Part shown: positions 1 to 64,000 of the stretch, piece by piece
How the letters are laid out: each line of letters starts with the position of its first letter
How positions within the stretch are numbered: position 1 is the first letter of the stretch
From: Thiomonas sp. X19
GTDB taxonomy: Bacteria > Pseudomonadota > Gammaproteobacteria > Burkholderiales > Burkholderiaceae_C
Length of the DNA stretch: 64,000 nt
Direction of reading: 5' to 3'
Assembly (NCBI RefSeq): GCF_900089495.1
Contig: NZ_LT605203.1
Span: 2,010,216-2,074,215 of the forward strand
Program-made: the position numbers and the translations under genes
The notes under the pieces: model-generated
Database searches by the model: none
Told to the model about the DNA's origin: nothing
The model's input: only the letters and a program-made list of their open reading frames with translations

Positions 1-1
1 C

Positions 2-1678
2 GACGATCCGCACAACACCATCGTTTCGGCCAAGCGCTTGATGGGCCGCAGCCTCGCCGACCTCGGCACGGAGCTGCATCTGCCCTACCGGTTTGCCGAG
101 CAGCCAGGGGTCGTGGCGATGCGCACCGCGCAAGGCCTGAAGACGCCGGTCGATGTCTCGGCCGACATTCTGCGGGTGCTGAAGCAGCGTGCCGAGACGG
201 CACTGGGCAGCGAGCTGGTGGGTGCAGTCATCACCGTTCCGGCGTATTTCGACGACGCCCAGCGCCAGGCGACGAAAGACGCCGCCCGCGTCGCCGGGCT
301 GAACGTGCTGCGCTTGATCAACGAGCCCACCGCCGCTGCCGTGGCCTATGGCCTCGACCAGGCGGCCGAAGGCGTATACGCCGTGTACGACCTCGGCGGC
401 GGGACTTTCGATGTGTCGGTGTTGCGCCTGACCCAGGGCGTGTTCGAGGTCATGGCCACCGGCGGCGATACCGCGCTGGGCGGCGACGACTACGACCGCC
501 TGTTCGCGTTCGCCTTGGCGCAGCACGCCGGCCTGGGAGAACTGGAAGCCAGGGCGCGCAGCGCCTTGCTGCAAGCCGCACGCAGCGCCAAGGAGTTGCT
601 GAGCAGCCAGGACATGGTGCGGGTGCAGGCCGAACTCCGGCCGGGCCAGCACATCGACCAGACCGTCAGCCAGGAGGCATTCGCCAGTTGCACGCAGGCG
701 CTCACGCAACGCACCGTCACTTTGCTGGCGCAGGTGCTGGCCGACGCGCAGATCGCGCCGGAGGACATTGCCGGCATCGTGCTCGTGGGCGGTTCCACCC
801 GCATGCCGGTGGTGCGCGATGCCGTGCGGCGCTATTTCGGCCGCGAGCCTCTGGTCAACCTGAATCCCGACGAGATCGTGGCCATCGGCGCCGCGCGCCA
901 AGCGCACGCGCTGGCCGGCAATCACAGTGACGACGATCCACTGCTGCTCGACGTCATTCCGCTGTCGCTGGGGCTGGAAACCATGGGCGGGCTGGTGGAG
1001 CGCATCATTCCGCGCAACACCACCATCCCCACCGCGCGGGCGCAGGAGTTCACCACCTTCAGGGACGGGCAGACGGCCATGTCCATCCATGTGGTGCAGG
1101 GCGAGCGCGAACTGGTGGCCGATTGCCGCTCGCTGGCGCGCTTCGAACTGCGCGGCATTCCACCGATGACGGCCGGCGCCGCGCGCATTCTCGTCACGTT
1201 TCAAGTGGACGCCGACGGCCTGCTGGAGGTGAGCGCGCGCGAGCAGAGTACCGGCGTGCAGGCGCAGGTGGACGTCAAACCCAGCTACGGTTTGAGCGAC
1301 ACGCAGATTGCCGACATGCTGCAAGCCAGCTTCGCCGCGGCCGATCTCGATGCCGCGCAGCGCGTGCTGCACGAGGAGCGGGTGGACGCCGAGCGCATGC
1401 TCGACGCGACCCGCAACGCGATGCAGGCCGACGCCGATTTGCTGGGTGCCGATGAGCGCGACCGCATTCACGCGGCCATGGCCGCCTTGGCGCAGGTCGC
1501 ACGCGGCGACGACCATCTCGCCATCCGCGCCGCCACCGAACACCTGGCGCGCATCACCGAACCCTTTGCCGCACTGCGCATGAACCGCAGCATTCGCGCG
1601 GCGTTGACTGGACGCAGCGTCGCCAGCCTGGCAGACGCCACGCCGTCTGCGACGGCGGCGAACCCTTCCGAGCGTTGA
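2..1678 (+). CDS. hscA: Fe-S cluster assembly chaperone HscA, 5' end missing
   Basis: Hsp70-family chaperone specialised for iron-sulfur cluster transfer from IscU, acting in the cytosol with HscB. The frame is open from base 2, so about 558 residues remain and roughly the first 60 lie outside the window. Visible Hsp70 signatures are the phosphate-2 loop [13 protein letters not shown], the adenosine-binding [10 protein letters not shown], and the linker/substrate-domain start [14 protein letters not shown]. The last four fit the C-terminal lid poorly but keep its acidic, Ala-rich helical look. The ferredoxin gene starts four bases after the stop, the standard isc operon order, which separates HscA from DnaK. 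Confidence 0.95.
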
Positions 1679-1682
1679 GACC

Positions 1683-2015
1683 ATGCCCATCATCACCATC
1701 CTGCCGCATCACGAATACTGCCCGCAAGGCGCCAAGGTCGAGGCCGGGCGTGGCACATCCGTGTGCGAAGCCTTGCTGGAGCATGGCATTCCCATCGAGC
1801 ATGCCTGTGAAATGTCCTGCGCCTGCACCACCTGCCACGTCATCGTGCGCCAGGGCTATGCCTCGCTGGGCGAAACCGACGAGAGCGAGGACGATCTGCT
1901 GGACCGTGCCTGGGGCCTGGAGCCCACCTCGCGCCTGTCCTGCCAGGCCATCCTGAGCGATCAGGACGTGACCATCGAGATCCCCAAATATTCGATCAAC
2001 CACGCCAAGGAATAG
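1683..2015 (+). CDS. fdx: ISC-type [2Fe-2S] ferredoxin
   Basis: Adrenodoxin-like ferredoxin of 110 residues that feeds electrons to the ISC iron-sulfur assembly machinery. The cluster ligands are readable: Cys42, Cys48 and Cys51 in HACEMSCACTTCH, and Cys87 in SRLSCQAIL, the same spacing as Escherichia coli Fdx. Length is normal. It lies four bases behind hscA, so the two are cotranscribed. No iscX follows; the next gene is convergent, and only 31 bases separate the two stop codons. Confidence 0.96.
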   Translation: MPIITILPHHEYCPQGAKVEAGRGTSVCEALLEHGIPIEHACEMSCACTTCHVIVRQGYASLGETDESEDDLLDRAWGLEPTSRLSCQAILSDQDVTIEIPKYSINHAKE

Positions 2016-2046
2016 CCTGCTGCCGTCTTCTGCCCGGGCGTCGATG

Positions 2047-3198
2047 TCAGGCGTCGACGTCGGCCCGGGTGAGATACCAGGGGCGGCCCTGCATGACGGC
2101 GCGCATGGGCGCGGTCATGGCGAGAATCAAGGGCTGGGATCGATGTTCGCGCTCGCGTAACCCGGCGCGCAGCAAGAGCGTGACCAGTTCCGCCGGCCCC
2201 ATGAATTCCAGCGAGACGCTGCGATAGCCTTGCCGGCGCGCGTCACGCATGAGCATGCGCAGCAAGACCGGGAGATGTTGCGACGCTGGGTTTGCCGCGA
2301 GCAAGTCGCGCACATGCAGCGATGCGCCATCGGCTTCGCACACGGCATAGCCGAGCAACCTGCCGCCGGGAAGCGTCGGATCGATTCCAAATGTCCTCGG
2401 AGCTGCTGGCGCAACTCCGCTTGCGGACTTCCGGGGGCGCTCGGACGCTGCCCTGCCGATGGTGAAAATGCGGTAGCGATGCAGCGCGGTGGAACGGAAG
2501 CGCCAGTTGAGAAAGGCGCGGTCGCGCACGCCGATGACCCCTGCGTTGCCCACCTGCTGCTCGGCCCACAAGCTGTCGAAACGCGCGTCGGCTTGATCCA
2601 GCCACGCAGCCTGCAAATGCTCCCGCAGCAGCAGCCTGGGCAGCAGCCCGTGGCGCAGTCGCAAGGCGATATCCAGCACGCCACCGAGGCTGCGCCGCAG
2701 CCATCTCGGAAGCCAATTCGGCAAATAGTCCTGCGTGTGCAGCACGCGCACATAGCGGCTCAGGCCGCCGGCAACGTCGAAGCCGGCGCGTTTGACCACG
2801 GGCAGGGACTTGGCATTGGGGAAGCCGTACAGCAGTTCATGCCTTGCCAGGCCCTGCTCCAGCACCGCGCGTTGGAGGGTCAGTGCCGGGAACAGGGTGC
2901 GATGCTGGGTGTTCACGGCGAAGTCCGCCATGAGCCCGGCCCGCACCGAATGCGGCCCGCAGCGCAGGATGCGGGCGCCCAGACCGACGGTGCCGATGGG
3001 CTCCACGCTCTGCCCATGCTTGAGCAACAAGACCTGAGGGACGCCCGCCGGATTGTTGCGGTAGAACCAGTCGAGCTTGGCTTGCCTGCGCTCGGCATGG
3101 CCGAGATTGAACGACCAGAGGGCGACGATCTGCGCTGCGTCTTTGTCGAGATCGGCAGGCTCGACCCGGTAGCTGGCTTGCTCGGGCGCGCTAGCCAC
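2047..3198 (-). CDS. GNAT-fold acyltransferase, last gene of the asnB-ACP cassette
   Basis: About 383 residues from a GTG at 3198 that overlaps the stop of the upstream methyltransferase gene by eight bases (GTGGCTAG). An in-frame ATG at 3270 would give 407 residues but lies deep in the upstream gene. The N-terminal half resembles GNAT acyltransferases: a strand ending IGTVGLGARILRC, then GLMADFAVNTQHR, a region like the acetyl-CoA-binding segment, and LYGFPNAKSLPVVKRAGF. A second GNAT-like half follows (YRSVSLEFMGPAELVTLLLRAGL). Substrate is unknown. The cassette encodes its own carrier protein, so an acyl-ACP donor is plausible but inferred. Translational coupling ties it to the cassette. 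Confidence 0.65.
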   Translation of the reverse strand: MASAPEQASYRVEPADLDKDAAQIVALWSFNLGHAERRQAKLDWFYRNNPAGVPQVLLLKHGQSVEPIGTVGLGARILRCGPHSVRAGLMADFAVNTQHRTLFPALTLQRAVLEQGLARHELLYGFPNAKSLPVVKRAGFDVAGGLSRYVRVLHTQDYLPNWLPRWLRRSLGGVLDIALRLRHGLLPRLLLREHLQAAWLDQADARFDSLWAEQQVGNAGVIGVRDRAFLNWRFRSTALHRYRIFTIGRAASERPRKSASGVAPAAPRTFGIDPTLPGGRLLGYAVCEADGASLHVRDLLAANPASQHLPVLLRMLMRDARRQGYRSVSLEFMGPAELVTLLLRAGLREREHRSQPLILAMTAPMRAVMQGRPWYLTRADVDA

Positions 3199-4180
3199 GA
3201 TCGTTGGCGTTGGCCGCGGCCATGTCGCGCTTCCTTGCGAGCAGCACGCGAATCTGGCCACTGGCGTCACACACGGTTTCCACCGCGTCGAAGCTGGCGT
3301 TCTTGCGCAGCATCTGCTGCATCGCCGGGCCTTGCCCCAGGCCGACTTCGATGCCCAGCCAGCCGCCGGCGCGCAGCAGCGCCGGAGATTCGCGCATCAG
3401 GCGCATCAGAATGTTCACGCCGAACGGACCGCCGTCGAAAGCCAGGGCCGGTTCGTGGCCGATGATTTCCGCCGGCATGGCGTCGAGCTTGGCGGTGGAG
3501 ATATAGGGTGGGGCGGACACGATCAAGTCGATGTGGCCTTGAAACTCCGGGGCATGGAACGGGGCCAGCAGGTCGCCGGTATGCAGCGCGACGCGTTCCC
3601 CCAGTTCCTGCAGCGCCACATTCCTGCCAGCCAGCGCGATGGCCTCGGCCGAGAGATCGGCGCCATGGACGGTCGCCATGGGCTCAGCCGCAGCCAGCGC
3701 CAAGGCCAGATTGCCCGAGCCGCAACACACATCGATGACTTGCGCCGCATCGCGCCATGGCGCCATCTCGCGCAACTTGGCGAGCGCTGCAACGCCGAGC
3801 ATTTCGGTCTCGCGGCGCGGAATCAGCGCCTCGGGCCCGGCGAGCAAATCCAGACCCATGAAACGCTGGCGGCCGGTGAGGTAAGCCACAGGCACGCCTT
3901 GCAGGCGGCGGGCAATCAGCGCGTCAAGTGCAGCCAGTTGCGCGGCGTCCAGCGCAGGCAGGGCTTGGTCGTGCGCTGCCGCAACGGACAAGGCGGAACC
4001 GCCGGCCATGTGCCACAGCGCGCGCAGGCAGGAGTTGGGCGTTTCCTCGGGCTTGTCGGGCAGGGTGGACAAGGCTTGTTCGAGGTGATGCCAGCGCTCG
4101 GCGTAGTCCGCGCCAAGCAGGACAGCGTCATGGCGATGGTTCGCCGGGCCGGTGGCGGTGGGGAGTTGCCTCGTGTTCAA
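3191..4180 (-). CDS. PrmC/HemK-like SAM-dependent methyltransferase with altered NPPY motif
   Basis: About 329 residues if translation starts at the TTG that overlaps the previous gene's stop (TTGA). A longer frame back to 4453 runs inside the upstream gene and is Pro/Arg-rich there, so it is unlikely. The protein follows PrmC closely: PVAYLTGRQRF (about 97-107), IPRRETE (about 120-126), SAM-binding VIDVCCGSGNLAL (about 148-160). The catalytic NPPY of Gln/Asn N-methyltransferases is replaced by APPY (SAPPY about 222-226). In PrmC the Asn holds the substrate amide, so this copy probably does not methylate release factors. The stop overlaps the GNAT gene. Function within the cassette is unknown. 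Confidence 0.75.
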   Translation of the reverse strand: MNTRQLPTATGPANHRHDAVLLGADYAERWHHLEQALSTLPDKPEETPNSCLRALWHMAGGSALSVAAAHDQALPALDAAQLAALDALIARRLQGVPVAYLTGRQRFMGLDLLAGPEALIPRRETEMLGVAALAKLREMAPWRDAAQVIDVCCGSGNLALALAAAEPMATVHGADLSAEAIALAGRNVALQELGERVALHTGDLLAPFHAPEFQGHIDLIVSAPPYISTAKLDAMPAEIIGHEPALAFDGGPFGVNILMRLMRESPALLRAGGWLGIEVGLGQGPAMQQMLRKNASFDAVETVCDASGQIRVLLARKRDMAAANANDRG

Positions 4181-5208
4181 GGCGCATCCTCGGGGCAGAC
4201 CTCCGCCACCGCTTCCACCAGTTGCGGGCGCAGGTGCAGATAGCGGGTGCCACGGCGCTTGGCTTCGATTTCGGTGTAGATGCCCGCAGCGCGCTCCTCG
4301 CTCAAGCCGAGGGCCGCGGCGAGTTCGGCGGCAGGACGTCGATGGTTGTGGGCCCACAGCGCCAGGTCCATGTGCGCATGGGGTAGGGTGAAGTAGAACT
4401 CGTCCTGGCCCTGGGGCAGGCTGTAGGTGTCGGTGGTGGGGGCGGCATGGCACACGGCCGCTGGCAGGCCGAGGTGGCGGGCGAGGGCGTAGACCTGGGT
4501 TTTGTAGAGATGGGCGATGGGTTTGATGTCGGCCGCGCCGTCGCCGTTCTTGACGAAAAAGCCCTGGTCGTATTCCAGCCGGTTGGGCGTGCCCAGCACG
4601 GCGTAGTTCAGCCGGTCGGCATGAAAATATTCCACGGTTTTACGGATGCGCTGCTTGAAGCTGGTGGCCGCGACGATTTGCAGATACTCGCGCAGCGGCA
4701 GGCGCGCGCGCTGCTCCGGGCCGTTGGGCGCCTGCACGACGAGGTCGAAGAAATGCACCTTGCCGGCCGAGCCACCGGCAATCGCGATCTTGCTTTTCCA
4801 GGCGTCGTCGTAATCAGGGAACAGGGTGCGGATGGCGTCGTCGCGCCAGCGGTAGCACCCGATGGCAGCGAGCGTGGGGGCAATGTTCTCGGTGGCGCAG
4901 CGCAGGCCGAGCTGGGTTGCGACGGCTGCGCCCAGATCGGCGCTGTCGGGGCTGGAGTCCTGCTCCGGCATGAGCAGGCCCTGCACCTTCTCCGGTCCCA
5001 GCGCGTGCACCGCCAAGGCCGCGCAGACGGAGCTGTCCACCCCGCCCGACAGGCCCAGCACCACGCCGCGCTTGCGCATGGCCGCCAGGCTGGTGCGCAG
5101 ATGCTGGCCGATGCGTTCGACCTCGGCCGCGCAGTCGAGCGCGAACACGGCGGGGGTCAGCAGCACCGCGGGGTTTGGCGCCGTGGCAGCTTGGGTTGTT
5201 GCGCTCAC
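4177..5208 (-). CDS. NadE-like PP-loop ATP pyrophosphatase (ammonia-dependent NAD synthase family)
   Basis: About 343 residues from a GTG that overlaps the ACP stop as GTGA. The PP-loop SGGVDSS is at residues 54-60, and LNYAVLGTPNRLEYDQGFFVKNGDGAADI is cut here as the NadE signature region (NRLEYDQGF then KNGDG), followed by IKPIAHLYKTQV. No glutaminase domain is present, so ammonia must come from elsewhere. NAD synthases adenylate a carboxylate and make an amide. The setting, sandwiched between an ACP and a methyltransferase gene and behind an asparagine synthase gene, suggests a pathway role rather than NAD making, but a housekeeping nadE cannot be excluded because no other copy is in view. 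Confidence 0.8.
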   Translation of the reverse strand: MSATTQAATAPNPAVLLTPAVFALDCAAEVERIGQHLRTSLAAMRKRGVVLGLSGGVDSSVCAALAVHALGPEKVQGLLMPEQDSSPDSADLGAAVATQLGLRCATENIAPTLAAIGCYRWRDDAIRTLFPDYDDAWKSKIAIAGGSAGKVHFFDLVVQAPNGPEQRARLPLREYLQIVAATSFKQRIRKTVEYFHADRLNYAVLGTPNRLEYDQGFFVKNGDGAADIKPIAHLYKTQVYALARHLGLPAAVCHAAPTTDTYSLPQGQDEFYFTLPHAHMDLALWAHNHRRPAAELAAALGLSEERAAGIYTEIEAKRRGTRYLHLRPQLVEAVAEVCPEDAP

Positions 5209-5468
5209 GCCGCGACCTTGGTCTGGTGCTTGCGCTGCACATAGGCCTCGATGGCGTTCAGGCTGTCGAGGTTCTCGGGCACCATCTCGGCGTCCAGCAC
5301 CTGGATGCCGAACGTCTCTTCCAGGAACAGGATGAGTTCGAGGATGCCGGTGGAGTCGACGATGTGCAGGTCGAGCAGGGAATCGGCGTCGGTGAACGGT
5401 GTGCCGTCCGAACCCATGATGAAGTTGTCGTCGATGTAGCGTCGAACCTGGTACTTGGTATCGGACAT
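5205..5468 (-). CDS. Stand-alone acyl carrier protein
   Basis: 87 residues from the ATG at 5468; a longer frame upstream starts inside the ligase gene. The protein is small and acidic, and its predicted phosphopantetheine site is Ser39 in LHIVDSTGILEL, where the usual DSL is DST. It would be loaded by the ligase gene 47 bases upstream. Its stop overlaps the start of the NadE-like gene (GTGA), which predicts coupled translation. It differs from fatty-acid AcpP, which normally carries DSLDTVEL and sits in the fab cluster, so this is a dedicated pathway carrier. Confidence 0.85.
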   Translation of the reverse strand: MSDTKYQVRRYIDDNFIMGSDGTPFTDADSLLDLHIVDSTGILELILFLEETFGIQVLDAEMVPENLDSLNAIEAYVQRKHQTKVAA

Positions 5469-5515
5469 GGTGTTCTCTGTGTTGATTTTTTGGCCTGGAG
5501 AAACGGGGATCGGTC

Positions 5516-7069
5516 TCAGCGCATCCCCGTTTTTCTGATCTTGCCGGTATCGGTGCGGGGCAGGCTGGCGGCGAACTCCACCCATTTTGGCACCATGAAG
5601 TTTTCCAGCCGTGCATGGCAGTGCTTGATGATGTCGCGCTCGGTGTAGGCGCGCCCCGGCGCCAGCACGATGAAGGCCTTCACCGCCTGGCCGAGCAGGG
5701 TGTCGTCCACCCCGACCACGGCCACTTCCAGCACGCCCGGCAACTCGTGCAGCACGTTTTCCACCTCACGCGGGCTGACCTTCTCGCCACGACTTTTGAT
5801 GATGTCGTCCTTGCGGCCAACGAAGTACAGCCAGCCCTCGGCGTCGGTGCGAAACACGTCGCCCGAGTACAGCACCATCTCACCCGCAAGCGGCCCGGGC
5901 CGCAGGCGCTCGGCGGTCTCAGCAGGCTTGTTCCAGTAGCCGCGCATGACATGGCTGCCGCGTATGACCAGCTCGCCGGTGCTGCCGTTGGGCAGGCAGT
6001 GTCCGGCCTCATCCACTAGCCAAACTTCTTCATTAGGCATGCCACGCCCCACGCTGGTGGGGCGAATGTCGAGCTGATCGGGCGGCAGATATGTGACGCG
6101 CTTGCATTCGGTCAGGCCATACATGGAGTACAGCGTGGCTTGCGGGAACAGCGCGCGAATGCGGCGGATATGCGCCTCCGGCAAGGCGGCGGCGGTGTTG
6201 GTGATCAGGCGCAGGCGGGAGAGGTCGAAGTCGGCCATGTTGTCCAGCGCGGTGAGCAGCGCGAACATGGTGGGTACGCCGGGGAACACCGTGACGCCTT
6301 CGTGCGCCATGGTCTGCAACACCTTCACCGGATAGGTGAACGAGCGTTCCAGCACCACGGTGGCACCAAGCTTGAACGCCATCAGCACCTGGTAGAGCCC
6401 GTAGTCGAACGCCAGCGGCAGGGCGCAGGCGATGATGTCGTCCTCGCGCAGGCCGAGGTACTGGCTCACGGACTGTTGCGCCGTCACCATGTTCAGGTGC
6501 GTGAGCATCACGCCCTTGGGGTGGCCGGTGGAGCCGGAGGTGTAGATGATGGCGGCCAGGTCTTGGTCGATCACAGCAGCGTCCAGCTTGGGCAACGATG
6601 TGTTCGAAGGCCGTGGCGCGGGGTAGGGCAGGCGCGCGGCGTGGCCGATGGTGCCGTTTGCTTCGCCGCTTGGCGTTTCGTCGCCCACCATCCAGCAGCG
6701 GTGCACGCTGGGCGCGTGCGCCAGGGCTTCGCGTGCAACGCTGGCCAGCGCGGTTTGCGTCACCAGGCCGCTGGCTTGGGCGTCGTTCAACATGTAGGCC
6801 AGCTTGTCGGCCTTGGTCAGGGTGTTGACCGGCATGAACACCGCGCCCACTTGCAGCACCGCGAACACGGCTGCGACCATCTCTTCGGAGTTGTCGAGAA
6901 ACAGCGCCACGCGGTCGCCGCGACGAATGCCGTGCTGGTGCAGGCTGAGTGCCAGTGCCTCGGCCTGCGCGGCGATGTCGGCATAGCTGCTGCGCCGGCC
7001 TTCACGCACGAGCGCGGTTTTGGCGGGAAGGCGAACTGCGGTGGTGGCGAAAAAGTCGTGGAGCAGCAC
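5516..7069 (-). CDS. AMP-forming acyl/amino-acid ligase of the ANL superfamily
   Basis: Adenylate-forming enzyme of about 517 residues from GTG 7069 (VLLHDFFATTAVRLP). The only ATG is at 7282, inside the upstream gene. The P-loop is YTSGSTGHPKG at about 175-186. Core motifs YSMYGLTECKRVTYL, GELVIRGSHVMRGYWN, YSGDVFRTDAEGWLYFVGRKDDIIKSRGE (cut: YSGD, GRKDDIIKSRGEK) and the C-terminal Lys in RTDTGKIRK are all present. It should adenylate a carboxylate and pass it to the ACP encoded next. It resembles ligases found in exosortase-associated clusters, but no exosortase gene is here. Substrate cannot be read from sequence by eye. Confidence 0.85.
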   Translation of the reverse strand: MLLHDFFATTAVRLPAKTALVREGRRSSYADIAAQAEALALSLHQHGIRRGDRVALFLDNSEEMVAAVFAVLQVGAVFMPVNTLTKADKLAYMLNDAQASGLVTQTALASVAREALAHAPSVHRCWMVGDETPSGEANGTIGHAARLPYPAPRPSNTSLPKLDAAVIDQDLAAIIYTSGSTGHPKGVMLTHLNMVTAQQSVSQYLGLREDDIIACALPLAFDYGLYQVLMAFKLGATVVLERSFTYPVKVLQTMAHEGVTVFPGVPTMFALLTALDNMADFDLSRLRLITNTAAALPEAHIRRIRALFPQATLYSMYGLTECKRVTYLPPDQLDIRPTSVGRGMPNEEVWLVDEAGHCLPNGSTGELVIRGSHVMRGYWNKPAETAERLRPGPLAGEMVLYSGDVFRTDAEGWLYFVGRKDDIIKSRGEKVSPREVENVLHELPGVLEVAVVGVDDTLLGQAVKAFIVLAPGRAYTERDIIKHCHARLENFMVPKWVEFAASLPRTDTGKIRKTGMR

Positions 7070-7163
7070 GGTTTGGGCGGGGCTGAAACAGTGATGAGGA
7101 AAGGGGAACCCGGTCGTGCCGTGAGTGAGATGTTTGAGTGCGCGAGACAGAACGCAAACGAGC

Positions 7164-9149
7164 TTACGGGAAGGCCGCCAGCCGGGCCTCCCGCGCTTGC
7201 GGGGTGGGTGATGGCGGGGCAAAAAACTGTTGATGCAGCAGCATCGTGGACAGCACGCCGACGAAAGCCATGTTGTCGGCAAAGCCGATGGCCCGCCCGG
7301 CCTGGCATTTGGCGAACAGCTTGCTCACCGCAGCGGGGTCGAAATAGCCGGCATCGGCAATGGCGCCCGGGCTCATCAGTTCGGCGGCGTAATCCACCGG
7401 CTTGCCTTGCTCGAAAAAACTCTGGCTGTCGGGGGCGCGGTAGGGTTGCTTGGTGCGGGTGCGCAGGGTCTCGGGCAGCAGGCCGCGCATGGCGCGTTTG
7501 AGCAGCCATTTCTCGGTCAGGCCCATGAGCTTGTAGCGCGGCGGCAGCCGGTTGGCGAAGGCGATGAGGCGGTGGTCCAGAAACGGAAAACGGCCCTCGA
7601 TGGAATGCGCCATGGCCATGCGGTCGCCCTGCGAGCACAGCAGGTAGCCGCTCATCAGGGTGTGGGCCTCGATGTACTGGTCTTGCTGCAGCGCCTGCCA
7701 GTGCGCGAACTCGGGCGGCACCTGGCTGGCGATGGCTTGCAGCGCGTTCCAGTCGCCCAGTTCGGTGCGCACGGCGGGCGAGAAAAACTGCCAGGTGCGC
7801 TGCGTCGTGGTCCAGCGGGGCAGGTGGCCGAAGCCGGGCCGGCCCAGATGTTCGGCGCCATCGGCAAAAAAACGCTGCGCCAGCGCGCGGCCGGCCGCGG
7901 GGGAATGCTGCAGATAGGGATAGAGCCGGTCCAGCAGCGCGCCGCGCCAGGCGGACTGCGGCTGCCGCGCCATGAAGCGCCGCACCCGCGCCTCCTTGAA
8001 CAAGTCGTAGCCGCCGAACACTTCGTCCGCGCCTTCGCCGGTGAGCACCACTTTGTAGCCGCTGTCGCGCACATGCCCGGCCAGCAGCATCAGCGGTGCC
8101 GGCGCGGTGCGCAGGATGGGCGATTCGGCATGGAATACGGCCAGCGGAAAAGCTGCGGCAATGTCAGCCCGGGTGCAGTGCAGGGTGCTGTGCTCGCAGC
8201 GCAGGTGGCCCACCAGCAGGCGCTGCTCGGCGCTCTCGTCGAACTCGGCGTCGTCGAAGGTGAGCGAAAAGGTGCGCAGCGGGGTGCTGGTGTGGTGGTG
8301 GATGAGGGTGGTGATGACCGACGAATCCAGCCCGCCGCTGAGGTAGGCGCCCACCGGCACGTCGGCGCGCAGTTGCAGGCGCACGCAGTCGATCAGCAAC
8401 TCGCGCAGCGCCTCCGCGGCTTCGTCCGCATGGGCGTAGGGCTCGGCAGATTCAGCGCCTTGCGCTGGAAAGCTCCAGTCCCAGTAACGCCAGGTACGCG
8501 AGCCCTGCGCGTCCACCGCCATGCACTCGCCCGGCCCCAAACTCTGCACGCCGGCGAACACCGCATGCGGCGACAGCGGCGCCCAGGTGGTGAAAATTTC
8601 GCCCAGCGCCTGGACGTCAAGCCTGCGCGGCACCTCCGGCAGCGCGAACAGCGCCTTCACCTCCGAGGCAAAGGCGAAGCGGCCACCCATGGGTCCACCA
8701 AGCTGTGTGAAAAACAGCGGGCGTATGCCCACGCGGTCGCGCGCCAGCAGCAGACGTTGGCGGCGGGCATCCCACAGCGCGAAAGCGAACTGGCCGTTCA
8801 GGTGCTCGACGCAGGCGTCGCCATATTCCACATAGGCGTGAAGAATGACTTCGGTGTCCGAGCGCGTGGCGAAGCGGTGGCCACGCGCTTGCAGGCTGCG
8901 CCGCAGTTCCACATGGTTGAAGATTTCGCCGTTGAACGTGAGCCACAGATGGCGTTCGGCATTCGCCATGGGCTGCACGCCGCCTTCGAGGTCGATGATG
9001 CTCAGGCGCGCATGCCCCAGCGCAATCGGGCCTTCATGGTGGATGCCGCTCGCATCCGGGCCACGGTGATGCAGGCGTTGCGTCATGGCACGCACCTCGG
9101 CCGGGTCGGGCGCATGCCGCCAATCCAGAATGCCTGCAATGCCACACAT
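7164..9149 (-). CDS. Asparagine synthase-like glutamine amidotransferase
   Basis: 661 residues in two domains. The class II glutaminase domain begins MCGIAGILD, giving the N-terminal nucleophile Cys2, and contains HHRGPDASG and FNGEIFN. The synthetase domain carries the PP-loop SGGLDSS at about 270-276 and TGEGADEVFGGYD. It should hydrolyse glutamine and use the ammonia to amidate an adenylated carboxylate. It is the first gene of the cassette; the ligase start is 95 bases after its stop. Enzymes of this type serve as AsnB and also as pathway amidotransferases, for instance in making malonamoyl starter units, so the substrate here need not be aspartate. Confidence 0.85.
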   Translation of the reverse strand: MCGIAGILDWRHAPDPAEVRAMTQRLHHRGPDASGIHHEGPIALGHARLSIIDLEGGVQPMANAERHLWLTFNGEIFNHVELRRSLQARGHRFATRSDTEVILHAYVEYGDACVEHLNGQFAFALWDARRQRLLLARDRVGIRPLFFTQLGGPMGGRFAFASEVKALFALPEVPRRLDVQALGEIFTTWAPLSPHAVFAGVQSLGPGECMAVDAQGSRTWRYWDWSFPAQGAESAEPYAHADEAAEALRELLIDCVRLQLRADVPVGAYLSGGLDSSVITTLIHHHTSTPLRTFSLTFDDAEFDESAEQRLLVGHLRCEHSTLHCTRADIAAAFPLAVFHAESPILRTAPAPLMLLAGHVRDSGYKVVLTGEGADEVFGGYDLFKEARVRRFMARQPQSAWRGALLDRLYPYLQHSPAAGRALAQRFFADGAEHLGRPGFGHLPRWTTTQRTWQFFSPAVRTELGDWNALQAIASQVPPEFAHWQALQQDQYIEAHTLMSGYLLCSQGDRMAMAHSIEGRFPFLDHRLIAFANRLPPRYKLMGLTEKWLLKRAMRGLLPETLRTRTKQPYRAPDSQSFFEQGKPVDYAAELMSPGAIADAGYFDPAAVSKLFAKCQAGRAIGFADNMAFVGVLSTMLLHQQFFAPPSPTPQAREARLAAFP

Positions 9150-9502
9150 GCGCGCCAGGGCCTTTCGCTTTGAGCTGATGTTGATGAGTGTGAGTGCCCC
9201 AGGGTCGGCGCGCCGACCCGCCCCCCGTGGGGGTCAAGGAAACTTGGGGCTGCCCTGCGTTTCCTTGAAAGCGGATGCGACGAGGGCAGCGCCTCGCGGG
9301 GTTCGGATCGCAGGGCATCTTAGGCCGCGGCCGGCCGCGCCGGCATCCCTCATTCGCGGCTGTCGTGGCATCCCCCCGGCGGCATCGCGGCAAACTCTCG
9401 CCGCCGGTTTTACCTTTCCTTACCCCGCCCATGCCTTGTCGTGCACCCATCCGGCACCACAATCCCTGCATCCTTCCATCACCGAAACGAAACGCAAGCA
9501 CC
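9150..9502. other. Divergent intergenic region with palindrome and inverted repeat
   Basis: 353 bases between the asnB-like gene (minus) and the Gln-rich gene (plus). It contains a perfect 18-bp palindrome gggtcggcgcgccgaccc at 9202-9219 and a perfect 10-bp inverted repeat, tcaaggaaac at 9234-9243 with gtttccttga at 9259-9268. No confident -35/-10 pair was seen. These could be operators or transcript-end hairpins; nothing coding is supported. Confidence 0.6.
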
Positions 9503-9946
9503 ATGGATCTCCAAACCATCGACCAGAACTACCAGCAACTTCAAGCTCAGGACCAGACCATTGCGCAGGAACTGCAGGCACTGGCCGGCAAGCTGCAAAC
9601 CGCCGCGCAAGGCGGCAACACCGACGCCCGCGAATGGCTGCTCGACCTGCGTGAAGTCGCTCTGGCCGTGCAGGCCCAGCAACAGCAGATGAACCAGTTG
9701 TTGCAAGCCATCCATGCCATGTGGCAGAACCAGCAAAACCAACTGCAGCCCATGTCCGCCGCGTCCCAGCCCGGCTACATGCCCCAAGGCATGGGCCAGG
9801 GCGCCATGGCCCCCGCCTACGGCCGGCCCGCAGGCGGCGGGCTGATGGGGGCCCTCAGCGGTTTTCTCGGCTCCGGCTTCGGCCAAGCCATGGAAATGGG
9901 CGCCGGCATCGGCCTGGGCGAGGACTTGATCAACAAGATTTTTTGA
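9503..9946 (+). CDS. Orphan Gln-rich hypothetical protein
   Basis: 147 residues from ATG 9503; the frame stays open upstream but that part is Pro/Arg-rich and unlikely. Residues 1-80 are Gln/Ala-rich and helical (MDLQTIDQNYQQLQAQ, VQAQQQQMNQLLQ), likely coiled coil. A Met/Gly/Pro-rich linker follows, and the C-terminal 35 residues are Gly-rich and hydrophobic (GGGLMGALSGFLGSGFGQAMEMGAGIGLGEDLINKIF, here only its character is noted). That tail resembles a short membrane-associating or oligomerising segment. No family recognised. It points away from the asnB cassette and towards moeA, six bases from the moeA stop. Confidence 0.6.
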   Translation: MDLQTIDQNYQQLQAQDQTIAQELQALAGKLQTAAQGGNTDAREWLLDLREVALAVQAQQQQMNQLLQAIHAMWQNQQNQLQPMSAASQPGYMPQGMGQGAMAPAYGRPAGGGLMGALSGFLGSGFGQAMEMGAGIGLGEDLINKIF

Positions 9947-9952
9947 GAGGCC

Positions 9953-11263
9953 CTAGACCAGCCCTTCGAACGGCAAAAAATCCACCATCTCCCCCGCCTG
10001 CACGCTGCCTTGTTCGTGGTGCAGGACGATGAAGCCGTCGGCCTCGCTCATGGAGCGCAGGATGCCGGAGCCCTGGTCGCCGGTGGTGCGGGCGCTGTAG
10101 CGGCCGGGTTGGTCAGGCAGGGGGGTGAGCACGGCGCGCTGGTATTCGGTGCGGCCGGGGCGTTTGCGCAGGGTGGTTTGTGCCGCGACCGGCAGCAAGG
10201 GCAGGGGCTTGATGGGCGCGCCCATCATGTGCAGCAGGGCGTCGCGGACGAAGGCGTAGAACGTGACCATCACCGCCACGGGGTTGCCGGGCAGGCCGAA
10301 CAGCACGGCACGGCGGCCGTGGCTGGCGATGCTGCCGAAGGCCATCGGGCGGCCGGGGCGCATGGCGATGCGCCAGAACGCCACGTCCCCGAGCGCGGCC
10401 ATGACGCTGCGCAGGTGGTCGGCCTCGCCGACGCTGACGCCGCCGGAGGTGATGACGGCGTCGGCGTTTTCGCAGGCCTGGCGCAGCGCGGCCTCGAGCA
10501 GCGCGGGGTCGTCGCGCACCACGCCGAGGTCGAGCACGTCGCAGCCCAGGCGCTGCAGCATGGCCCAGAGGGTGTAGCGGTTACTGTCGTAGACGCAGCC
10601 CTCACTCAGCGGCTGGCCGATGGAGCGCAGTTCGTCGCCACTGGACAGAAAGGCCACGCGCAGACGGCGCCACACCATGACCTCGGCTTGGCCGAGCGAG
10701 GCGATGAGCCCGATGTCGGCCGGACGCAGGAGCTTGCCGGCCAGCAGCGCGGGCTGGCCGGCGCGCAGGTCTTCGCCGCGCATGCGGGCGTTGTCGCCGC
10801 GTTTGAGCACGCCGGCGGGGATGTGGACCTGTCCGCCCTCGACGCGGCAGAACTCTTGCGGCACGACGGTGTCGCAGCCGGCGGGCAGCACGGCGCCGGT
10901 CATGATGCGCAGGCAGCTTCCCGCGGCAACGTCGCCGCTGAACTCATGCCCGGCCAGACCGGTGCCGGCGATGCGCAAGGTTGCTGCGCCATCGGCGCCG
11001 AGGTCGCCGGAGCGCAAGGCGTAGCCGTCCATGCCGGAGTTGTTGTGGGCGGGAACGTCCATCGGCGCGATGACGTCTTCGGCCAGCACCCGGCCGAACG
11101 CGGCGCGCAGGTCCACGCGCTCGGCCACGCGCACGGGCTGCACGAAACGGCGGATGACTTCCTGCACCTTGTCCACCGGCAGGGCCTTGGGGTCGTAGCC
11201 GCTGACGCAACTGACGACCTGGGCGAGATCGGGGGGAGGCACGGCGCTGGAGGAAGCTGGCAT
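9953..11263 (-). CDS. moeA: Molybdopterin molybdotransferase MoeA
   Basis: 436 residues. Inserts molybdenum into adenylylated molybdopterin in the last step of molybdenum cofactor synthesis. Readable landmarks are VPAHNNSGMDGYALR near the N-terminus, RIMTGAVLPAGCDTVVPQE, ITSGGVSVGEADH and the FGLPGNPVAVMVTF loop of the MoaB/MogA-like domain. Ten bases separate it from mobA upstream, so moaA-mobA-moeA form one minus-strand operon. Length is normal for the family. Confidence 0.95.
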   Translation of the reverse strand: MPASSSAVPPPDLAQVVSCVSGYDPKALPVDKVQEVIRRFVQPVRVAERVDLRAAFGRVLAEDVIAPMDVPAHNNSGMDGYALRSGDLGADGAATLRIAGTGLAGHEFSGDVAAGSCLRIMTGAVLPAGCDTVVPQEFCRVEGGQVHIPAGVLKRGDNARMRGEDLRAGQPALLAGKLLRPADIGLIASLGQAEVMVWRRLRVAFLSSGDELRSIGQPLSEGCVYDSNRYTLWAMLQRLGCDVLDLGVVRDDPALLEAALRQACENADAVITSGGVSVGEADHLRSVMAALGDVAFWRIAMRPGRPMAFGSIASHGRRAVLFGLPGNPVAVMVTFYAFVRDALLHMMGAPIKPLPLLPVAAQTTLRKRPGRTEYQRAVLTPLPDQPGRYSARTTGDQGSGILRSMSEADGFIVLHHEQGSVQAGEMVDFLPFEGLV

Positions 11264-11272
11264 GGCGTGGCT

Positions 11273-11896
11273 TTAGCGGACGGTTGGGGCCGGGGAGGGA
11301 GCGGCCTGTTCCAGCGCGCGCAGTTCGGGCAGGGAATTGACGTTCTCGAAATCGCCGGGATGGTCGAAATCGACTTCCACGGTGTGCAGGGTGGCGGTCC
11401 AGGCGTCGATCTTGCTGCCGCCGCCATCGAGAAAACACGTCAGGCTTTCCAGCAGATCGGCGCGCAGCAGGCAGAACACGGGCTGGGTGCGTCCGCCCAC
11501 ACGTGCCATCGCCACCTCGGCCGATGCGTCAACCGCGCCTTGCCCCAGGCGCTGAGCCAGGTCGAGCGGGAACAGCGGGCTGTCGCAGGGCACGGTGAGC
11601 AGCCAGTGGGTGTCGCAATGCGTCAACCCCGTGGCGAAGCCGGCCAGTGGTCCGGCATAGGCCAGCGGGTCGGCGTCGGGCCAGACCGGCACGCCGAAAG
11701 CCTCGTAGGCGGCAAGATTGCGGTTGGCGTTGATCATCACCATGCACACCTGGGCCTGCAGCCGCAGCAGCGCGTGCATGGCCAGTGGCAGGCCGCGAAA
11801 GGGTTGCAGGCCCTTGTCGTTGCCACCCATGCGTGAGCCACGCCCGCCAGCAAGAATGAGGCCGGTGATGGCATCCGGTGCAAGGGTTTCAGGCAT
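11273..11896 (-). CDS. mobA: Molybdenum cofactor guanylyltransferase MobA
   Basis: 207 residues from ATG 11896 (MPETLAPDAITGLILAGG). Transfers GMP from GTP to the molybdenum cofactor, making the bis-MGD form used by DMSO-reductase-family enzymes. The nucleotidyltransferase signature LAGGRGSRMGGNDKG is at residues 15-29, and the conserved VPCDSPLFP follows. An upstream in-frame extension to 11989 exists but carries no family sequence. Sits between moaA and moeA on the same strand. Confidence 0.94.
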   Translation of the reverse strand: MPETLAPDAITGLILAGGRGSRMGGNDKGLQPFRGLPLAMHALLRLQAQVCMVMINANRNLAAYEAFGVPVWPDADPLAYAGPLAGFATGLTHCDTHWLLTVPCDSPLFPLDLAQRLGQGAVDASAEVAMARVGGRTQPVFCLLRADLLESLTCFLDGGGSKIDAWTATLHTVEVDFDHPGDFENVNSLPELRALEQAAPSPAPTVR

Positions 11897-11989
11897 GGTG
11901 GACTCAGGTTGCGGGTGGGTGCATGGGGTTCGCCTGGCGGGCGGGATTTCACGAACGTCAAGACGAGGCACGCCGGCGCCACGGCGCAA

Positions 11990-13126
11990 TCAACCGCCGA
12001 TATACGACATCTCCACCCGGCGCTCGGCGCGCTGGGTCCGGGCCGCAGCGCTGCCGCGCAACTCGGAATAGCGGTCGTCACGCCGGCTCCACACCTGGGC
12101 GATGGCGGCCTGCAAGTCGGCGTCGCTCGCCTGTTGTATGCCTTGTTGCGGGTCGCCGCGCAGCAGGGCGCGCAGGTCGTGGCCGTGGCTGGCGAAGAGG
12201 CAAAGGTAGAGCTTGCCTTCCATCGACAAGCGGGCGCGGTTGCAGTCGTGGCAAAAGGCCCGGGTGACGCTGGAGATGGCGCCAATTTCAAGGCTGCCGT
12301 CGTCCAGCAGCCAGCGCTCGGCGGTTTCGCCCAGCACGGTGGGGTCGAGCGCGTGCAGCGGGTGGCGCTGGGCAATGCGCGCCAGCAACTCGGCCGAGGG
12401 CAGGACCTGATCCATGCGCCAGCCGTTGGTGTTGCCCACGTCCATGAATTCGATGAAGCGCAGCACCACGCCGCTGCCGCGGAAATGCTCGATCATGGGC
12501 AGAATCTGGTCGTCGTTCACACCGCGCTGCACCACCATGTTCACCTTCACCGGACGCAGTCCGGCGGTCTGCGCCGCGGCGATGCCTTCCAGCACGGTTT
12601 GCAGCGGGAAGTCCATATCGTTCATGCGGCGGAAGACGGCGTCGTCAATGGCGTCCAGGCTCACGGTCACGCGGTGCAAACCGGCCCGCGCCAGTGCTTC
12701 GGCCTTGCGCGCGAGGATGGAGGCGTTGGTGGTCATGGTCAGTTCCACCGGCTCGCCGTCCGGCGTGCGGATGGCGGCGAGCATGGCCACCAGGTCCTCC
12801 ACGCCCTTGCGCAGCAGCGGCTCACCGCCGGTGATGCGCAGTTTGCGCACGCCCAAGCTGACGAACACGCGCGCCAGGCGCTCGATTTCCTCGAAGCGCA
12901 GCAGATCGGCGTGGCGCAGGAATTCGTAATGCGCGTCGAACGCCTCTTTCGGCATGCAATAGGTGCAGCGGAAATTGCAGCGATCGGTGATGGAGATGCG
13001 CAGATCGTGCAGCGGCCGGCCCAACTTGTCGGCCAGCAGCGCACCGGGCGCGTGGGAGTGCGCGGGAACGGCCGGCACGCTGGAGGCGTAGCGGTGATCG
13101 ACGATGGGAATGGTTCGCTCGGACAT
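11990..13126 (-). CDS. moaA: GTP 3',8-cyclase MoaA
   Basis: Radical SAM enzyme of about 378 residues that starts molybdopterin synthesis by rearranging GTP with MoaC. The SAM cluster is Cys50, Cys54 and Cys57 in CNFRCTYCM. The second, C-terminal cluster has two Cys in [11 protein letters not shown] and the third in YLCLFA. The chain ends in Gly-Gly (SYIGG), as required for activity in this family. Start [10 protein letters not shown] was chosen over the longer frame to 13174. No moaC, moaD or moaE is in the window. Confidence 0.95.
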
Positions 13127-13291
13127 ATCGACATTATCGGCAAAGACCGTCTGCCTGGGGGTTGCGGGCGCCATGCCCGCACGCTGCGCGGGCGCTGGGC
13201 AGCATCGCGGCGTTGTTGCGACGCGGCATCGCTCGTACTATGGCTGCATGCCGTGGCCGGCGCCGCAAGTGCGGTTCAGGCCTGCCCGTTG

Positions 13292-13324
13292 ACAGAACAT
13301 TCACAGAACATTCACAGAACATCC
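13292..13324 (+). repeat. Three tandem copies of an 11-bp repeat
   Basis: acagaacattc occurs at 13292-13302 and 13303-13313, then acagaacatcc at 13314-13324, followed by a partial copy acagaa. The array ends 13 bases before the ATG of the SDR gene, so it lies in its leader or promoter. The 11-bp period is close to one helical turn. Confidence 0.85.
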
Positions 13325-13337
13325 ACAGAAGAGAGAC

Positions 13338-14120
13338 ATGGCATATTCCATCGACTTATCCGGCCGCGTGGCGCTGGTGACCGGCGCCTCCAGCGGCCTT
13401 GGCTGGCAGTTTGCCCGCGTGCTGGCGCAAGCTGGCGCCGGCGTGGTCTTGGCGGGGCGGCGCACCGAGCGGCTGAAGGAGTTGCGTGCCCACATCGAGG
13501 CCGAGGGCGGCGACGCCCATGTGGTGAAGCTGGACGTGACCGACACCGGCAGCATCGGCGCGGCCGTGGCCCATGCCGAGACCGAGATGGGCAATATCGA
13601 CATTCTGGTCAACAACTCGGGCATGTCGGTGGCGCGCAAGCTCACCGAGATTTCGCCCGACGATTACGACCGCATGTTCGACACCAACACGCGCGGCGCC
13701 TTCTTCGTCGCACAGGAAGTGGCCAAGCGCATGATCGCCCGTTCCAAGGGAGCAGCGCCGGGCACCTGGGCGGGCGGGCGCATCATCAACATCGCTTCCA
13801 TGGCCGGGTTGCGCGTGCTGCCGCAGATTGGCGTGTACGCCATGAGCAAGGCCGCCGTGGTGCACATGACGCGGGCCATGGCGCTGGAGTGGGGGCGCTA
13901 CGGCATCAACACCAACGCCATCTGCCCCGGCTACATCGACACCGAGATCAACCACGGCCACTGGGCCACCGAAGCCGGCCAGAAACTCATCGACATGCTG
14001 CCGCGCAAGCGTGTGGGCAAACCCGAAGACCTGGACGGCGTGCTGTTGATGCTGGCCAGCGGCCAGAGCCACTTCGTCAACGGCGCGGTGATTGCCGCCG
14101 ACGACGGCTTCGGCGTCTGA
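13338..14120 (+). CDS. Short-chain dehydrogenase/reductase
   Basis: 260 residues, classical SDR. NAD(P)-binding TGASSGLG at 15-22, NNSG in the structural Asn motif, and the catalytic pair Tyr167 and Lys171 in YAMSKAA. The C-terminal half ends near a NGAVIAADDGFGV segment typical of FabG-like members. The start ATG follows a good ribosome-binding site (agaagagag). Directly downstream are a thioesterase and an acetoacetyl-CoA synthetase gene on the same strand, so a role in 3-hydroxyacyl or 3-ketoacyl metabolism is likely. Exact substrate unknown. Confidence 0.85.
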   Translation: MAYSIDLSGRVALVTGASSGLGWQFARVLAQAGAGVVLAGRRTERLKELRAHIEAEGGDAHVVKLDVTDTGSIGAAVAHAETEMGNIDILVNNSGMSVARKLTEISPDDYDRMFDTNTRGAFFVAQEVAKRMIARSKGAAPGTWAGGRIINIASMAGLRVLPQIGVYAMSKAAVVHMTRAMALEWGRYGINTNAICPGYIDTEINHGHWATEAGQKLIDMLPRKRVGKPEDLDGVLLMLASGQSHFVNGAVIAADDGFGV

Positions 14121-14138
14121 GACCGACACGACCGAGCG

Positions 14139-14561
14139 ATGCATCTCGATCTTCCCGAGCGCAAGCGGCCTGTTTTCGACATCGTCGTTCCCATACGCTG
14201 GGGCGATATGGACGCGATGGGCCATGTCAACAACACGGTGTACTTCCGCTACATGGAAATTGCCCGGCTGGACTGGCTGAGCAGCCTGGACATGGGCGCT
14301 GCGCCGCAAGGGCAGGGGCCGGTCATCGTCAACGCCTTTTGCAATTTTCACCAGGAACTGCGCCACCCGGGCGATGTGCGGGTCAGCATGTTCGTCGCCA
14401 ACCCCGGGCGCAGCAGCTTCGACACCTTCTATGAGCTGCGCCGCACCGACGACGCCACGACGCTCTACGCCAGCGGCGGCGCCAAGACGGTGTGGATCGA
14501 CCATGCCCTGCGCAAAAGCGCGCCGCTGCCCGAGGAACTGCGGCGGCTGATTGCGAGCTGA
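14139..14561 (+). CDS. Acyl-CoA thioesterase of the 4-hydroxybenzoyl-CoA thioesterase type
   Basis: 140 residues, single hotdog fold. The signature WGDMDAMGHVNNTVYFRYME carries the acidic residue and HVNN pattern of YbgC/FadM-like thioesterases, which hydrolyse acyl-CoA thioesters in the cytosol. It starts 18 bases after the SDR stop and is followed by the acetoacetyl-CoA synthetase gene 46 bases on, so the three probably form an operon. Substrate chain length cannot be told. Confidence 0.85.
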   Translation: MHLDLPERKRPVFDIVVPIRWGDMDAMGHVNNTVYFRYMEIARLDWLSSLDMGAAPQGQGPVIVNAFCNFHQELRHPGDVRVSMFVANPGRSSFDTFYELRRTDDATTLYASGGAKTVWIDHALRKSAPLPEELRRLIAS

Positions 14562-14607
14562 TGAACAGCGGGCCCAAGCCTGCGAAACCCTTGTTGGAGG
14601 AGACAGC

Positions 14608-16629
14608 ATGAACGCACCGCTCACGCTCGAGCAAAACCAGCCGCTCTGGCAGCCCAGCCCCGAACGCATCGCCGCGGCGCATGTCACGGCGTTTCGCCAG
14701 TTCGTCAACCAGCGCCGCGGCCTGCAACTGGTGGACTACGAAGCCCTGTGGCAATGGTCCATCCACAACCTGGGCGACTTCTGGGGCGCGGTCTGGGATA
14801 GCTCCGACGTGAAAGCCGAGCATCGCGGCGAGCGGGTTTACCTGCCGGCCGACAGCATGCCCGACGCCCGTTTCTTCCCCGACGCCCGGCTCAATTTCGC
14901 GCAGAACCTGCTGCGCCGCAAGGACGACCTCACCGCCATCCTGTTCTGGGGCGAAGACAAGGTGCGGCGTGAACTGAGCTGGCGGCAACTGCATGCCGAA
15001 GTCTCGCGCATGCAGCAATGGCTGGCGGCGCAGGGCGTGGGTCCGGGCGACCGCGTCGCGGCCTATCTGCCCAATCTGCCCGAAGCCATCATCACCATGC
15101 TCGCGGCCAGCAGCCTGGGGGCGATGTTCACCTCGGCCTCGCCCGATTTCGGCGCTCAGGGCCTGATCGACCGCTTCGGCCAAGTGCAGCCGAAAGTGCT
15201 GGTGGCTTGCGACGGTTATTTCTACGCCGGCAAGACCGTGGACGTGCGCGACAAACTGGCCGAGGCCGTTCCCCGGCTGGAAAGCCTGCAAGCCGTGCTC
15301 ATCGTGCCCTATGTGGCCCAAGCGCTGGGCGCACGCACCGACTTGGCCGCCATCCCCAAGGCCAGGTTGTGGGCCGAAGCACTGGCGCCCTTTGCCGGCG
15401 GCGAGGTGCGCTTCGTGCAACTGCCTTTCGACCACCCGCTCTATATCCTGTATTCCAGCGGCACCACGGGTGTGCCCAAGTGCATCGTGCACCGTGCCGG
15501 TGGCGTGCTGCTCAAGCACCTGAGCGAAATGCGCCTGCATGCCGATGTGCACACCGGCGACCGCGTCTTCTACTTCACCACTTGCGGCTGGATGATGTGG
15601 AACTGGCTGGTCTCGGCCCTCACGCAAAGCGCGACGCTGTGCCTCTACGACGGCTCGCCATTCGCGGCTGGCGGCAACATCCTGTTCGACTATGCCGACG
15701 CGGTCGGCATGACGCATTTCGGCACGTCGGCCAAGTTCATCGAGGCCATGGACAAGGCCGGGCTGGAGCCGATCAAAACCCATCAGCTCAGCGCCTTGCG
15801 CAGCGTGTTTTCCACCGGCTCGCCGCTGGTGGCCGAGGGTTTCGACACGGTGTACCAGCGCATCAAGCGCAATGTCTGCCTGAGTTCCATTTCCGGCGGC
15901 ACCGATCTGGTGAGTTGCTTCACCCTCGGCACCCCGACCCATCCGGTGTGGCGCGGCGAGATCCAGGCAGCCGCCTTGGGCATGGCCGTGGCCGTGTTCG
16001 ACGAAGACGGCAAGCCCCTGCCCGATGGGCAAAAGGGCGAGCTGGTCTGCACCCAGCCCTTTCCCACCATGCCACTGGGCTTCCTGGTGGACGGCAGCAT
16101 GGACAAGGGACGCAGCAAATACATGGACGCCTACTTCACCCGCATGCCCGGGGTGTGGCACCACGGCGACTACATCGAGCGCACGGCGCACCATGGCTAC
16201 ATCATCTATGGCCGCTCCGACGCCACGCTCAACCCGGGTGGGGTGCGCATCGGCACGGCGGAAATCTATCGCCAGGTGGAGCAACTGCCAGAGGTGGTGG
16301 AGTCCCTGGTCATCGGCCAGAACTGGCCGCCCGGCACCTACAACGACGTGCGCGTGGTGCTGTTCGTCAAGCTGCGCGAGGGCCTGGAGTTGGACGAGGC
16401 GCTCATCAACCGCATCAAGCTGGCCATTCGCAACAACACCACGCCACGCCACGTTCCCGCCCGCGTGGTGCAGGTGCACGACATTCCCCGCACCAAGAGC
16501 AACAAGATTGTGGAGCTGGCGGTGCGCAATCTGGTGCATGGCGAGCCGGTGAAAAACCTCACCGCCCTGGCCAACCCGGATGCACTGGACGAATACCGCC
16601 AGCTCAAGAACGAGTTGGAAGCGTCCTGA
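14608..16629 (+). CDS. Acetoacetyl-CoA synthetase
   Basis: 673 residues from ATG 14608, which follows a strong site ggaggaga; an upstream in-frame extension lacks one. Activates acetoacetate with ATP and CoA. It is an ANL ligase with the N-terminal cap (LWQPSPERIAAAHVTAF, YEALWQWSIHNLGDFW) special to acetoacetyl/propionyl-type synthetases. The P-loop is YSSGTTGVPKCIVH, then YFTTCGWMMWNW, and the adenylation-site GDYIER and GRSDATLNPGGVRIG. The catalytic Lys near the end is in IPRTKSNKIVE. With the SDR and thioesterase it suggests acetoacetate salvage or polyhydroxybutyrate turnover. Confidence 0.9.
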   Translation: MNAPLTLEQNQPLWQPSPERIAAAHVTAFRQFVNQRRGLQLVDYEALWQWSIHNLGDFWGAVWDSSDVKAEHRGERVYLPADSMPDARFFPDARLNFAQNLLRRKDDLTAILFWGEDKVRRELSWRQLHAEVSRMQQWLAAQGVGPGDRVAAYLPNLPEAIITMLAASSLGAMFTSASPDFGAQGLIDRFGQVQPKVLVACDGYFYAGKTVDVRDKLAEAVPRLESLQAVLIVPYVAQALGARTDLAAIPKARLWAEALAPFAGGEVRFVQLPFDHPLYILYSSGTTGVPKCIVHRAGGVLLKHLSEMRLHADVHTGDRVFYFTTCGWMMWNWLVSALTQSATLCLYDGSPFAAGGNILFDYADAVGMTHFGTSAKFIEAMDKAGLEPIKTHQLSALRSVFSTGSPLVAEGFDTVYQRIKRNVCLSSISGGTDLVSCFTLGTPTHPVWRGEIQAAALGMAVAVFDEDGKPLPDGQKGELVCTQPFPTMPLGFLVDGSMDKGRSKYMDAYFTRMPGVWHHGDYIERTAHHGYIIYGRSDATLNPGGVRIGTAEIYRQVEQLPEVVESLVIGQNWPPGTYNDVRVVLFVKLREGLELDEALINRIKLAIRNNTTPRHVPARVVQVHDIPRTKSNKIVELAVRNLVHGEPVKNLTALANPDALDEYRQLKNELEAS

Positions 16630-16705
16630 CTTGGGATCGGCCTGATGGGCGGCCTGATTCGTGGCTTGCTGCCTGGGTTGCAGCCCGATGCAACCCAGGC
16701 TGATC

Positions 16706-17542
16706 TCAGCGCACCGCCCACTTCGCCCGCCACGCCGACCACAGCTTGCGCGTGGGCGTGAGGTCGATGCGTCGCCCCAGCAGGTCGTAGTCTTCGCGCT
16801 CCATTTCGCGTAGCAAGGCATGCGCCATCCTGGACAGTGCCACGGCGGGCCGAGCAGCCATGCCCATGCCCTTCGGGCGCAGCGCATCGGCCGTCACCAG
16901 CGCGGCCTGGGCGCGTGTGGCGGCGTCGCGCAGCAGCGCGCGCACTTGCGGTGAATCCGTACCGTCCAGCAACTGGCGTGCCTTCACCTCATGCGTGGCC
17001 AAGGCGTCCACAGGCAGGAAGATCCAGCCTCGGCGCAGGTCGCGCCCGACGTCGCGCACCAGGTTCACCTGGGCCAGGGCCGCGCCCAGCGCTTGCGCGT
17101 AATCGAGCGCCGGGGGGGCGCTCTGCCCAGCGAGCAGGCAGGCGACACGGGCCACCTGGCCGGGTCCGTCGCCGAGGTGGCGCAGCAGTCCCTGCCAGTC
17201 CAGCCAGCGGTTTTGCCGCAACACCTCCTCAACCTGCGCCAGCGCCTGCAGCATGGGTTCAGGTGGCACATCAGCCGCTTTCAGTGCCGGTTGCAAGGTC
17301 AGCAGCAGGGGGTGATCGGGCCGCCCATCCCGACATTGACCGATCTGCACCTCCCACCAGGCCAGCTTGGCAGCCGCCACCCCAGCGTCCGTCACGCCGT
17401 GGGGAATGCTGCGCACGGCCCGCCACCACGCTTGCAGCGCGAGCAGAGGCTGGCGTTGCGCTGGCGGTAGCTGCAGCGTGGCGTAGTACCACGACGTGCC
17501 GCGTGGGGCGAAACCCGTTGCGGGTGGATTTTCAGGCTGCAT
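16706..17542 (-). CDS. Squalene/phytoene synthase-family protein without first Asp motif
   Basis: 278 residues. N-terminal GTSWYYATLQLPPAQR and VTDAGVAAAKLAWWEVQI align with bacterial prenyl-head-to-head synthases, and the second Asp-rich motif is present as VNLVRDVGRDLRRGWIFLP. The first motif (normally DDxxD just before VTDAGVA) is replaced by RSIPHG. That motif binds magnesium and the diphosphate of one substrate, so this protein may have no condensing activity. No other isoprenoid gene is adjacent; it is divergent from tRNA-Leu. Confidence 0.8.
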   Translation of the reverse strand: MQPENPPATGFAPRGTSWYYATLQLPPAQRQPLLALQAWWRAVRSIPHGVTDAGVAAAKLAWWEVQIGQCRDGRPDHPLLLTLQPALKAADVPPEPMLQALAQVEEVLRQNRWLDWQGLLRHLGDGPGQVARVACLLAGQSAPPALDYAQALGAALAQVNLVRDVGRDLRRGWIFLPVDALATHEVKARQLLDGTDSPQVRALLRDAATRAQAALVTADALRPKGMGMAARPAVALSRMAHALLREMEREDYDLLGRRIDLTPTRKLWSAWRAKWAVR

Positions 17543-17703
17543 GGGGTCTCATGGCTGTGGGGTGGGTTGCTTCGTGCGGAGGCCCGCGCAGGCCAGAGGA
17601 TAAAATAGAGCGTTTGCCGATGGCGCAGTGCAGTCTTGCATCCGGCTTGCGATGGCGATGGCCGCAGTTCGCAAGCGTGCAGGCATGTTGCGCCTGGTCC
17701 CTT

Positions 17704-17790
17704 GCGAGGGTGGCGAAATTGGTAGACGCACCAGGTTTAGGTCCTGACGCCTTCACCGGCGTGGGGGTTCGAGTCCCCCCCCTCGCACCA
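17704..17790 (+). tRNA. tRNA-Leu (anticodon UAG)
   Basis: 87 bases. Acceptor gcgaggg pairs with ccctcgc before A-CCA, which is encoded. The D arm contains ggtagac, the anticodon loop tttaggt gives UAG, a long variable arm is present as in class II tRNAs, and the T arm carries ggttcgagtcc. It lies 35 bases upstream of tig. Confidence 0.97.
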
Positions 17791-17825
17791 CGGCATCCTC
17801 ATTCTTTTTCACGATCGGAATTCCC

Positions 17826-19145
17826 ATGACAGCCGTAGAAACCCTGGACAAACTGCAACGCCGCATCACCGTTTCGGTGCCCAAGACCGAACTGCAGAGC
17901 GAAGTTCTGGCCCGTTTGAAAAACCTGGCTCGTACCGCACGCGTGTCCGGCTTTCGCCCTGGCAAGGTGCCGCTGTCGGTGATGCAAAAGCGCTACGGCC
18001 CATCGGTCGAGGCCGAAGTGCTGCAAGACAAGGTGGGCAATGTGTTCTATGAAGCCGTGAATGCCGCGCATGTGCGCGTGGCCGGCATGCCCGCATTCAC
18101 CCCGCACGAGACGACTGACGCTGCCGAGGCGATTGCTTTCGACGCCGTGTTCGAGGTGTATCCCGATGTGGCCCTGGGCGATCTGAGCAGTCTGGAACTG
18201 GAGCGCATCACCAGCAGCGTGGACGAACCCGCCATCGACAAGACGATGGAAATCCTGCGCAAGCAACGCCGCACGTTCCAGGCCCGCGACGAGGCCGACA
18301 ACGCGGCACGCGACGGCGACCAACTCACCGTGAACTTCATCGGCAAGCTCGACGACGTGGCGTTCCCCGGTGGCAGCGCCGACGACTTCCAGTTCGTGCT
18401 GGGTGAAGGCCGCATGTTGCCCGAGTTCGAAACCGCAGCGCGTGGCCAGAAGCCCGGCTCCACGGTCAGCTTCGACCTGCATTTCCCGGAGGACTACCAA
18501 GGCCGCGAAGTGGCCGGCAAGACCGCGCAGTTCTCGCTCACTGTGACACGGGTGGAAGCCCCGCAACTGCCCGAGCTGAATGCCGACTTCGCCAAAGCCT
18601 TGGGCGTGGCCGACGGCGACATGCAGAAGCTGCGTGACGACATTCGCAAAAACCTGGAACGCGAAATTGCCGCCCGTCTGGCCGCGCGCAACAAGCAGGC
18701 GGCGATGGAAGGCTTGCTCAAGGTCAACAGCGTCGACCTGCCGGCCAGCATCGTGAGCAAGGAAATCGAGCAACTCGTGCAATCGGCCCGCCAGGACCTG
18801 CAATCGCGTGGCATGAAAGACGTTGAGAAACTGCCGTTGTCACCCGACCTGTTCCGCGAGCAGGCCGAGCGCCGCGTGCGCTTGGGGCTGATCGTGGCCG
18901 AACTGGTGAAAGAGCATGAACTGCATGCCAAGCCCGAGCAGGTGCGCGCGCATGTCGAGTCGCTCGCGTCCAGCTACGAAACTCCCCAGGACGTGTTGCG
19001 CTGGTACTACGGTGACCCGCAGCGTTTGTCCGAGGTCGAATCCATCGTGATTGAACACAATGTGGCCGATTTCGTCTTCTCCCGGGCGAAGACCACCGAC
19101 AAGACTCTGAGCTTCGATGAGGTGATGCAGACGCAAGCCGCCTGA
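17826..19145 (+). CDS. tig: Trigger factor, ribosome-bound chaperone and prolyl isomerase
   Basis: 439 residues, normal length. The ribosome-binding loop is SGFRPGKVPLSVMQKRYG near residue 45. The FKBP-type domain follows (GDQLTVNFIGKLDDVAF, EGRMLPEFE), then the helical C-terminal domain. It contacts nascent chains at the ribosome exit tunnel. The order tig-clpP-clpX-lon is conserved in proteobacteria. An intrinsic terminator lies just after its stop, separating it from clpP. Confidence 0.97.
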   Translation: MTAVETLDKLQRRITVSVPKTELQSEVLARLKNLARTARVSGFRPGKVPLSVMQKRYGPSVEAEVLQDKVGNVFYEAVNAAHVRVAGMPAFTPHETTDAAEAIAFDAVFEVYPDVALGDLSSLELERITSSVDEPAIDKTMEILRKQRRTFQARDEADNAARDGDQLTVNFIGKLDDVAFPGGSADDFQFVLGEGRMLPEFETAARGQKPGSTVSFDLHFPEDYQGREVAGKTAQFSLTVTRVEAPQLPELNADFAKALGVADGDMQKLRDDIRKNLEREIAARLAARNKQAAMEGLLKVNSVDLPASIVSKEIEQLVQSARQDLQSRGMKDVEKLPLSPDLFREQAERRVRLGLIVAELVKEHELHAKPEQVRAHVESLASSYETPQDVLRWYYGDPQRLSEVESIVIEHNVADFVFSRAKTTDKTLSFDEVMQTQAA

Positions 19146-19161
19146 GGCAGGCATCCGAGGG

Positions 19162-19202
19162 GCCGCCCGCCTGCCGTTTGCACGGTGGCCGGGCGGCTTT
19201 TT
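19162..19202 (+). terminator. Rho-independent terminator after tig
   Basis: Stem gccgcccg at 19162-19169 pairs with cgggcggc at 19190-19197, followed by five T. It sits 17 bases past the tig stop and 100 before clpP. Confidence 0.85.
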
Positions 19203-19301
19203 CATGGGGATGTCATGCCTGTGTGGCAGGTTTTCGCGGCAGGGTTCCAAGCACAGTCGGTGCCATGCTAACCTTGCCTCATTCCATTGAAATGCAGATC
19301 C

Positions 19302-19910
19302 ATGAGCGCTATCGAAACCCAAAATCTCGGCATGGTTCCCATCGTCATCGAGCAGAGCGGACGGGGTGAACGTGCCTATGACATCTACTCGCGTCTGCTG
19401 CGCGAACGGGTGATTTTTCTGGTCGGCCCGGTCAATGACCAGACCGCCAATCTTGTCGTTGCGCAATTGCTGTTTCTGGAGTCGGAAAATCCCGACAAGG
19501 ACATCTCGCTCTACATCAACTCGCCCGGCGGCTCGGTTTCGGCCGGCCTGGCCATCTACGACACCATGCAGTTCATCAAGCCCGATGTCTCCACGCTGTG
19601 CACCGGCATTGCCGCGAGCATGGGCGCCTTCCTGATGGCAGCCGGTGCCAAGGGCAAGCGCTACTCCCTGCCCAATTCCCGCGTGATGATTCACCAGCCC
19701 TCGGGTGGCGCGCAGGGGCAGGCTACCGACATCGAAATTCAGGCGCGCGAAATTCTCTACCTGCGCGAGCGGCTCAACGCCATTCTTGCCGAGCGCACCG
19801 GGCAGCCGCTGGAGAAAATCGCGCAGGACTCCGAACGCGACTTTTTCATGTCCGCCGAGCAGGCCAAGGACTACGGGCTGCTCGACGAAGTCATTGCCAA
19901 GCGCAGCTAA
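19302..19910 (+). CDS. clpP: ATP-dependent Clp protease proteolytic subunit
   Basis: 202 residues from ATG 19302; an in-frame ATG five codons upstream is less likely. Catalytic Ser106 is in GIAASMGAF and His131 in [25 protein letters not shown] forms the oxyanion region. Tetradecameric serine protease that works with ClpX, whose gene starts 50 bases downstream. Confidence 0.97.
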
Positions 19911-19960
19911 GACGCTCGTTTCAAGGCGCGTCATTCACCCAGTCTTTCAAGCAACCGGCC

Positions 19961-21229
19961 ATGGCTGACAAGAAAACCCCCGCAGGCGAGAAGATTCTGT
20001 ACTGTTCCTTTTGCGGCAAAAGCCAGCATGAGGTGAAAAAGCTCATTGCGGGTCCTTCGGTCTTCATCTGTGATGAATGCATCGACCTCTGCAACGAGAT
20101 CATCCGCGACGAGGCCGTCGCATCAGACAAGGCCGAGCGCCTGGCCAAGTCCGACTTGCCCATTCCGCAGGAAATCAAGGACATTCTCGACCAGTACGTC
20201 ATTGGCCAGGAATCGGCCAAGCGCACCCTTTCGGTGGCTGTCTACAACCACTACAAGCGTCTGCAACACGCGGCCAAGCCGGGCGAAGTGGAACTGGCCA
20301 AGAGCAATATCCTGCTCATCGGCCCCACCGGCTCGGGCAAGACCCTGCTGGCGCAGACCCTGGCGAGGGTGCTCAACGTGCCCTTCGTCATTGCGGACGC
20401 CACCACGCTGACCGAAGCCGGCTATGTGGGCGAGGACGTCGAGAACATCATTCAGAAGCTGCTGCAGAGTTGCAATTACGAGATCGAGAAGGCGCAGCGC
20501 GGCATCGTCTACATCGACGAAATCGACAAGATTTCGCGTAAATCGGAAAACCCATCCATCACCCGCGATGTGTCGGGAGAAGGCGTGCAGCAGGCGCTGC
20601 TCAAACTCATCGAGGGCACCATGGCTTCGGTGCCGCCGCAGGGCGGGCGCAAGCATCCGAACCAGGACTTCATCCAGGTCGACACCACCAATATTCTGTT
20701 CATTTGCGGCGGGGCTTTCGACGGTTTGGAGAAAATCATCCAGAACCGCTCGGAAAAATCCGGCATCGGTTTTTCCGCCACGGTGCGCACCAAGTCGCAG
20801 CAAAGCGTGTCGGAAGCCTTCCGTCAAATCGAACCTGAGGATCTCATCAAGTTCGGTCTGATTCCAGAGTTGGTGGGCCGTTTGCCGGTTGCGGCCACGC
20901 TGTCCGAACTCGATGAGGCAGCACTGGTGCAAATCCTGACGGAGCCGCGCAACGCCCTGGTCAAGCAATACCAGAAGTTGTTCGAGATGGATGGGGTCAA
21001 GCTGGAATTCCGCCCATCAGCGCTTTCGGCCATTGCCCACAAGGCCCTGCAGCGTCGTACCGGCGCGCGCGGGCTGCGCTCCATCGTCGAGCAGTCCCTG
21101 CTGGAAACCATGTTCGAGATTCCCAATCTGAAGGGTGTCACCAGCGTCATGGTGGATGAAAACACCATCAATACCGCCGGAAAGCCGCTCTTGACCTACC
21201 AAGACCCTCCCAAGGCTGCGGGAGCCTGA
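19961..21229 (+). CDS. clpX: Clp protease ATP-binding subunit ClpX
   Basis: 422 residues from ATG 19961. The N-terminal zinc-binding domain has YCSFCGKS and CDECIDLC. The AAA+ module has Walker A GPTGSGKT at about 121-128, Walker [10 protein letters not shown], and the pore loop GYVGEDVEN. It unfolds and feeds substrates to ClpP. The gene follows clpP at 50 bases. Confidence 0.98.
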
Positions 21230-21315
21230 AGCCTTTCCCGCCAGAGCACGCGGGTTGCCTTGTAATCCGGGCTTGATGCCCCATTTGCAGTTCATTCCAT
21301 TCAAGGGTGCTCCCC

Positions 21316-23760
<2,445 letters not shown>

Positions 23761-23810
23761 GTTGGCGTGCACAGAGGCCAACCATATGGCTAATTTTTGC
23801 GCCCAAAGCC

Positions 23811-23840
23811 TTGCGCCAAGCCATGGGAATGGTTTATGAT
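23811..23840 (+). promoter_or_regulatory. Putative sigma-70 promoter for tRNA-Ala/tRNA-Glu
   Basis: ttgcgc at 23811-23816 and tatgat at 23835-23840, spaced by 18 bases. tRNA-Ala starts 20 bases past the -10, a fitting distance for a tRNA operon. Confidence 0.5.
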
Positions 23841-23859
23841 TTTAGCTTTTGTGCCTTTC

Positions 23860-23935
<76 letters not shown>

Positions 23936-23968
23936 ATAGGCAATCAGCAGTAGGTCATGACCAGTCCT

Positions 23969-24044
23969 GTCCCCTTCGTCTAGAGGCCTAGGACACCGCC
24001 CTTTCACGGCGATAACAGGGGTTCGAATCCCCTAGGGGACGCCA
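23969..24044 (+). tRNA. tRNA-Glu (anticodon UUC)
   Basis: 76 bases with encoded CCA. Acceptor gtcccct pairs with aggggac, anticodon stem-loop cgccctttcacggcg gives UUC, T arm ggttcgaatcc. Its 3' flank is a field of transposase scraps. Confidence 0.97.
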
Positions 24045-24125
24045 GCTTCAAGCCTGCAATAGGGTTCAATCTGGCAGCACAGGCCCGGCAAGTCCGATTC
24101 CTGGCTTATCTCGATTCGATTCAAC

Positions 24126-24152
24126 AGGCCGCCCAGTGCGGCCTTGTTTTTT
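24126..24152 (+). terminator. Putative terminator of the tRNA-Ala/tRNA-Glu unit
   Basis: Stem aggccgc at 24126-24132 pairs with gcggcct at 24138-24144 around a five-base loop; a run of six T follows at 24147-24152. It lies about 80 bases past tRNA-Glu. Confidence 0.6.
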
Positions 24153-24290
24153 CTGCGCTGCCGTTCGATGCTGACGCTCATGCCGTCGAAAAGCGTGTCG
24201 AGCAACGCAACTACATCGTTCTCGGTGATCGCCATGGCGCTTGCGTGGGTTCCAGCCCTGGATTGCAGCTCGCCCAACTCCAGCACCAAC

Positions 24291-24362
24291 TGCACTGGAT
24301 CCCCTGCTCCTTGAGCAGGTCCTGGAAGTGCTCGCTGGTGTACTGACTACCCGGGACGCCCT
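24291..24362 (-). pseudogene. IS3-family transposase (OrfB integrase) fragment
   Basis: One minus-strand frame reads GSQYTSEHFQDLLKEQGIQCS, the stretch that follows the second catalytic Asp (SDRGSQYTS) in IS3-type integrases. The DRG itself is altered to VP, and homology is lost after about 24 codons at both ends. No IS ends were found. A relic only. Confidence 0.7.
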
Positions 24363-24370
24363 TCTATGTG

Positions 24371-24645
24371 TCAAGCAGCGAATTGCGTCTGTGCGATCTC
24401 CCGGGTTCGTTGTCGAATCAAGGTGAAGACCTCACGTGCGATGTATCGCTTGAGGCAGCGGATAGCTCCAGCTTGGAGTGTCCTTCGGCGATGCGCCGCG
24501 CCACGTACTCCTTCGTTCGAGGGTCTGTGCGCAGCCGTCCGATGGCGATGATGTGAAGGGCGCTGTTCGCGGCCCGGTCTCCTCCGCGATGGAGGCGGTG
24601 GCGCGTGACCTTGCCAGAGGACGCCGATGGGCTGCAGAAGCGAAT
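24371..24645 (-). pseudogene. IS110-family transposase C-terminal fragment with frameshift
   Basis: Minus strand reads SASSGKVTRHRLHRGGDR, then AANSALHIIAIGRLRTDPR, TKEYVARRIAEGHSKLE, the conserved C-terminal (transposase_20) part of IS110-type enzymes. Near 24466 one base is missing, and the other frame continues IRCLKRYIAREVFTLI to a stop at 24371. The N-terminal DEDD domain is absent; upstream sequence carries a stop codon. Dead remnant beside the IS3 scrap. Confidence 0.8.
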
Positions 24646-24961
24646 TTCACGGATTTTTCAGAGCATCGCACACCCCGGATCCGCTCTGATGGGTCGGCTG
24701 GCCGCCGAATGTATCGGCTTGTCGAGGGGGCGCCTCCAAGACGGGGTCGACACGCCGCACCCCGGATGAACGGCGCAAGCCAACCTTGGTGCGAAGCTGG
24801 GGGAGCGGGTGGGAGGCACGGCTATAATTTGAAAGATTTGCGTCATGCTGGGTCGAGTTCGGATACAGAGGTTGTTTGCGCACCCGACGCACCCCAAACA
24901 CAGCGTGTTTTCAACGCTACAACAAGCCACGCCACATCAAGCGCGCCCGGAGAACAAATCA
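24646..24961. other. Non-coding stretch before carA
   Basis: 316 bases between the transposase remnant and carA. No gene is supported on either strand. A perfect tataat at 24823-24828 is the only promoter-like element seen, without a good -35 at the right distance. It would give a carA leader of about 130 bases. Confidence 0.5.
24823..24828 (+). promoter_or_regulatory. Putative -10 element for carA
   Basis: Perfect tataat, 133 bases upstream of the carA ATG. No convincing -35 box at 16-18 bases upstream, so activity is uncertain. The long leader could hold regulation by pyrimidine or arginine, but no known element was recognised. Confidence 0.4.
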
Positions 24962-26125
24962 ATGCTGCCGTTGCAACCCAAAGCGATTTTGGCCCTTGCC
25001 GACGGTTCGGTCTTTCACGGTGTTTCCATTGGCGCAGCCGGGGAAACCACGGGTGAGGTGGTGTTTAACACTGCCATGACTGGCTATCAGGAAATTCTCA
25101 CCGACCCGAGTTATTGTCGGCAAATCGTCACGCTGACCTACCCGCATATTGGCAATGTCGGCGTGAACCAGGAGGATGTGGAGGCCGCGAAAGTCCATGC
25201 CGCTGGCCTCATCATCAAGGATCTACCTCAACTCGACTCGAATTTTCGCAAAACCGAAGGCTTGGGCGATTATTTGCGGCGCTCGGGCACGGTTGCCCTG
25301 GCCGGCATCGACACGCGCAAACTCACCCGGCTGCTGCGCAGCAAAGGCGCGCAAAACGGCTGCCTCATGGCATTGCCCCTCGGCCAAGGCGTCAGTTCGG
25401 CCCATGTGGAGCAAGCGCTTGCCAAGGCGCGCAGCTTTTCTGGCTTGGCCGGCATGGATCTGGCCAAGGTCGTGAGCACGGCCGAGCCCTATGCCTGGGG
25501 GCAAACCACTTGGTCACTGGAGCAGGGCTATGGCGAGTTGGGCAAACCTGGCTTTCACGTCGTTGCTTACGACTTCGGCGTCAAGTTCAACATCTTGCGT
25601 TTGCTGGCCTCGCGTGGCTGCCGCGTCACCGTGGTGCCGGCGCAGACCACGGCCGAAGCGGTGCTGGCCTTGCGACCGGACGGCGTCTTCCTGTCGAACG
25701 GGCCGGGGGACCCTGAGCCCTGCGATTACGCCATCGCCGCAACCCGCAGCTTGATCGATCATGGCGTGCCCATATTCGGCATTTGCCTGGGTCACCAGAT
25801 CATGGCCTTGGCGGCAGGCGCGCGTACTTTCAAGATGAAATTCGGTCACCATGGGGCCAACCATCCGGTGAAAAACCTCGATACCGGGCGGGTGAGCATC
25901 ACCAGTCAGAACCACGGCTTCGCTGTCGATGCCGAAACCCTGCCGCTGCATGTGCGCACCACCCATGTTTCCTTGTTCGACGGTACCTTGCAGGGGTTTG
26001 AATTCCGCGACAAGCCTGCGTTCTGTTTCCAGGGCCATCCTGAAGCCAGCCCAGGTCCCCACGATATTGGCGAACTGTTCGACCGCTTTGTTGGCTTGAT
26101 GCAGCGTCAACGGGCTGCGGCCTGA
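24962..26125 (+). CDS. carA: Carbamoyl-phosphate synthase small subunit
   Basis: 387 residues from ATG 24962 ([16 protein letters not shown]). Glutamine-hydrolysing subunit that supplies ammonia to CarB for arginine and pyrimidine synthesis. The N-terminal domain has [21 protein letters not shown]; the class I amidotransferase domain has nucleophile Cys275 in FGICLGHQ and the His-Glu pair in [12 protein letters not shown] LysE gene lies between it and carB. Confidence 0.97.
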
Positions 26126-26143
26126 AGCCTGGGTCTGGCCGCC

Positions 26144-26797
26144 ATGCACGACTTGTTCGGCATCACCAATATCGGGCTGTATGTGCTCGGTGTGGTGTTC
26201 ATCGTGCTGCTGCCGGGGCCAAACTCGTTGTACGTGCTGAGCGTGGCCGCGCAGCGCGGCGTGAAGCAGGGCTATCTCGGTGCCTGCGGCATTTTCATCG
26301 GCGACACGGTGCTCATGGTGCTGGCCGCCGCGGGCCTGGCCAGTCTGCTCGAAGCGGTGGCCTGGCTGTTCATCGTCGTCAAGCTGGTGGGTGCGGCCTA
26401 CCTCGCCTGGATCGGCTTCAACATGCTGCGCGCCGCGTTGCGTCGCTACAAGCAGGCCGAAGCGCCAACCGCGCCACCGGCACGGGTCGACGCCGCGCAT
26501 CCCCTGGGCAAGGCGTTGCTCATCAGTCTGCTCAACCCCAAGGCCATTTTCTTTTTCATTTCGTTTTTCATTCAATTCGTCGATCCGGCTTATGCGCATC
26601 CGGCGCTGTCCTTCCTCATCCTGGGTGGCATCGTGCAATTTTTCAGCCTGCTCTATCTCTCCACGCTGATCTTCGCCGGTTCGCGCCTGGCCGAGGCGTT
26701 CCGCCGCCATCGCCGCCTTGCCGCCGCGCTCACCGGCGTGGTGGGCACGGCCTTCATGGCCTTCAGCGCGCGGCTCGCCACGGCGTCGATCAAGTGA
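26144..26797 (+). CDS. LysE/RhtB-family exporter
   Basis: 217 residues, six likely membrane segments. N-terminal signature VLLPGPNSLYVLSVAAQRGVK and GACGIFIGDTVL, and LLISLLNPKAIFFFISFF in the second half, are typical of LysE-type amino-acid exporters. It sits 18 bases after carA and 39 before carB, so it is cotranscribed with both. Export of an amino acid linked to carbamoyl-phosphate use is possible but not shown. Confidence 0.9.
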   Translation: MHDLFGITNIGLYVLGVVFIVLLPGPNSLYVLSVAAQRGVKQGYLGACGIFIGDTVLMVLAAAGLASLLEAVAWLFIVVKLVGAAYLAWIGFNMLRAALRRYKQAEAPTAPPARVDAAHPLGKALLISLLNPKAIFFFISFFIQFVDPAYAHPALSFLILGGIVQFFSLLYLSTLIFAGSRLAEAFRRHRRLAAALTGVVGTAFMAFSARLATASIK

Positions 26798-26836
26798 TCC
26801 AGCCCGATTTTTTCCAGCATTCCACTAGCATCGCCC

Positions 26837-29800
26837 ATGCCCAAGCGCACAGACATTCACAGCATCCTGATCATCGGCGCCGGCCCCATCGTCATCGGCC
26901 AGGCCTGCGAGTTCGATTATTCCGGGGCCCAGGCCTGCAAGGCCTTGCGCGAAGAGGGTTACAAGGTCATTCTGGTCAACAGCAATCCGGCCACGATCAT
27001 GACCGACCCGGAAACGGCCGACGTCACCTATATCGAGCCCATCACCTGGCAAGTGGTCGAGACCATCATTGCCCGCGAACGGCCCGATGCCATCCTGCCG
27101 ACCATGGGCGGACAGACCGCGCTGAACTGCGCCCTCGACCTGCACCACAACGGTGTGCTGACCAAGTACGGCGTGGAACTCATCGGTGCCAAGCCCGAGG
27201 CCATCGATATGGCCGAGGACCGGCAGAAGTTCAAGCAGGCCATGACCCGCATCGGCCTGGGTTCGGCGCGTTCGGGCATCGCCCATACCCTGGACGAAGC
27301 CTGGGGCGTGCAGAAGACCATCGGCTTTCCCACCGTCATTCGCCCCAGCTTCACGCTTGGGGGAACTGGCGGCGGCATCGCCTACAACCCGGAAGAGTTC
27401 GAGACCATTTGCAAACGCGGCATCGAAGCCTCGCCGACCAGTGAGCTGTTGATCGAGGAATCGCTGATCGGCTGGAAAGAGTTCGAGATGGAAGTGGTGC
27501 GCGACCGCGCGGACAACTGCATCATCGTCTGCTCGATCGAGAACCTCGACCCGATGGGGGTGCACACCGGCGACTCGATCACCGTCGCCCCGGCGCAAAC
27601 CCTGACCGACAAGGAGTACCAGGTCATGCGCGACGCCAGCATCGCCGTGCTGCGCGAAATCGGGGTGGATACCGGCGGATCGAACGTGCAGTTCGCGGTG
27701 AATCCGGCTGACGGACGGCTGATCGTCATCGAGATGAATCCGCGCGTGTCACGTTCCTCGGCGCTGGCCTCGAAGGCCACGGGATTCCCCATTGCCAAGA
27801 TCGCGGCCAAGCTGGCCGTGGGCTACACGCTTGACGAGCTGCGCAACGACATCACCGGTGGCGTCACCCCGGCGTCGTTCGAGCCGACCATCGACTATGT
27901 TGTCACCAAGGTTCCGCGCTTCGCCTTCGAGAAATTCCCCCAGGCCGATTCACGTCTGACGACGCAGATGAAGTCGGTGGGCGAGGTCATGGCCATCGGC
28001 CGGACCTTTCAGGAAAGTTTCCAGAAGGCGCTGCGCGGTCTGGAAGTCGGCGTTGACGGCCTGAACCAGAAAACCACCGACCGCGAGACGCTGGAGCGCG
28101 AACTCGGCGAGCCCGGCCCCGAGCGCATCTGGTATCTGGGCGATGCGCTGGCGCAGGGCTTCAGCCTCGATGATGTGCACCAGCTCACCCGCATCGACCC
28201 CTGGTTCCTGGCGCAGATCAAGGACATCGTCGATACCGAACTGCAGCTCGAGCGCACCCAGCTCGAAGCGCTCGATGCCGACACCCTGCGCTGGCTCAAG
28301 CGCAAAGGCTTTTCGGATCGCCGCATGGCCTATCTGCTCAAGTCCACGGAAAGTGCCGTGCGCAAGCGCCGCCACGAGTTGGGCGTGCGCCCGGTGTACA
28401 AGCGGGTCGATACCTGCGCCGCCGAGTTCGCCACGCAGACCGCCTACCTCTACTCGACCTACGAGGACGAGTGCGAGGCCGAGCCCACCGACCGCAAGAA
28501 GATCGTGGTGCTGGGCGGCGGGCCCAACCGCATCGGCCAAGGCATCGAGTTCGATTACTGCTGCGTGCATGCGGCATTGGCGTTGCGCGAAGACGGCTAC
28601 GAGACCATCATGATCAACTGCAACCCCGAAACCGTCTCCACCGATTACGACACCTCCGACCGGCTCTACTTCGAGCCGCTGACGCTGGAAGACGTGCTGG
28701 AAATCGTCGACAAGGAAAAACCCGCCGGCGTCATCGTGCAATACGGCGGGCAGACGCCGCTGAAGCTGGCGCTGGCGCTGGAGGCCGCGGGTGTGCCCAT
28801 CATCGGCACCTGCCCCGACATGATCGACGCCGCCGAGGACCGCGAGCGTTTCCAGCATCTCATCAACGACCTGGGTTTGCTGCAGCCGGCCAACCGCACC
28901 GCGCGCTCCGAGGCGGAGGCCATCGCCAAGGCCGAGGACATCGGCTATCCGCTGGTGGTGCGCCCCAGCTATGTGCTGGGCGGGCGGGCGATGGACATCG
29001 TGCACGAGCAGCGCGATCTCGAACGCTATATGCGTGAGGCGGTCAAGGTGTCGCACGACTCGCCGGTGCTGCTCGACCGCTTTCTCAACGATGCCATCGA
29101 ATGCGATGTCGACGCCATCTGCGACGGCCACGACGTGTTCGTCGCCGGCGTCATGGAACACATCGAACAGGCCGGCGTGCACTCGGGCGATTCGGCCTGC
29201 TCGCTGCCGCCGTATTCGCTGTCGGCCACCACCATCGCCGAGCTCAAGCGCCAGACCGTGGCCATGGCGCATGGGCTGAATGTGGTGGGCTTGATGAACG
29301 TGCAGTTCGCGATCCAGCAAGACGGCGGCGAAGACCGCATCTTCGTGCTCGAGGTCAATCCCCGTGCTTCCCGCACCGTTCCCTTCGTCTCCAAGGCCAC
29401 CGGCCTGCAACTGGCCAAGATCGCCGCGCGCTGCATGGTCGGCCAGACCCTGGCGCAGCAGCGCATTCCCGCTGAAGTCGTGCCCGGCTACTTCAGTGTG
29501 AAAGAGGCGGTTTTCCCCTTCGTCAAATTCCCCGGTGTCGATCCCATACTCGGCCCCGAAATGAAATCCACCGGTGAGGTGATGGGTGTGGGCCGCAGCT
29601 TTGGCGAGGCTTTCGTCAAATCGCAAATCGCTGCGGGTTCGCGCTTGCCCGAGGCGGGCGTTCCCGGCAGCGCCAAGGTGTTCTTGTCCGTCAAGAACAA
29701 CGACAAGGCGCGCATGGTGGAAGTCGCGCGCGAGTTGGTGGCCATGGGTTTCCTGCTCACGGCCACGCGCGGCACGGCGGCATCCTTGGTGGCGGCTGGC

Positions 29801-30079
29801 CTGCCCGTGGAAGTGGTCAACAAGGTGACCGAAGGCCGGCCCAATGTCGTCGACATGATGAAAAACGGCGACATCGTGCTGGTGGTCAACACGGTTGAAG
29901 AGCGGCGCAACGCCATTGCCGATTCACGTGCCATCCGCATCACCGCCCTGGCCAGCCGCGTGGCCACATTCACCACCATTGCAGGGGCCGAAGCCGCGGT
30001 GGAAGGCATGAAATGCCTGCAGCAGTTCGAGGTCTATCCCCTGCAGGCTTTACATCAGTCGCTGCGTTTGGCACACTGA
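26837..30079 (+). CDS. carB: Carbamoyl-phosphate synthase large subunit
   Basis: 1080 residues with the duplicated ATP-grasp design: first half [20 protein letters not shown] onward, second half [20 protein letters not shown] onward. Each half has a metal-binding ENxR-type motif ([10 protein letters not shown] and [10 protein letters not shown]). The C-terminal MGS-like allosteric domain has [12 protein letters not shown] and [11 protein letters not shown]. Makes carbamoyl phosphate with CarA. Confidence 0.98.
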
Positions 30080-30097
30080 AGCAGTACACCGATGAAT

Positions 30098-30131
30098 CGC
30101 CGTGGCAGTGCGCTGCTGCGGCGTTTTTTTT
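30098..30131 (+). terminator. Intrinsic terminator between carB and greA, in the greA leader
   Basis: Stem cgccgtggcag at 30098-30108 pairs with ctgctgcggcg at 30113-30123 (two wobble pairs), loop tgcg, then eight T. It ends 27 bases before the greA ATG, leaving no room for a promoter in between. Confidence 0.85.
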
Positions 30132-30158
30132 GAAACTCCATCACCGGATGCATCACCC

Positions 30159-30632
30159 ATGCCAACACCCATGACCCGCCGTGGCGCGGAAAAACTCAAG
30201 GCCGAACTGCAGCGCCTCAAATCCGTTGAGCGCCATGCCGTCATTCAAGCCATTGCCGAGGCACGGGCACAGGGCGACTTGTCGGAAAACGCCGAGTATG
30301 AAGCGGCGAAAGATCGTCAGGGCTTCATCGAAGGCCGAATTGCCGAGTTGGAAACCAAGCTGTCGTCGGCGCAAATCATCGACCCTGCCGAACTGCATGC
30401 CGAAGGCAGCGTGGTGTTCGGCGCCACCGTGGAGTTGTCGGACGAGGAAAGCGGCGATGTCGTGGTCTACCAGATCGTCGGCGACGATGAGGCCGACTTG
30501 AAGCTGGGCATGATTTCGGTGAGTTCGCCCATCGCCCGTGCGCTCATCGGCAAGGAGGAGGGCGACATCGCCCAGGTCATGGCGCCGGGCGGCGTGCGTG
30601 GCTATGAAATCGTCAAGGTGAAATACACATGA
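30159..30632 (+). CDS. greA: Transcript cleavage factor GreA
   Basis: 157 residues from ATG 30159 ([17 protein letters not shown]); the frame runs further up through a terminator, so that is excluded. The N-terminal coiled coil has the acidic tip [21 protein letters not shown] (tip DLSENAEY), and the C-terminal domain has GxxVxVxD-like [12 protein letters not shown] and [14 protein letters not shown]. Rescues backtracked RNA polymerase. Its stop overlaps the next start (ATGA). Confidence 0.96.
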
Positions 30633-31075
30633 ACGCGCTCATGCACTTGCGCCTGCGCTTCCTGTTCGCAGCCTTGTGGCTTGGCGGCTTGGCGGCAGTT
30701 GGCCTGATCGGCGCGCCAACGGCCTTTGCCATCGTGCCGGACAAGATGCTGGCCGCCATGGTGGCCAGTCGCCTGTTTTATCTCATGACCCTTGCCGCCG
30801 TGATCCTCGGCATCGTGCTGGCTTTGCTGGAGCGCCGTCACGCCCAGCCGCTCTCGGCGGCAACGCCTTTTTTCCTGGTGCTTGGCGGCATTTTCTTTGC
30901 CGTGCTCGGCGAGTTCGGCGTGGTGCCCAACCTGATTCAAGCTGCCGTCAACCATGCACCCAATGCCGGCATGTGGCATGCAGCCGCAAGCCTGGTCTAT
31001 TTGTTGCAGGCGGTGTGCGTTTTTGCGTATGTCTGGAAGCTGCCGGCCGCAGCTGAATGGCGAACCGGAGCTTGA
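30629..31075 (+). CDS. DUF4149 (TMEM205-like) membrane protein
   Basis: 148 residues, start overlapping the greA stop as ATGA, so translation is coupled. Four hydrophobic segments are visible ([71 protein letters not shown]). The pattern [10 protein letters not shown]...APTAF matches DUF4149. Function unknown. The same neighbour of greA is common in Burkholderiales. Confidence 0.85.
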
Positions 31076-31108
31076 GCCAGACGGTTCTGGCGGCTCGCTG
31101 GAACGACT

Positions 31109-31588
31109 TCAGCCCAGACGAATTTTTTTGATGCTGGATTGACGTGGTTTGGCGCGCTTGACCTTGCCCGTGGCCGTCAGCCGCTCGTTCCCCAGCACGG
31201 TCACGCGTTTGATGCGGGCGCGGTGGGTGGGGCTGGTGGAGGGCACGACAACTTTCACCTGCTTGGGGCCGGCGCCCTTGGTTTTGCCCGTTGAAGCGTC
31301 ATCGCGTTCGAGCGGAATGGGCCGGAACAGCACCAGAATCTTGCCGATACTTTGCACCGGCGCGGCACCGAGAGTTTCACAAATGCGTTCCATGCTTTCG
31401 GCACGGGCCAGGCGATCATCCGAGGCCACACGCACCTTGATCAGACCGTGGGACGACAAGGCGCGATCAATTTCGGCCATGACCGCTTCGGTCAGACCCT
31501 GGTCGCCGATGAGCACGGTCGGTTTGAGCGGATGGGCCTGGGCGCGCTTGGTGCTTCGGTCGGCTGGTGTGAGGTGCAAGGTGGTCAT
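31109..31588 (-). CDS. yhbY: CRM-domain RNA-binding protein YhbY
   Basis: 159 residues. N-terminal CRM domain: [36 protein letters not shown] and [10 protein letters not shown], including the GxxG-type loop. Associates with pre-50S ribosomes. The last 60 residues are a Lys/Arg-rich tail not found in the 97-residue E. coli protein, perhaps extra RNA contacts. Divergent from rlmE, 71 bases apart, as in E. coli. Confidence 0.92.
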
Positions 31589-31659
31589 GCCTGGATTATC
31601 CGTCTTCTGCCCGCCGCGCCATCGGCAACTTCAAATGCCTCGATGAAAAACCTGTCCTC

Positions 31660-32313
31660 ATGAAAAAAAATCGTTTCAAGAAAGCCTGGTTGAACGAGCA
31701 TCTGCACGACCCGTTCGTCAAGCGGGCGCAGAAGGACAACTACCGCTCGCGCGCCGTCTACAAACTGCAGGAAATCGACGAAGCCAACAAGCTCGTTCAG
31801 CCCGGCCATGTCGTGGTGGATCTTGGCAGCGCGCCCGGAGCCTGGTCGCAATACCTGGGTCGCAAACTGGCCAGTCCCGACGGCAGCCTGCGCGGAACGG
31901 TCGTTGCGCTGGATTTGCTGCCCATGGAACCGGTGACCGGCGTGCAGTTCATTCAGGGCGACTTCCGCGAAGCCGAAGTGCTGGCCCAACTCGAAGCGGC
32001 GCTGCAGGGCAGGCGGGTGGATGTTTTGCTGTCGGACATGGCGCCCAATCTTTCGGGCATCGCCTCGGCCGACGCTGCGCGCATCGAACACCTCGCCGAC
32101 CTCGCGCTCGACTTTGCGCGCAACTGGCTGAGCGATGATGGCGTGATGCTGATCAAGAGCTTTCACACGGGCTATTTCAGCCAGATCGTCAACCGTTTCA
32201 AACTGCAGTTCAAAACCGTGAAGGCGATCAAACCCAAGGCTTCGCGGGACCGCTCGGCAGAGGTGTTCATTTTGGGGATGGATCCCAAAATGGCGGCGAC
32301 GATTCCTGAGTAA
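31660..32313 (+). CDS. rlmE: 23S rRNA 2'-O-methyltransferase RlmE (FtsJ/RrmJ)
   Basis: 217 residues. Methylates U2552 of 23S rRNA. SAM motif [15 protein letters not shown], catalytic Asp in [11 protein letters not shown], Lys in LIKSFHTG, and the N-terminal [12 protein letters not shown]. Starts divergently from yhbY and precedes ftsH, the conserved rlmE-ftsH pair, with 168 bases between them. Confidence 0.97.
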
Positions 32314-32481
32314 GCTATTGTTGTGGTAATTTTCATAGCTACAGGCTAAAAATTTCCTTCGGCCTTGTGGGTTTACTCGGAGAAATACAGGGGTCAAGGC
32401 TTGATTCGCCTAGAATCGGGCGCAGATTGAGAGTGCTGCGATTCACTCGTTTGCTCCACACTGGAGCCCCAGGAGTCTGTT
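32314..32481. other. rlmE-ftsH intergenic region
   Basis: 168 bases, more AT-rich than the flanks. A tagaat at 32411-32416 resembles a -10, with no good -35. A heat-shock (sigma-32) promoter is expected for ftsH but no clear match was read. Confidence 0.4.
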
Positions 32482-34383
32482 TTGAACAATCAATGGTTTT
32501 CCAAAGTTGCAATCTGGCTGGTGATCGGGCTGGTGCTCTTCACCGTGTTCAAGCAGTTCGATCGCACGGCACCGACCGACTCCGTGAGCTACACCCAGTT
32601 CATGCAAGAGGCCAAGCAAGGCCGCGTGAAAAAGGTGATCGTGCATCAGAGCGGCACGTTGGACGTGACCACGACCGAAGGCCGGCGCTATGCGCTGACT
32701 TCGCCTGGCGACCTGTGGATGGTGGGAGACCTCATCAAGGACGGCGTGCAGGTGACCGGCGCCCCACGCGAGGAGCAGTCCTTCCTCATGCAGATCCTGA
32801 TCTCCTGGTTCCCCATGCTGCTGCTCATCGGCGTGTGGGTCTACTTCATGCGTCAGATGCAGGGCGGCGGCCGTGGGGGCGCGTTCAGTTTTGGCAAGTC
32901 CAAGGCACGCCTGCTCGACGAATCCAGCAACACCGTGACTTTCGCTGACGTGGCCGGGTGCGATGAAGCGAAGGAAGAAGTCAAAGAACTGGTCGACTTT
33001 CTCAAAGACCCGCAAAAATTCCAGAAACTCGGTGGGCGCATCCCTCGCGGGGTCTTGCTTGTCGGCCCTCCTGGCACAGGTAAAACGCTGCTGGCCAAGA
33101 GCGTGGCCGGCGAAGCCAAGGTTCCTTTCTTTTCCATTTCGGGCTCCGACTTCGTCGAAATGTTCGTCGGCGTGGGCGCATCCCGCGTGCGCGACATGTT
33201 CGAGACGGCGAAGAAGCATGCACCCTGCATCATCTTCATCGATGAAATCGACGCCGTCGGGCGGCATCGCGGCGCGGGCCTCGGCGGCGGCAACGACGAG
33301 CGTGAACAAACCCTCAACCAGATGCTGGTCGAGATGGATGGTTTCGACACCAACCTCGGCGTCATCGTGATCGCGGCCACCAACCGTCCCGACATTCTCG
33401 ACCCGGCACTGCTGCGTCCTGGCCGCTTCGACCGCCAGGTCTATGTGCAGCTTCCGGACATTCGTGGTCGCGAGCAGATTCTGATCGTGCACATGCGCAA
33501 GGCCCCCATCGGCCCCGATGTGCGTGCCGACATTCTCGCGCGCGGCACGCCTGGTTTCTCTGGCGCCGATCTGGCCAACCTGGTGAATGAGGCCTCGCTG
33601 TTTGCCGCCCGTCGTAGTGGCCGGCTGGTCGAGATGGAAGATTTCGAGCGCGCCAAGGACAAGATCATGATGGGCGCCGAGCGCAAGGGCATGGTCATGC
33701 CCGAGGACGAGCGCCGCAACACGGCTTATCACGAGTCCGGCCATGCCCTGGTCGCCAGGTTGATGCCCAAGACCGACCCGGTGCACAAGGTCACCATCAT
33801 CCCGCGCGGCCGCGCCCTGGGCCTGACCATGCAGTTGCCGGAGAACGATCGCTACAGCATGGATCGGGACCGCATTCTCAGCATGATCTCGGTGCTGTTC
33901 GGTGGGCGCATCGCCGAAGAAGTGTTCATGGACCAGATGACCACCGGCGCATCCAACGACTTCGAGCGCGCCACGCAATTGGCGCGTGACATGGTGACGC
34001 GCTACGGCATGTCGGATGCTCTCGGGCCGATGGTCTACGCCGAGAACGAAGGCGAGGTGTTCCTCGGCCGCTCCATCACCAAGACCACCCATGTGTCCGA
34101 ACAGACCATGCAGAAGGTCGATGGCGAAATTCGCCGCATCATCGACGAGCAATACGCGCTTGCACGCAAGCTCATCGAGGACAACAAGGACAAGATGCAT
34201 GCCATGGCCCGGGCCTTGCTGGAGTGGGAAACCATCGACTCCGACCAGATCGAGGACATCATGTCCGGCCGCCCGCCGCGCGCGCCCAAACCGCCTGGTG
34301 CGACCACCACGGGCCAGCAGCCACCGGCCGCAGGGCGGCCCAGCGGCTTGCCCGCCGACGCGCCATCGGCATCGGCTGCCTGA
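32482..34383 (+). CDS. ftsH: Membrane-anchored AAA+ zinc protease FtsH
   Basis: 633 residues. Start is TTG 32482 behind aggag; it gives [15 protein letters not shown], the usual family N-terminus. Two transmembrane segments flank a periplasmic loop (about residues 8-24 and 98-116). Walker A GPPGTGKT, Walker [12 protein letters not shown], the second-region-of-homology Arg in LRPGRFDR, and zinc site HESGH near residue 417 are present. Degrades membrane and regulatory proteins. A terminator follows. Confidence 0.98.
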
Positions 34384-34400
34384 GTCGCCCATTCGAAGCA

Positions 34401-34429
34401 ACGGCCCGGTCGACACCGGGCCGTTTTTT
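34401..34429 (+). terminator. Rho-independent terminator after ftsH
   Basis: Perfect 10-bp stem acggcccggt at 34401-34410 with accgggccgt at 34415-34424, loop cgac, then a run of six T. It lies 18 bases past the ftsH stop. Confidence 0.93.
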
Positions 34430-34464
34430 CATCGGCAACCCAACCACGCCTGGATCGACATTCC

Positions 34465-35292
34465 ATGATTCAACCCTGGTCGGCGGGTCGATTCCGGTTG
34501 GCGCTTTCGCGCCCCTTGGTCATGGGCATCGTCAACGTCACGCCGGACTCGTTTTCCGATGGCGGCCAGCATGACGACGCCAACTCGGCGATCCGTCATG
34601 CAAGCGGGCTGGTGGAGGCGGGAGCCGACATCCTCGATATCGGCGGCGAGTCCACGCGGCCCGGCTCCCGCGCTGTGGATGCCGACACCGAGTGGGCGCG
34701 CATCGAGCCCGTGTTGCGCGAGGCCGTGCAGTGGGGTGTGCCGATTTCGGTCGACAGCTACAAGCCCCAGACCATGCAGCGTGCGCTCGATCTGGGCGTG
34801 GACATCATCAACGACGTCTATGCTCTGCGCATGCCTGGGGCCGAGGCCATCGTCGCAGCTTCGCAAGCCGGCATCTGTCTGATGCACATGCAGGGCGAAC
34901 CCGGCACCATGCAACTCCAACCTCACTATGGCGACGTGGCGGTCGAAGTGCGCGATTTTCTGTTGCAGCGAACTGCTGGTCTCCTGGCGCTGGGCGTTCC
35001 CGCCTCTCGCCTTTGCCTCGATCCTGGATTCGGTTTTGGCAAGTCCCTGGTTCACAACATTGCCTTGGCGCAGGGGCTCGAAGCGCTGACGGCTTGCGGC
35101 TATCCAGTCCTGGTGGGGGTTTCGCGCAAGTCCATGATCGGCGGCACTTCCGGGCGCCCGGTTGCCGACCGCCTTCCCGGCAGTCTTGCCGCGGCGCTGG
35201 CTTGCGTCGCCGCAGGCGCACGGATCGTTCGCGTGCATGACGTTGCCGCCACCGTCGACGCCTTGAAAGTATGGACGGCCTTGCGCGGTTGA
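34465..35292 (+). CDS. folP: Dihydropteroate synthase
   Basis: 275 residues. Joins p-aminobenzoate to the pterin diphosphate in folate synthesis; target of sulfonamides. [25 protein letters not shown], and the pABA/pterin residues in [13 protein letters not shown] and GVSRKSMIG are visible. Followed by glmM 88 bases on, an order shared with E. coli and other proteobacteria. Confidence 0.97.
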
Positions 35293-35380
35293 GGGCAGCC
35301 TTCCATCATCCCGCAATCGCGGTTTGGCAAAATCCAACCCAATGCCTACAGTGCACCAACCTTCAAGCGATGGAGCCAAG

Positions 35381-36703
35381 ATGAACAGACAGTATTTCGG
35401 AACCGATGGCGTGCGCGGACGCGTGGGCAAGAGCCCCATCGTCCCTGAATTCGGCTTGCGCCTGGGCCATGCTGCCGGGCGCGTGCTGCGTCGGCATGGC
35501 GTGGAGCGCCCGGTGGTGCTCATCGGCAAGGACACGCGGGTGTCGGGCTATATGCTCGAAGCGGCGCTGGAATGCGGTTTTTCGGCCGCTGGCTGTGATG
35601 TGGTGCTGGTCGGGCCACTGCCCACGCCCGGCGTGGCCTACCTCACGCGGGCGCTGCGGCTGGATCTGGGCGTGGTCATCAGCGCCTCACACAACCCGTT
35701 TGCCGACAACGGCATCAAGTTCTTTTCCGCCGGCGGCAGCAAACTGCCCGATGCCTGGGAATTGGAAGTCGAAGCGGAACTGCCCGCCGCCGAGGGTTGC
35801 GTGCCTTCCGAACAACTCGGCAAAGCACGCCGGCTGGACGATGCGGCAGGGCGCTACATCGAGTTCTGCAAAAGCACCTTTCCCAACCACCTGACCTTGA
35901 AAGGTCTGCGTCTGGTGGTGGACTGCGCCCATGGCGCGGCGTATCATATTGCCCCGGCGGTGTTTCACGAACTCGGTGCCGAGGTCATTTCCATCGGCGT
36001 GCAGCCCGACGGCTTCAACATCAACAAAGACGTCGGCGCCACCGCGCCGGATGCCTTGATCCGCGCGGTCAAGGCCAATCGCGCCGACTACGGCATTGCC
36101 CTCGATGGTGATGCCGACCGCTTGCAGATCGTGGACAGCCAAGGCCGCCTGTTCAACGGCGACGAATTGCTCTACCTGCTGGCGGTGGACCGCAAACCCA
36201 CCGGCGTGGTGGGCACGCTCATGACCAATCTCGCCGTCGAGCAGGCCATCAAGGCGCAGGGCCTGGAGTTCGTGCGCGCAGCCGTGGGCGACCGCTATGT
36301 GCTGGAGGAACTGCTGGCACGCGGTTGGCAACTGGGCGGGGAGGGCTCCGGACACATCCTGCTGCTGGACCGCCACACGACGGGCGACGGCGTCGTCGCC
36401 GCCCTGCAAATGCTGGAGTTGGTGGTGCGCACCGGCAGGAGCCTGGCCGAGCAACTCGCCGCCCTGCGCCTGTTTCCACAGACGCTGCTCAACGTCAAGC
36501 TCCCGCCCGGCCTGGACTGGAAGACACACGCGGGTTTTGCCCAGGCCCGGGCCGCCGCGGAAGGCAGCCTCAACGGCAGCGGCCGCGTCCTCATTCGCCC
36601 CAGCGGCACCGAACCGGTGCTGCGCATCATGGTTGAACATGCCGATGCGCAAGTTGGCGAGCAGACTGCGCGAGAACTCGCCGACTCGCTGCGTCCATTG
36701 TGA
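35381..36703 (+). CDS. glmM: Phosphoglucosamine mutase
   Basis: 440 residues from ATG 35381 ([16 protein letters not shown]). Converts glucosamine-6-phosphate to glucosamine-1-phosphate for peptidoglycan and lipopolysaccharide. The phosphoserine is Ser103 in ISASHNPF, the metal loop is DGDADRLQ, the sugar loop GGEGSGH, and the phosphate-binding loop [12 protein letters not shown] near the end. Confidence 0.97.
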
Positions 36704-36722
36704 TGCCGCAGGGCACCCATGG

Positions 36723-36740
36723 CCGTCATATGATTGTCAC
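36723..36740 (+). promoter_or_regulatory. PHO box upstream of pstS
   Basis: CCGTCATATGATTGTCAC: two seven-base half-sites (CCGTCAT, TTGTCAC) separated by four bases, close to the PhoB consensus CTGTCAT-N4-CTGTCAC. Ten bases further is taggat (36751-36756), a -10-like element at the spacing used in PhoB-activated promoters. pstS starts at 36807. Confidence 0.85.
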
Positions 36741-36806
36741 AATGCATACCTAGGATGGCTGTCGTGGCTAAGAACCACGCCGAATCCATCCCTAGGAGAG
36801 TGACTC

Positions 36807-37847
36807 ATGAAATTGAATCGTCGATTGTTTGCCAAAGCTGCAGTTGCTGTTGCCGTGTCCGGCGTGGCTGCTGCCAGCCTGATGACCACCGCCTTTGCTG
36901 GCGTGAATTTGACCGGTGCTGGAAGCACCTGGGTGTATCCGCTGGTGGCGAAGTGGTCCGCTGCCTACGAAAAGGAAACCGGTAACAAGGTGAACTACCA
37001 GTCTATCGGTTCCGGCGGCGGCATCGCGCAGATCGAGGCCGGCACCGTGGCCTTTGGCGCCAGCGACATGCCCCTCAAACCCGAAGAACTCGCCAAGAAA
37101 GGGCTGATCCAATTCCCCACCGCTGTTGCGGGCGAAGATCTGGTTATGAACCTGCCTGGCATCAAGCCGGGTGAACTGATCCTCAGCGGCCCGGTCGTCG
37201 CTGACATCTACCTCGGCAAGATCAAGAAGTGGAACGATCCCGCGCTGGAAAAACTTAACCCAGGCGTGAAGCTGCCCGACATAGCCATCACTGTGGTACA
37301 TCGCTCTGACGGCTCGGGCACCACCTTCACGTTTGCTGACTATCTATCGAAGATCAGCCCCGAGTGGAAAGAAAAAGTCGGCGCCAACACCTCGCTGAAC
37401 TGGCCGGTTGGCGTGGGCGGCAAGGGCAATGAAGGTGTGGCCGCGTACGTGCAACGTATTCCAGGTTCGATTGGCTACGTCGAGTACGCATACATCCTCG
37501 AAAACAAAATGAACTATGCCCGCATGATCAACCGCGATGGCAAGGTCGTCAGCCCCAGCCTCAAGGGCTTCCAGGATGCAGCAGCCCACGTCGACTTCAC
37601 CAAGGCGCAAGATTTCTATGTGATCCTCACCGACCACACTGGGCCTGACACTTGGCCGATCTCGGGCTGCACCTGGCAGATCCTGCGCAAGAATGCACCC
37701 AAAGCCACCAACGAGGAAGTGACCAAATTCTTCCTGTGGGGATTTGACAAGGGCCAGTCCATGGCCGAGTCCATCGCCTTCGGTCCGCTGCCTCCTACTA
37801 CTGTTGCTGCCATCAAGGCCTACTGGAAAACAAATCTGGGTATCTGA
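36807..37847 (+). CDS. pstS: Phosphate ABC transporter substrate-binding protein
   Basis: 346 residues. Signal peptide MKLNRRLFAKAAVAVAVSG to about residue 32 (TAFAG). Mature part starts VNLTGAGSTWVYPLVAKW, with the phosphate-binding VHRSDGSGTTFTF and FGASDMPLKP. Periplasmic phosphate receptor for PstCAB. Preceded by a PHO box and followed by the membrane subunits on the same strand. Confidence 0.96.
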   Translation: MKLNRRLFAKAAVAVAVSGVAAASLMTTAFAGVNLTGAGSTWVYPLVAKWSAAYEKETGNKVNYQSIGSGGGIAQIEAGTVAFGASDMPLKPEELAKKGLIQFPTAVAGEDLVMNLPGIKPGELILSGPVVADIYLGKIKKWNDPALEKLNPGVKLPDIAITVVHRSDGSGTTFTFADYLSKISPEWKEKVGANTSLNWPVGVGGKGNEGVAAYVQRIPGSIGYVEYAYILENKMNYARMINRDGKVVSPSLKGFQDAAAHVDFTKAQDFYVILTDHTGPDTWPISGCTWQILRKNAPKATNEEVTKFFLWGFDKGQSMAESIAFGPLPPTTVAAIKAYWKTNLGI

Positions 37848-37868
37848 TTGATCAGAAAGAAGCTCGAT

Positions 37869-38876
37869 ATGAATGGTTCCGAGGTTGTGGCAAGCGAACA
37901 GTTTGAATTGGTTGCAGCTTCGGAGCAGAAATCCGCGGGGAAGAAGAGTTCTTCTTCCGCGGATTTTTTGTTCCGAAAAGGCACGGGTTTCATCGCCTTC
38001 ATCGTGGCGGCGACGCTGGTTGCAGTCATGATCTCGCTGGTTGTCGAGGGTTGGCAGGCGCTGCACACCTTCGGCTGGAAATTCCTCGTCACCAGCACTT
38101 GGGACCCGGTCACCAACGAGTATGGCGCGCTGGTGTTCATCATCGGCACGCTGGTGAGTTCGGCAATTGCGATGGTGATCGCGGTGCCCGTGAGTTTCGG
38201 CATCGCCCTGTTCATCTCAGAACTGTCGCCGCGCTGGTTGCGCGGCCCGATTTCGGCCGTCATCGAACTGCTGGCGGCCATTCCAAGCATCATCTACGGC
38301 ATGTGGGGGCTGCTCGTGTTCGCACCGCGCTTTGCCCAGATCGAGCCCTGGATCAACGACCATCTCGGTGCTATTCCTGGCATTGGCGTGCTATTTCAAG
38401 GGCCGCCGATGGGTATTGGTATGCTCTCGGCCGGCATCGTGCTGGCCATCATGATCATTCCATTCATCGCCTCCATCATGCGTGACGTGTTCCTCATCAC
38501 GCCTGCAGCCTTGAAAGAGTCAGCCTACGCGCTGGGCTCAACGACCTGGGAGGTTGCACGTCACGTTATTCTTCCATTCACCCGCACCGCGGTGACGGGC
38601 GGTATTTTTCTGGGTCTCGGCCGCGCTTTGGGTGAGACCATGGCGGTGACCTTCATCATCGGCAACGCCAACAATCTGAGCGCCAGCCTCTTGATGCCTG
38701 GCAGTTCGATCGCTTCGGTCATCGCCAACGAATTCACCGAGGCCACGACGAGCTTGTATAAATCCTCGTTGCTGGCGCTCGGTCTGATTCTTTTCGTCAT
38801 CACCTTCATCGTCCTGGCGCTGGCGAAACTTTTGCTCCTGCGTCTGGAATCCAGTCTTGAGGGCAAGAAGTCATGA
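37869..38876 (+). CDS. pstC: Phosphate ABC transporter permease PstC
   Basis: About 335 residues from ATG 37869; a TTG at 37848, next to the pstS stop, is an alternative. The first 35 residues are a polar, Ser/Lys-rich leader before the first transmembrane span (FIAFIVAATLVAVMISLVV). The permease core contains the EAA loop around ITPAALKESAYALGSTTWEV. The leader's coding sequence holds a strong terminator-like hairpin. Overlaps pstA by four bases. Confidence 0.94.
   Translation: MNGSEVVASEQFELVAASEQKSAGKKSSSSADFLFRKGTGFIAFIVAATLVAVMISLVVEGWQALHTFGWKFLVTSTWDPVTNEYGALVFIIGTLVSSAIAMVIAVPVSFGIALFISELSPRWLRGPISAVIELLAAIPSIIYGMWGLLVFAPRFAQIEPWINDHLGAIPGIGVLFQGPPMGIGMLSAGIVLAIMIIPFIASIMRDVFLITPAALKESAYALGSTTWEVARHVILPFTRTAVTGGIFLGLGRALGETMAVTFIIGNANNLSASLLMPGSSIASVIANEFTEATTSLYKSSLLALGLILFVITFIVLALAKLLLLRLESSLEGKKS
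37929..37969 (+). terminator. Terminator-like hairpin inside the 5' end of pstC
   Basis: aaatccgcgg (37929-37938) pairs with ccgcggattt, aagaag pairs with cttctt, with two bulged G, loop agtt, and six T at the end. Shape is that of an intrinsic terminator, yet it lies within the pstC reading frame, about 80 bases after the pstS stop. Confidence 0.75.
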
Positions 38877-39721
38877 TGTCGCTCTATGCCCGCCGTCAGT
38901 TGATCAACTGGATCAATATGACGATTGCCGTGCTCATGACCATCTTCGGTGTGTTCTGGGTGGTCTGGATACTCTGGACGACTTTGCGCTATGGCTTGCC
39001 AGCATTGAATCTGCAGCTTTTCACCCAGGACACGCCGCCGCCCGGGGGCACGGGCGGCGGTCTGCGCAACGCTTTTGTTGGCAGCTTGCTGTTGCTGATG
39101 ATCGCCGTTGCGATCGGCACGCCGATCGGCGTGTTGGCTGGCACCTGGCTCGGTGAATTCGCCGTCAAGCACAAGCTGGGTGCCGTCGTGCGCTTTCTCA
39201 ACGACATTTTGCTGAGTGCACCCTCCATCGTCATCGGCCTGTTCGCTTACGCCATTCTGGTCGATCCGTTGGGACACTTCTCGGCCTTTTCCGGTGGCGT
39301 GGCGCTGGCCCTGATCCTAATTCCGGTGGTCGTGCGCACGACCGACGAAATGCTGCGCCTGGTCCCCGGCTCATTGCGCGAGGCCGCCATTGCACTGGGC
39401 ACACCCTATTGGAAAATGGTGACCAAGATTACCTGGAAGGCCGCGTCCACCGGCATTCTTACCGGGGTGATTCTGGGCATCGCACGCATCAGCGGAGAGA
39501 CCGCACCCTTGCTGTTCACGGCGCTCAACAACCAGTATTTCAGCCTGGACCTCAGTCATCCCATGGCGAACCTGCCTGTCGTCATCTTTCAATTTGCGAT
39601 GAGCCCCTATAGCAACTGGCAACAAATGGCTTGGGCTGGCGCTTTCGTCGCAGTGGTGTTCATCCTGCTGTTGAGCTTTGGTTCCCGCTGGCTCCTCAAT
39701 CGAGGCGGGCCGAAAGTCTGA
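38873..39721 (+). CDS. pstA: Phosphate ABC transporter permease PstA
   Basis: 282 residues; ATG overlaps the pstC stop. About six transmembrane spans ([19 protein letters not shown] first). The cytoplasmic EAA loop lies in [19 protein letters not shown]. Pairs with PstC to form the phosphate channel in the inner membrane. Confidence 0.96.
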
Positions 39722-39753
39722 GCGCCGCGTCATTCAACTCTCATGCCACGACC

Positions 39754-40566
39754 ATGCAAACTTCCATTGCTACCAAGCCTGAAAAAGCGAAACTCGCCGA
39801 GTTGAGGGATCAGGCGATCAAGATCAAGACCCGCAATTTGAATTTCTACTATGGGAAGTTCAAAGCGGTCAAAGATGTGAATCTCGACATTCCCCAGAAT
39901 CAGGTGACGGCGTTCATTGGCCCGTCGGGTTGCGGCAAATCGACCTTGCTGCGAATGTTCAATCGCATGTACGAGTTGTATCCAGACCAGCGTGCCGAGG
40001 GTGAAATCAATATCGACGGCGAGAACATTCTGACATCGAAAAAGAATGTTTCCCTGATCCGCGCCAAGATCGGCATGGTGTTTCAGAAGCCCACACCGTT
40101 TCCCATGTCGATCTACGAGAACATCGCGTTCGGTGTTCGTCTGTATGAAAAACTCAGCCGCGCCGAAATGGACGAGCGCGTGGAAGCCAGCCTGACCAAC
40201 GCTGGCTTGTGGGACGAAGTGAAAGACAAATTGCAGCAGAACGGCATGAGCCTGTCCGGCGGCCAACAGCAACGCCTGTGCATTGCGCGCGGCATCGCCA
40301 TCAAACCCGAGGTGCTGCTGCTCGATGAACCCACCTCGGCGCTCGACCCCATTTCCACGGCCAAGGTGGAGGAATTGGTGACCGAGTTGAAAAAAGATTA
40401 CACGGTCGTCATCGTCACGCACAACATGCAGCAGGCGGCGCGGGTTTCCGATTACACCGCCTACATGTATCTGGGCGAGATGGTCGAGTTTGGCGATACG
40501 AATCAGCTTTTCCTGAAACCCAAGCGGCAGGAAACCGAGGACTACATCACCGGCCGATTTGGCTGA
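39754..40566 (+). CDS. pstB: Phosphate ABC transporter ATPase PstB
   Basis: 270 residues from ATG 39754; a longer frame starts inside pstA. Walker [10 protein letters not shown] at 56-64, ABC signature [14 protein letters not shown], Walker [14 protein letters not shown] and the H-loop [11 protein letters not shown]-terminal 20 residues are a Lys-rich extension. Powers PstCA. Confidence 0.97.
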
Positions 40567-40579
40567 ACGGAGAGCAATC

Positions 40580-41284
40580 ATGGGCGACAAGCATATTTCC
40601 ACGCAATTTGATGCCGAGATCAGTTCCATCTCCACCCAAGTGCTGGAGATGGGCGGGCTGGTGGAGTCGCAAATCGCACAGGCGGTGTACGCCCTGCGCC
40701 ACTTCGACGTCGAGGCTGCGCGCGGCGTGCTGCTCAATGAGAAGCGCGTGAACCAGATGGAGGTGGATATCGATGCCGATGTCACCCAGATCATCGCCAA
40801 GCGCCAGCCCACGGCGCGCGACCTGCGCCTGCTGATGGCGATCTCCAAGACCATCACCAACCTGGAGCGTGTCGGCGACGAGGCTGACCGCATCGCCCGC
40901 ATGGCGCGCGACCTGATCGAGTCGGGCTCGAACCTCGGCATCTCGTTCAACGAAATCACGCGCGAATCCGACCTGGCCATCGCCCAGATTCGCAAGGCGC
41001 TCGATGCTTTCGCCCGGCTGGACGAAAAGGCCGCGGTGGAAATCGTGCATGGCGACACCGCCATCGACGACGAGTTCGACTCCTTCATGCGCAAGCTCAT
41101 CACCTATGTGATGGAAGACCCGCGCAACATCTCGGCCAGTCTGGATCTGGTGTTCATCGCCAAGGCCATCGAGCGCATCGGCGATCACGCCAAGAACATC
41201 GCCGAGTTCGTCATCTATGTGGTGCGCGGCACCGATGTGCGCCACAACAAGGACGCTTTCAACGAGGTGGCCAGCTCACTCTGA
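40580..41284 (+). CDS. phoU: Phosphate signalling protein PhoU
   Basis: 234 residues from ATG 40580. All-helical PhoU repeat protein with metal-binding ExxxD motifs in each half (ERVGDEADRIARMARD and ERIGDHAKNIAEFV). Couples Pst transport state to PhoR, holding the regulon off when phosphate is ample. Thirteen bases after pstB, three before phoB. Confidence 0.96.
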   Translation: MGDKHISTQFDAEISSISTQVLEMGGLVESQIAQAVYALRHFDVEAARGVLLNEKRVNQMEVDIDADVTQIIAKRQPTARDLRLLMAISKTITNLERVGDEADRIARMARDLIESGSNLGISFNEITRESDLAIAQIRKALDAFARLDEKAAVEIVHGDTAIDDEFDSFMRKLITYVMEDPRNISASLDLVFIAKAIERIGDHAKNIAEFVIYVVRGTDVRHNKDAFNEVASSL

Positions 41285-41287
41285 ACC

Positions 41288-42028
41288 ATGACCATGGCCA
41301 GCAATATTCTCGTCGTCGAAGATGAACCAGCCATTGCCGAACTGCTGGCGGTCAACCTGCGTCATGCCGGGCACTGCCCGATTCTGGCCGGCAGCGCCGA
41401 AGAGGCCTTGCGCCTGATTCGCGACATCCTGCCCGACGTCATGCTGATCGACTGGATGCTGCCCGGCATGTCCGGCCTGGCGCTGGCGCGCGAGTTGCGC
41501 CAGGGCACGCGCACCCGCAGCATCCCGCTCATCTTGCTGACCGCCCGCAGCGAAGAGGCCGACACCATCGCCGGGCTCGACGCTGGCGCGGACGACTACA
41601 TCACCAAGCCATTCTCGCCCAAGGAGTTGCTGGCCCGCATCCGCTCGGTGCTGCGCCGGCGCTCGCCCCAGCTCACCGACGAGCCGGTGCGTGCCGGCGG
41701 CCTGGCGTTGGACCCGTCCACGCGCCGCGTCACCTTCACCGGCGGCGCGAGCGAGCAGGACTTGCGCCTGGGACCGACCGAGTTCAAGTTGTTGCATTTC
41801 ATGATGACCCACCCCGAGCGCGTGCACAGCCGCGGCTCCCTGCTCGACAAGGTTTGGGGCGACCATGTGTTCATCGAGGAGCGCACGGTGGACGTGCATA
41901 TCAAACGCCTGCGTGAAGCCCTGGCCCCGGTGCATTGCGCCGAGCTGGTGGAGACCGTGCGCGGTGCCGGCTATCGCTTCACGCTGCGGCAAAATGCACC
42001 TACGCTGCAACTCGCGCCCGGGGCTTGA
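41288..42028 (+). CDS. phoB: Phosphate response regulator PhoB
   Basis: 246 residues. Receiver domain with acidic pair in VVEDEP, phospho-acceptor Asp55 in LIDWMLPG, and Lys in ITKPFSPKEL; OmpR-type winged-helix output domain with LRLGPTEFKLLHFMM and RTVDVHIKRLREAL. Binds PHO boxes such as those noted near pstS and ppk. Confidence 0.97.
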   Translation: MTMASNILVVEDEPAIAELLAVNLRHAGHCPILAGSAEEALRLIRDILPDVMLIDWMLPGMSGLALARELRQGTRTRSIPLILLTARSEEADTIAGLDAGADDYITKPFSPKELLARIRSVLRRRSPQLTDEPVRAGGLALDPSTRRVTFTGGASEQDLRLGPTEFKLLHFMMTHPERVHSRGSLLDKVWGDHVFIEERTVDVHIKRLREALAPVHCAELVETVRGAGYRFTLRQNAPTLQLAPGA

Positions 42029-42171
42029 GGCCGGTGTATCGGCCGGCATCTGAGGCGCTGTTGCGCGCCCGCGGCGACAGGCCGCAGGATGCCTCGAACC
42101 AGCCCCGAACCAAGGCCCGCCGCTGTCCTCGTATCTCCCCACCGTTTGCTCCGCCACCAAGTCCAACCTTC

Positions 42172-43545
42172 ATGCGCGCCGTCATCTTCCGCCTGATCGG
42201 TGTGATCGTCCTGATGCTGGTGGGCGCAGGCCTCGTTGGCTGGTGGTTCGGCCCGTTGCCAGCGGCGCTGGTGGCCTGTGCCGTGGCGCTGGTGGTGATC
42301 GGCGTCGACACCGCTGCGCAGCTTCGTGTCCTGGCGTGGCTGAAATGGCCGCGGCACGACAACATTCCCACGGCACGTGGCGTCTGGGCCGAGATGCTCT
42401 ATCGCGCTGCGCGCCAGTTGCGCCTGTGGGAAACCCGCGTGGCGCACGAGGAAGACAAACTCAAGCGCTTCATCGAGGCGCTGCAGGCTTCGCCCAATGG
42501 CGTGATCCTGATGGACGCCAGCGACCAGATCGACTGGTGCAACGATACCGCGGCAGCACATTTCGGACTGGACCCGAAACGCGACCTGCGCCAGCACGCC
42601 GTGCACCTGATCCGCAACCCCGAGTTCTTCGCTTACATGGGCGCCAAGCGCTTCGACGAGCCGCTGCTCATGCGCCGCAACGGCAGCTATGGCCCCTTGC
42701 TGCTGAGCGTGCAGATCATCCCTTATGGCGAGGGCGAGAAGCTGCTGCTGTCGCGCGACGTCACCCAGGTCGAGCGCACCGAGGCCATGCGGCGCGACTT
42801 CGTCGCCAACGTCTCGCACGAAATCAAGACGCCGCTCACCGTCATCGCCGGTTTCGTCGAATCCTTGCGCGCCCTGGAGTTTTCAATCGAGGAGCGCGAC
42901 CACATCCTCGGGCTGATGCAGGAACAGTCCGACCGCATGCGCCATCTGGTCGACGACCTGCTGACCCTGGCGCACCTGGAAGGCGACCCGCATCAACCGG
43001 CCGAGGAACGCATGGACATGCGGCAGATGGTCGAGCGGCTGGCAGCCGATGCACGCGCGCTGTCGGCCGGGCGCCATCGCATCGAGGCCAGCGCCGACGC
43101 GGGCGGTTTGCGCGGCGCGCGCACCGAACTCACCAGCGCATTCGGCAATCTGGTGAGCAATGCCGTGCGCTACACCCCGCCGGGTGGCGAGGTGCGCATC
43201 ACCTGGCGCGTGCTGCATCCGGACTACGGCGACCCCTACGCCGAGTTCAGCGTCAGCGACACAGGCATCGGCATTGCGCCGGAACATATTCCCCGCCTGA
43301 CCGAGCGCTTCTACCGCGTGGACCGCGGGCGCTCGCGCGAATCCGGCGGCACCGGGCTGGGGCTGGCCATCGTCAAGCATGCGCTGCTGCGGCACCAGTC
43401 CGAGCTGCGCATCAGCAGCCAACCCGGGTTGGGCAGCACCTTCAGCGTGCGTTTTCCGCTGGCGCGGCTGGATCTGGCCAAGCCAGGTCAGGCAGCTGGA
43501 GCGCCGGATGCGCCTCGGGCCGACCGCGAGTCGATCAGCGCCTGA
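42172..43545 (+). CDS. phoR: Phosphate sensor histidine kinase PhoR
   Basis: 457 residues from ATG 42172 (MRAVIFRLIGVIVLML); the frame is open further up but through non-conserved sequence. Two N-terminal membrane spans, a PAS domain (ALQASPNGVILMDASDQIDW), dimerisation helix with His216 in NVSHEIKTPL, and ATPase boxes NLVSNAVRYTPPGG, DTGIGIAPEHI and GGTGLGLAIVK. Its last 58 bases overlap ppk on the other strand. Confidence 0.96.
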   Translation: MRAVIFRLIGVIVLMLVGAGLVGWWFGPLPAALVACAVALVVIGVDTAAQLRVLAWLKWPRHDNIPTARGVWAEMLYRAARQLRLWETRVAHEEDKLKRFIEALQASPNGVILMDASDQIDWCNDTAAAHFGLDPKRDLRQHAVHLIRNPEFFAYMGAKRFDEPLLMRRNGSYGPLLLSVQIIPYGEGEKLLLSRDVTQVERTEAMRRDFVANVSHEIKTPLTVIAGFVESLRALEFSIEERDHILGLMQEQSDRMRHLVDDLLTLAHLEGDPHQPAEERMDMRQMVERLAADARALSAGRHRIEASADAGGLRGARTELTSAFGNLVSNAVRYTPPGGEVRITWRVLHPDYGDPYAEFSVSDTGIGIAPEHIPRLTERFYRVDRGRSRESGGTGLGLAIVKHALLRHQSELRISSQPGLGSTFSVRFPLARLDLAKPGQAAGAPDAPRADRESISA

Positions 43546-45590
43546 TGGCTGCCGCAGCCCGTGCGACCACCGCGCGGACGCTTCCACGAGCCTTGCGCGT
43601 TCATGTCCCAGGCGTTGCCCGGGCATTTCCAGTGCACCTTCAAACCTTCGGCGATGACCTTGCGCTTGGCCTTGGGGTCCAGCACGGGGGTGGCGATTTC
43701 AACCCGGCGGAACAGGTTGCGCTCCATCCAGTCGGCCGATGAAATCCACACGTCTTCCTTGCCGCCGTTGAAAAAATAGAACACCCGCGAATGCTCCAGG
43801 AAGCGGCCGATGATGGAGCGCACGCGTATGGTTTCCGACAGCCCCGGCACGCCCGGCCGCAGCATGCAGGGCCCGCGCACCAGCAGGCGAATTTCAACGC
43901 CGGCCTGCGAAGCCTTGTACAACTCCTCGATCACCGTGGGCTCCAGCAGCGCATTCACCCGCGCCCAGATGCGCGCCCGCTTGCCCGTTCTGGCGATGCG
44001 GGCCTCGTTGCGGATGGCTTTGAGCAGGTTGTCCAAGAGCGAGAACGGCGACTGCCACAGACGCTTGAGCGGTTCGAACTGCGATGAGCCGGTGATTTCC
44101 AGGAACACCTGGTTGACGTCGGCGCAAATGGCCTCGTCGGCCGTCATCAGGCCGAAATCGGTGTAGAGGCTGGCGGTGCGAATGTGGTAATTGCCGGTGC
44201 TCACATGCACGTAGCGGCACAACTGCGGCGAGCGCCGGCCGCGCTTCTCGCGCCGCACCACCATCAGCATCTTGGCATGGCATTTGAAGCCCACCACGCC
44301 GTACACCACATGCGCGCCTTCCGCCTCCAGGCGCGCGGCCCAGTTGATGTTGGTTTCCTCGTCGAGCCGCGCCATCAGCTCCAGCACCACGGTCACTTCC
44401 TTGCCGTTGCGGGCGCCTTCGATCAGGGCCTCCATCAGCGCCGAGTTGTGGCCGGCGCGGTAAATGGTCTGCTTGATGGCCAGCACGTCGGGGTCGCGCG
44501 CGGCGGCGCGCACCAGGTCCACCACCGGGGCGAACTCGTCGTAGGGATGGTGCAGCAGCACGTCGGCGGCGCGAATGCGATCGAAGACCTCGGCACCGGC
44601 CCCCGGCCAATGCGGGATGGGGGACGGTGTGTGCGGGATGTATTTCAGCGTCGGCTCGGCCACCATGTCGATGACGGTTTGCAGGCGCATCAAATTCACC
44701 GGCCCGTCCACCGGATAGCAGTCCTCAGGCTTCAGCCCGTTCTCGCGCATCAGCCGCTCCACCAGGGGCTGCGGGCAGCCGGCGGCAACCTCCAGGCGCA
44801 CGGCGTCGCCGTAATGGCGGGCCCGGAGTTCGCCCTGCAGGGCGGTGCGCAGATTGGTGATTTCGTCATCGTCGACGAACAGTTCGCTGTTGCGCGTGAC
44901 GCGGAACTGGTGCACGCCAAGCACGCTCAAGCCTCTGAACAGATCACCGGCGAAAGCCTGCATCAGCGACGACAGCAGCACGAAGCTGTAGCGGTGCTGG
45001 CCCACCTCCTGCGGCATCGCCAGCACCCGGGGCAGGGCGCGCGGCGCCTGGATGATGCCGAGGTCGACATTGCGGCCGAAGGCATCGGTGCCGTCCAGCA
45101 GCAGGGCGAAGTTCAGGCTTTTGTTCAGCACCTTGGGGAAGGGGTGCGCCGGGTCGAGGCCGATGGGGGTGAGCACGGGCATCACCTCGCGCTCGAAATA
45201 GCTGCGCGCCCAATGCTGTTGCGCCGGCGTCCATTCGCCGCTGGTGACGAAGCGTATGCCCACCGATTGCAGCAGGGGATAGATGCCTTGTTGCAGCACA
45301 CGGTACTTCTCGGCGACCAGGGCGTGCGCCTCCTCCGCGACGAGTTGCAGCGCATCGATCACGCGCAGCCCGTCGGGCGTCATGCTGTTGGCGTCGTGCT
45401 CCAGCAGATCTTGCAGTTGCGCCACGCGGGTCTCGAAGAATTCGTCCATGTTCGACGAGACGATGCACAGATAGCGCAGGCGTTCCAGCGGCGGGATGGC
45501 TGCATCCTGAGCCTGCGCCAGCACCCTGCGGTTGAAGGCGAGAATGCCGAGTTCGCGGTTGAGCAGTCGTGGATCGGGGTGGTCGGGCAT
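43488..45590 (-). CDS. ppk1: Polyphosphate kinase 1
   Basis: 700 residues. Makes polyphosphate from ATP. N domain starts LLNRELGILAFNRRVL; catalytic region has RYVHVSTGNYHIRTASLYTD with the phospho-His, and SSADWMERNLFRRVE with the C2-domain residues. The C-terminal 20 or so codons run antisense into the 3' end of phoR. Divergent from ppx. Confidence 0.96.
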   Translation of the reverse strand: MPDHPDPRLLNRELGILAFNRRVLAQAQDAAIPPLERLRYLCIVSSNMDEFFETRVAQLQDLLEHDANSMTPDGLRVIDALQLVAEEAHALVAEKYRVLQQGIYPLLQSVGIRFVTSGEWTPAQQHWARSYFEREVMPVLTPIGLDPAHPFPKVLNKSLNFALLLDGTDAFGRNVDLGIIQAPRALPRVLAMPQEVGQHRYSFVLLSSLMQAFAGDLFRGLSVLGVHQFRVTRNSELFVDDDEITNLRTALQGELRARHYGDAVRLEVAAGCPQPLVERLMRENGLKPEDCYPVDGPVNLMRLQTVIDMVAEPTLKYIPHTPSPIPHWPGAGAEVFDRIRAADVLLHHPYDEFAPVVDLVRAAARDPDVLAIKQTIYRAGHNSALMEALIEGARNGKEVTVVLELMARLDEETNINWAARLEAEGAHVVYGVVGFKCHAKMLMVVRREKRGRRSPQLCRYVHVSTGNYHIRTASLYTDFGLMTADEAICADVNQVFLEITGSSQFEPLKRLWQSPFSLLDNLLKAIRNEARIARTGKRARIWARVNALLEPTVIEELYKASQAGVEIRLLVRGPCMLRPGVPGLSETIRVRSIIGRFLEHSRVFYFFNGGKEDVWISSADWMERNLFRRVEIATPVLDPKAKRKVIAEGLKVHWKCPGNAWDMNAQGSWKRPRGGRTGCGSHQALIDSRSARGASGAPAA

Positions 45591-45672
45591 GTGCGGAGCA
45601 AGACGAGGCGAGGGTTTGCCGGGCCGGGCAGGACGAAAACAAGAAGACTAGCGCTTAGGATGTCATTCTTTG

Positions 45673-45690
45673 ATGAAATCAGCATGACAG
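45673..45690 (-). promoter_or_regulatory. Putative PHO box facing ppk1
   Basis: Read on the minus strand: CTGTCATGCTGATTTCAT. The first half-site is perfect; the second (ATTTCAT) keeps 5 of 7 positions. It is 82 bases upstream of the ppk1 start. The -10 at the expected place is weak. Confidence 0.5.
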
Positions 45691-45730
45691 CTTCAAATGC
45701 CTGTCATTTTCCGGTATTGCAATCGCCCCC

Positions 45731-47257
45731 ATGTCCCTGAACATTCAACACTTGGCAGCGGTCGATCTCGGCTCCAACAGTTTTCGCATGCTGGTGGGCA
45801 AGGCCAGCGAGAACAGCCACGGCGCACAGATCTATCCGCTGGATTCGTTGCGCGAACCGGTGCGCCTGGGCGCGGGGCTGGATGCGAACAAGAACCTCAC
45901 CGAAGAGTCGCAACAGCGCGCCCTGGTCACGCTCAGCCGCTTCGGCGAGCGCCTGCGCCAGTTCCAGCCGGAGCGGGTGCGCGCCGTGGCCACCAACGCG
46001 GTGCGGGTGGCGAAGAACGCCCATGTGTTTCTGGAGCGCGCGCAAGCGGCCCTGGGATTTCCCATCGAGGTCATCGCCGGGCGCGAGGAGGCGCGGCTGG
46101 TCTATATCGGCGCGGCGCATTCGGTGGCACCCGCGGCGGGCAACCGGCTGGTGGTGGACATCGGCGGCGGTTCCACGGAATTCATCATCGGCCAGGGCCA
46201 TGAGCCCCGGTTGATGGAGTCGCTCTACATCGGCTGCGTCTCCATGAGCCGCGATTTCTTCCCCGGCGGACTGGTGGACGAGCAGCGCATGAAGGCCGCC
46301 GAACTGGCCGCCCGGCGCGAGGTGCAAATCATCGCGAGCGCCTTCCGCAAAACCGGCTGGACCAACGCCGTTGGCTCCAGCGGCACGGCGCGGGCGCTGG
46401 CCGACATCCTGGTCGGCAACCAGCTCAATCCGCATGGGCAGTCGCTCGGCATCACCCGCGCCGGCCTGCGCGAGTTGCGCAAAATCTATGTGCGTGCCGG
46501 CAACCTTGAAACCCTGAAGATGGTCGGTCTCAAGTCCGACCGCATTGCCGTGGCGCCGGGCGGCCTGGCCATCATGCTCGGGGTGTTCGAGGAACTCGGC
46601 ATCAAGGACATGGAAGCCACCGACGCCGGCTTGCGCCTGGGGGTGCTGTACGACCTGCTGGGCCGCGAGCAGCAGCAGGACATGCGCGAACTCACCGTGC
46701 AGCAGTTCATGCAGCGATACGCCGTGGACGTGAAACAGGCCGGGCGTGTGGAGGAGCAGGCTCTGGCGCTGTTCCTGCAGCTCAACCCGGAAGCGACCTC
46801 GACCCAGCAGCAAACGTTGCGCTGGGCGGCCGTACTGCACGAGGTGGGGCTGTCCATTTCCCACAGCGCGTATCACAAGCATTCGGCCTATATCGTGGCC
46901 AATGCCGACATGCCCGGTTTTTCCCGCAGCGAGCAGGCGACCATGGCCGACATGGTGCTGAGCCACGGCGGCAAGCTGAAGAAGCTCGGCGGCCTGGACA
47001 CCATCAACCTGGACCTGCGCGCCGTGCTGGCGCTGCGTCTGGCCGTGCTCATGGCGCGCAATCGCCACGATGTCGAACCCGGTGGCCTGCGGCTGCTGCC
47101 GGGCGCGGGCAAGAGCGGTGTGCTGGGCGCGCGCATCGAGGCCAGCGCACGTTGGTTGAAAGCCTCGCCGTTGACGCAGTACAGCCTGGAGCAGGAAGTT
47201 GCGGAATGGCAGCGCGCCGGCGTCGAACTGCAACTCGACACCGTTGCGACGGCTTGA
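45731..47257 (+). CDS. ppx: Exopolyphosphatase (Ppx/GppA family)
   Basis: 508 residues. Removes terminal phosphates from polyphosphate, or the tail from pppGpp. Actin-like ATPase fold with AAVDLGSNSFRMLV (phosphate-1), the catalytic Glu region around AGREEARLVYIG, and DIGGGSTEFI (phosphate-2). C-terminal HD-like helical domain (WAAVLHEVGLSISHS). Divergent from ppk1, the usual ppk-ppx pairing. Confidence 0.95.
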   Translation: MSLNIQHLAAVDLGSNSFRMLVGKASENSHGAQIYPLDSLREPVRLGAGLDANKNLTEESQQRALVTLSRFGERLRQFQPERVRAVATNAVRVAKNAHVFLERAQAALGFPIEVIAGREEARLVYIGAAHSVAPAAGNRLVVDIGGGSTEFIIGQGHEPRLMESLYIGCVSMSRDFFPGGLVDEQRMKAAELAARREVQIIASAFRKTGWTNAVGSSGTARALADILVGNQLNPHGQSLGITRAGLRELRKIYVRAGNLETLKMVGLKSDRIAVAPGGLAIMLGVFEELGIKDMEATDAGLRLGVLYDLLGREQQQDMRELTVQQFMQRYAVDVKQAGRVEEQALALFLQLNPEATSTQQQTLRWAAVLHEVGLSISHSAYHKHSAYIVANADMPGFSRSEQATMADMVLSHGGKLKKLGGLDTINLDLRAVLALRLAVLMARNRHDVEPGGLRLLPGAGKSGVLGARIEASARWLKASPLTQYSLEQEVAEWQRAGVELQLDTVATA

Positions 47258-47283
47258 TGTCAGCGCGCGGCGGCCACGCCCGC

Positions 47284-48129
47284 TCAGGCTTCTGCGGCAC
47301 TCAGGAAATGGCGCGCATAGCGTGGGTTCACATCGGCCAGTCGCATCAGCAAAGGGAAGTCGGCGGTGTTGAAGTCCGGGTCCCAGGCGGGCGCGCCGCA
47401 GATCCTTGCCCCCACCCGCAAATAGCCTTTGAGCAGCGGCGGGGCTTCGGCCGGCAAATCCTGCCGCAGGCTACCCACCGGCAGCGGCAGGCGCGGTTGC
47501 ATGTGATCCTCCACCGCTGCCAGATGGGTCTTGCGCAGCCGCGCCCAGAGGCTGGCGGCGTAATGCCCGCCGTCGCGCATGGACACACTGGCGCAGCCGA
47601 TCATCGCGTCCAGCCCGTTGCTTTGCATGTAATGCGCCAAGCCGGCCCACAACGCCATGATGACGGCGCCGCTGCGGTAGCCCTGGTGCACGCAGGAGCG
47701 TCCCAGTTCCAGCAGGCGCGGGCGCAGGTGGACCAGACGGGTGATGTCGAACTCGGTCTCTGAATACAGTCCGCCCACGCGTTGGGCCTGGTGCGGCGGC
47801 AGCACGCGGTAAGTGCCCACCAGCAAGCCCTCGGCGTTGCGCACCAGCAGGTGGTCGCAATAAGGGTCGAAGATGTCGATGTCGAAACCGGGCGAAGGCG
47901 TGGCGATGCGCGCCCCAAGTTCTTCAGCGAACACTTTCCAGCGCAGCCGCTGGGCTTCGCGCACCTCGTGCGGCTGGCGCGCCCAGGCCATGGTCAGGCC
48001 TGCGCAGCCGGCAGCGTGCTCGGCGCCCGCAGCAGTTCTGCGCGCGGCATGGCCCTGGCTTCTCCCATGGGCCAATGCGGGTTCGTGAAAGGCCAGTGCG
48101 CTCGGCCCGATTTCTTGGTGTTTGTGCAT
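47284..48129 (-). CDS. OlsB-like GNAT acyltransferase (ornithine lipid synthesis family)
   Basis: 281 residues. GNAT fold with AQRLRWKVFAEELGAR, DIDIFDPYCDHLLVR, GTYRVLPPHQA and ELGRSCVHQGYRSGAVIMAL, close to OlsB and the related hemolysin-like acyltransferases that use 3-hydroxyacyl-ACP to N-acylate ornithine. Such lipids replace phospholipid when phosphate is short, which would suit its place beside the Pho regulon genes. The first 45 residues look poorly conserved; the true start may be internal. No olsA is adjacent. Confidence 0.75.
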   Translation of the reverse strand: MHKHQEIGPSALAFHEPALAHGRSQGHAARRTAAGAEHAAGCAGLTMAWARQPHEVREAQRLRWKVFAEELGARIATPSPGFDIDIFDPYCDHLLVRNAEGLLVGTYRVLPPHQAQRVGGLYSETEFDITRLVHLRPRLLELGRSCVHQGYRSGAVIMALWAGLAHYMQSNGLDAMIGCASVSMRDGGHYAASLWARLRKTHLAAVEDHMQPRLPLPVGSLRQDLPAEAPPLLKGYLRVGARICGAPAWDPDFNTADFPLLMRLADVNPRYARHFLSAAEA

Positions 48130-48442
48130 CGATGGCTCCTGTTCCTATCGATACGATACGAACAGGATGTGACGGTTCGATGATGGTCACATGACGTTGT
48201 GATGACACGTTTCAGACGCGTCGTTCACCAGGCTGCCCCAGCCTGTCGGAGCCGGCGCACAGCGTCGTGCGAGAGGCCGGGATGCAGCCTCTTGCGGCCT
48301 CAGGCCGTGGGAACGCGGACGTTCAACGGCCGTGCCGAAGGCCCGGGGCTGACTTCGGCGGAGATGGGTGCGAGCTTGGCCGGAAAGACAAGGGCGCGGG
48401 CCAGGCCTGGAGCTGCCGTTTGCAGGTTCTTCATCGCGCGCA
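48130..48442. other. Intergenic region upstream of the OlsB-like gene
   Basis: 313 bases without a supported gene. Near the OlsB-like start are repeated cgata units (tatcgatacgatacg, about 48149-48163) and an inverted repeat TCACA-N6-TGTGA at 48187-48202. Both could bind a regulator. The rest shows nothing clear. Confidence 0.45.
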
Positions 48443-49264
48443 TCACGGCGCCGGCGCTCTCCAGATCCGATGGCCGCGTTTGAGCAGGCGCTTGAATGGT
48501 CGGCCTTCCGGGGTGGCGCAGACGTCGCGCACGAAACCGGGCCAATTCGAGCGGTCCATGATGGCGGTGCAAATCGAAATGGAGACGGAAAACGGCCGCG
48601 CCGCGCGCCACCAGCCCATGGGGATGAAAATCATCCGCACCGGTTTGAGCGCGGTGTGGTGTGGCGAGGCTTGCGCCATGAGCGGAAAGCGCTGCAGATC
48701 GGGCTCGTGCGGCTGGTCGATTTGCGACAGGCTGGTCTGCACCGGCGAGGGGTGGAGATAGGGCGTGTCCTCGGGCGGGAACAGGGAATACTCCCTCTCG
48801 CCATAGATTTCGGTGATCTGCGCATGGGCGTGTTCCAGGTCGTCGTGCATTACCGGGAACTTGCTGCCGGGCCCGCCCATCAGCAGTTTGAGGAAACCGT
48901 CGGGGCGCCTCCAGCGCTCAGGCATCAAGGGGCTGACATGGCGCAGCGGAAAGCCGTAGACGTTCTGCGGGATGAGGTCGGGCAGCAACTCGGGCAAGTG
49001 CTCGTGGAAGAACCGCCGCTACAAACAGGGGCCGGGGCGCTGCTCGCTGGAGGCCGGCACGGCGTCGGCAAAATCGGCGAAGACCATGCGCTTGGTGTAC
49101 GACACCTGGACCTGATGCTGGCCGAAGTGCTGCTTGAAATAGTGCGGCGTCCATTTTTGCAACGCGGGCCAGGCGGTCACGGCGTTGTCGATGACCACGG
49201 GCCGGTTGGCGCGCAGGTCATGCCGGAAAAAATCGGCATAGGGCAAGTCGCTGGCGCGCACCAC
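48443..49264 (-). pseudogene. Cupin-8/JmjC-like protein gene interrupted by an in-frame TAG
   Basis: One continuous minus-strand frame of about 274 codons reads VRASDLPYADFF, RPVVIDNAVTAWPALQKW to PGPCL, then TAG near 49019-49021, then RRFFHEHLPELLPDL and on to the end. Both halves match one cupin-like (JmjC-related) fold; metal-site HDD is in PVMHDDLEHA. The homologous position is probably Tyr, so TAC to TAG is the simplest cause. The later metal His expected in GWWH is Arg (MGWWRAAR). The start is uncertain: GTG 49264 or further upstream. Most likely dead, or a base error. Confidence 0.75.
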
Positions 49265-49446
49265 GTCCAGGGCTCTCTGGGAGCGGCCGGGTTGGCGCTC
49301 GGCGCCACGCCAGGCAATTCAGGCATGGCGCCTGCGCGCTGCATGGGGAGGAAAGCCATGGCTGACCTTTCGTCGTCACGAAGCCTGCGCCGTGATGCCC
49401 AAGTGGGCACTGTGAGGCGGAGGCGAAGTGCCGAGGGTCGCTCGCC

Positions 49447-49947
49447 TCAATCCAGCAGATCGGCGCTGATGCAGGCGCGCAGCATGCGGGCGGAGGCGCT
49501 TTCGCGCTGGCGCTCGGCCACCCAGACGAGCCCGCTCTTGCGCAGGCTGAAGGCTTGCTCGCAACCGCTGAGCCAGCGCAACGCGGCGCTGCCCATGGTG
49601 GGCTGGTGGCCGCACAGCACCAGGGCGCTGTGGGCGTCGTCGTGATCGGCGATCACGGCCAACAGATCGTCCACACCACAGTCGGGCGCCAGGCGCGGTT
49701 CGTCCACCGGGTAGTCCACCAGCGCCATCGCCGTCTGTCGTGCGCGCAGTGCGGGGCTGGCGCACACCACCCAGGGTTTGGGTACATGGGCCTTGATCCA
49801 TGCGGCCACACGGCTGGCGTCGCGTCGGCCCTGGCGGGTGAGGGCGCGGCGCAGATCAGCCTGGTCGGCGGCCTTGGCATCAGCGTCAGCGTCGATGTCT
49901 TCGGCTTCGGCATGGCGCCAGAAAATCACATGCAGGGGTGGACTCAT
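49447..49947 (-). CDS. SixA-type histidine phosphatase
   Basis: 166 residues. RHG motif variant FWRHAEAED with catalytic His near residue 11, VCASPALRARQTA, and second His in LVLCGHQPTMG. SixA-like enzymes remove phosphate from His of histidine-phosphotransfer proteins. Upstream of the broken cupin gene on the same strand, with 180 bases between. Exact target unknown. Confidence 0.85.
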   Translation of the reverse strand: MSPPLHVIFWRHAEAEDIDADADAKAADQADLRRALTRQGRRDASRVAAWIKAHVPKPWVVCASPALRARQTAMALVDYPVDEPRLAPDCGVDDLLAVIADHDDAHSALVLCGHQPTMGSAALRWLSGCEQAFSLRKSGLVWVAERQRESASARMLRACISADLLD

Positions 49948-50167
49948 CAGGGCGGCCTCGCTCGGTCGTGTGTACGGCAGGTCTCGCCGGTGCTCGGCGA
50001 TGCTCTGACTTTACCCAAGATTTGTGACAGCGCGACAAGCTGGCAGAAGTATGCTGATGTGCGCCACGGCTTGCACTCGGCTGCGCCCAAGGGCGAGCAT
50101 GCAATGCTGCGGTCAGGCCGGGGTGGACAGGCCCTAAGATCGGCAGACGGACAACCTGGAGCCCGCC

Positions 50168-50407
50168 ATGTGGATGGATCACCATGATTTGCTGCGCGAA
50201 TTTCCCGAGGAGGCGAAAGCCATCGTCGCCCTGCGGGAACGCAATGGCCATTTCGACGCGCGGTGTGCGCGTTTCGATGCGGTGAGCGCGGAAATCGTGC
50301 GCATCGAGCGCGGCAAGGAATCGGCCGGCGATGCGCAGCTTCACACGCTGCGGCTGGATCGGCTCAAGCTCAAGGATGAGATCGTGGCCCTGCTGCGCCA
50401 GGGTTGA
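50168..50407 (+). CDS. YdcH/DUF465-family small protein
   Basis: 79 residues. Sequence HDLLREFPEEAKAIVALRERNGHFDARCARFDAV and LKLKDEIVALL (quoted in parts) has the heptad, charged helical-hairpin look of the YdcH (DUF465) family. Function of the family is unknown. Start could be either Met1 or Met3. Convergent with the spermidine synthase-like gene, 30 bases apart. Confidence 0.85.
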   Translation: MWMDHHDLLREFPEEAKAIVALRERNGHFDARCARFDAVSAEIVRIERGKESAGDAQLHTLRLDRLKLKDEIVALLRQG

Positions 50408-50437
50408 AGCCGCGGTCGCGCAAAGACGATCGCCCGG

Positions 50438-51217
50438 TCAAAGCGTGGCGGGTTCGCGCAACGCGCTCGCCTTGGGTGTCATGGCCAGGGCCTGCGCCAA
50501 TTTGGCGGCGCTGCTGCTCAGGTCCACCGCATGCCTGGCCGAGAGTTGGCGGGCGCGCTCGTGCAACTCGGCTGCGCATGGCATGGCGGCCTGCTTGCTG
50601 GCCAGAGCAATGGTGTTTTCGCCGTCCTCCGCCAGGATGGCGGCGACATGGTCGCCGAAGCTCTGACGCAGCCGTTGCACCAGAACGGCACGCAGGCTGT
50701 CCTTGGCCCAGATGTTCGACACCAGCACACCGCCGGGCTGCAGCGCGGCGGCACAGTCGTCGAAGAAGGCCTGGCTGCACAACGCGGGCGGCAGTCCGTC
50801 GGCGTCGAAGCCGTCGAGCATGAGGACGTCGCAGCAAGCCGGGTTGTCATGCAGCCAGGCGGCGCCGTCGATGCACAGCACCTGCAGCCGGTCGTCGTCG
50901 GGCGGGATGGCGAACAAGTCGCGCATGGCGATGACCTCGGGGCTGATTTCCAGCGCCGTGAATCGGGTGTGGCGCAGATGGGCGTGGCAGTATTTCGCCA
51001 GCGAGCCGCCACCCAGACCCAGCATGACGATATGCCTGGGTTCGGGCGCCAGCAGCAGGAAGGCCATCATGCCGCGGGTGTAGTCCAGCACCAGTTTGTC
51101 GGGTGTGGCCACACGCATGCGGCTTTGCACCGTGGCCATGCCGAAGTGCAGCGAAACTTCGCCGCGCTCCTGGCAGATGAAGGGCTGGCCGGCGGGCCTC
51201 TGGCGCAAACGTTTCAT
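50438..51217 (-). CDS. Spermidine synthase-like methyltransferase-fold protein
   Basis: 259 residues. Rossmann fold typical of polyamine aminopropyltransferases: LVLDYTRGMMAFLL, MLGLGGGSLAKYCH, ALEISPEVIAMRDLF, and DVLMLDGFDADGLP. Residues that bind putrescine in true SpeE are not obvious, so it may be one of the many SpeE-like proteins of unknown substrate. Twenty-two bases downstream of lysS, probably the last gene of the pgi-lysS unit. Confidence 0.75.
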   Translation of the reverse strand: MKRLRQRPAGQPFICQERGEVSLHFGMATVQSRMRVATPDKLVLDYTRGMMAFLLLAPEPRHIVMLGLGGGSLAKYCHAHLRHTRFTALEISPEVIAMRDLFAIPPDDDRLQVLCIDGAAWLHDNPACCDVLMLDGFDADGLPPALCSQAFFDDCAAALQPGGVLVSNIWAKDSLRAVLVQRLRQSFGDHVAAILAEDGENTIALASKQAAMPCAAELHERARQLSARHAVDLSSSAAKLAQALAMTPKASALREPATL

Positions 51218-51239
51218 GGCGGCGGCTGCAACTTCGCGT

Positions 51240-52760
51240 TCAGCCGGCCTGGCGGCGCAAGGCTGGGAACAGGATGACGTCGCGAATGCTCGGGGCGTCG
51301 GTCAGCAGCATCACCAGCCGGTCGATGCCGATGCCGCAGCCGCCCGCGGGCGGCATGCCCACTTCGAGCGCGCGGATGTAGTCGGCGTCGTAATACATCG
51401 CTTCCTCGTCGCCGGCGTCCTTGTTCGCCACCTGGGCGGCGAAGCGCGCGGCCTGGTCCTCGGGGTCGTTGAGTTCGGAAAAGCCGTTGGCGATCTCGCG
51501 CCCGGTGGCGAACAGCTCGAAGCGCTCGGTGATGCCGGGGTCGGCATCGCTGGCGCGCGCCAGCGGCGAGACCTCGACCGGATGGTCGACGATGAAGGTG
51601 GGCTGCCAGAGCTGTGCTTCCACCACCGCCTCGAACAGGCCGAATTGCAGTTCGGCCAGGCTCCAGTGTGCCGGGGCTTTTTCGCCGGCGGCCTGGATGC
51701 GCTCGCGCAGCACGGCGGGATCAGCGGCTTCGGCCAGGCTGAGCCCGGCGGCTTGCACCAGCGAATCGCGCACGCTCATGCGGGCGAAGGGCGATTCGAG
51801 ATCGACCTCGCGGCCCTGGTAGGGCAGGCGCGCGGTGCCGCAGGCGCGAATGGCGGCCTGGCGGATGAGCGCTTCGGTGTAGTCCATCATGTCGCGGTGG
51901 TTCCAGTACGCGGCGTAGAACTCCATCATGGTGAACTCGGGGTTGTGGCGCACCGAGATGCCTTCGTTGCGGAAGTTGCGGTTGATCTCGAACACGCGCT
52001 CGAAGCCGCCGACCAGCAGGCGTTTGAGGTAGAGCTCGGGCGCGATGCGCAGGAACATCTGCTGGTCCAGCGCGTTGTGGTGGGTGGCGAAGGGCTTGGC
52101 GTTGGCGCCGCCCGGAATCGGGTGCAGCATGGGCGTTTCCACCTCGACGAAACCGGCCTCTTCCATTTCGTGGCGCAGCGCCGAGACGATCTGGCCGCGC
52201 CGCACGAAGCGCTGGCGCGACTCGGGGGTGACCACGAGGTCCACATAGCGTTGGCGGTAGCGGGTTTCCACGTCTTCCAGGCCGTGGAACTTGTCCGGCA
52301 GGGGCTGCAGATTTTTCGCCAGCAGGCGCACGCTGCCGGCCTGCACGGTGAGTTCGCCGGTACGGGTCTTGAACAGCAGCCCCTCGCAGCCGAGGATGTC
52401 GCCCAGGTCGAAATGCTTGAACGCCGCGTGGCCGGACTCCCCGGCGTGGTCGTTGGTGACGTAGATCTGCATGCGGCCGCTGCCGTCCTGCAGGGTGCCG
52501 AAGCTGGCCTTGCCCATCACGCGCTTGAGCATCAGGCGCCCGGCAATCTTGACCCGCACGGCCTGGGCCTGCAGGATTTCGGCGTCCATCGCGCCGTATT
52601 CGGCATGCAGGTCGGCCGCCTGTGCGTCGGGCTTGAAGTCGTTCGGGTAGGCGGTTCCCTGGGCGCGCAGCGCCGCGAGCTTCTGCCGCCGCTCGGCCAG
52701 GAGTGTGCTGTGTCCGCCCTGACTCGCGTCGGCCGGGCTGTCGTTCTTGTCGGAAGTCAT
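51240..52760 (-). CDS. lysS: Lysyl-tRNA synthetase, class II
   Basis: 506 residues. N-terminal OB fold ([20 protein letters not shown]), then class II core: motif 1 around [17 protein letters not shown], motif 2 [20 protein letters not shown], motif 3 [14 protein letters not shown]. Charges tRNA-Lys. Its ATG overlaps the pgi stop by four bases (ATGA). Confidence 0.98.
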
Positions 52761-54268
52761 GCGTATTGTTCTCGTAGATAGTGCAATGAAGCCGCGGTTT
52801 CCGCGCTCAGTCCTTGGGCGTCCTGCGCCAGCAGGGCATGTTCGATGCGCGCCGCCAGGGTCTTGCCGAGTTCAACGCCCCACTGGTCGAAGGGGTTGAT
52901 GCCGTACAGCCAGCCCTCCACCACGGTGCGGTGTTCATACAGCGCCAGCAGCGCGCCCAGGTGATAGGCCGAAAGCTGCTCCATCCAGATGAAGGTGGAC
53001 GGCCTGCCTCCCGGACAGGCGCGGTGGCGCGCGGCGCGCGCGGCAGCTTCGGGCGGCATGCCCTGGGCCATCAGCTCGGTCTGCCAGCTCGATGCGTCCT
53101 TGCCGTTCCACAAGGCGTCGGCCTGGCCCAGGGCGTTCGCCAGCAGGGCCAGATGCTCGGGCAGGCGCGCATGCCAGGGCCGCACCACGGCGACGATTTC
53201 GTGGAACACCGGCACCGCGGCCTGGTGCAGGAGCTGGAAGTAGGTGTGCTGCACCGGCGTGCCCACGCCGCTGATGACCGCCGGCCCGCTGACATGCACC
53301 GGCAGCAGCCCGTCGGCGCTGGTGGACTTGCCCAGCGACTCCATGAGCAGTTGCTGCAGGTACAGCGGCATGTGGGAGAAGGCGTCGCCGTACAGTCCGA
53401 TGGACAGCAGAGGCAGGCCGAAGCGCACGCGATACGCATGCGACAGCCCTGCGAGCAGCCCTGGCGCGCTCCGGTCCAGCGGCGTCGTCAGGAAATGCTC
53501 GTCCATCGCGCGGGCGCCGGCATGCAGTCGTTCCACGGTGTCGCGGCCAAAGGCCAGCAGCAGCACCAGTCCATGCGCGCTCCACACCGAGAAGCGTCCG
53601 CCGATCTCGGGCAGGGTGCGGAACACCTGCTCGGCGGGCATGCCGAAGCGCTCCTGGGCCAGGTCGGCATTGGAGGTCAGCGCGACAAGCCGGCTGCGGG
53701 CGGTCTCGGCGCCCAGGTGGCTCGACAGCCAGCGTATGGTCTCGGTGGCATTGCGCATGACCTCCTGGGTGCGGAAGGACTTGCTGTTGATCAGCACCCA
53801 GGTGCGGGCCGGATTGGCGGCGCCCAAGGCCGCGTCCAGCGTCGCGCCGTCCAGGTTCGCCACCCAATGGACGCGGCAGCGCGGCGCCTGTTGCACCGAC
53901 AGGGCGGTGAACAGCGCCAGCATGGGGGTTTCGGAACCGCCCGCGCCGAGGTGGATGATGTCCAGCGGCGCGTTTCCTGCGCCATCGCCCACAAGGCGCT
54001 CGGCCCAGTCGGCCATGCGCGCGTGTTCGGCATGCAGGAAGTCGGTCGCCGCTTGTGCCGCGGCATCGCCACCCTTGGCGCCCAGGCGCGAGAGCAGATG
54101 CCAGGCCGGCCGGCCCTCGCTGCCGTTGAGCACGATATTGCTCACCAGGTCGGTCGGGCAGTGGGGCAAGGCCGCCAAGGTCGTGCGTGCCGTGGCCAGC
54201 GCCTGAGCGCCGTGACGGGCGAATTCCAGGCGCAGCCCTGAGGTGTCGATGGTGGTGGGCAATGGCAT
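52757..54268 (-). CDS. pgi: Divergent glucose-6-phosphate isomerase
   Basis: 503 residues, a little short for bacterial Pgi (about 550). Family features: [34 protein letters not shown] with the catalytic His, and [12 protein letters not shown] with the C-terminal Lys. The normal GEPGTNGQH is SGVGTPVQH, so the catalytic-base Glu is Gly here. GIGGSDLGP reads GAGGSETPM. It may be a slow or changed sugar-phosphate isomerase. Translationally coupled to lysS. Confidence 0.85.
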
Positions 54269-54640
54269 GTTGTCAGGGGCGTCCGTGAACGCCTGTGCTT
54301 ACCCCACGCGTGGCGATGGGCTGGACGATGGTTTGCGACAGGATGGCGATGGCGCAGGCGCCTTGCCCGGCCGCGCGGGTTCTTTCTGGATGAGGCTGCA
54401 GCCGCTCGATTCTATCGATCCACCGTCCTGGAAATCTCTTGGCTCTTCGGAGAACAGTGCAGTGCGGGAATGCGTCCCTGCCCGTGCCGATTGAGATTTC
54501 CGGAATGGGCGGCAGACTCGAGGCGGCGCACAAAGCTCCCCCTCCCCACCCCACCCCTCCCCATGCATGGGGAGGGGTGGGGTTCGGACTCCCACGGATT
54601 TGGCAAACATCCATAGGGCCTGCTGAAATGCTCCTGGTGT
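54269..54640. other. Intergenic region carrying a 36-bp perfect palindrome
   Basis: About 370 bases between pgi (minus) and the RelB-like gene (plus). Holds the palindrome described separately; apart from that no gene or promoter is supported. Pyrimidine-rich cccctcccc units flank the palindrome on its left. Confidence 0.6.
54548..54583. repeat. 36-bp perfect palindrome (atgcat centre)
   Basis: Every base from 54548 to 54565 pairs with 54566 to 54583. Arms consist of ccccacccctcccc-type sequence around atgcat. Would form a long hairpin in RNA or a cruciform in DNA. Pyrimidine-rich sequence continues to the left. Looks like a dispersed repeat unit of GC-rich proteobacteria. Confidence 0.9.
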
Positions 54641-54656
54641 GGGATGGCTTGGATTC

Positions 54657-54932
54657 GTGCGCGGGAGAGGCCGGACAAACCTGCAGGCGTCAGGCACCCG
54701 CCTCGCCGATGAACCGGCATGTGCAGCCGATGCGCTGAGCGCAATGGGTCTGTCCATCGCGGACGCGATTCGATTGCTGATGCCGTGCGTCGCAGATGAG
54801 CGGCGCCTGCCTTTCGAGGTCAAGGTTCCGAACGCGACCACGCGCAAGGCCATGGCAGAGCTCGGATCGGGTCGAGGCAAGCGGTTCGCTAGCGTGGACG
54901 ACCTGATGCAGGACTTGCATGCGGGTGATTGA
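54657..54932 (+). CDS. RelB/DinJ-family antitoxin, N-terminus unclear
   Basis: The conserved core reads SAMGLSIADAIRLLM, then ADERRLPFEVKVPNATTRKAM and SVDDLMQDLHAGD, matching RelB/DinJ antitoxins (ribbon-helix-helix DNA-binding N-terminus, toxin-binding C-terminus). The strand expected before it (xNxxxRxDE) is only loosely visible as TNLQASGTRLADE. Start placed at GTG 54657; ATG 54639 is the alternative. Overlaps the toxin start by 14 bases, as in true pairs. The toxin is truncated, so the antitoxin is likely orphaned or decaying. Confidence 0.7.
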   Translation: MRGRGRTNLQASGTRLADEPACAADALSAMGLSIADAIRLLMPCVADERRLPFEVKVPNATTRKAMAELGSGRGKRFASVDDLMQDLHAGD

Positions 54933-55068
54933 GCGCTTGTCCGCTTTCAAGCGCGACGACAAGCGCGAGGCCAAGGGACAGCGCCGCGCGAACTTGATCC
55001 CGTCGATGCCCGGGTACTCGGGCGACTCGAAGCGAAGGATGTTGATCGCCTCGGCGCGGCGGCCGTAG
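54919..55068 (+). pseudogene. YafQ-type toxin, 5' fragment
   Basis: ATG 54919 opens MRVIERLSAFKRDDKREAKG, which matches the first 20-odd residues of YafQ-like mRNA interferases (compare xRxFKRDxKRxxKG). After about 54990 the frame enters antisense ISL3 transposase sequence and stops at 55068. The catalytic His/Asp/Phe half is gone, so no toxin is made. Confidence 0.75.
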
Positions 55069-55290
55069 AAGATGTTGCGCACGGTTTTCTCATGAACACC
55101 ATACTCCCGCGCAAGGTCCGAGAACGTGCGCTCCAGAGAGAGGGTGGCGATGCGATCGACAAAGCGCTTGCGCGCACGGCGGTCGTCGCCGATCCAGTCC
55201 AAAGGATGCAGGAACGTGCCGCCGCAGCCCGCGCGCTTCCAGCGCTTGCGCGCGAGGTGGATGCAAGTGAACTTGCCATGGAATGGCCGA
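54985..55290 (-). pseudogene. ISL3-family transposase fragment
   Basis: Minus strand reads RAGCGGTFLHPL (zinc-ribbon end), TLSLERTFSDLAREYGVHEK, TVRNIFYGRRAE and RFESPEYPGIDGIKF, the N-terminal zinc-ribbon and helix-turn-helix part of ISL3 transposases up to the start of the DDE domain (normally LGIDE). Catalytic domain missing. One edge truncates the yafQ-like toxin, the other abuts the DUF4010 gene stop at 55303. Confidence 0.8.
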
Positions 55291-55302
55291 GGAGCCAATT
55301 TC

Positions 55303-56556
55303 TTAAAGGGGCAGAGGCACGAGCACACCCAGCCAGAGCAGGGCGAGCAGACCGGCCTGCGAAACCGCCATGGTCCAGCCGAATGTGCCGTCGCCGCCGA
55401 GAAATCCGGCGAAGACCTTGCTGACGGCGTTGCAACTGACCGCGGCGGCCATGGCCGTGAGGGCCAGCGTGTCGGACAGCAGTCCGCTCGCCGCAAGCTG
55501 GGCCGCGGAGGCCGACGCCGCATGCGCGTCGGCAAAGCCGGCCAGGCCCAGGGCGAGCACCACGCCCTGCGCTCCGAACACGGCGATGGCTTGCCTGGCC
55601 AGCAGCAGGAGCAGGGACAGCAGCAGCGCGAACAGCAGGGCGCTGCGCGGATTGAACGGGCGTTGCGACAGCCATGCGTCCTGCCCGCCGGCGCCGGCCT
55701 CGGGGACTTTCCATCCCAGCGCCCAAAGCGCCGCGACGGCGGCTCCCGCCCCATAAGCCAGCAGCGCCGGCCAGAACCGGGGCAGCAGCCCGGCGTCGAG
55801 GACGCCGACGATCACGGCCAGCTCGATGACCGTGGCCAGATTGGAAAGCTGCGCGGCGCCAAGGCAGGCTGCGCGCAGATCGGGCTGTTCGCGGGCGCGC
55901 TGCGCCATGCCGGCGATGGTCGCCGTGCTGGAGACGAAGCCTCCCGCCAGACCCGCCAGGGCCAGCCCGCGCGACCTGCCGAACCTGCGCATGGCCAGAT
56001 GCCCCAGGGTCTGCACCAGCATCAGCAGCACCGCGAGCAGCCATAGCGCATGCGGATTCAGCCCGGCCAGCCAGGGCAGCGGGCGATTCGGCAGCAGCGG
56101 CAGCACCACGAGCACCGCCGCGGCCAGCAGCAGGCCATGCGTGATTTCCGGCTCGGTGAGCACGCTGCGGACGAAGCCATGCAGTTGGGGTTTGGCCCAC
56201 AGGACCAGGGACACCAGCACCGCGAGCCCGGCGGCAAGCGCGGGAGCCCGCATCGCCAGCGCGCCCAGCAGCAGGGTCAGCAGCAGCGCCAGTTCGGTGG
56301 TCAGGCCCGGGTCCTGGACGCGCGTTTGCACGTAGCCGGCGTAGCTGTGCAGCGCCACGGCGACCAGCGTCACGCCCAGGGCCGCGGGGCCCAGCGTGCC
56401 GGCCACGGCGCCCGCCAGCGCCGCGAGCAGGAAACTGCGCATGCCTGCGGGGCTTTGCTCTGCCGCGTTCTGGCTGCGTTCGCGCTCGATGCCGATGAGC
56501 AGCCCGGCTCCGATGGCGGCGGCCCAGCCCGAGAGTTGCCATGCGCTGCTGTCCAT
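55303..56556 (-). CDS. MgtC/SapB-DUF4010 family membrane protein
   Basis: 417 residues from ATG 56556; an earlier start at 56589 is possible. About a dozen hydrophobic segments. The N-terminal MgtC-like GLLIGIERERSQNA and MRSFLLAALAGAVAG, and the DUF4010-type GFVSSTATIAGMAQRAR and LSNLATVIELAVIVG, identify the family. Physiological role unknown; MgtC relatives are linked to magnesium stress. The last codon PLPL-stop directly meets the ISL3 scrap. Confidence 0.85.
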   Translation of the reverse strand: MDSSAWQLSGWAAAIGAGLLIGIERERSQNAAEQSPAGMRSFLLAALAGAVAGTLGPAALGVTLVAVALHSYAGYVQTRVQDPGLTTELALLLTLLLGALAMRAPALAAGLAVLVSLVLWAKPQLHGFVRSVLTEPEITHGLLLAAAVLVVLPLLPNRPLPWLAGLNPHALWLLAVLLMLVQTLGHLAMRRFGRSRGLALAGLAGGFVSSTATIAGMAQRAREQPDLRAACLGAAQLSNLATVIELAVIVGVLDAGLLPRFWPALLAYGAGAAVAALWALGWKVPEAGAGGQDAWLSQRPFNPRSALLFALLLSLLLLLARQAIAVFGAQGVVLALGLAGFADAHAASASAAQLAASGLLSDTLALTAMAAAVSCNAVSKVFAGFLGGDGTFGWTMAVSQAGLLALLWLGVLVPLPL

Positions 56557-56718
56557 GCGCGGATTGTGCCCCAGCGGCCATGGTTTCAAGCCGGACGAAG
56601 CCGCGCGGCGGGAGCCAGGCGCGTGCCTTCATAGAATCCCCCGATCGGCTGGCTAGGCCTTGGGCAAGGGCCACGGCGGCAACCGCCCCGCGCCATATTC
56701 CCATCAGCGAGGTTTCCA

Positions 56719-57804
56719 ATGATCATCATCACCGGAGGAGCCGGATTCATCGGCGCCAATTTCGTGCACCACTGGCTGGGCCACGGCGACGAGGCCGTGC
56801 TCGTGCTCGACGCCCTGACCTACGCCGGCAACCTGGAGAGCCTGGCCGACGTGCAGGCCGACGCGCGCTACGGCTTCGTGCGCGCCGACATCGGCGACCG
56901 CGCCGCGGTGGCCGCGCTGCTCGCCCAGCACCGCCCCCGCGCCGTGCTGCACTTCGCTGCGGAAAGCCATGTCGACCGCTCCATCCACGGCCCCGGCGAC
57001 TTCATCCGCAGCAACATCAACGGCACCTTTGAGCTCCTTGAAGCCACCCGCGCCTACTGGACGGCGCTGCCCGAAGGCGAGAAGGCTGCGTTTCGCTTCC
57101 TCCACGTCTCCACCGACGAGGTCTATGGGTCACTGTCACCCACCGACCCCGCCTTCAGCGAGGCCACCCCCTACGCCCCCAACAGCCCTTACGCCGCCAG
57201 CAAGGCCGCCAGTGACCACCTCGTGCGCGCCTGGCACCACACCTACGGCCTGCCCGTGCTCACCACCAACTGCTCCAACAACTACGGCCCCTACCAGTTC
57301 CCCGAAAAGCTCATCCCGCTGATGATCCACAACGCCCTGGCCGGCAAAGCCCTGCCGGTGTATGGCGACGGCCAGAACGTGCGCGACTGGCTGTATGTCG
57401 AAGACCACTGCCGCGCGATTGGCCGCGTGCTCCAGGCCGGCAAGCTCGGTGAGACCTACAACGTGGGCGGCCGCAACGAAGTGCGCAACCTCGACGTCGT
57501 GCACACCCTGTGCCATCTGCTCGACCAGTTGCGCCCCAGAGCCGATGGCAGCAGCTACACGACCCAGATCGCCTTCGTCGCCGACCGTCCCGGCCACGAC
57601 CGCCGCTACGCCATCGACGCCCGCAAGATCGAAGCCGAACTCAGCTGGAGGCCGCAGGAGACCTTCGCCACGGGCCTGAAGCGCACGGTGCAGTGGTATC
57701 TGGACCATGCAGACTGGGTGGCGCATGTCGCCAGCGGGGCGTATCGGCAGTGGGTCGGCAAGCAGTATGGCGGCGCGGTGCAAACCTCAGGCGCCGCAGC
57801 ATGA
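56719..57804 (+). CDS. rfbB: dTDP-glucose 4,6-dehydratase
   Basis: 361 residues. Extended [19 protein letters not shown] binds [11 protein letters not shown], and the catalytic [11 protein letters not shown] with THR/DEV features in [11 protein letters not shown]. Second step in dTDP-L-rhamnose synthesis. Its stop overlaps the next start (ATGA). rmlA and rmlC do not follow. Confidence 0.96.
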
Positions 57805-58742
57805 GCGCCGGCGTTGTGCCTGCCGACACCCCGCCACGCATCCTGCTGCTGGGTGCCGATGGCCAGCTCGGCTGGGAGTTACGCCGGGCCTTGCTCCCTT
57901 TGGGCTCCGTGCTGGCGATGAACCGCACCCAGGCCGATCTGAGCGACTTGCCCGCGCTGCGCGCCACGCTCGAGCGCGAGCAGCCCGACATCATCGTCAA
58001 TGCCGCGGCCTATACCGCGGTGGACAAGGCCGAGAGCGAGCCCGAGCTTGCCACACGCATCAACGCCGAAGCCCCCAAACTCTTGGCCGATTACGCGGCG
58101 GCCCACCAAGCCTGGCTGGTGCATTACTCCACCGACTACGTGTTCGACGGCACCAAGCCCGAGCCCTACACCGAGCTTGATGCCCCCAAGCCGCGAAGCG
58201 TCTATGGCCGCAGCAAGCTGGCGGGCGAACAAGCCATCGCCGCCAGCGGTTGCCGCCACTTCATGTTCCGCACCTCGTGGGTCTACGCCGCGCGTGGCGG
58301 CAACTTCGCCAAGACCATGCTCAAGCTGGCGCGCGAGCGAGAACATCTGCGCGTGGTCGCCGACCAGTTCGGCGCCCCAACCAGCGCCGAACTCATTGCC
58401 GACGTCACCGCGCTGGCCTTGCACCGGGTGCGGACCGATGCAACGTTCGCCACTGCCGTATGGACCCAGTCCGGCCTCTACCACCTCACCGCCAGCGGCA
58501 GCACCTCCTGGCACGGCTATGCCCAGTTCGTGCTGCAGCAGGCCGCGGCCCAAGGCGTGGCGTTGCGCTGCGCGGCCGAAGCGGTGGAGCCCATCGCCAC
58601 GGTCGATTACCCGCTGCCCGCGCCACGCCCGGCCAATTCCAGGCTGGACTGCGATCGGCTGCAGGCCACGTTGGGCATTGCGCTGCCGCAGTGGCAGCTT
58701 CAGGTCCAGCGCATGCTGGCCGAGGTGGCCTTGCAGGGCTGA
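57801..58742 (+). CDS. rfbD: dTDP-4-dehydrorhamnose reductase
   Basis: 313 residues from ATG 57801. NAD(P) motif [36 protein letters not shown] and catalytic YGRSKLAGE. Last step of dTDP-L-rhamnose synthesis. Coupled to rfbB. The final 20 residues [10 protein letters not shown] type tail is ordinary. Confidence 0.95.
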
Positions 58743-58759
58743 GCCTCGGGGCTGAAGTG

Positions 58760-58793
58760 GTCAAGGCCAGGGCTGATCCAGCCTGGCCTTGAC
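58760..58793. terminator. Hairpin between convergent rfbD and TPM gene
   Basis: Perfect 12-bp stem gtcaaggccagg / cctggccttgac with a ten-base loop, between converging stops. There is no clear T run on either side, so it may end transcripts on both strands only with help, or just stabilise the 3' ends. Confidence 0.55.
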
Positions 58794-58806
58794 GCACGAA
58801 GGGGCG

Positions 58807-59310
58807 TCAACGCTTGACGACCACCGGCCAGTCGCTGAGTTCGTTGCGACGCTGGGTTGGCGCCGTGGAATGCTCGGCCAGCAAGGCGCTGACGCCGGCC
58901 ACACCGGCAAGCACCGCGTCGAGATGCCGGCCTTCGCGCAAGCCTTGCTCCATGCTGCGGCACAGGGCCTGCCACTGCGCGGGCTCAACCCGGGATGCGA
59001 TGCCGCGATCGGCAACGATTTCCACGGCGCGCTCGGCCAGCAGCAGGTAAATCAGCACGCCGTTGTTGTCGGCGGTGTCCCAGACGTGAAGCCGTGCAAA
59101 CAGCTCGATGGCACGCGCTCGCGGCGTGATGCCGCGCCAGAGTTCTGGCCAGTCAAGGGCACCTTCCAGGGCCACCCGGATCTCGCCGTCATGCCGGCTT
59201 TCGGCGGCATGAATCGCCTGGGCAATGGCCTTCATGGCGGATCGCGGAAACACCATGTGAACCCGCGCCGTGGGGTAGAAGGCATGGCGCAGCCAGTGTT
59301 TGCTCTTCAT
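58807..59310 (-). CDS. TPM-domain protein, cytosolic form
   Basis: 167 residues from ATG 59310, just past the stop of the next TPM gene upstream. TPM (DUF477-like) core: AIHAAESRHDGEIRVAL, RARAIELFARLHVWDT and GVLIYLLLAERAVEIVADRG. No signal peptide or membrane span. TPM proteins include phosphatases and photosystem repair factors; role here unknown. Third gene of a lemA-TPM-TPM operon. Confidence 0.8.
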   Translation of the reverse strand: MKSKHWLRHAFYPTARVHMVFPRSAMKAIAQAIHAAESRHDGEIRVALEGALDWPELWRGITPRARAIELFARLHVWDTADNNGVLIYLLLAERAVEIVADRGIASRVEPAQWQALCRSMEQGLREGRHLDAVLAGVAGVSALLAEHSTAPTQRRNELSDWPVVVKR

Positions 59311-59312
59311 GT

Positions 59313-60245
59313 TTACCACCGCCCCGAGGCGCCGCCGCCGCCGAAGCCGCCGCCGCCGCCGGAGAATCCGCCACCACCATTGCCGCCGCCGAGGCCACCC
59401 CCGCCGAAACCACCCGGCCCGCCAAAGCGCATGCCACTCAACACGGCGAAAAAGGCCAGCAGCGCCGCCCCTCCAGCCAGCAATCCGGAGCCGATCAGCA
59501 GCCAGCCGCCGATGCCGGCGGCGACGGCCGAAGCACCGGCGCCGAGCACGCGGCCGAGAACGGCGCGCAGCGCCTGGCCCAGCACCACGGCGCCGAACAC
59601 CACGAACAAGGCCATCTGCAGTGGCGGCCCCTGGTCGTGTGCAGCAGCCTGTCGAGGCGGCGGTAAGGGCTCGCCGTCGATCAGGCGCATGAGCTGGCCC
59701 ACTCCGGCCTGGATGCCGGCATCGAAGTTTCCCGCCTTGAAGTCCGGCGTGATGGTCTCGGCCACGATGCGCTTGGCGATGGCGTCGGGGATGGTGCCTT
59801 CCAGCCCGTAACCCACCTCGATGCGCACCGCGCGGTCGTCCTTGGCCACGAGCAGCAGCACGCCGTCGTCAACGCCTTTGCGCCCAAGCTTCCAGGCGTC
59901 GGTGACACGTATGGAATATTGCTCGATCGCCTCGGGCTGCGTGGTGGGCACGATCAGCACCGCGATCTGGCTGCCCTTGCGCGTGGCGAAGGCCTGCAGT
60001 TGCTGGTCCAACGCCTGCACCTGGGCGGCGCTCAGGGTGCCGGTGAGGTCGGTGACGGGCGCGGTGAGCGGTGGCACGGCCACCAGAGCCCAGGCGGGCA
60101 GCAGGGCCGCGCCTGCCGACAGCAGCAGGCCGAGCAGCAAGCCATGACACCCACCAGACCTGCGACGCAGCCAGCCCTTGAAGCTGAAAGCGGCAGCAAC
60201 TCGCCTGCCGCGATGGCGCATGGCGGCAGACTCCATGGCGTTCAT
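59313..60245 (-). CDS. TPM-domain membrane protein with Gly-rich tail (YgcG type)
   Basis: About 310 residues from ATG 60245; longer frame to 60299 overlaps lemA. Signal-like segment GLLLGLLLSAGAALLPAWA, then TPM domain VTDLTGTLSAAQVQALDQQL, AVLIVPTTQPEAIEQYS, GVDDGVLLLVAKDDRAVRIE and GYGLEGTIPDA. Two or more membrane spans follow, and the C-terminus is nearly all Gly with Phe, ending SGRW. The Gly-rich tail is usual for YgcG proteins. Downstream of lemA. Confidence 0.88.
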   Translation of the reverse strand: MNAMESAAMRHRGRRVAAAFSFKGWLRRRSGGCHGLLLGLLLSAGAALLPAWALVAVPPLTAPVTDLTGTLSAAQVQALDQQLQAFATRKGSQIAVLIVPTTQPEAIEQYSIRVTDAWKLGRKGVDDGVLLLVAKDDRAVRIEVGYGLEGTIPDAIAKRIVAETITPDFKAGNFDAGIQAGVGQLMRLIDGEPLPPPRQAAAHDQGPPLQMALFVVFGAVVLGQALRAVLGRVLGAGASAVAAGIGGWLLIGSGLLAGGAALLAFFAVLSGMRFGGPGGFGGGGLGGGNGGGGFSGGGGGFGGGGASGRW

Positions 60246-60255
60246 GCTTGCGCGC

Positions 60256-60879
60256 TCACGGCGAGGCCGCTGGCTTCGGCTTCGGGGGGGCGGAGCCAAA
60301 GTCGACCGTGGGCGGCGTGGCGATGGCTTTTTCGTTGTCCACCGTGAAGCTGGCCTTGGTCTTGTAGCCGAACGCCATGGCGGTGAGGTTGCCGGGGAAC
60401 TGGCGCACCGTGTTGTTGTAGGCCTGCACCGCCTCGATGTAGCGCATGCGCGCCACGGTGATGCGGTTTTCCGTGCCCTCGAGCTGGGCCTGCAGGTCGC
60501 GGAACGAGGCGTCGGCCTTGAGCTGCGGATAGTTCTCCGACACCACGAGCAGACGCGACAGCGCGCTGGTCATTCGCTGCTGGGCAGCCTGGAATTTGGC
60601 GAAGGCTGCGGGGTCGTTCACCAATTCCGGCGTGGCCTGGATGGAGCCCACCGAGGCGCGCGCCGCAGTCACTTCCGTCAGCACGTCTTTTTCATGGCTG
60701 GCGTAGCCTTTCACCGTGGCCACCAGGTTCGGCACCAGATCGGCGCGGCGCTGGTACTGGTTGAGAACTTCGGCCCAGGAGGCTTTGACCTGTTCATCCT
60801 GGCGTTGCAGTGCGTTGTAGCCGCAGCCGCTCAAGGCGGCGGTGAGCAACAGCAGGGCGGCAAGCAGCAGTCGGCGCAT
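60256..60879 (-). CDS. lemA: LemA-family lipoprotein or membrane protein
   Basis: 207 residues from ATG 60879. N-terminal signal with lipobox LSGC (MRRLLLAALLLLTAALSGC). LemA core: LNQYQRRADLVPNLVATVKG, ENYPQLKADASFRDLQAQLEG (in parts), and AVQAYNNTVRQFPGNLTA. Helical envelope protein of unknown role, commonly next to TPM proteins, as here. First gene of the operon. Confidence 0.92.
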   Translation of the reverse strand: MRRLLLAALLLLTAALSGCGYNALQRQDEQVKASWAEVLNQYQRRADLVPNLVATVKGYASHEKDVLTEVTAARASVGSIQATPELVNDPAAFAKFQAAQQRMTSALSRLLVVSENYPQLKADASFRDLQAQLEGTENRITVARMRYIEAVQAYNNTVRQFPGNLTAMAFGYKTKASFTVDNEKAIATPPTVDFGSAPPKPKPAASP

Positions 60880-60947
60880 GGTGACCTCGTCGTTCGGCAT
60901 GTCAAGATGTGACGAACCGAATCATACGGTGTCGGCATATCTCGACC

Positions 60948-61763
60948 TCAGTGCGGCGCTTGCGGCGGCCTGCCACGCAACGCCACAGGACTGGGTTCCG
61001 AATCCGGCAGCAGGCTTTGCACGCTGCCGTAGAACGACAGGATGAAGGCCAGGAACAGCATCAAGGCCACGGGAAAGCTCAGTAAAGTGGCCACTTCGGC
61101 GCTGGCCCCCACCACCTGGGCCAGTGTCACCACCAACAGCGGAATGGTGGCAAACAACAAGAACCACTGCATGCTGTAGAGCATGAAGGCGCGCACATTG
61201 CGCAGGCAAATGACGAAGCTGGTGAACAGGGCTTGCCAAGGCCCCATGCCATGCCAGCTCACCAGCGGCGGCGCGAACCAAAAGGCCATGGACACCGGGA
61301 TGTAGCTGAGTGTGGCCAGCAGCGCGGCATCACGCAGCACGCCGCTTTTCACCAGGGCCTGCGCCGGCATGGCGCCGAACAGCAGCAGGCGCAGCAGCGC
61401 TCCGCCGTCCATCAGCGAAGCCACGGCGAGCACGCCCACCACGGCGGCGGCATAGAGCACGCCCAAAGCCAGCAGCGCGCGCACCCGCGAGCGGCTTTCA
61501 CGCAGCCCGGTCAGCAGCACGGTGGGCCACACAGCTTCGCCACGCGCGATTTTTCGTGACGCCAGCAAGAAGCCCACGGTGGCGATTTGCACCACCAGCA
61601 ATGGCACCAGGCCGCCCAGCACCGGCAGCATGGAAAACAGCCCGACGACGAGGATGTAGCTGCCCATCATCATCATGGCGCTCCATGGCTGGCGAAACAG
61701 CCAGACAAAACCCAGCTTGACCCAACTCAGGCCCTCGCGGGCGGGGACGGTGCGCAGTTGCAT
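60948..61763 (-). CDS. BPSS1780-family membrane protein
   Basis: 271 residues from ATG 61763. Five or six hydrophobic segments; starts LRTVPAREGLSWVKLGFVWL and continues LFRQPW, then MGSYILVVGLFSMLPVLGGL. That pattern matches a betaproteobacterial family of integral membrane proteins with no known function (BPSS1780 type). Not an operon with lemA, which starts 69 bases downstream on the same strand, but could be cotranscribed. Confidence 0.7.
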   Translation of the reverse strand: MQLRTVPAREGLSWVKLGFVWLFRQPWSAMMMMGSYILVVGLFSMLPVLGGLVPLLVVQIATVGFLLASRKIARGEAVWPTVLLTGLRESRSRVRALLALGVLYAAAVVGVLAVASLMDGGALLRLLLFGAMPAQALVKSGVLRDAALLATLSYIPVSMAFWFAPPLVSWHGMGPWQALFTSFVICLRNVRAFMLYSMQWFLLFATIPLLVVTLAQVVGASAEVATLLSFPVALMLFLAFILSFYGSVQSLLPDSEPSPVALRGRPPQAPH

Positions 61764-61925
61764 GGCGATGAGCCCTGGACGGGCAGAAGTACAACTTAAA
61801 GTGGGAGGTGGGAATGAAGCTGAAGCGGGGAAGTTGCGCGAGGACTGCGTGCGCAGAGACAAGGCGAGGCAGGACGCATCGGGATTGTAGAAGCGTGCCT
61901 GACAACGGATGGGGCCACGCGGCCG

Positions 61926-63413
61926 TCACGCGCCGTTGGCGGACAGCCGTTGAAACTCTCCGTGCAACGGGCGCAAACGCATGCGCAAACCAACCGGCCC
62001 CATGCTGAAGGACAGGTGTTCGCGCGTGGCGCCGCCCCCGGCCGGGGCGACGGTTTCGATCCCGAAGCTGCTGAGCAACATGGCCATGGCCATTTTCATC
62101 TCCAGCAAGGCCAGGTAGCGCCCGGGACAGATGCGCGGCCCGGCACCGAAAGGCATGCTGACGCGCTTCGAGGCGGCACTGGAGGGGGCCGTCTGGCCGC
62201 CGTTGAGCCAGCGCTCGGGCTTGAACGCGGTGGGGTCGGGGAAGTCATGCGCATCCAGACTGTCGTGGCGCATGAGGGCGAACACCACGGTATCCGCCGG
62301 CACCCGGACGCCGGCAACGGTGGTTTCGTTCACGGCCTGTACCAGCAGCAGCGGGGCGACGGGCTTGAGGCGCATGGTCTCTTGGGCGCAGGCGTCAAGG
62401 TAGTCCAGCGCGGCCATTTGCTCGGGGGTGAAGCCTGCAGGGTCGGGCGCCAGGCTGCGCACTTCGGCGCGGGCACGCTCCAGCGCCTCCGGGTGGCGAT
62501 GCAGCAGTTCGATCATCCACGCCAGGGTGTTGGCCGTGGTGTCTTCTGCAGCCAGCAGCAGCACGATGACGTTGCCAGCCACGTCGTGATCGTTGACGTC
62601 GCTGTCCGCCCGGTCCGCAGCGCAGATCATGGCTTCGAGCAGATTGCGCGGCTGCTCGCGCCGGCTGGGGTCGAGTTGCATGCGGTGGCGGGCGCCGGCG
62701 ATGAAACCCAGAATCGCCTGCTGCACGGCGGCGACGCTGCGGTCCAGCGCGCGGTCCGAGGGCAGGCGGACATAGCGCCAGTAGGGCAGCAGCGCCAAAC
62801 CACGCTTGTGCAGCTTCGGGAAAATGCGGTTCAGATGCTGCTGAATGACGTCGTCGTCGGAGTCGAGGGTGTTGACGTCCACACCGAAGGCCAGGCCGGC
62901 GCTGGCATCCACGGTGAAGCGCATGAGGTCGGCCTGCAAGTCGATCCGGGCCCCGTTCTGCGCAGCAGCCCGCCAGCGTGAACGCAGGCGCAAGGTCACG
63001 TTCAGCAGGGTGGGGAAATAGGCCTTGACATGGCCGGGGTCGAGACCGGCCATGACCATGCGGCGCTGGCGCTGCCAGACCTCGTCGTTGGCGAAGAAAA
63101 GGCCTTCGTCGAAGCCCATTTCACGCGCGATGCGCCCACCCAGCAGGGGCCGGCGAAAGCGCTCGGGCCGTTCGCGCAACAGCGTCTGGATGGTGGCATG
63201 GTCGGCCACGACCAGAATCGTGCGCTGGCCGAAGCGGAACTGGTAGCAAGGCCCGTATTGCCGGCTCCAGGCTTCAAGCTGGAGATGCAGCCTGGCAGGG
63301 CGAAGCCGCAACGCCTGACCCAGCCAAGGTAGCCCTCGCGGCCCGGGAAGATCGGACAAGCGGCGCAGTTGTTCCGGGGCCGGGGTATGTCTTGTGTCCA
63401 GATGGCGCTGCAT
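61926..63413 (-). CDS. Cytochrome P450
   Basis: 495 residues. Heme ligand Cys near residue 429 in FGAGPRICPGR, ExxR in ETMRLKP, oxygen-binding helix LLLAAEDTTANTLAW, and the proline-rich LPGPRGLPWLGQ. No membrane anchor, so it is soluble. Redox partner genes are not adjacent; substrate unknown. Sits between the homoserine kinase gene and a membrane protein gene. Confidence 0.93.
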   Translation of the reverse strand: MQRHLDTRHTPAPEQLRRLSDLPGPRGLPWLGQALRLRPARLHLQLEAWSRQYGPCYQFRFGQRTILVVADHATIQTLLRERPERFRRPLLGGRIAREMGFDEGLFFANDEVWQRQRRMVMAGLDPGHVKAYFPTLLNVTLRLRSRWRAAAQNGARIDLQADLMRFTVDASAGLAFGVDVNTLDSDDDVIQQHLNRIFPKLHKRGLALLPYWRYVRLPSDRALDRSVAAVQQAILGFIAGARHRMQLDPSRREQPRNLLEAMICAADRADSDVNDHDVAGNVIVLLLAAEDTTANTLAWMIELLHRHPEALERARAEVRSLAPDPAGFTPEQMAALDYLDACAQETMRLKPVAPLLLVQAVNETTVAGVRVPADTVVFALMRHDSLDAHDFPDPTAFKPERWLNGGQTAPSSAASKRVSMPFGAGPRICPGRYLALLEMKMAMAMLLSSFGIETVAPAGGGATREHLSFSMGPVGLRMRLRPLHGEFQRLSANGA

Positions 63414-63435
63414 GCCGCATCCTTCCCGTCATGCT

Positions 63436-64000
63436 TCAGGCAATCAGCGATGCCCCGTGGTTCACGGCCCGGACGCGCTGGCGCAGCACGCGCTCGAAAT
63501 GCGCGGGGTCGTGAGCTTTCAGCAGATGGGCGTCGCGCGGCAAGTGAAAGTCGGCCAGGCGCGAGGTCCAGAAGCGCAGCGCCGCGGCGCGCAAGGCGTC
63601 TGGCAGCAAGGCCGATTCCGTGGCCTGCAAGGGACGCACGTGTTGGTAGGCATCGAGCAGGGCCTTGCTGCGCGCCGCGTCCAGCGCGCCGCTGGGCAGG
63701 TCGATGCACCAGTCGTTCAGAGCCACGGCCAGATCGAACACCCAGGTGTCGCTGCCGGCGAAATACCAGTCGAATACGCCCGAGAGCCGGCCGTCTTCGA
63801 ACAAGGCGTTGTCGCGGAACAGATCGGCATGCACGGCGCTGCGCGGCAACTGCGCGAACGCGGGGCTGGCGGCCAATGCGGTTTGGTGGGCGAGTTCGTC
63901 TTGCAGCAAGGTGCGCTGCTCCATGCCGAGGTGCGGCAGCACCAGCGGAATGGTCTGCTGCTGCCAGGCCAGGCCGCGGAGATTGGCTTGCTGCAGCGCA
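63436..64000 (-). CDS. thrB: Homoserine kinase (ThrB, APH-fold type), 5' end outside window
   Basis: C-terminal part, about 187 codons, open to base 64000. [14 protein letters not shown] is the catalytic loop of the aminoglycoside-phosphotransferase fold, and [24 protein letters not shown] holds the metal Asp, both as in the ThrB form common in proteobacteria outside the GHMP type. It phosphorylates homoserine in threonine synthesis. The missing N-terminus contains the nucleotide-binding lobe. Confidence 0.88.

Follow-up and report, generated by a model that had tools for sequence, protein, structure and literature searches.

A six-gene carrier-protein operon of Thiomonas sp. X19 and its possible role in tailoring a cell-surface polysaccharide

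Within a 64,000-nucleotide stretch of the Thiomonas sp. X19 genome (the window), a stand-alone ligase and a carrier protein (ACP) are encoded together with two enzymes of amide-forming families, a methyltransferase (MT) and a GNAT transferase. What such a set of enzymes makes, and on what the product is placed, is the question addressed here. We tentatively read the operon as a module that tailors an XrtA-type cell-surface polysaccharide and that, in the host genome, stands apart from the polysaccharide locus.

The operon and its enzymes

The operon occupies positions 2047-9149 of the minus strand (Table 1). From asnB to the GNAT gene, the intergenic gaps are 94, 47, -4, -4 and -8 bases, the last three giving the GTGA, TTGA and GTGGCTAG overlaps. 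The third-position GC of the six genes was 0.80-0.89, as compared to 0.63-0.75 in four long antisense ORFs. Coordinates and gaps agreed with the layout given in a preliminary description of this DNA. Molybdenum-cofactor genes adjoin the operon, and molybdenum-enzyme-like genes occur near the cassette in four relatives; no link to the cassette was found.

Table 1 Genes of the operon, with positions in the window
Gene product	Position	Strand	Length and start	Assignment
AsnB-type glutamine amidotransferase	7164-9149	-	661 aa, ATG	TIGR01536, Asn_synthase
Stand-alone AMP-forming ligase	5516-7069	-	517 aa, probable GTG	AMP-binding
ACP	5205-5468	-	87 aa, ATG	phosphopantetheine site in VDST
NadE-like amide synthase without glutaminase domain (predicted)	4177-5208	-	343 aa, GTG	NAD_synthase/NF002048
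PrmC/HemK-like methyltransferase	3191-4180	-	329 aa, TTG	TIGR03534
Tandem-GNAT transferase	2047-3198	-	383 aa, GTG	predicted fold

AsnB scored above the cut-off of TIGR01536 (503.5 bits against 267) and below that of TIGR03108 (448 against 817), and it retains the glutaminase start MCGI and the PP-loop SGGLDSS. The ligase remained below the TIGR03098 cut-off (481 against 592). Its catalytic Lys is present and its pocket columns, placed by eye, carry an Asp at the position that, in NRPS A domains, presumably contacts the amine of the substrate. Among the relatives, Asp-type ligases form one side of a single tree branch, and their remaining pocket columns are nearly invariant; since this group was picked by the Asp, the Asp itself is no finding within it, and its 40 rows include a second, unrelated ligase from locus L077. 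The ACP gave only scores below the cut-offs (NF052616, 45 bits against 130; PP-binding, 13 bits against 20.8), and its VDST phosphopantetheine site is conserved among relatives. The OlsH/OlsI ornithine-lipid route came up through an ACP match that was likewise below the cut-off.

The NadE-like enzyme exceeded the cut-offs of NF002048 (474.7 against 313) and TIGR00552 (138.7 against 63.65). It shares its sequence family and active-site signature with the NAD synthetase NadE and with FtNadE*, the NMN synthetase that we take entry 3fiu of the alignment to be. T207, N209, E212, G216, F217, K220, GDG222-224, AD226-227 and K236 were kept in at least 97% of 82 aligned sequences; their positions were placed by eye, and their roles are presumably those of the NAD synthetase signature. 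With this signature kept, a pyridine nucleotide might still be the substrate of the enzyme. Unlike NadE and FtNadE*, the enzyme has about 50 additional residues when aligned with solved NAD synthetases, is tied to ligase and ACP genes, and is a paralogue beside a canonical NadE. The host genome encodes another NadE, as do 18 of 19 relatives; the NadE-like enzyme was therefore rejected as the only NAD synthase of the cell and is probably dispensable for its NAD supply.

The methyltransferase resembles the PrmC/HemK glutamine methyltransferase in its N-terminal motifs and in a TIGR03534 score barely above the cut-off (200.2 against 199.1). Unlike PrmC/HemK, it has APPY in place of NPPY and is the third PrmC paralogue of the genome. 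It was rejected as the only PrmC of the cell since a better TIGR03534 match (256.6) is encoded elsewhere in the genome. The motif was NPPY in 16, APPY in 13 and LPPY in nine of the 39 methyltransferase rows, host included, with a gap in one. The GNAT protein had no Pfam match up to E = 1 and no NCBIfam match, and one of its relatives had weak GNAT Pfam matches. Its AlphaFold model (pLDDT 89) resembles two-domain transferases, and a Foldseek comparison of this model alone with the viral library alone returned N-myristoyltransferases and one FemAB protein (TM about 0.4-0.5). The model and these matches support the predicted GNAT fold; the motif was placed by eye, presumably at its correct position.

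Conservation of the gene set

The comparison covered 81 loci, each with the NadE-like gene at its centre. The relatives' loci were the best 80 of at least 563, so that the counts below are inflated by shared ancestry, and genes in them were called with our own codon-usage script, not with a published gene finder. As controls, 20 regions of 20 kb at round coordinates were taken from 12 of the relatives' genomes. The cassette families co-occur in many water and soil bacteria: all six were present in 13 of the 81 loci and at least four in 71, which bore out the expected co-conservation across relatives. The ligase gene was within 3 kb of the NadE-like gene in 76/81 loci, an ACP gene within 6 kb in 76/81, and asnB within 6 kb in 64/81; among the 59 loci having enough flank, 47 held AsnB, ligase and ACP, which form a quartet with NadE, within 6 kb. 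The control regions contained NadE, AsnB, ACP, methyltransferase and GNAT genes in 0/20 and a ligase gene in 1/20. The NadE-like gene is present in only two of the 399 genomes of the order, and 10 of the 28 genus genomes do not have the cassette. The gene set had not been recognised as a described pathway, and our search of the literature outside subscription journals likewise found no paper describing it as a whole.

Eleven Thiomonas-type loci had no asnB; it was found elsewhere in all 11 of those genomes, and a GNAT gene adjoined it in seven of the eight regions retrieved. The set is thus divided in these genomes into AsnB-GNAT and ligase-ACP-NadE-MT, a split that hints at separate donor and acceptor halves. 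The methyltransferase was found in 38 of the 81 loci, and methylation is an optional step of the pathway. Across 76 rows, an Asp-type ligase and the methyltransferase were both present in 38 and both absent in 36, with two exceptions (Fisher p 3e-19). On the tree, however, the ligase trait shows a single change; the association therefore represents one event, and independent linkage of the two was rejected. L061, one of the two exceptions, holds an Asp-type ligase too. An Asp-type ligase without a methyltransferase in the DNA examined was seen in L043, L062, L074 and L077, the ligase of L077 lying at a contig end.

Exopolysaccharide genes near the cassette and in the host genome

In one relative out of five, the cassette has exopolysaccharide genes as neighbours. 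At least two XrtA/PEP-CTERM-type marker clusters, each named from one scanned member, occurred in 17/81 loci; two clusters had a scanned member below the cut-off (OMP, 56.6 against 90.85; ATPase, 296.3 against 324.5), and counting only the four with a member above it, the number was 12/81. A gene for a CE4 polysaccharide deacetylase of the VimE family TIGR03006 directly precedes asnB in seven loci, and a FemAB gene directly follows the NadE-like gene in four.

In the host lineage, the module is not adjacent to polysaccharide genes. The host polysaccharide locus lies 1.7 Mb from the operon and contains XrtA-type assembly genes above the cut-offs of TIGR03027 (211 against 180), TIGR03007 (417 against 279) and TIGR03013 (477 against 393). 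It also encodes putative uronic-acid enzymes whose best matches were TviB and TviC, though below the cut-offs (491.8 against 592 and 422.7 against 760). The same locus contains an NRPS, a HetI-like PPTase and a hybrid PKS that combines AMP-binding, PP-binding, KS, AT and aminotransferase domains. The earlier statement that no NRPS or PKS gene is present is thus true of the operon but not of the host genome. Its companion, that there is no exosortase, proved true genome-wide with the TIGR02602 profile (0 matches), which detected an exosortase in 8 of 19 relatives. No VimA-related FemAB was detected in the host genome with TIGR03019, which matched the positive control (G405). One cassette-bearing relative (G456) gave no TIGR03027 match.

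Homologues of the host polysaccharide locus were found in 22/81 loci as compared to 0/20 controls by tblastn with a coverage rule, and in 26/81 by ORFs; the flanks examined contained none in 59/81. Two or more homologues were present in 13/81 loci as compared to 0/20 controls, which was not significant (p 0.07). In L057, the quartet lies inside a counterpart of the host polysaccharide locus. All six families stand beside a PKS/NRPS fragment, EpsB_2, TviC and TviB in L070, and accompany chain-length, kinase, deacetylase, FemAB, PPTase-like and NRPS genes in L032.

The known XrtA/PEP-CTERM exopolysaccharide system comprises a TIGR03098 ligase, a TIGR03108 amidotransferase, hydrolases 1 and 2 and FemAB. 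The cassette has a ligase and an amidotransferase of the same kinds, but both score below those cut-offs, it adds NadE, PrmC-like and tandem-GNAT genes, and the host genome has no detected exosortase or FemAB.

A possible pathway and its alternatives

Together, the six genes probably assemble an amide-bearing group on the ACP and transfer it to a sugar of the slime layer. In the donor half, the ligase would adenylate a small amine-bearing acid and charge the ACP with it, a second carboxylate of this acid would be converted to an amide by the NadE-like enzyme, and the PrmC-like enzyme may methylate one of its nitrogens. In the acceptor half, AsnB would act like WbpS and amidate the uronic acid of a sugar, and the GNAT enzyme would place the ACP-bound acyl group on an amine of this sugar. 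We infer all substrates, the order of steps, the assignment of enzymes to donor and acceptor halves, and the cooperation of the module with the distant polysaccharide locus. The preliminary description had envisaged one linear route in which an acid is tethered, amidated, methylated and transferred. Its loading and handing over by ligase, ACP and GNAT fit our data, but the split of the Thiomonas-type set speaks against a single substrate, and the frequency of the methyltransferase against obligate methylation.

Two known systems offer partial parallels. In the Porphyromonas gingivalis Wbp/Vim linking-sugar pathway, as outlined in the relevant sections of PMC7468200, AsnB-type WbpS amidates a uronic acid, and VimA, which matches N-acetyltransferases and FemAB, determines the amino acid placed on the sugar. 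The deacetylase before AsnB and the FemAB after NadE match, together with AsnB, the activities of VimE, WbpS and VimA described there; these sections name no ligase, ACP or NadE, and the cassette GNAT is not TIGR03019. In lincosamide synthetase, according to the part of PMC4351081 devoted to it, LmbC, an adenylation enzyme that stands alone, charges a carrier protein with the amino acid that is to be coupled to an amino sugar. That system uses other condensing proteins, and no amidotransferase-NadE pair is named in the same part.

The module might instead provide the host PKS/NRPS with an unusual amino acid that has been amidated, the product being a lipopeptide or another small molecule, not a decorated polysaccharide. 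The presence of hybrid PKS, NRPS and PPTase genes in one host locus would suit this, as would such genes near the cassette in L070, L032 and L027, and elsewhere in four other cassette-bearing genomes of the Thiomonas clade. However, the host PKS/NRPS genes themselves lie within the polysaccharide locus, only 3/81 loci (ORF count) have such genes with the cassette, and the cassette brings an ACP and a transferase of its own; we consider this explanation unlikely, if the strongest of the competitors. Less probable still is that AsnB shares its substrate with the NadE-like enzyme and supplies ammonia to this glutaminase-less partner. In three loci, asnB stands immediately before the NadE-like gene; two of these (L060 and L067) have no ligase or ACP gene in their flanks, which contig ends shorten. 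On the other hand, AsnB retains its own synthase motifs, and the Thiomonas-type asnB stands apart from NadE and with GNAT. It is very improbable, despite the kept signature residues, that the NadE-like enzyme works as a genuine second NAD or NMN synthetase and merely travels with ligase and ACP: the separate NadE, the proximity of the ligase, the extra segment and the rarity of the gene in the order all argue against it.

The preferred reading, a polysaccharide tailoring module, can be extended, though we give this extension little credence: the module may make the amine-bearing compound that exosortases join to PEP-CTERM proteins. This compound would be an N-acylated uronamide sugar, with two amide-forming enzymes assembling the acyl part on an ACP reserved for it, and Thiomonas, lacking the sortase, may keep it to decorate a polysaccharide. 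To our knowledge, neither the repeating units of XrtA-type polysaccharides nor the compound joined by exosortases to proteins is known. Here, in a genome with no detected exosortase, a compact and widely shared set that includes a ligase, an ACP and a NadE-like enzyme of its own provides a clean handle. The cassette also exemplifies an NAD-synthetase paralogue that is probably in the service of a carrier-protein pathway.

Organisation and conservation of the cassette

The cassette consists of six ORFs for AsnB, an AMP-ligase, an ACP, a NadE-like enzyme, a PrmC-like methyltransferase (MT), and a tandem-GNAT transferase, which are arranged in tandem on the minus strand, the successive gaps from 5' to 3' being 94, 47, -4, -4, and -8 bases. 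Among the matches listed, its nearest relatives were Thiomonas-type bacteria, identity of the NadE-like protein being 91% with a MAG (L009) and 82% with Thiomonas delicata (L010). Mo-cofactor genes adjoin the cassette in the window, and putative molybdenum hydroxylase subunit genes occur near it in four other loci (L027, L036, L065, and L066); no link of these Mo-related genes to the cassette was found in the window or the four loci. Seven other long ORFs on the minus strand of the window (13356-23517), some of which may be spurious, gave no NCBIfam match when scanned.

Features of the window and of the Thiomonas sp. X19 genome (C3, coordinates in that genome)
Feature	Position	Strand	Remark
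Putative ferredoxin-like ORF	1683-2015	plus	flanks cassette; named from sequence
Six-gene cassette	9149-2047	minus	
Cassette MT	3191-4180	minus	
moeA, mobA, moaA	9953-13174	minus	flank other side of cassette
HpnD-like presqualene synthase	16706-17542	minus	202 bits, under its cut-off
461-aa ORF	C3:285026-286411		
461-aa ORF	C3:324058-325443		
Other NadE-type ORF	C3:3455462		607 aa
TviC-like enzyme	C3:312405-344499		422.7 bits, cut-off 760
TviB-like enzyme	C3:312405-344499		491.8 bits, cut-off 592
EpsB_2, export, putative outer-membrane protein	C3:312405-344499		export gene matches TIGR03027 at C3:316773
ATPase-like, chain-length, kinase-like genes	C3:312405-344499		
PKS, 2438 aa	C3:312405-344499		AMP-binding, KS, AT, two PP-binding stretches, class-III aminotransferase domain
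NRPS, 1669 aa	C3:312405-344499		
HetI-like PPTase	C3:312405-344499		117 bits of 370
Two hydrolases	C3:312405-344499		weakly like exosortase-associated ones
Glycosyltransferase-like and Wzx-like proteins	C3:312405-344499		

A search of the genome collection with the profile of the NadE-like family (A1) showed that at least 563 stretches encode a relative, and the best 80 of these were kept together with L008 of the same order. When these 81 loci (the best 80 of at least 563 plus L008) were examined by tblastn, the ligase was present within 3 kb in 76, the ACP within 6 kb in 76, and AsnB within 6 kb in 64. The MT was present in 38. Of the 81 loci, 20 had the GNAT family of the window and 13 a second GNAT cluster, which gave 33 with either; profile comparison placed the two GNAT groups in one family (probability 99.8%, 327 of 362 columns). 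Under a coverage rule, all six families were present in 13 of the 81 loci and at least four in 71. In 20 control regions of 20 kb, taken at round coordinates from 12 genomes of the cassette-bearing relatives, the ligase was found once and the other five families were found in none. The gene linkage of the cassette is strong. Since the NadE-like gene was found in just 2 of 399 genomes of the order, own genome counted, and in 18 of 28 of the genus, the cassette is an accessory module. A ligase at E 1e-110 or better was found in 4 of the 399 genomes, two of which lack the NadE-like gene. Searches of the open-access literature, not all aimed at the whole set, found no paper describing the six genes. 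Beside the second GNAT group, seven cassette loci (L011, L052, L053, L059, L064, L076, and L085) encode a second small ACP-like protein and a KAS III-like synthase, the latter named from one scanned member that scored under its cut-off.

Eleven Thiomonas-type loci carry ligase-ACP-NadE-MT without AsnB in the locus DNA examined. AsnB was located elsewhere in all 11 genomes (66-71% identity, some being fragments at contig ends) and was present in 15 of 15 genomes searched. The window-type GNAT neighbours the separate AsnB in seven of eight regions examined; in the eighth, just a weak match to the second GNAT cluster occurs there. A distance of ca. 10 kb separates the AsnB-GNAT pair from the ligase in one genome (L097, L022), and in L096 the pair adjoins moaA; AsnB is likewise near moaA in the window. 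Because Thiomonas-type loci split the set in this way, it falls into two units, AsnB-GNAT and ligase-ACP-NadE-MT, which form one joined operon in the window.

Predicted activities of the cassette enzymes

A separate full-length NadE was found in 18 of 19 relatives, the exception (G416) being a draft genome, and the own genome encodes two further PrmC/HemK proteins, one of which outscores the cassette MT as PrmC (256.6 bits). The cassette NadE-like and MT genes are probably not housekeeping genes. Two stretches of the NadE-like protein align with solved NAD synthetases; the ca. 50 residues between them do not align, and the AlphaFold model (pLDDT 81) folds this part into strands between 138 and 170. 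Since the NAD synthetase signature is retained, the formation of an amide from a carboxylate and ammonia is likely kept, while the substrate may differ.

The best matches of the ligase among solved structures in a sequence search were NRPS adenylation domains, followed at lower rank by acyl-CoA, anthranilate, and beta-aminoacyl-ACP synthetases. The window ligase has Asp at the column that, aligned by eye, we take to correspond to the NRPS residue holding the amine of amino acids. Asp-type ligases form one side of a single tree branch, and their other pocket columns are near-invariant (Y, Y, P/A, I/V, N, M, R, V, and the catalytic K), most agreeing in 39 of 40 rows; the deviating row stems from a second, unrelated ligase. 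Ser or Asn takes the place of Asp in nine loci from this ligase branch, none of which has the MT. The MT and the Asp-type ligase were both present in 38 cases and both absent in 36, with 2 exceptions, a pattern that corresponds to a single event on the tree.

The window MT has APPY in place of the PrmC motif NPPY, and 22 of the 39 methyltransferases aligned begin this motif with A or L. Since an apramycin N-methyltransferase is among the weaker structure matches (E 2e-5), enzymes of the HemK type may have roles beyond protein synthesis. The GNAT of the window and those of seven closely related loci have F or Y instead of G in the motif RxxGxA, presumably the CoA-binding loop; this would suit an ACP-borne donor better than CoA.

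Polysaccharide genes and a proposed pathway

At least two XrtA-type marker clusters (chain length TIGR03007, kinase TIGR03018, export TIGR03027, deacetylase TIGR03006, ATPase-like, and OMP-like) were present in the locus DNA examined of 17 of the 81 loci (best 80 of at least 563 plus L008), and in 12 when the ATPase- and OMP-like clusters were omitted. In this set, a deacetylase immediately precedes AsnB in seven loci and a FemAB gene immediately follows NadE in four; that of L032 is TIGR03019 (402 bits). An exosortase (TIGR02602) was present in 8 of 19 relatives; neither TIGR02602 nor TIGR03019 was matched in the own genome. According to passages of PMC7468200, loss of the AsnB-type WbpS in Porphyromonas gingivalis replaces a uronamide with the uronic acid, VimE is a putative deacetylase, and VimA, which matches the FemAB of PEP-CTERM systems, determines whether the sugar carries serine or glycine; the authors of that paper raise the possibility of a similar compound in exosortase systems. 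PMC3684757 reports that, in a Rubrivivax embRS mutant, disrupting a wbpS-like gene leads to partly planktonic growth and a different colony form.

The polysaccharide locus of the own genome (L121-L123, L125), 1.7 Mb from the cassette, is XrtA-type without a detected exosortase and combines an aminotransferase-bearing PKS, an NRPS, and a PPTase-like gene. The two 461-aa ORFs (L122, L124), one of which sits between the kinase-like and PKS genes, share identical first 45 residues and perhaps represent one transposase. Among the other cassette-bearing Thiomonas-clade genomes, four (G399, G400, G402, and G428) have clustered export, OMP, ATPase, chain-length, kinase, and PKS homologues, a fifth (G401) has export and OMP alone on a short contig, and a sixth (G456) gave no TIGR03027 match. 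Homologues of the locus were found in 22 of the 81 loci (best 80 of at least 563 plus L008) versus none of the 20 controls (Fisher p 0.006), and two or more in 13 versus none (p 0.07). In L057, the counterpart of this locus encloses the AsnB-ligase-ACP-NadE quartet, with the ATPase (56%) on one side and a glycosyltransferase (51%) on the other. L070 carries all six families with a PKS/NRPS fragment (55%), EpsB_2, TviC, and TviB (638 bits over 592), and one 21-kb stretch of L032 holds all six with a PPTase-like protein (37%), an NRPS, and chain-length, kinase, deacetylase, and FemAB genes.

The main rival explanation is that the cassette serves the PKS/NRPS product itself. The simplest account using all six genes, which we put forward as a proposal for the chemistry, is a pathway to an acylated sugar. 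The TviB/TviC-like enzymes would provide a uronic acid sugar nucleotide, which AsnB would amidate. The ligase and NadE would build an amidated acyl group on the ACP, methylated in some cases, and the tandem GNAT would couple this ACP-borne group to the amidated sugar.
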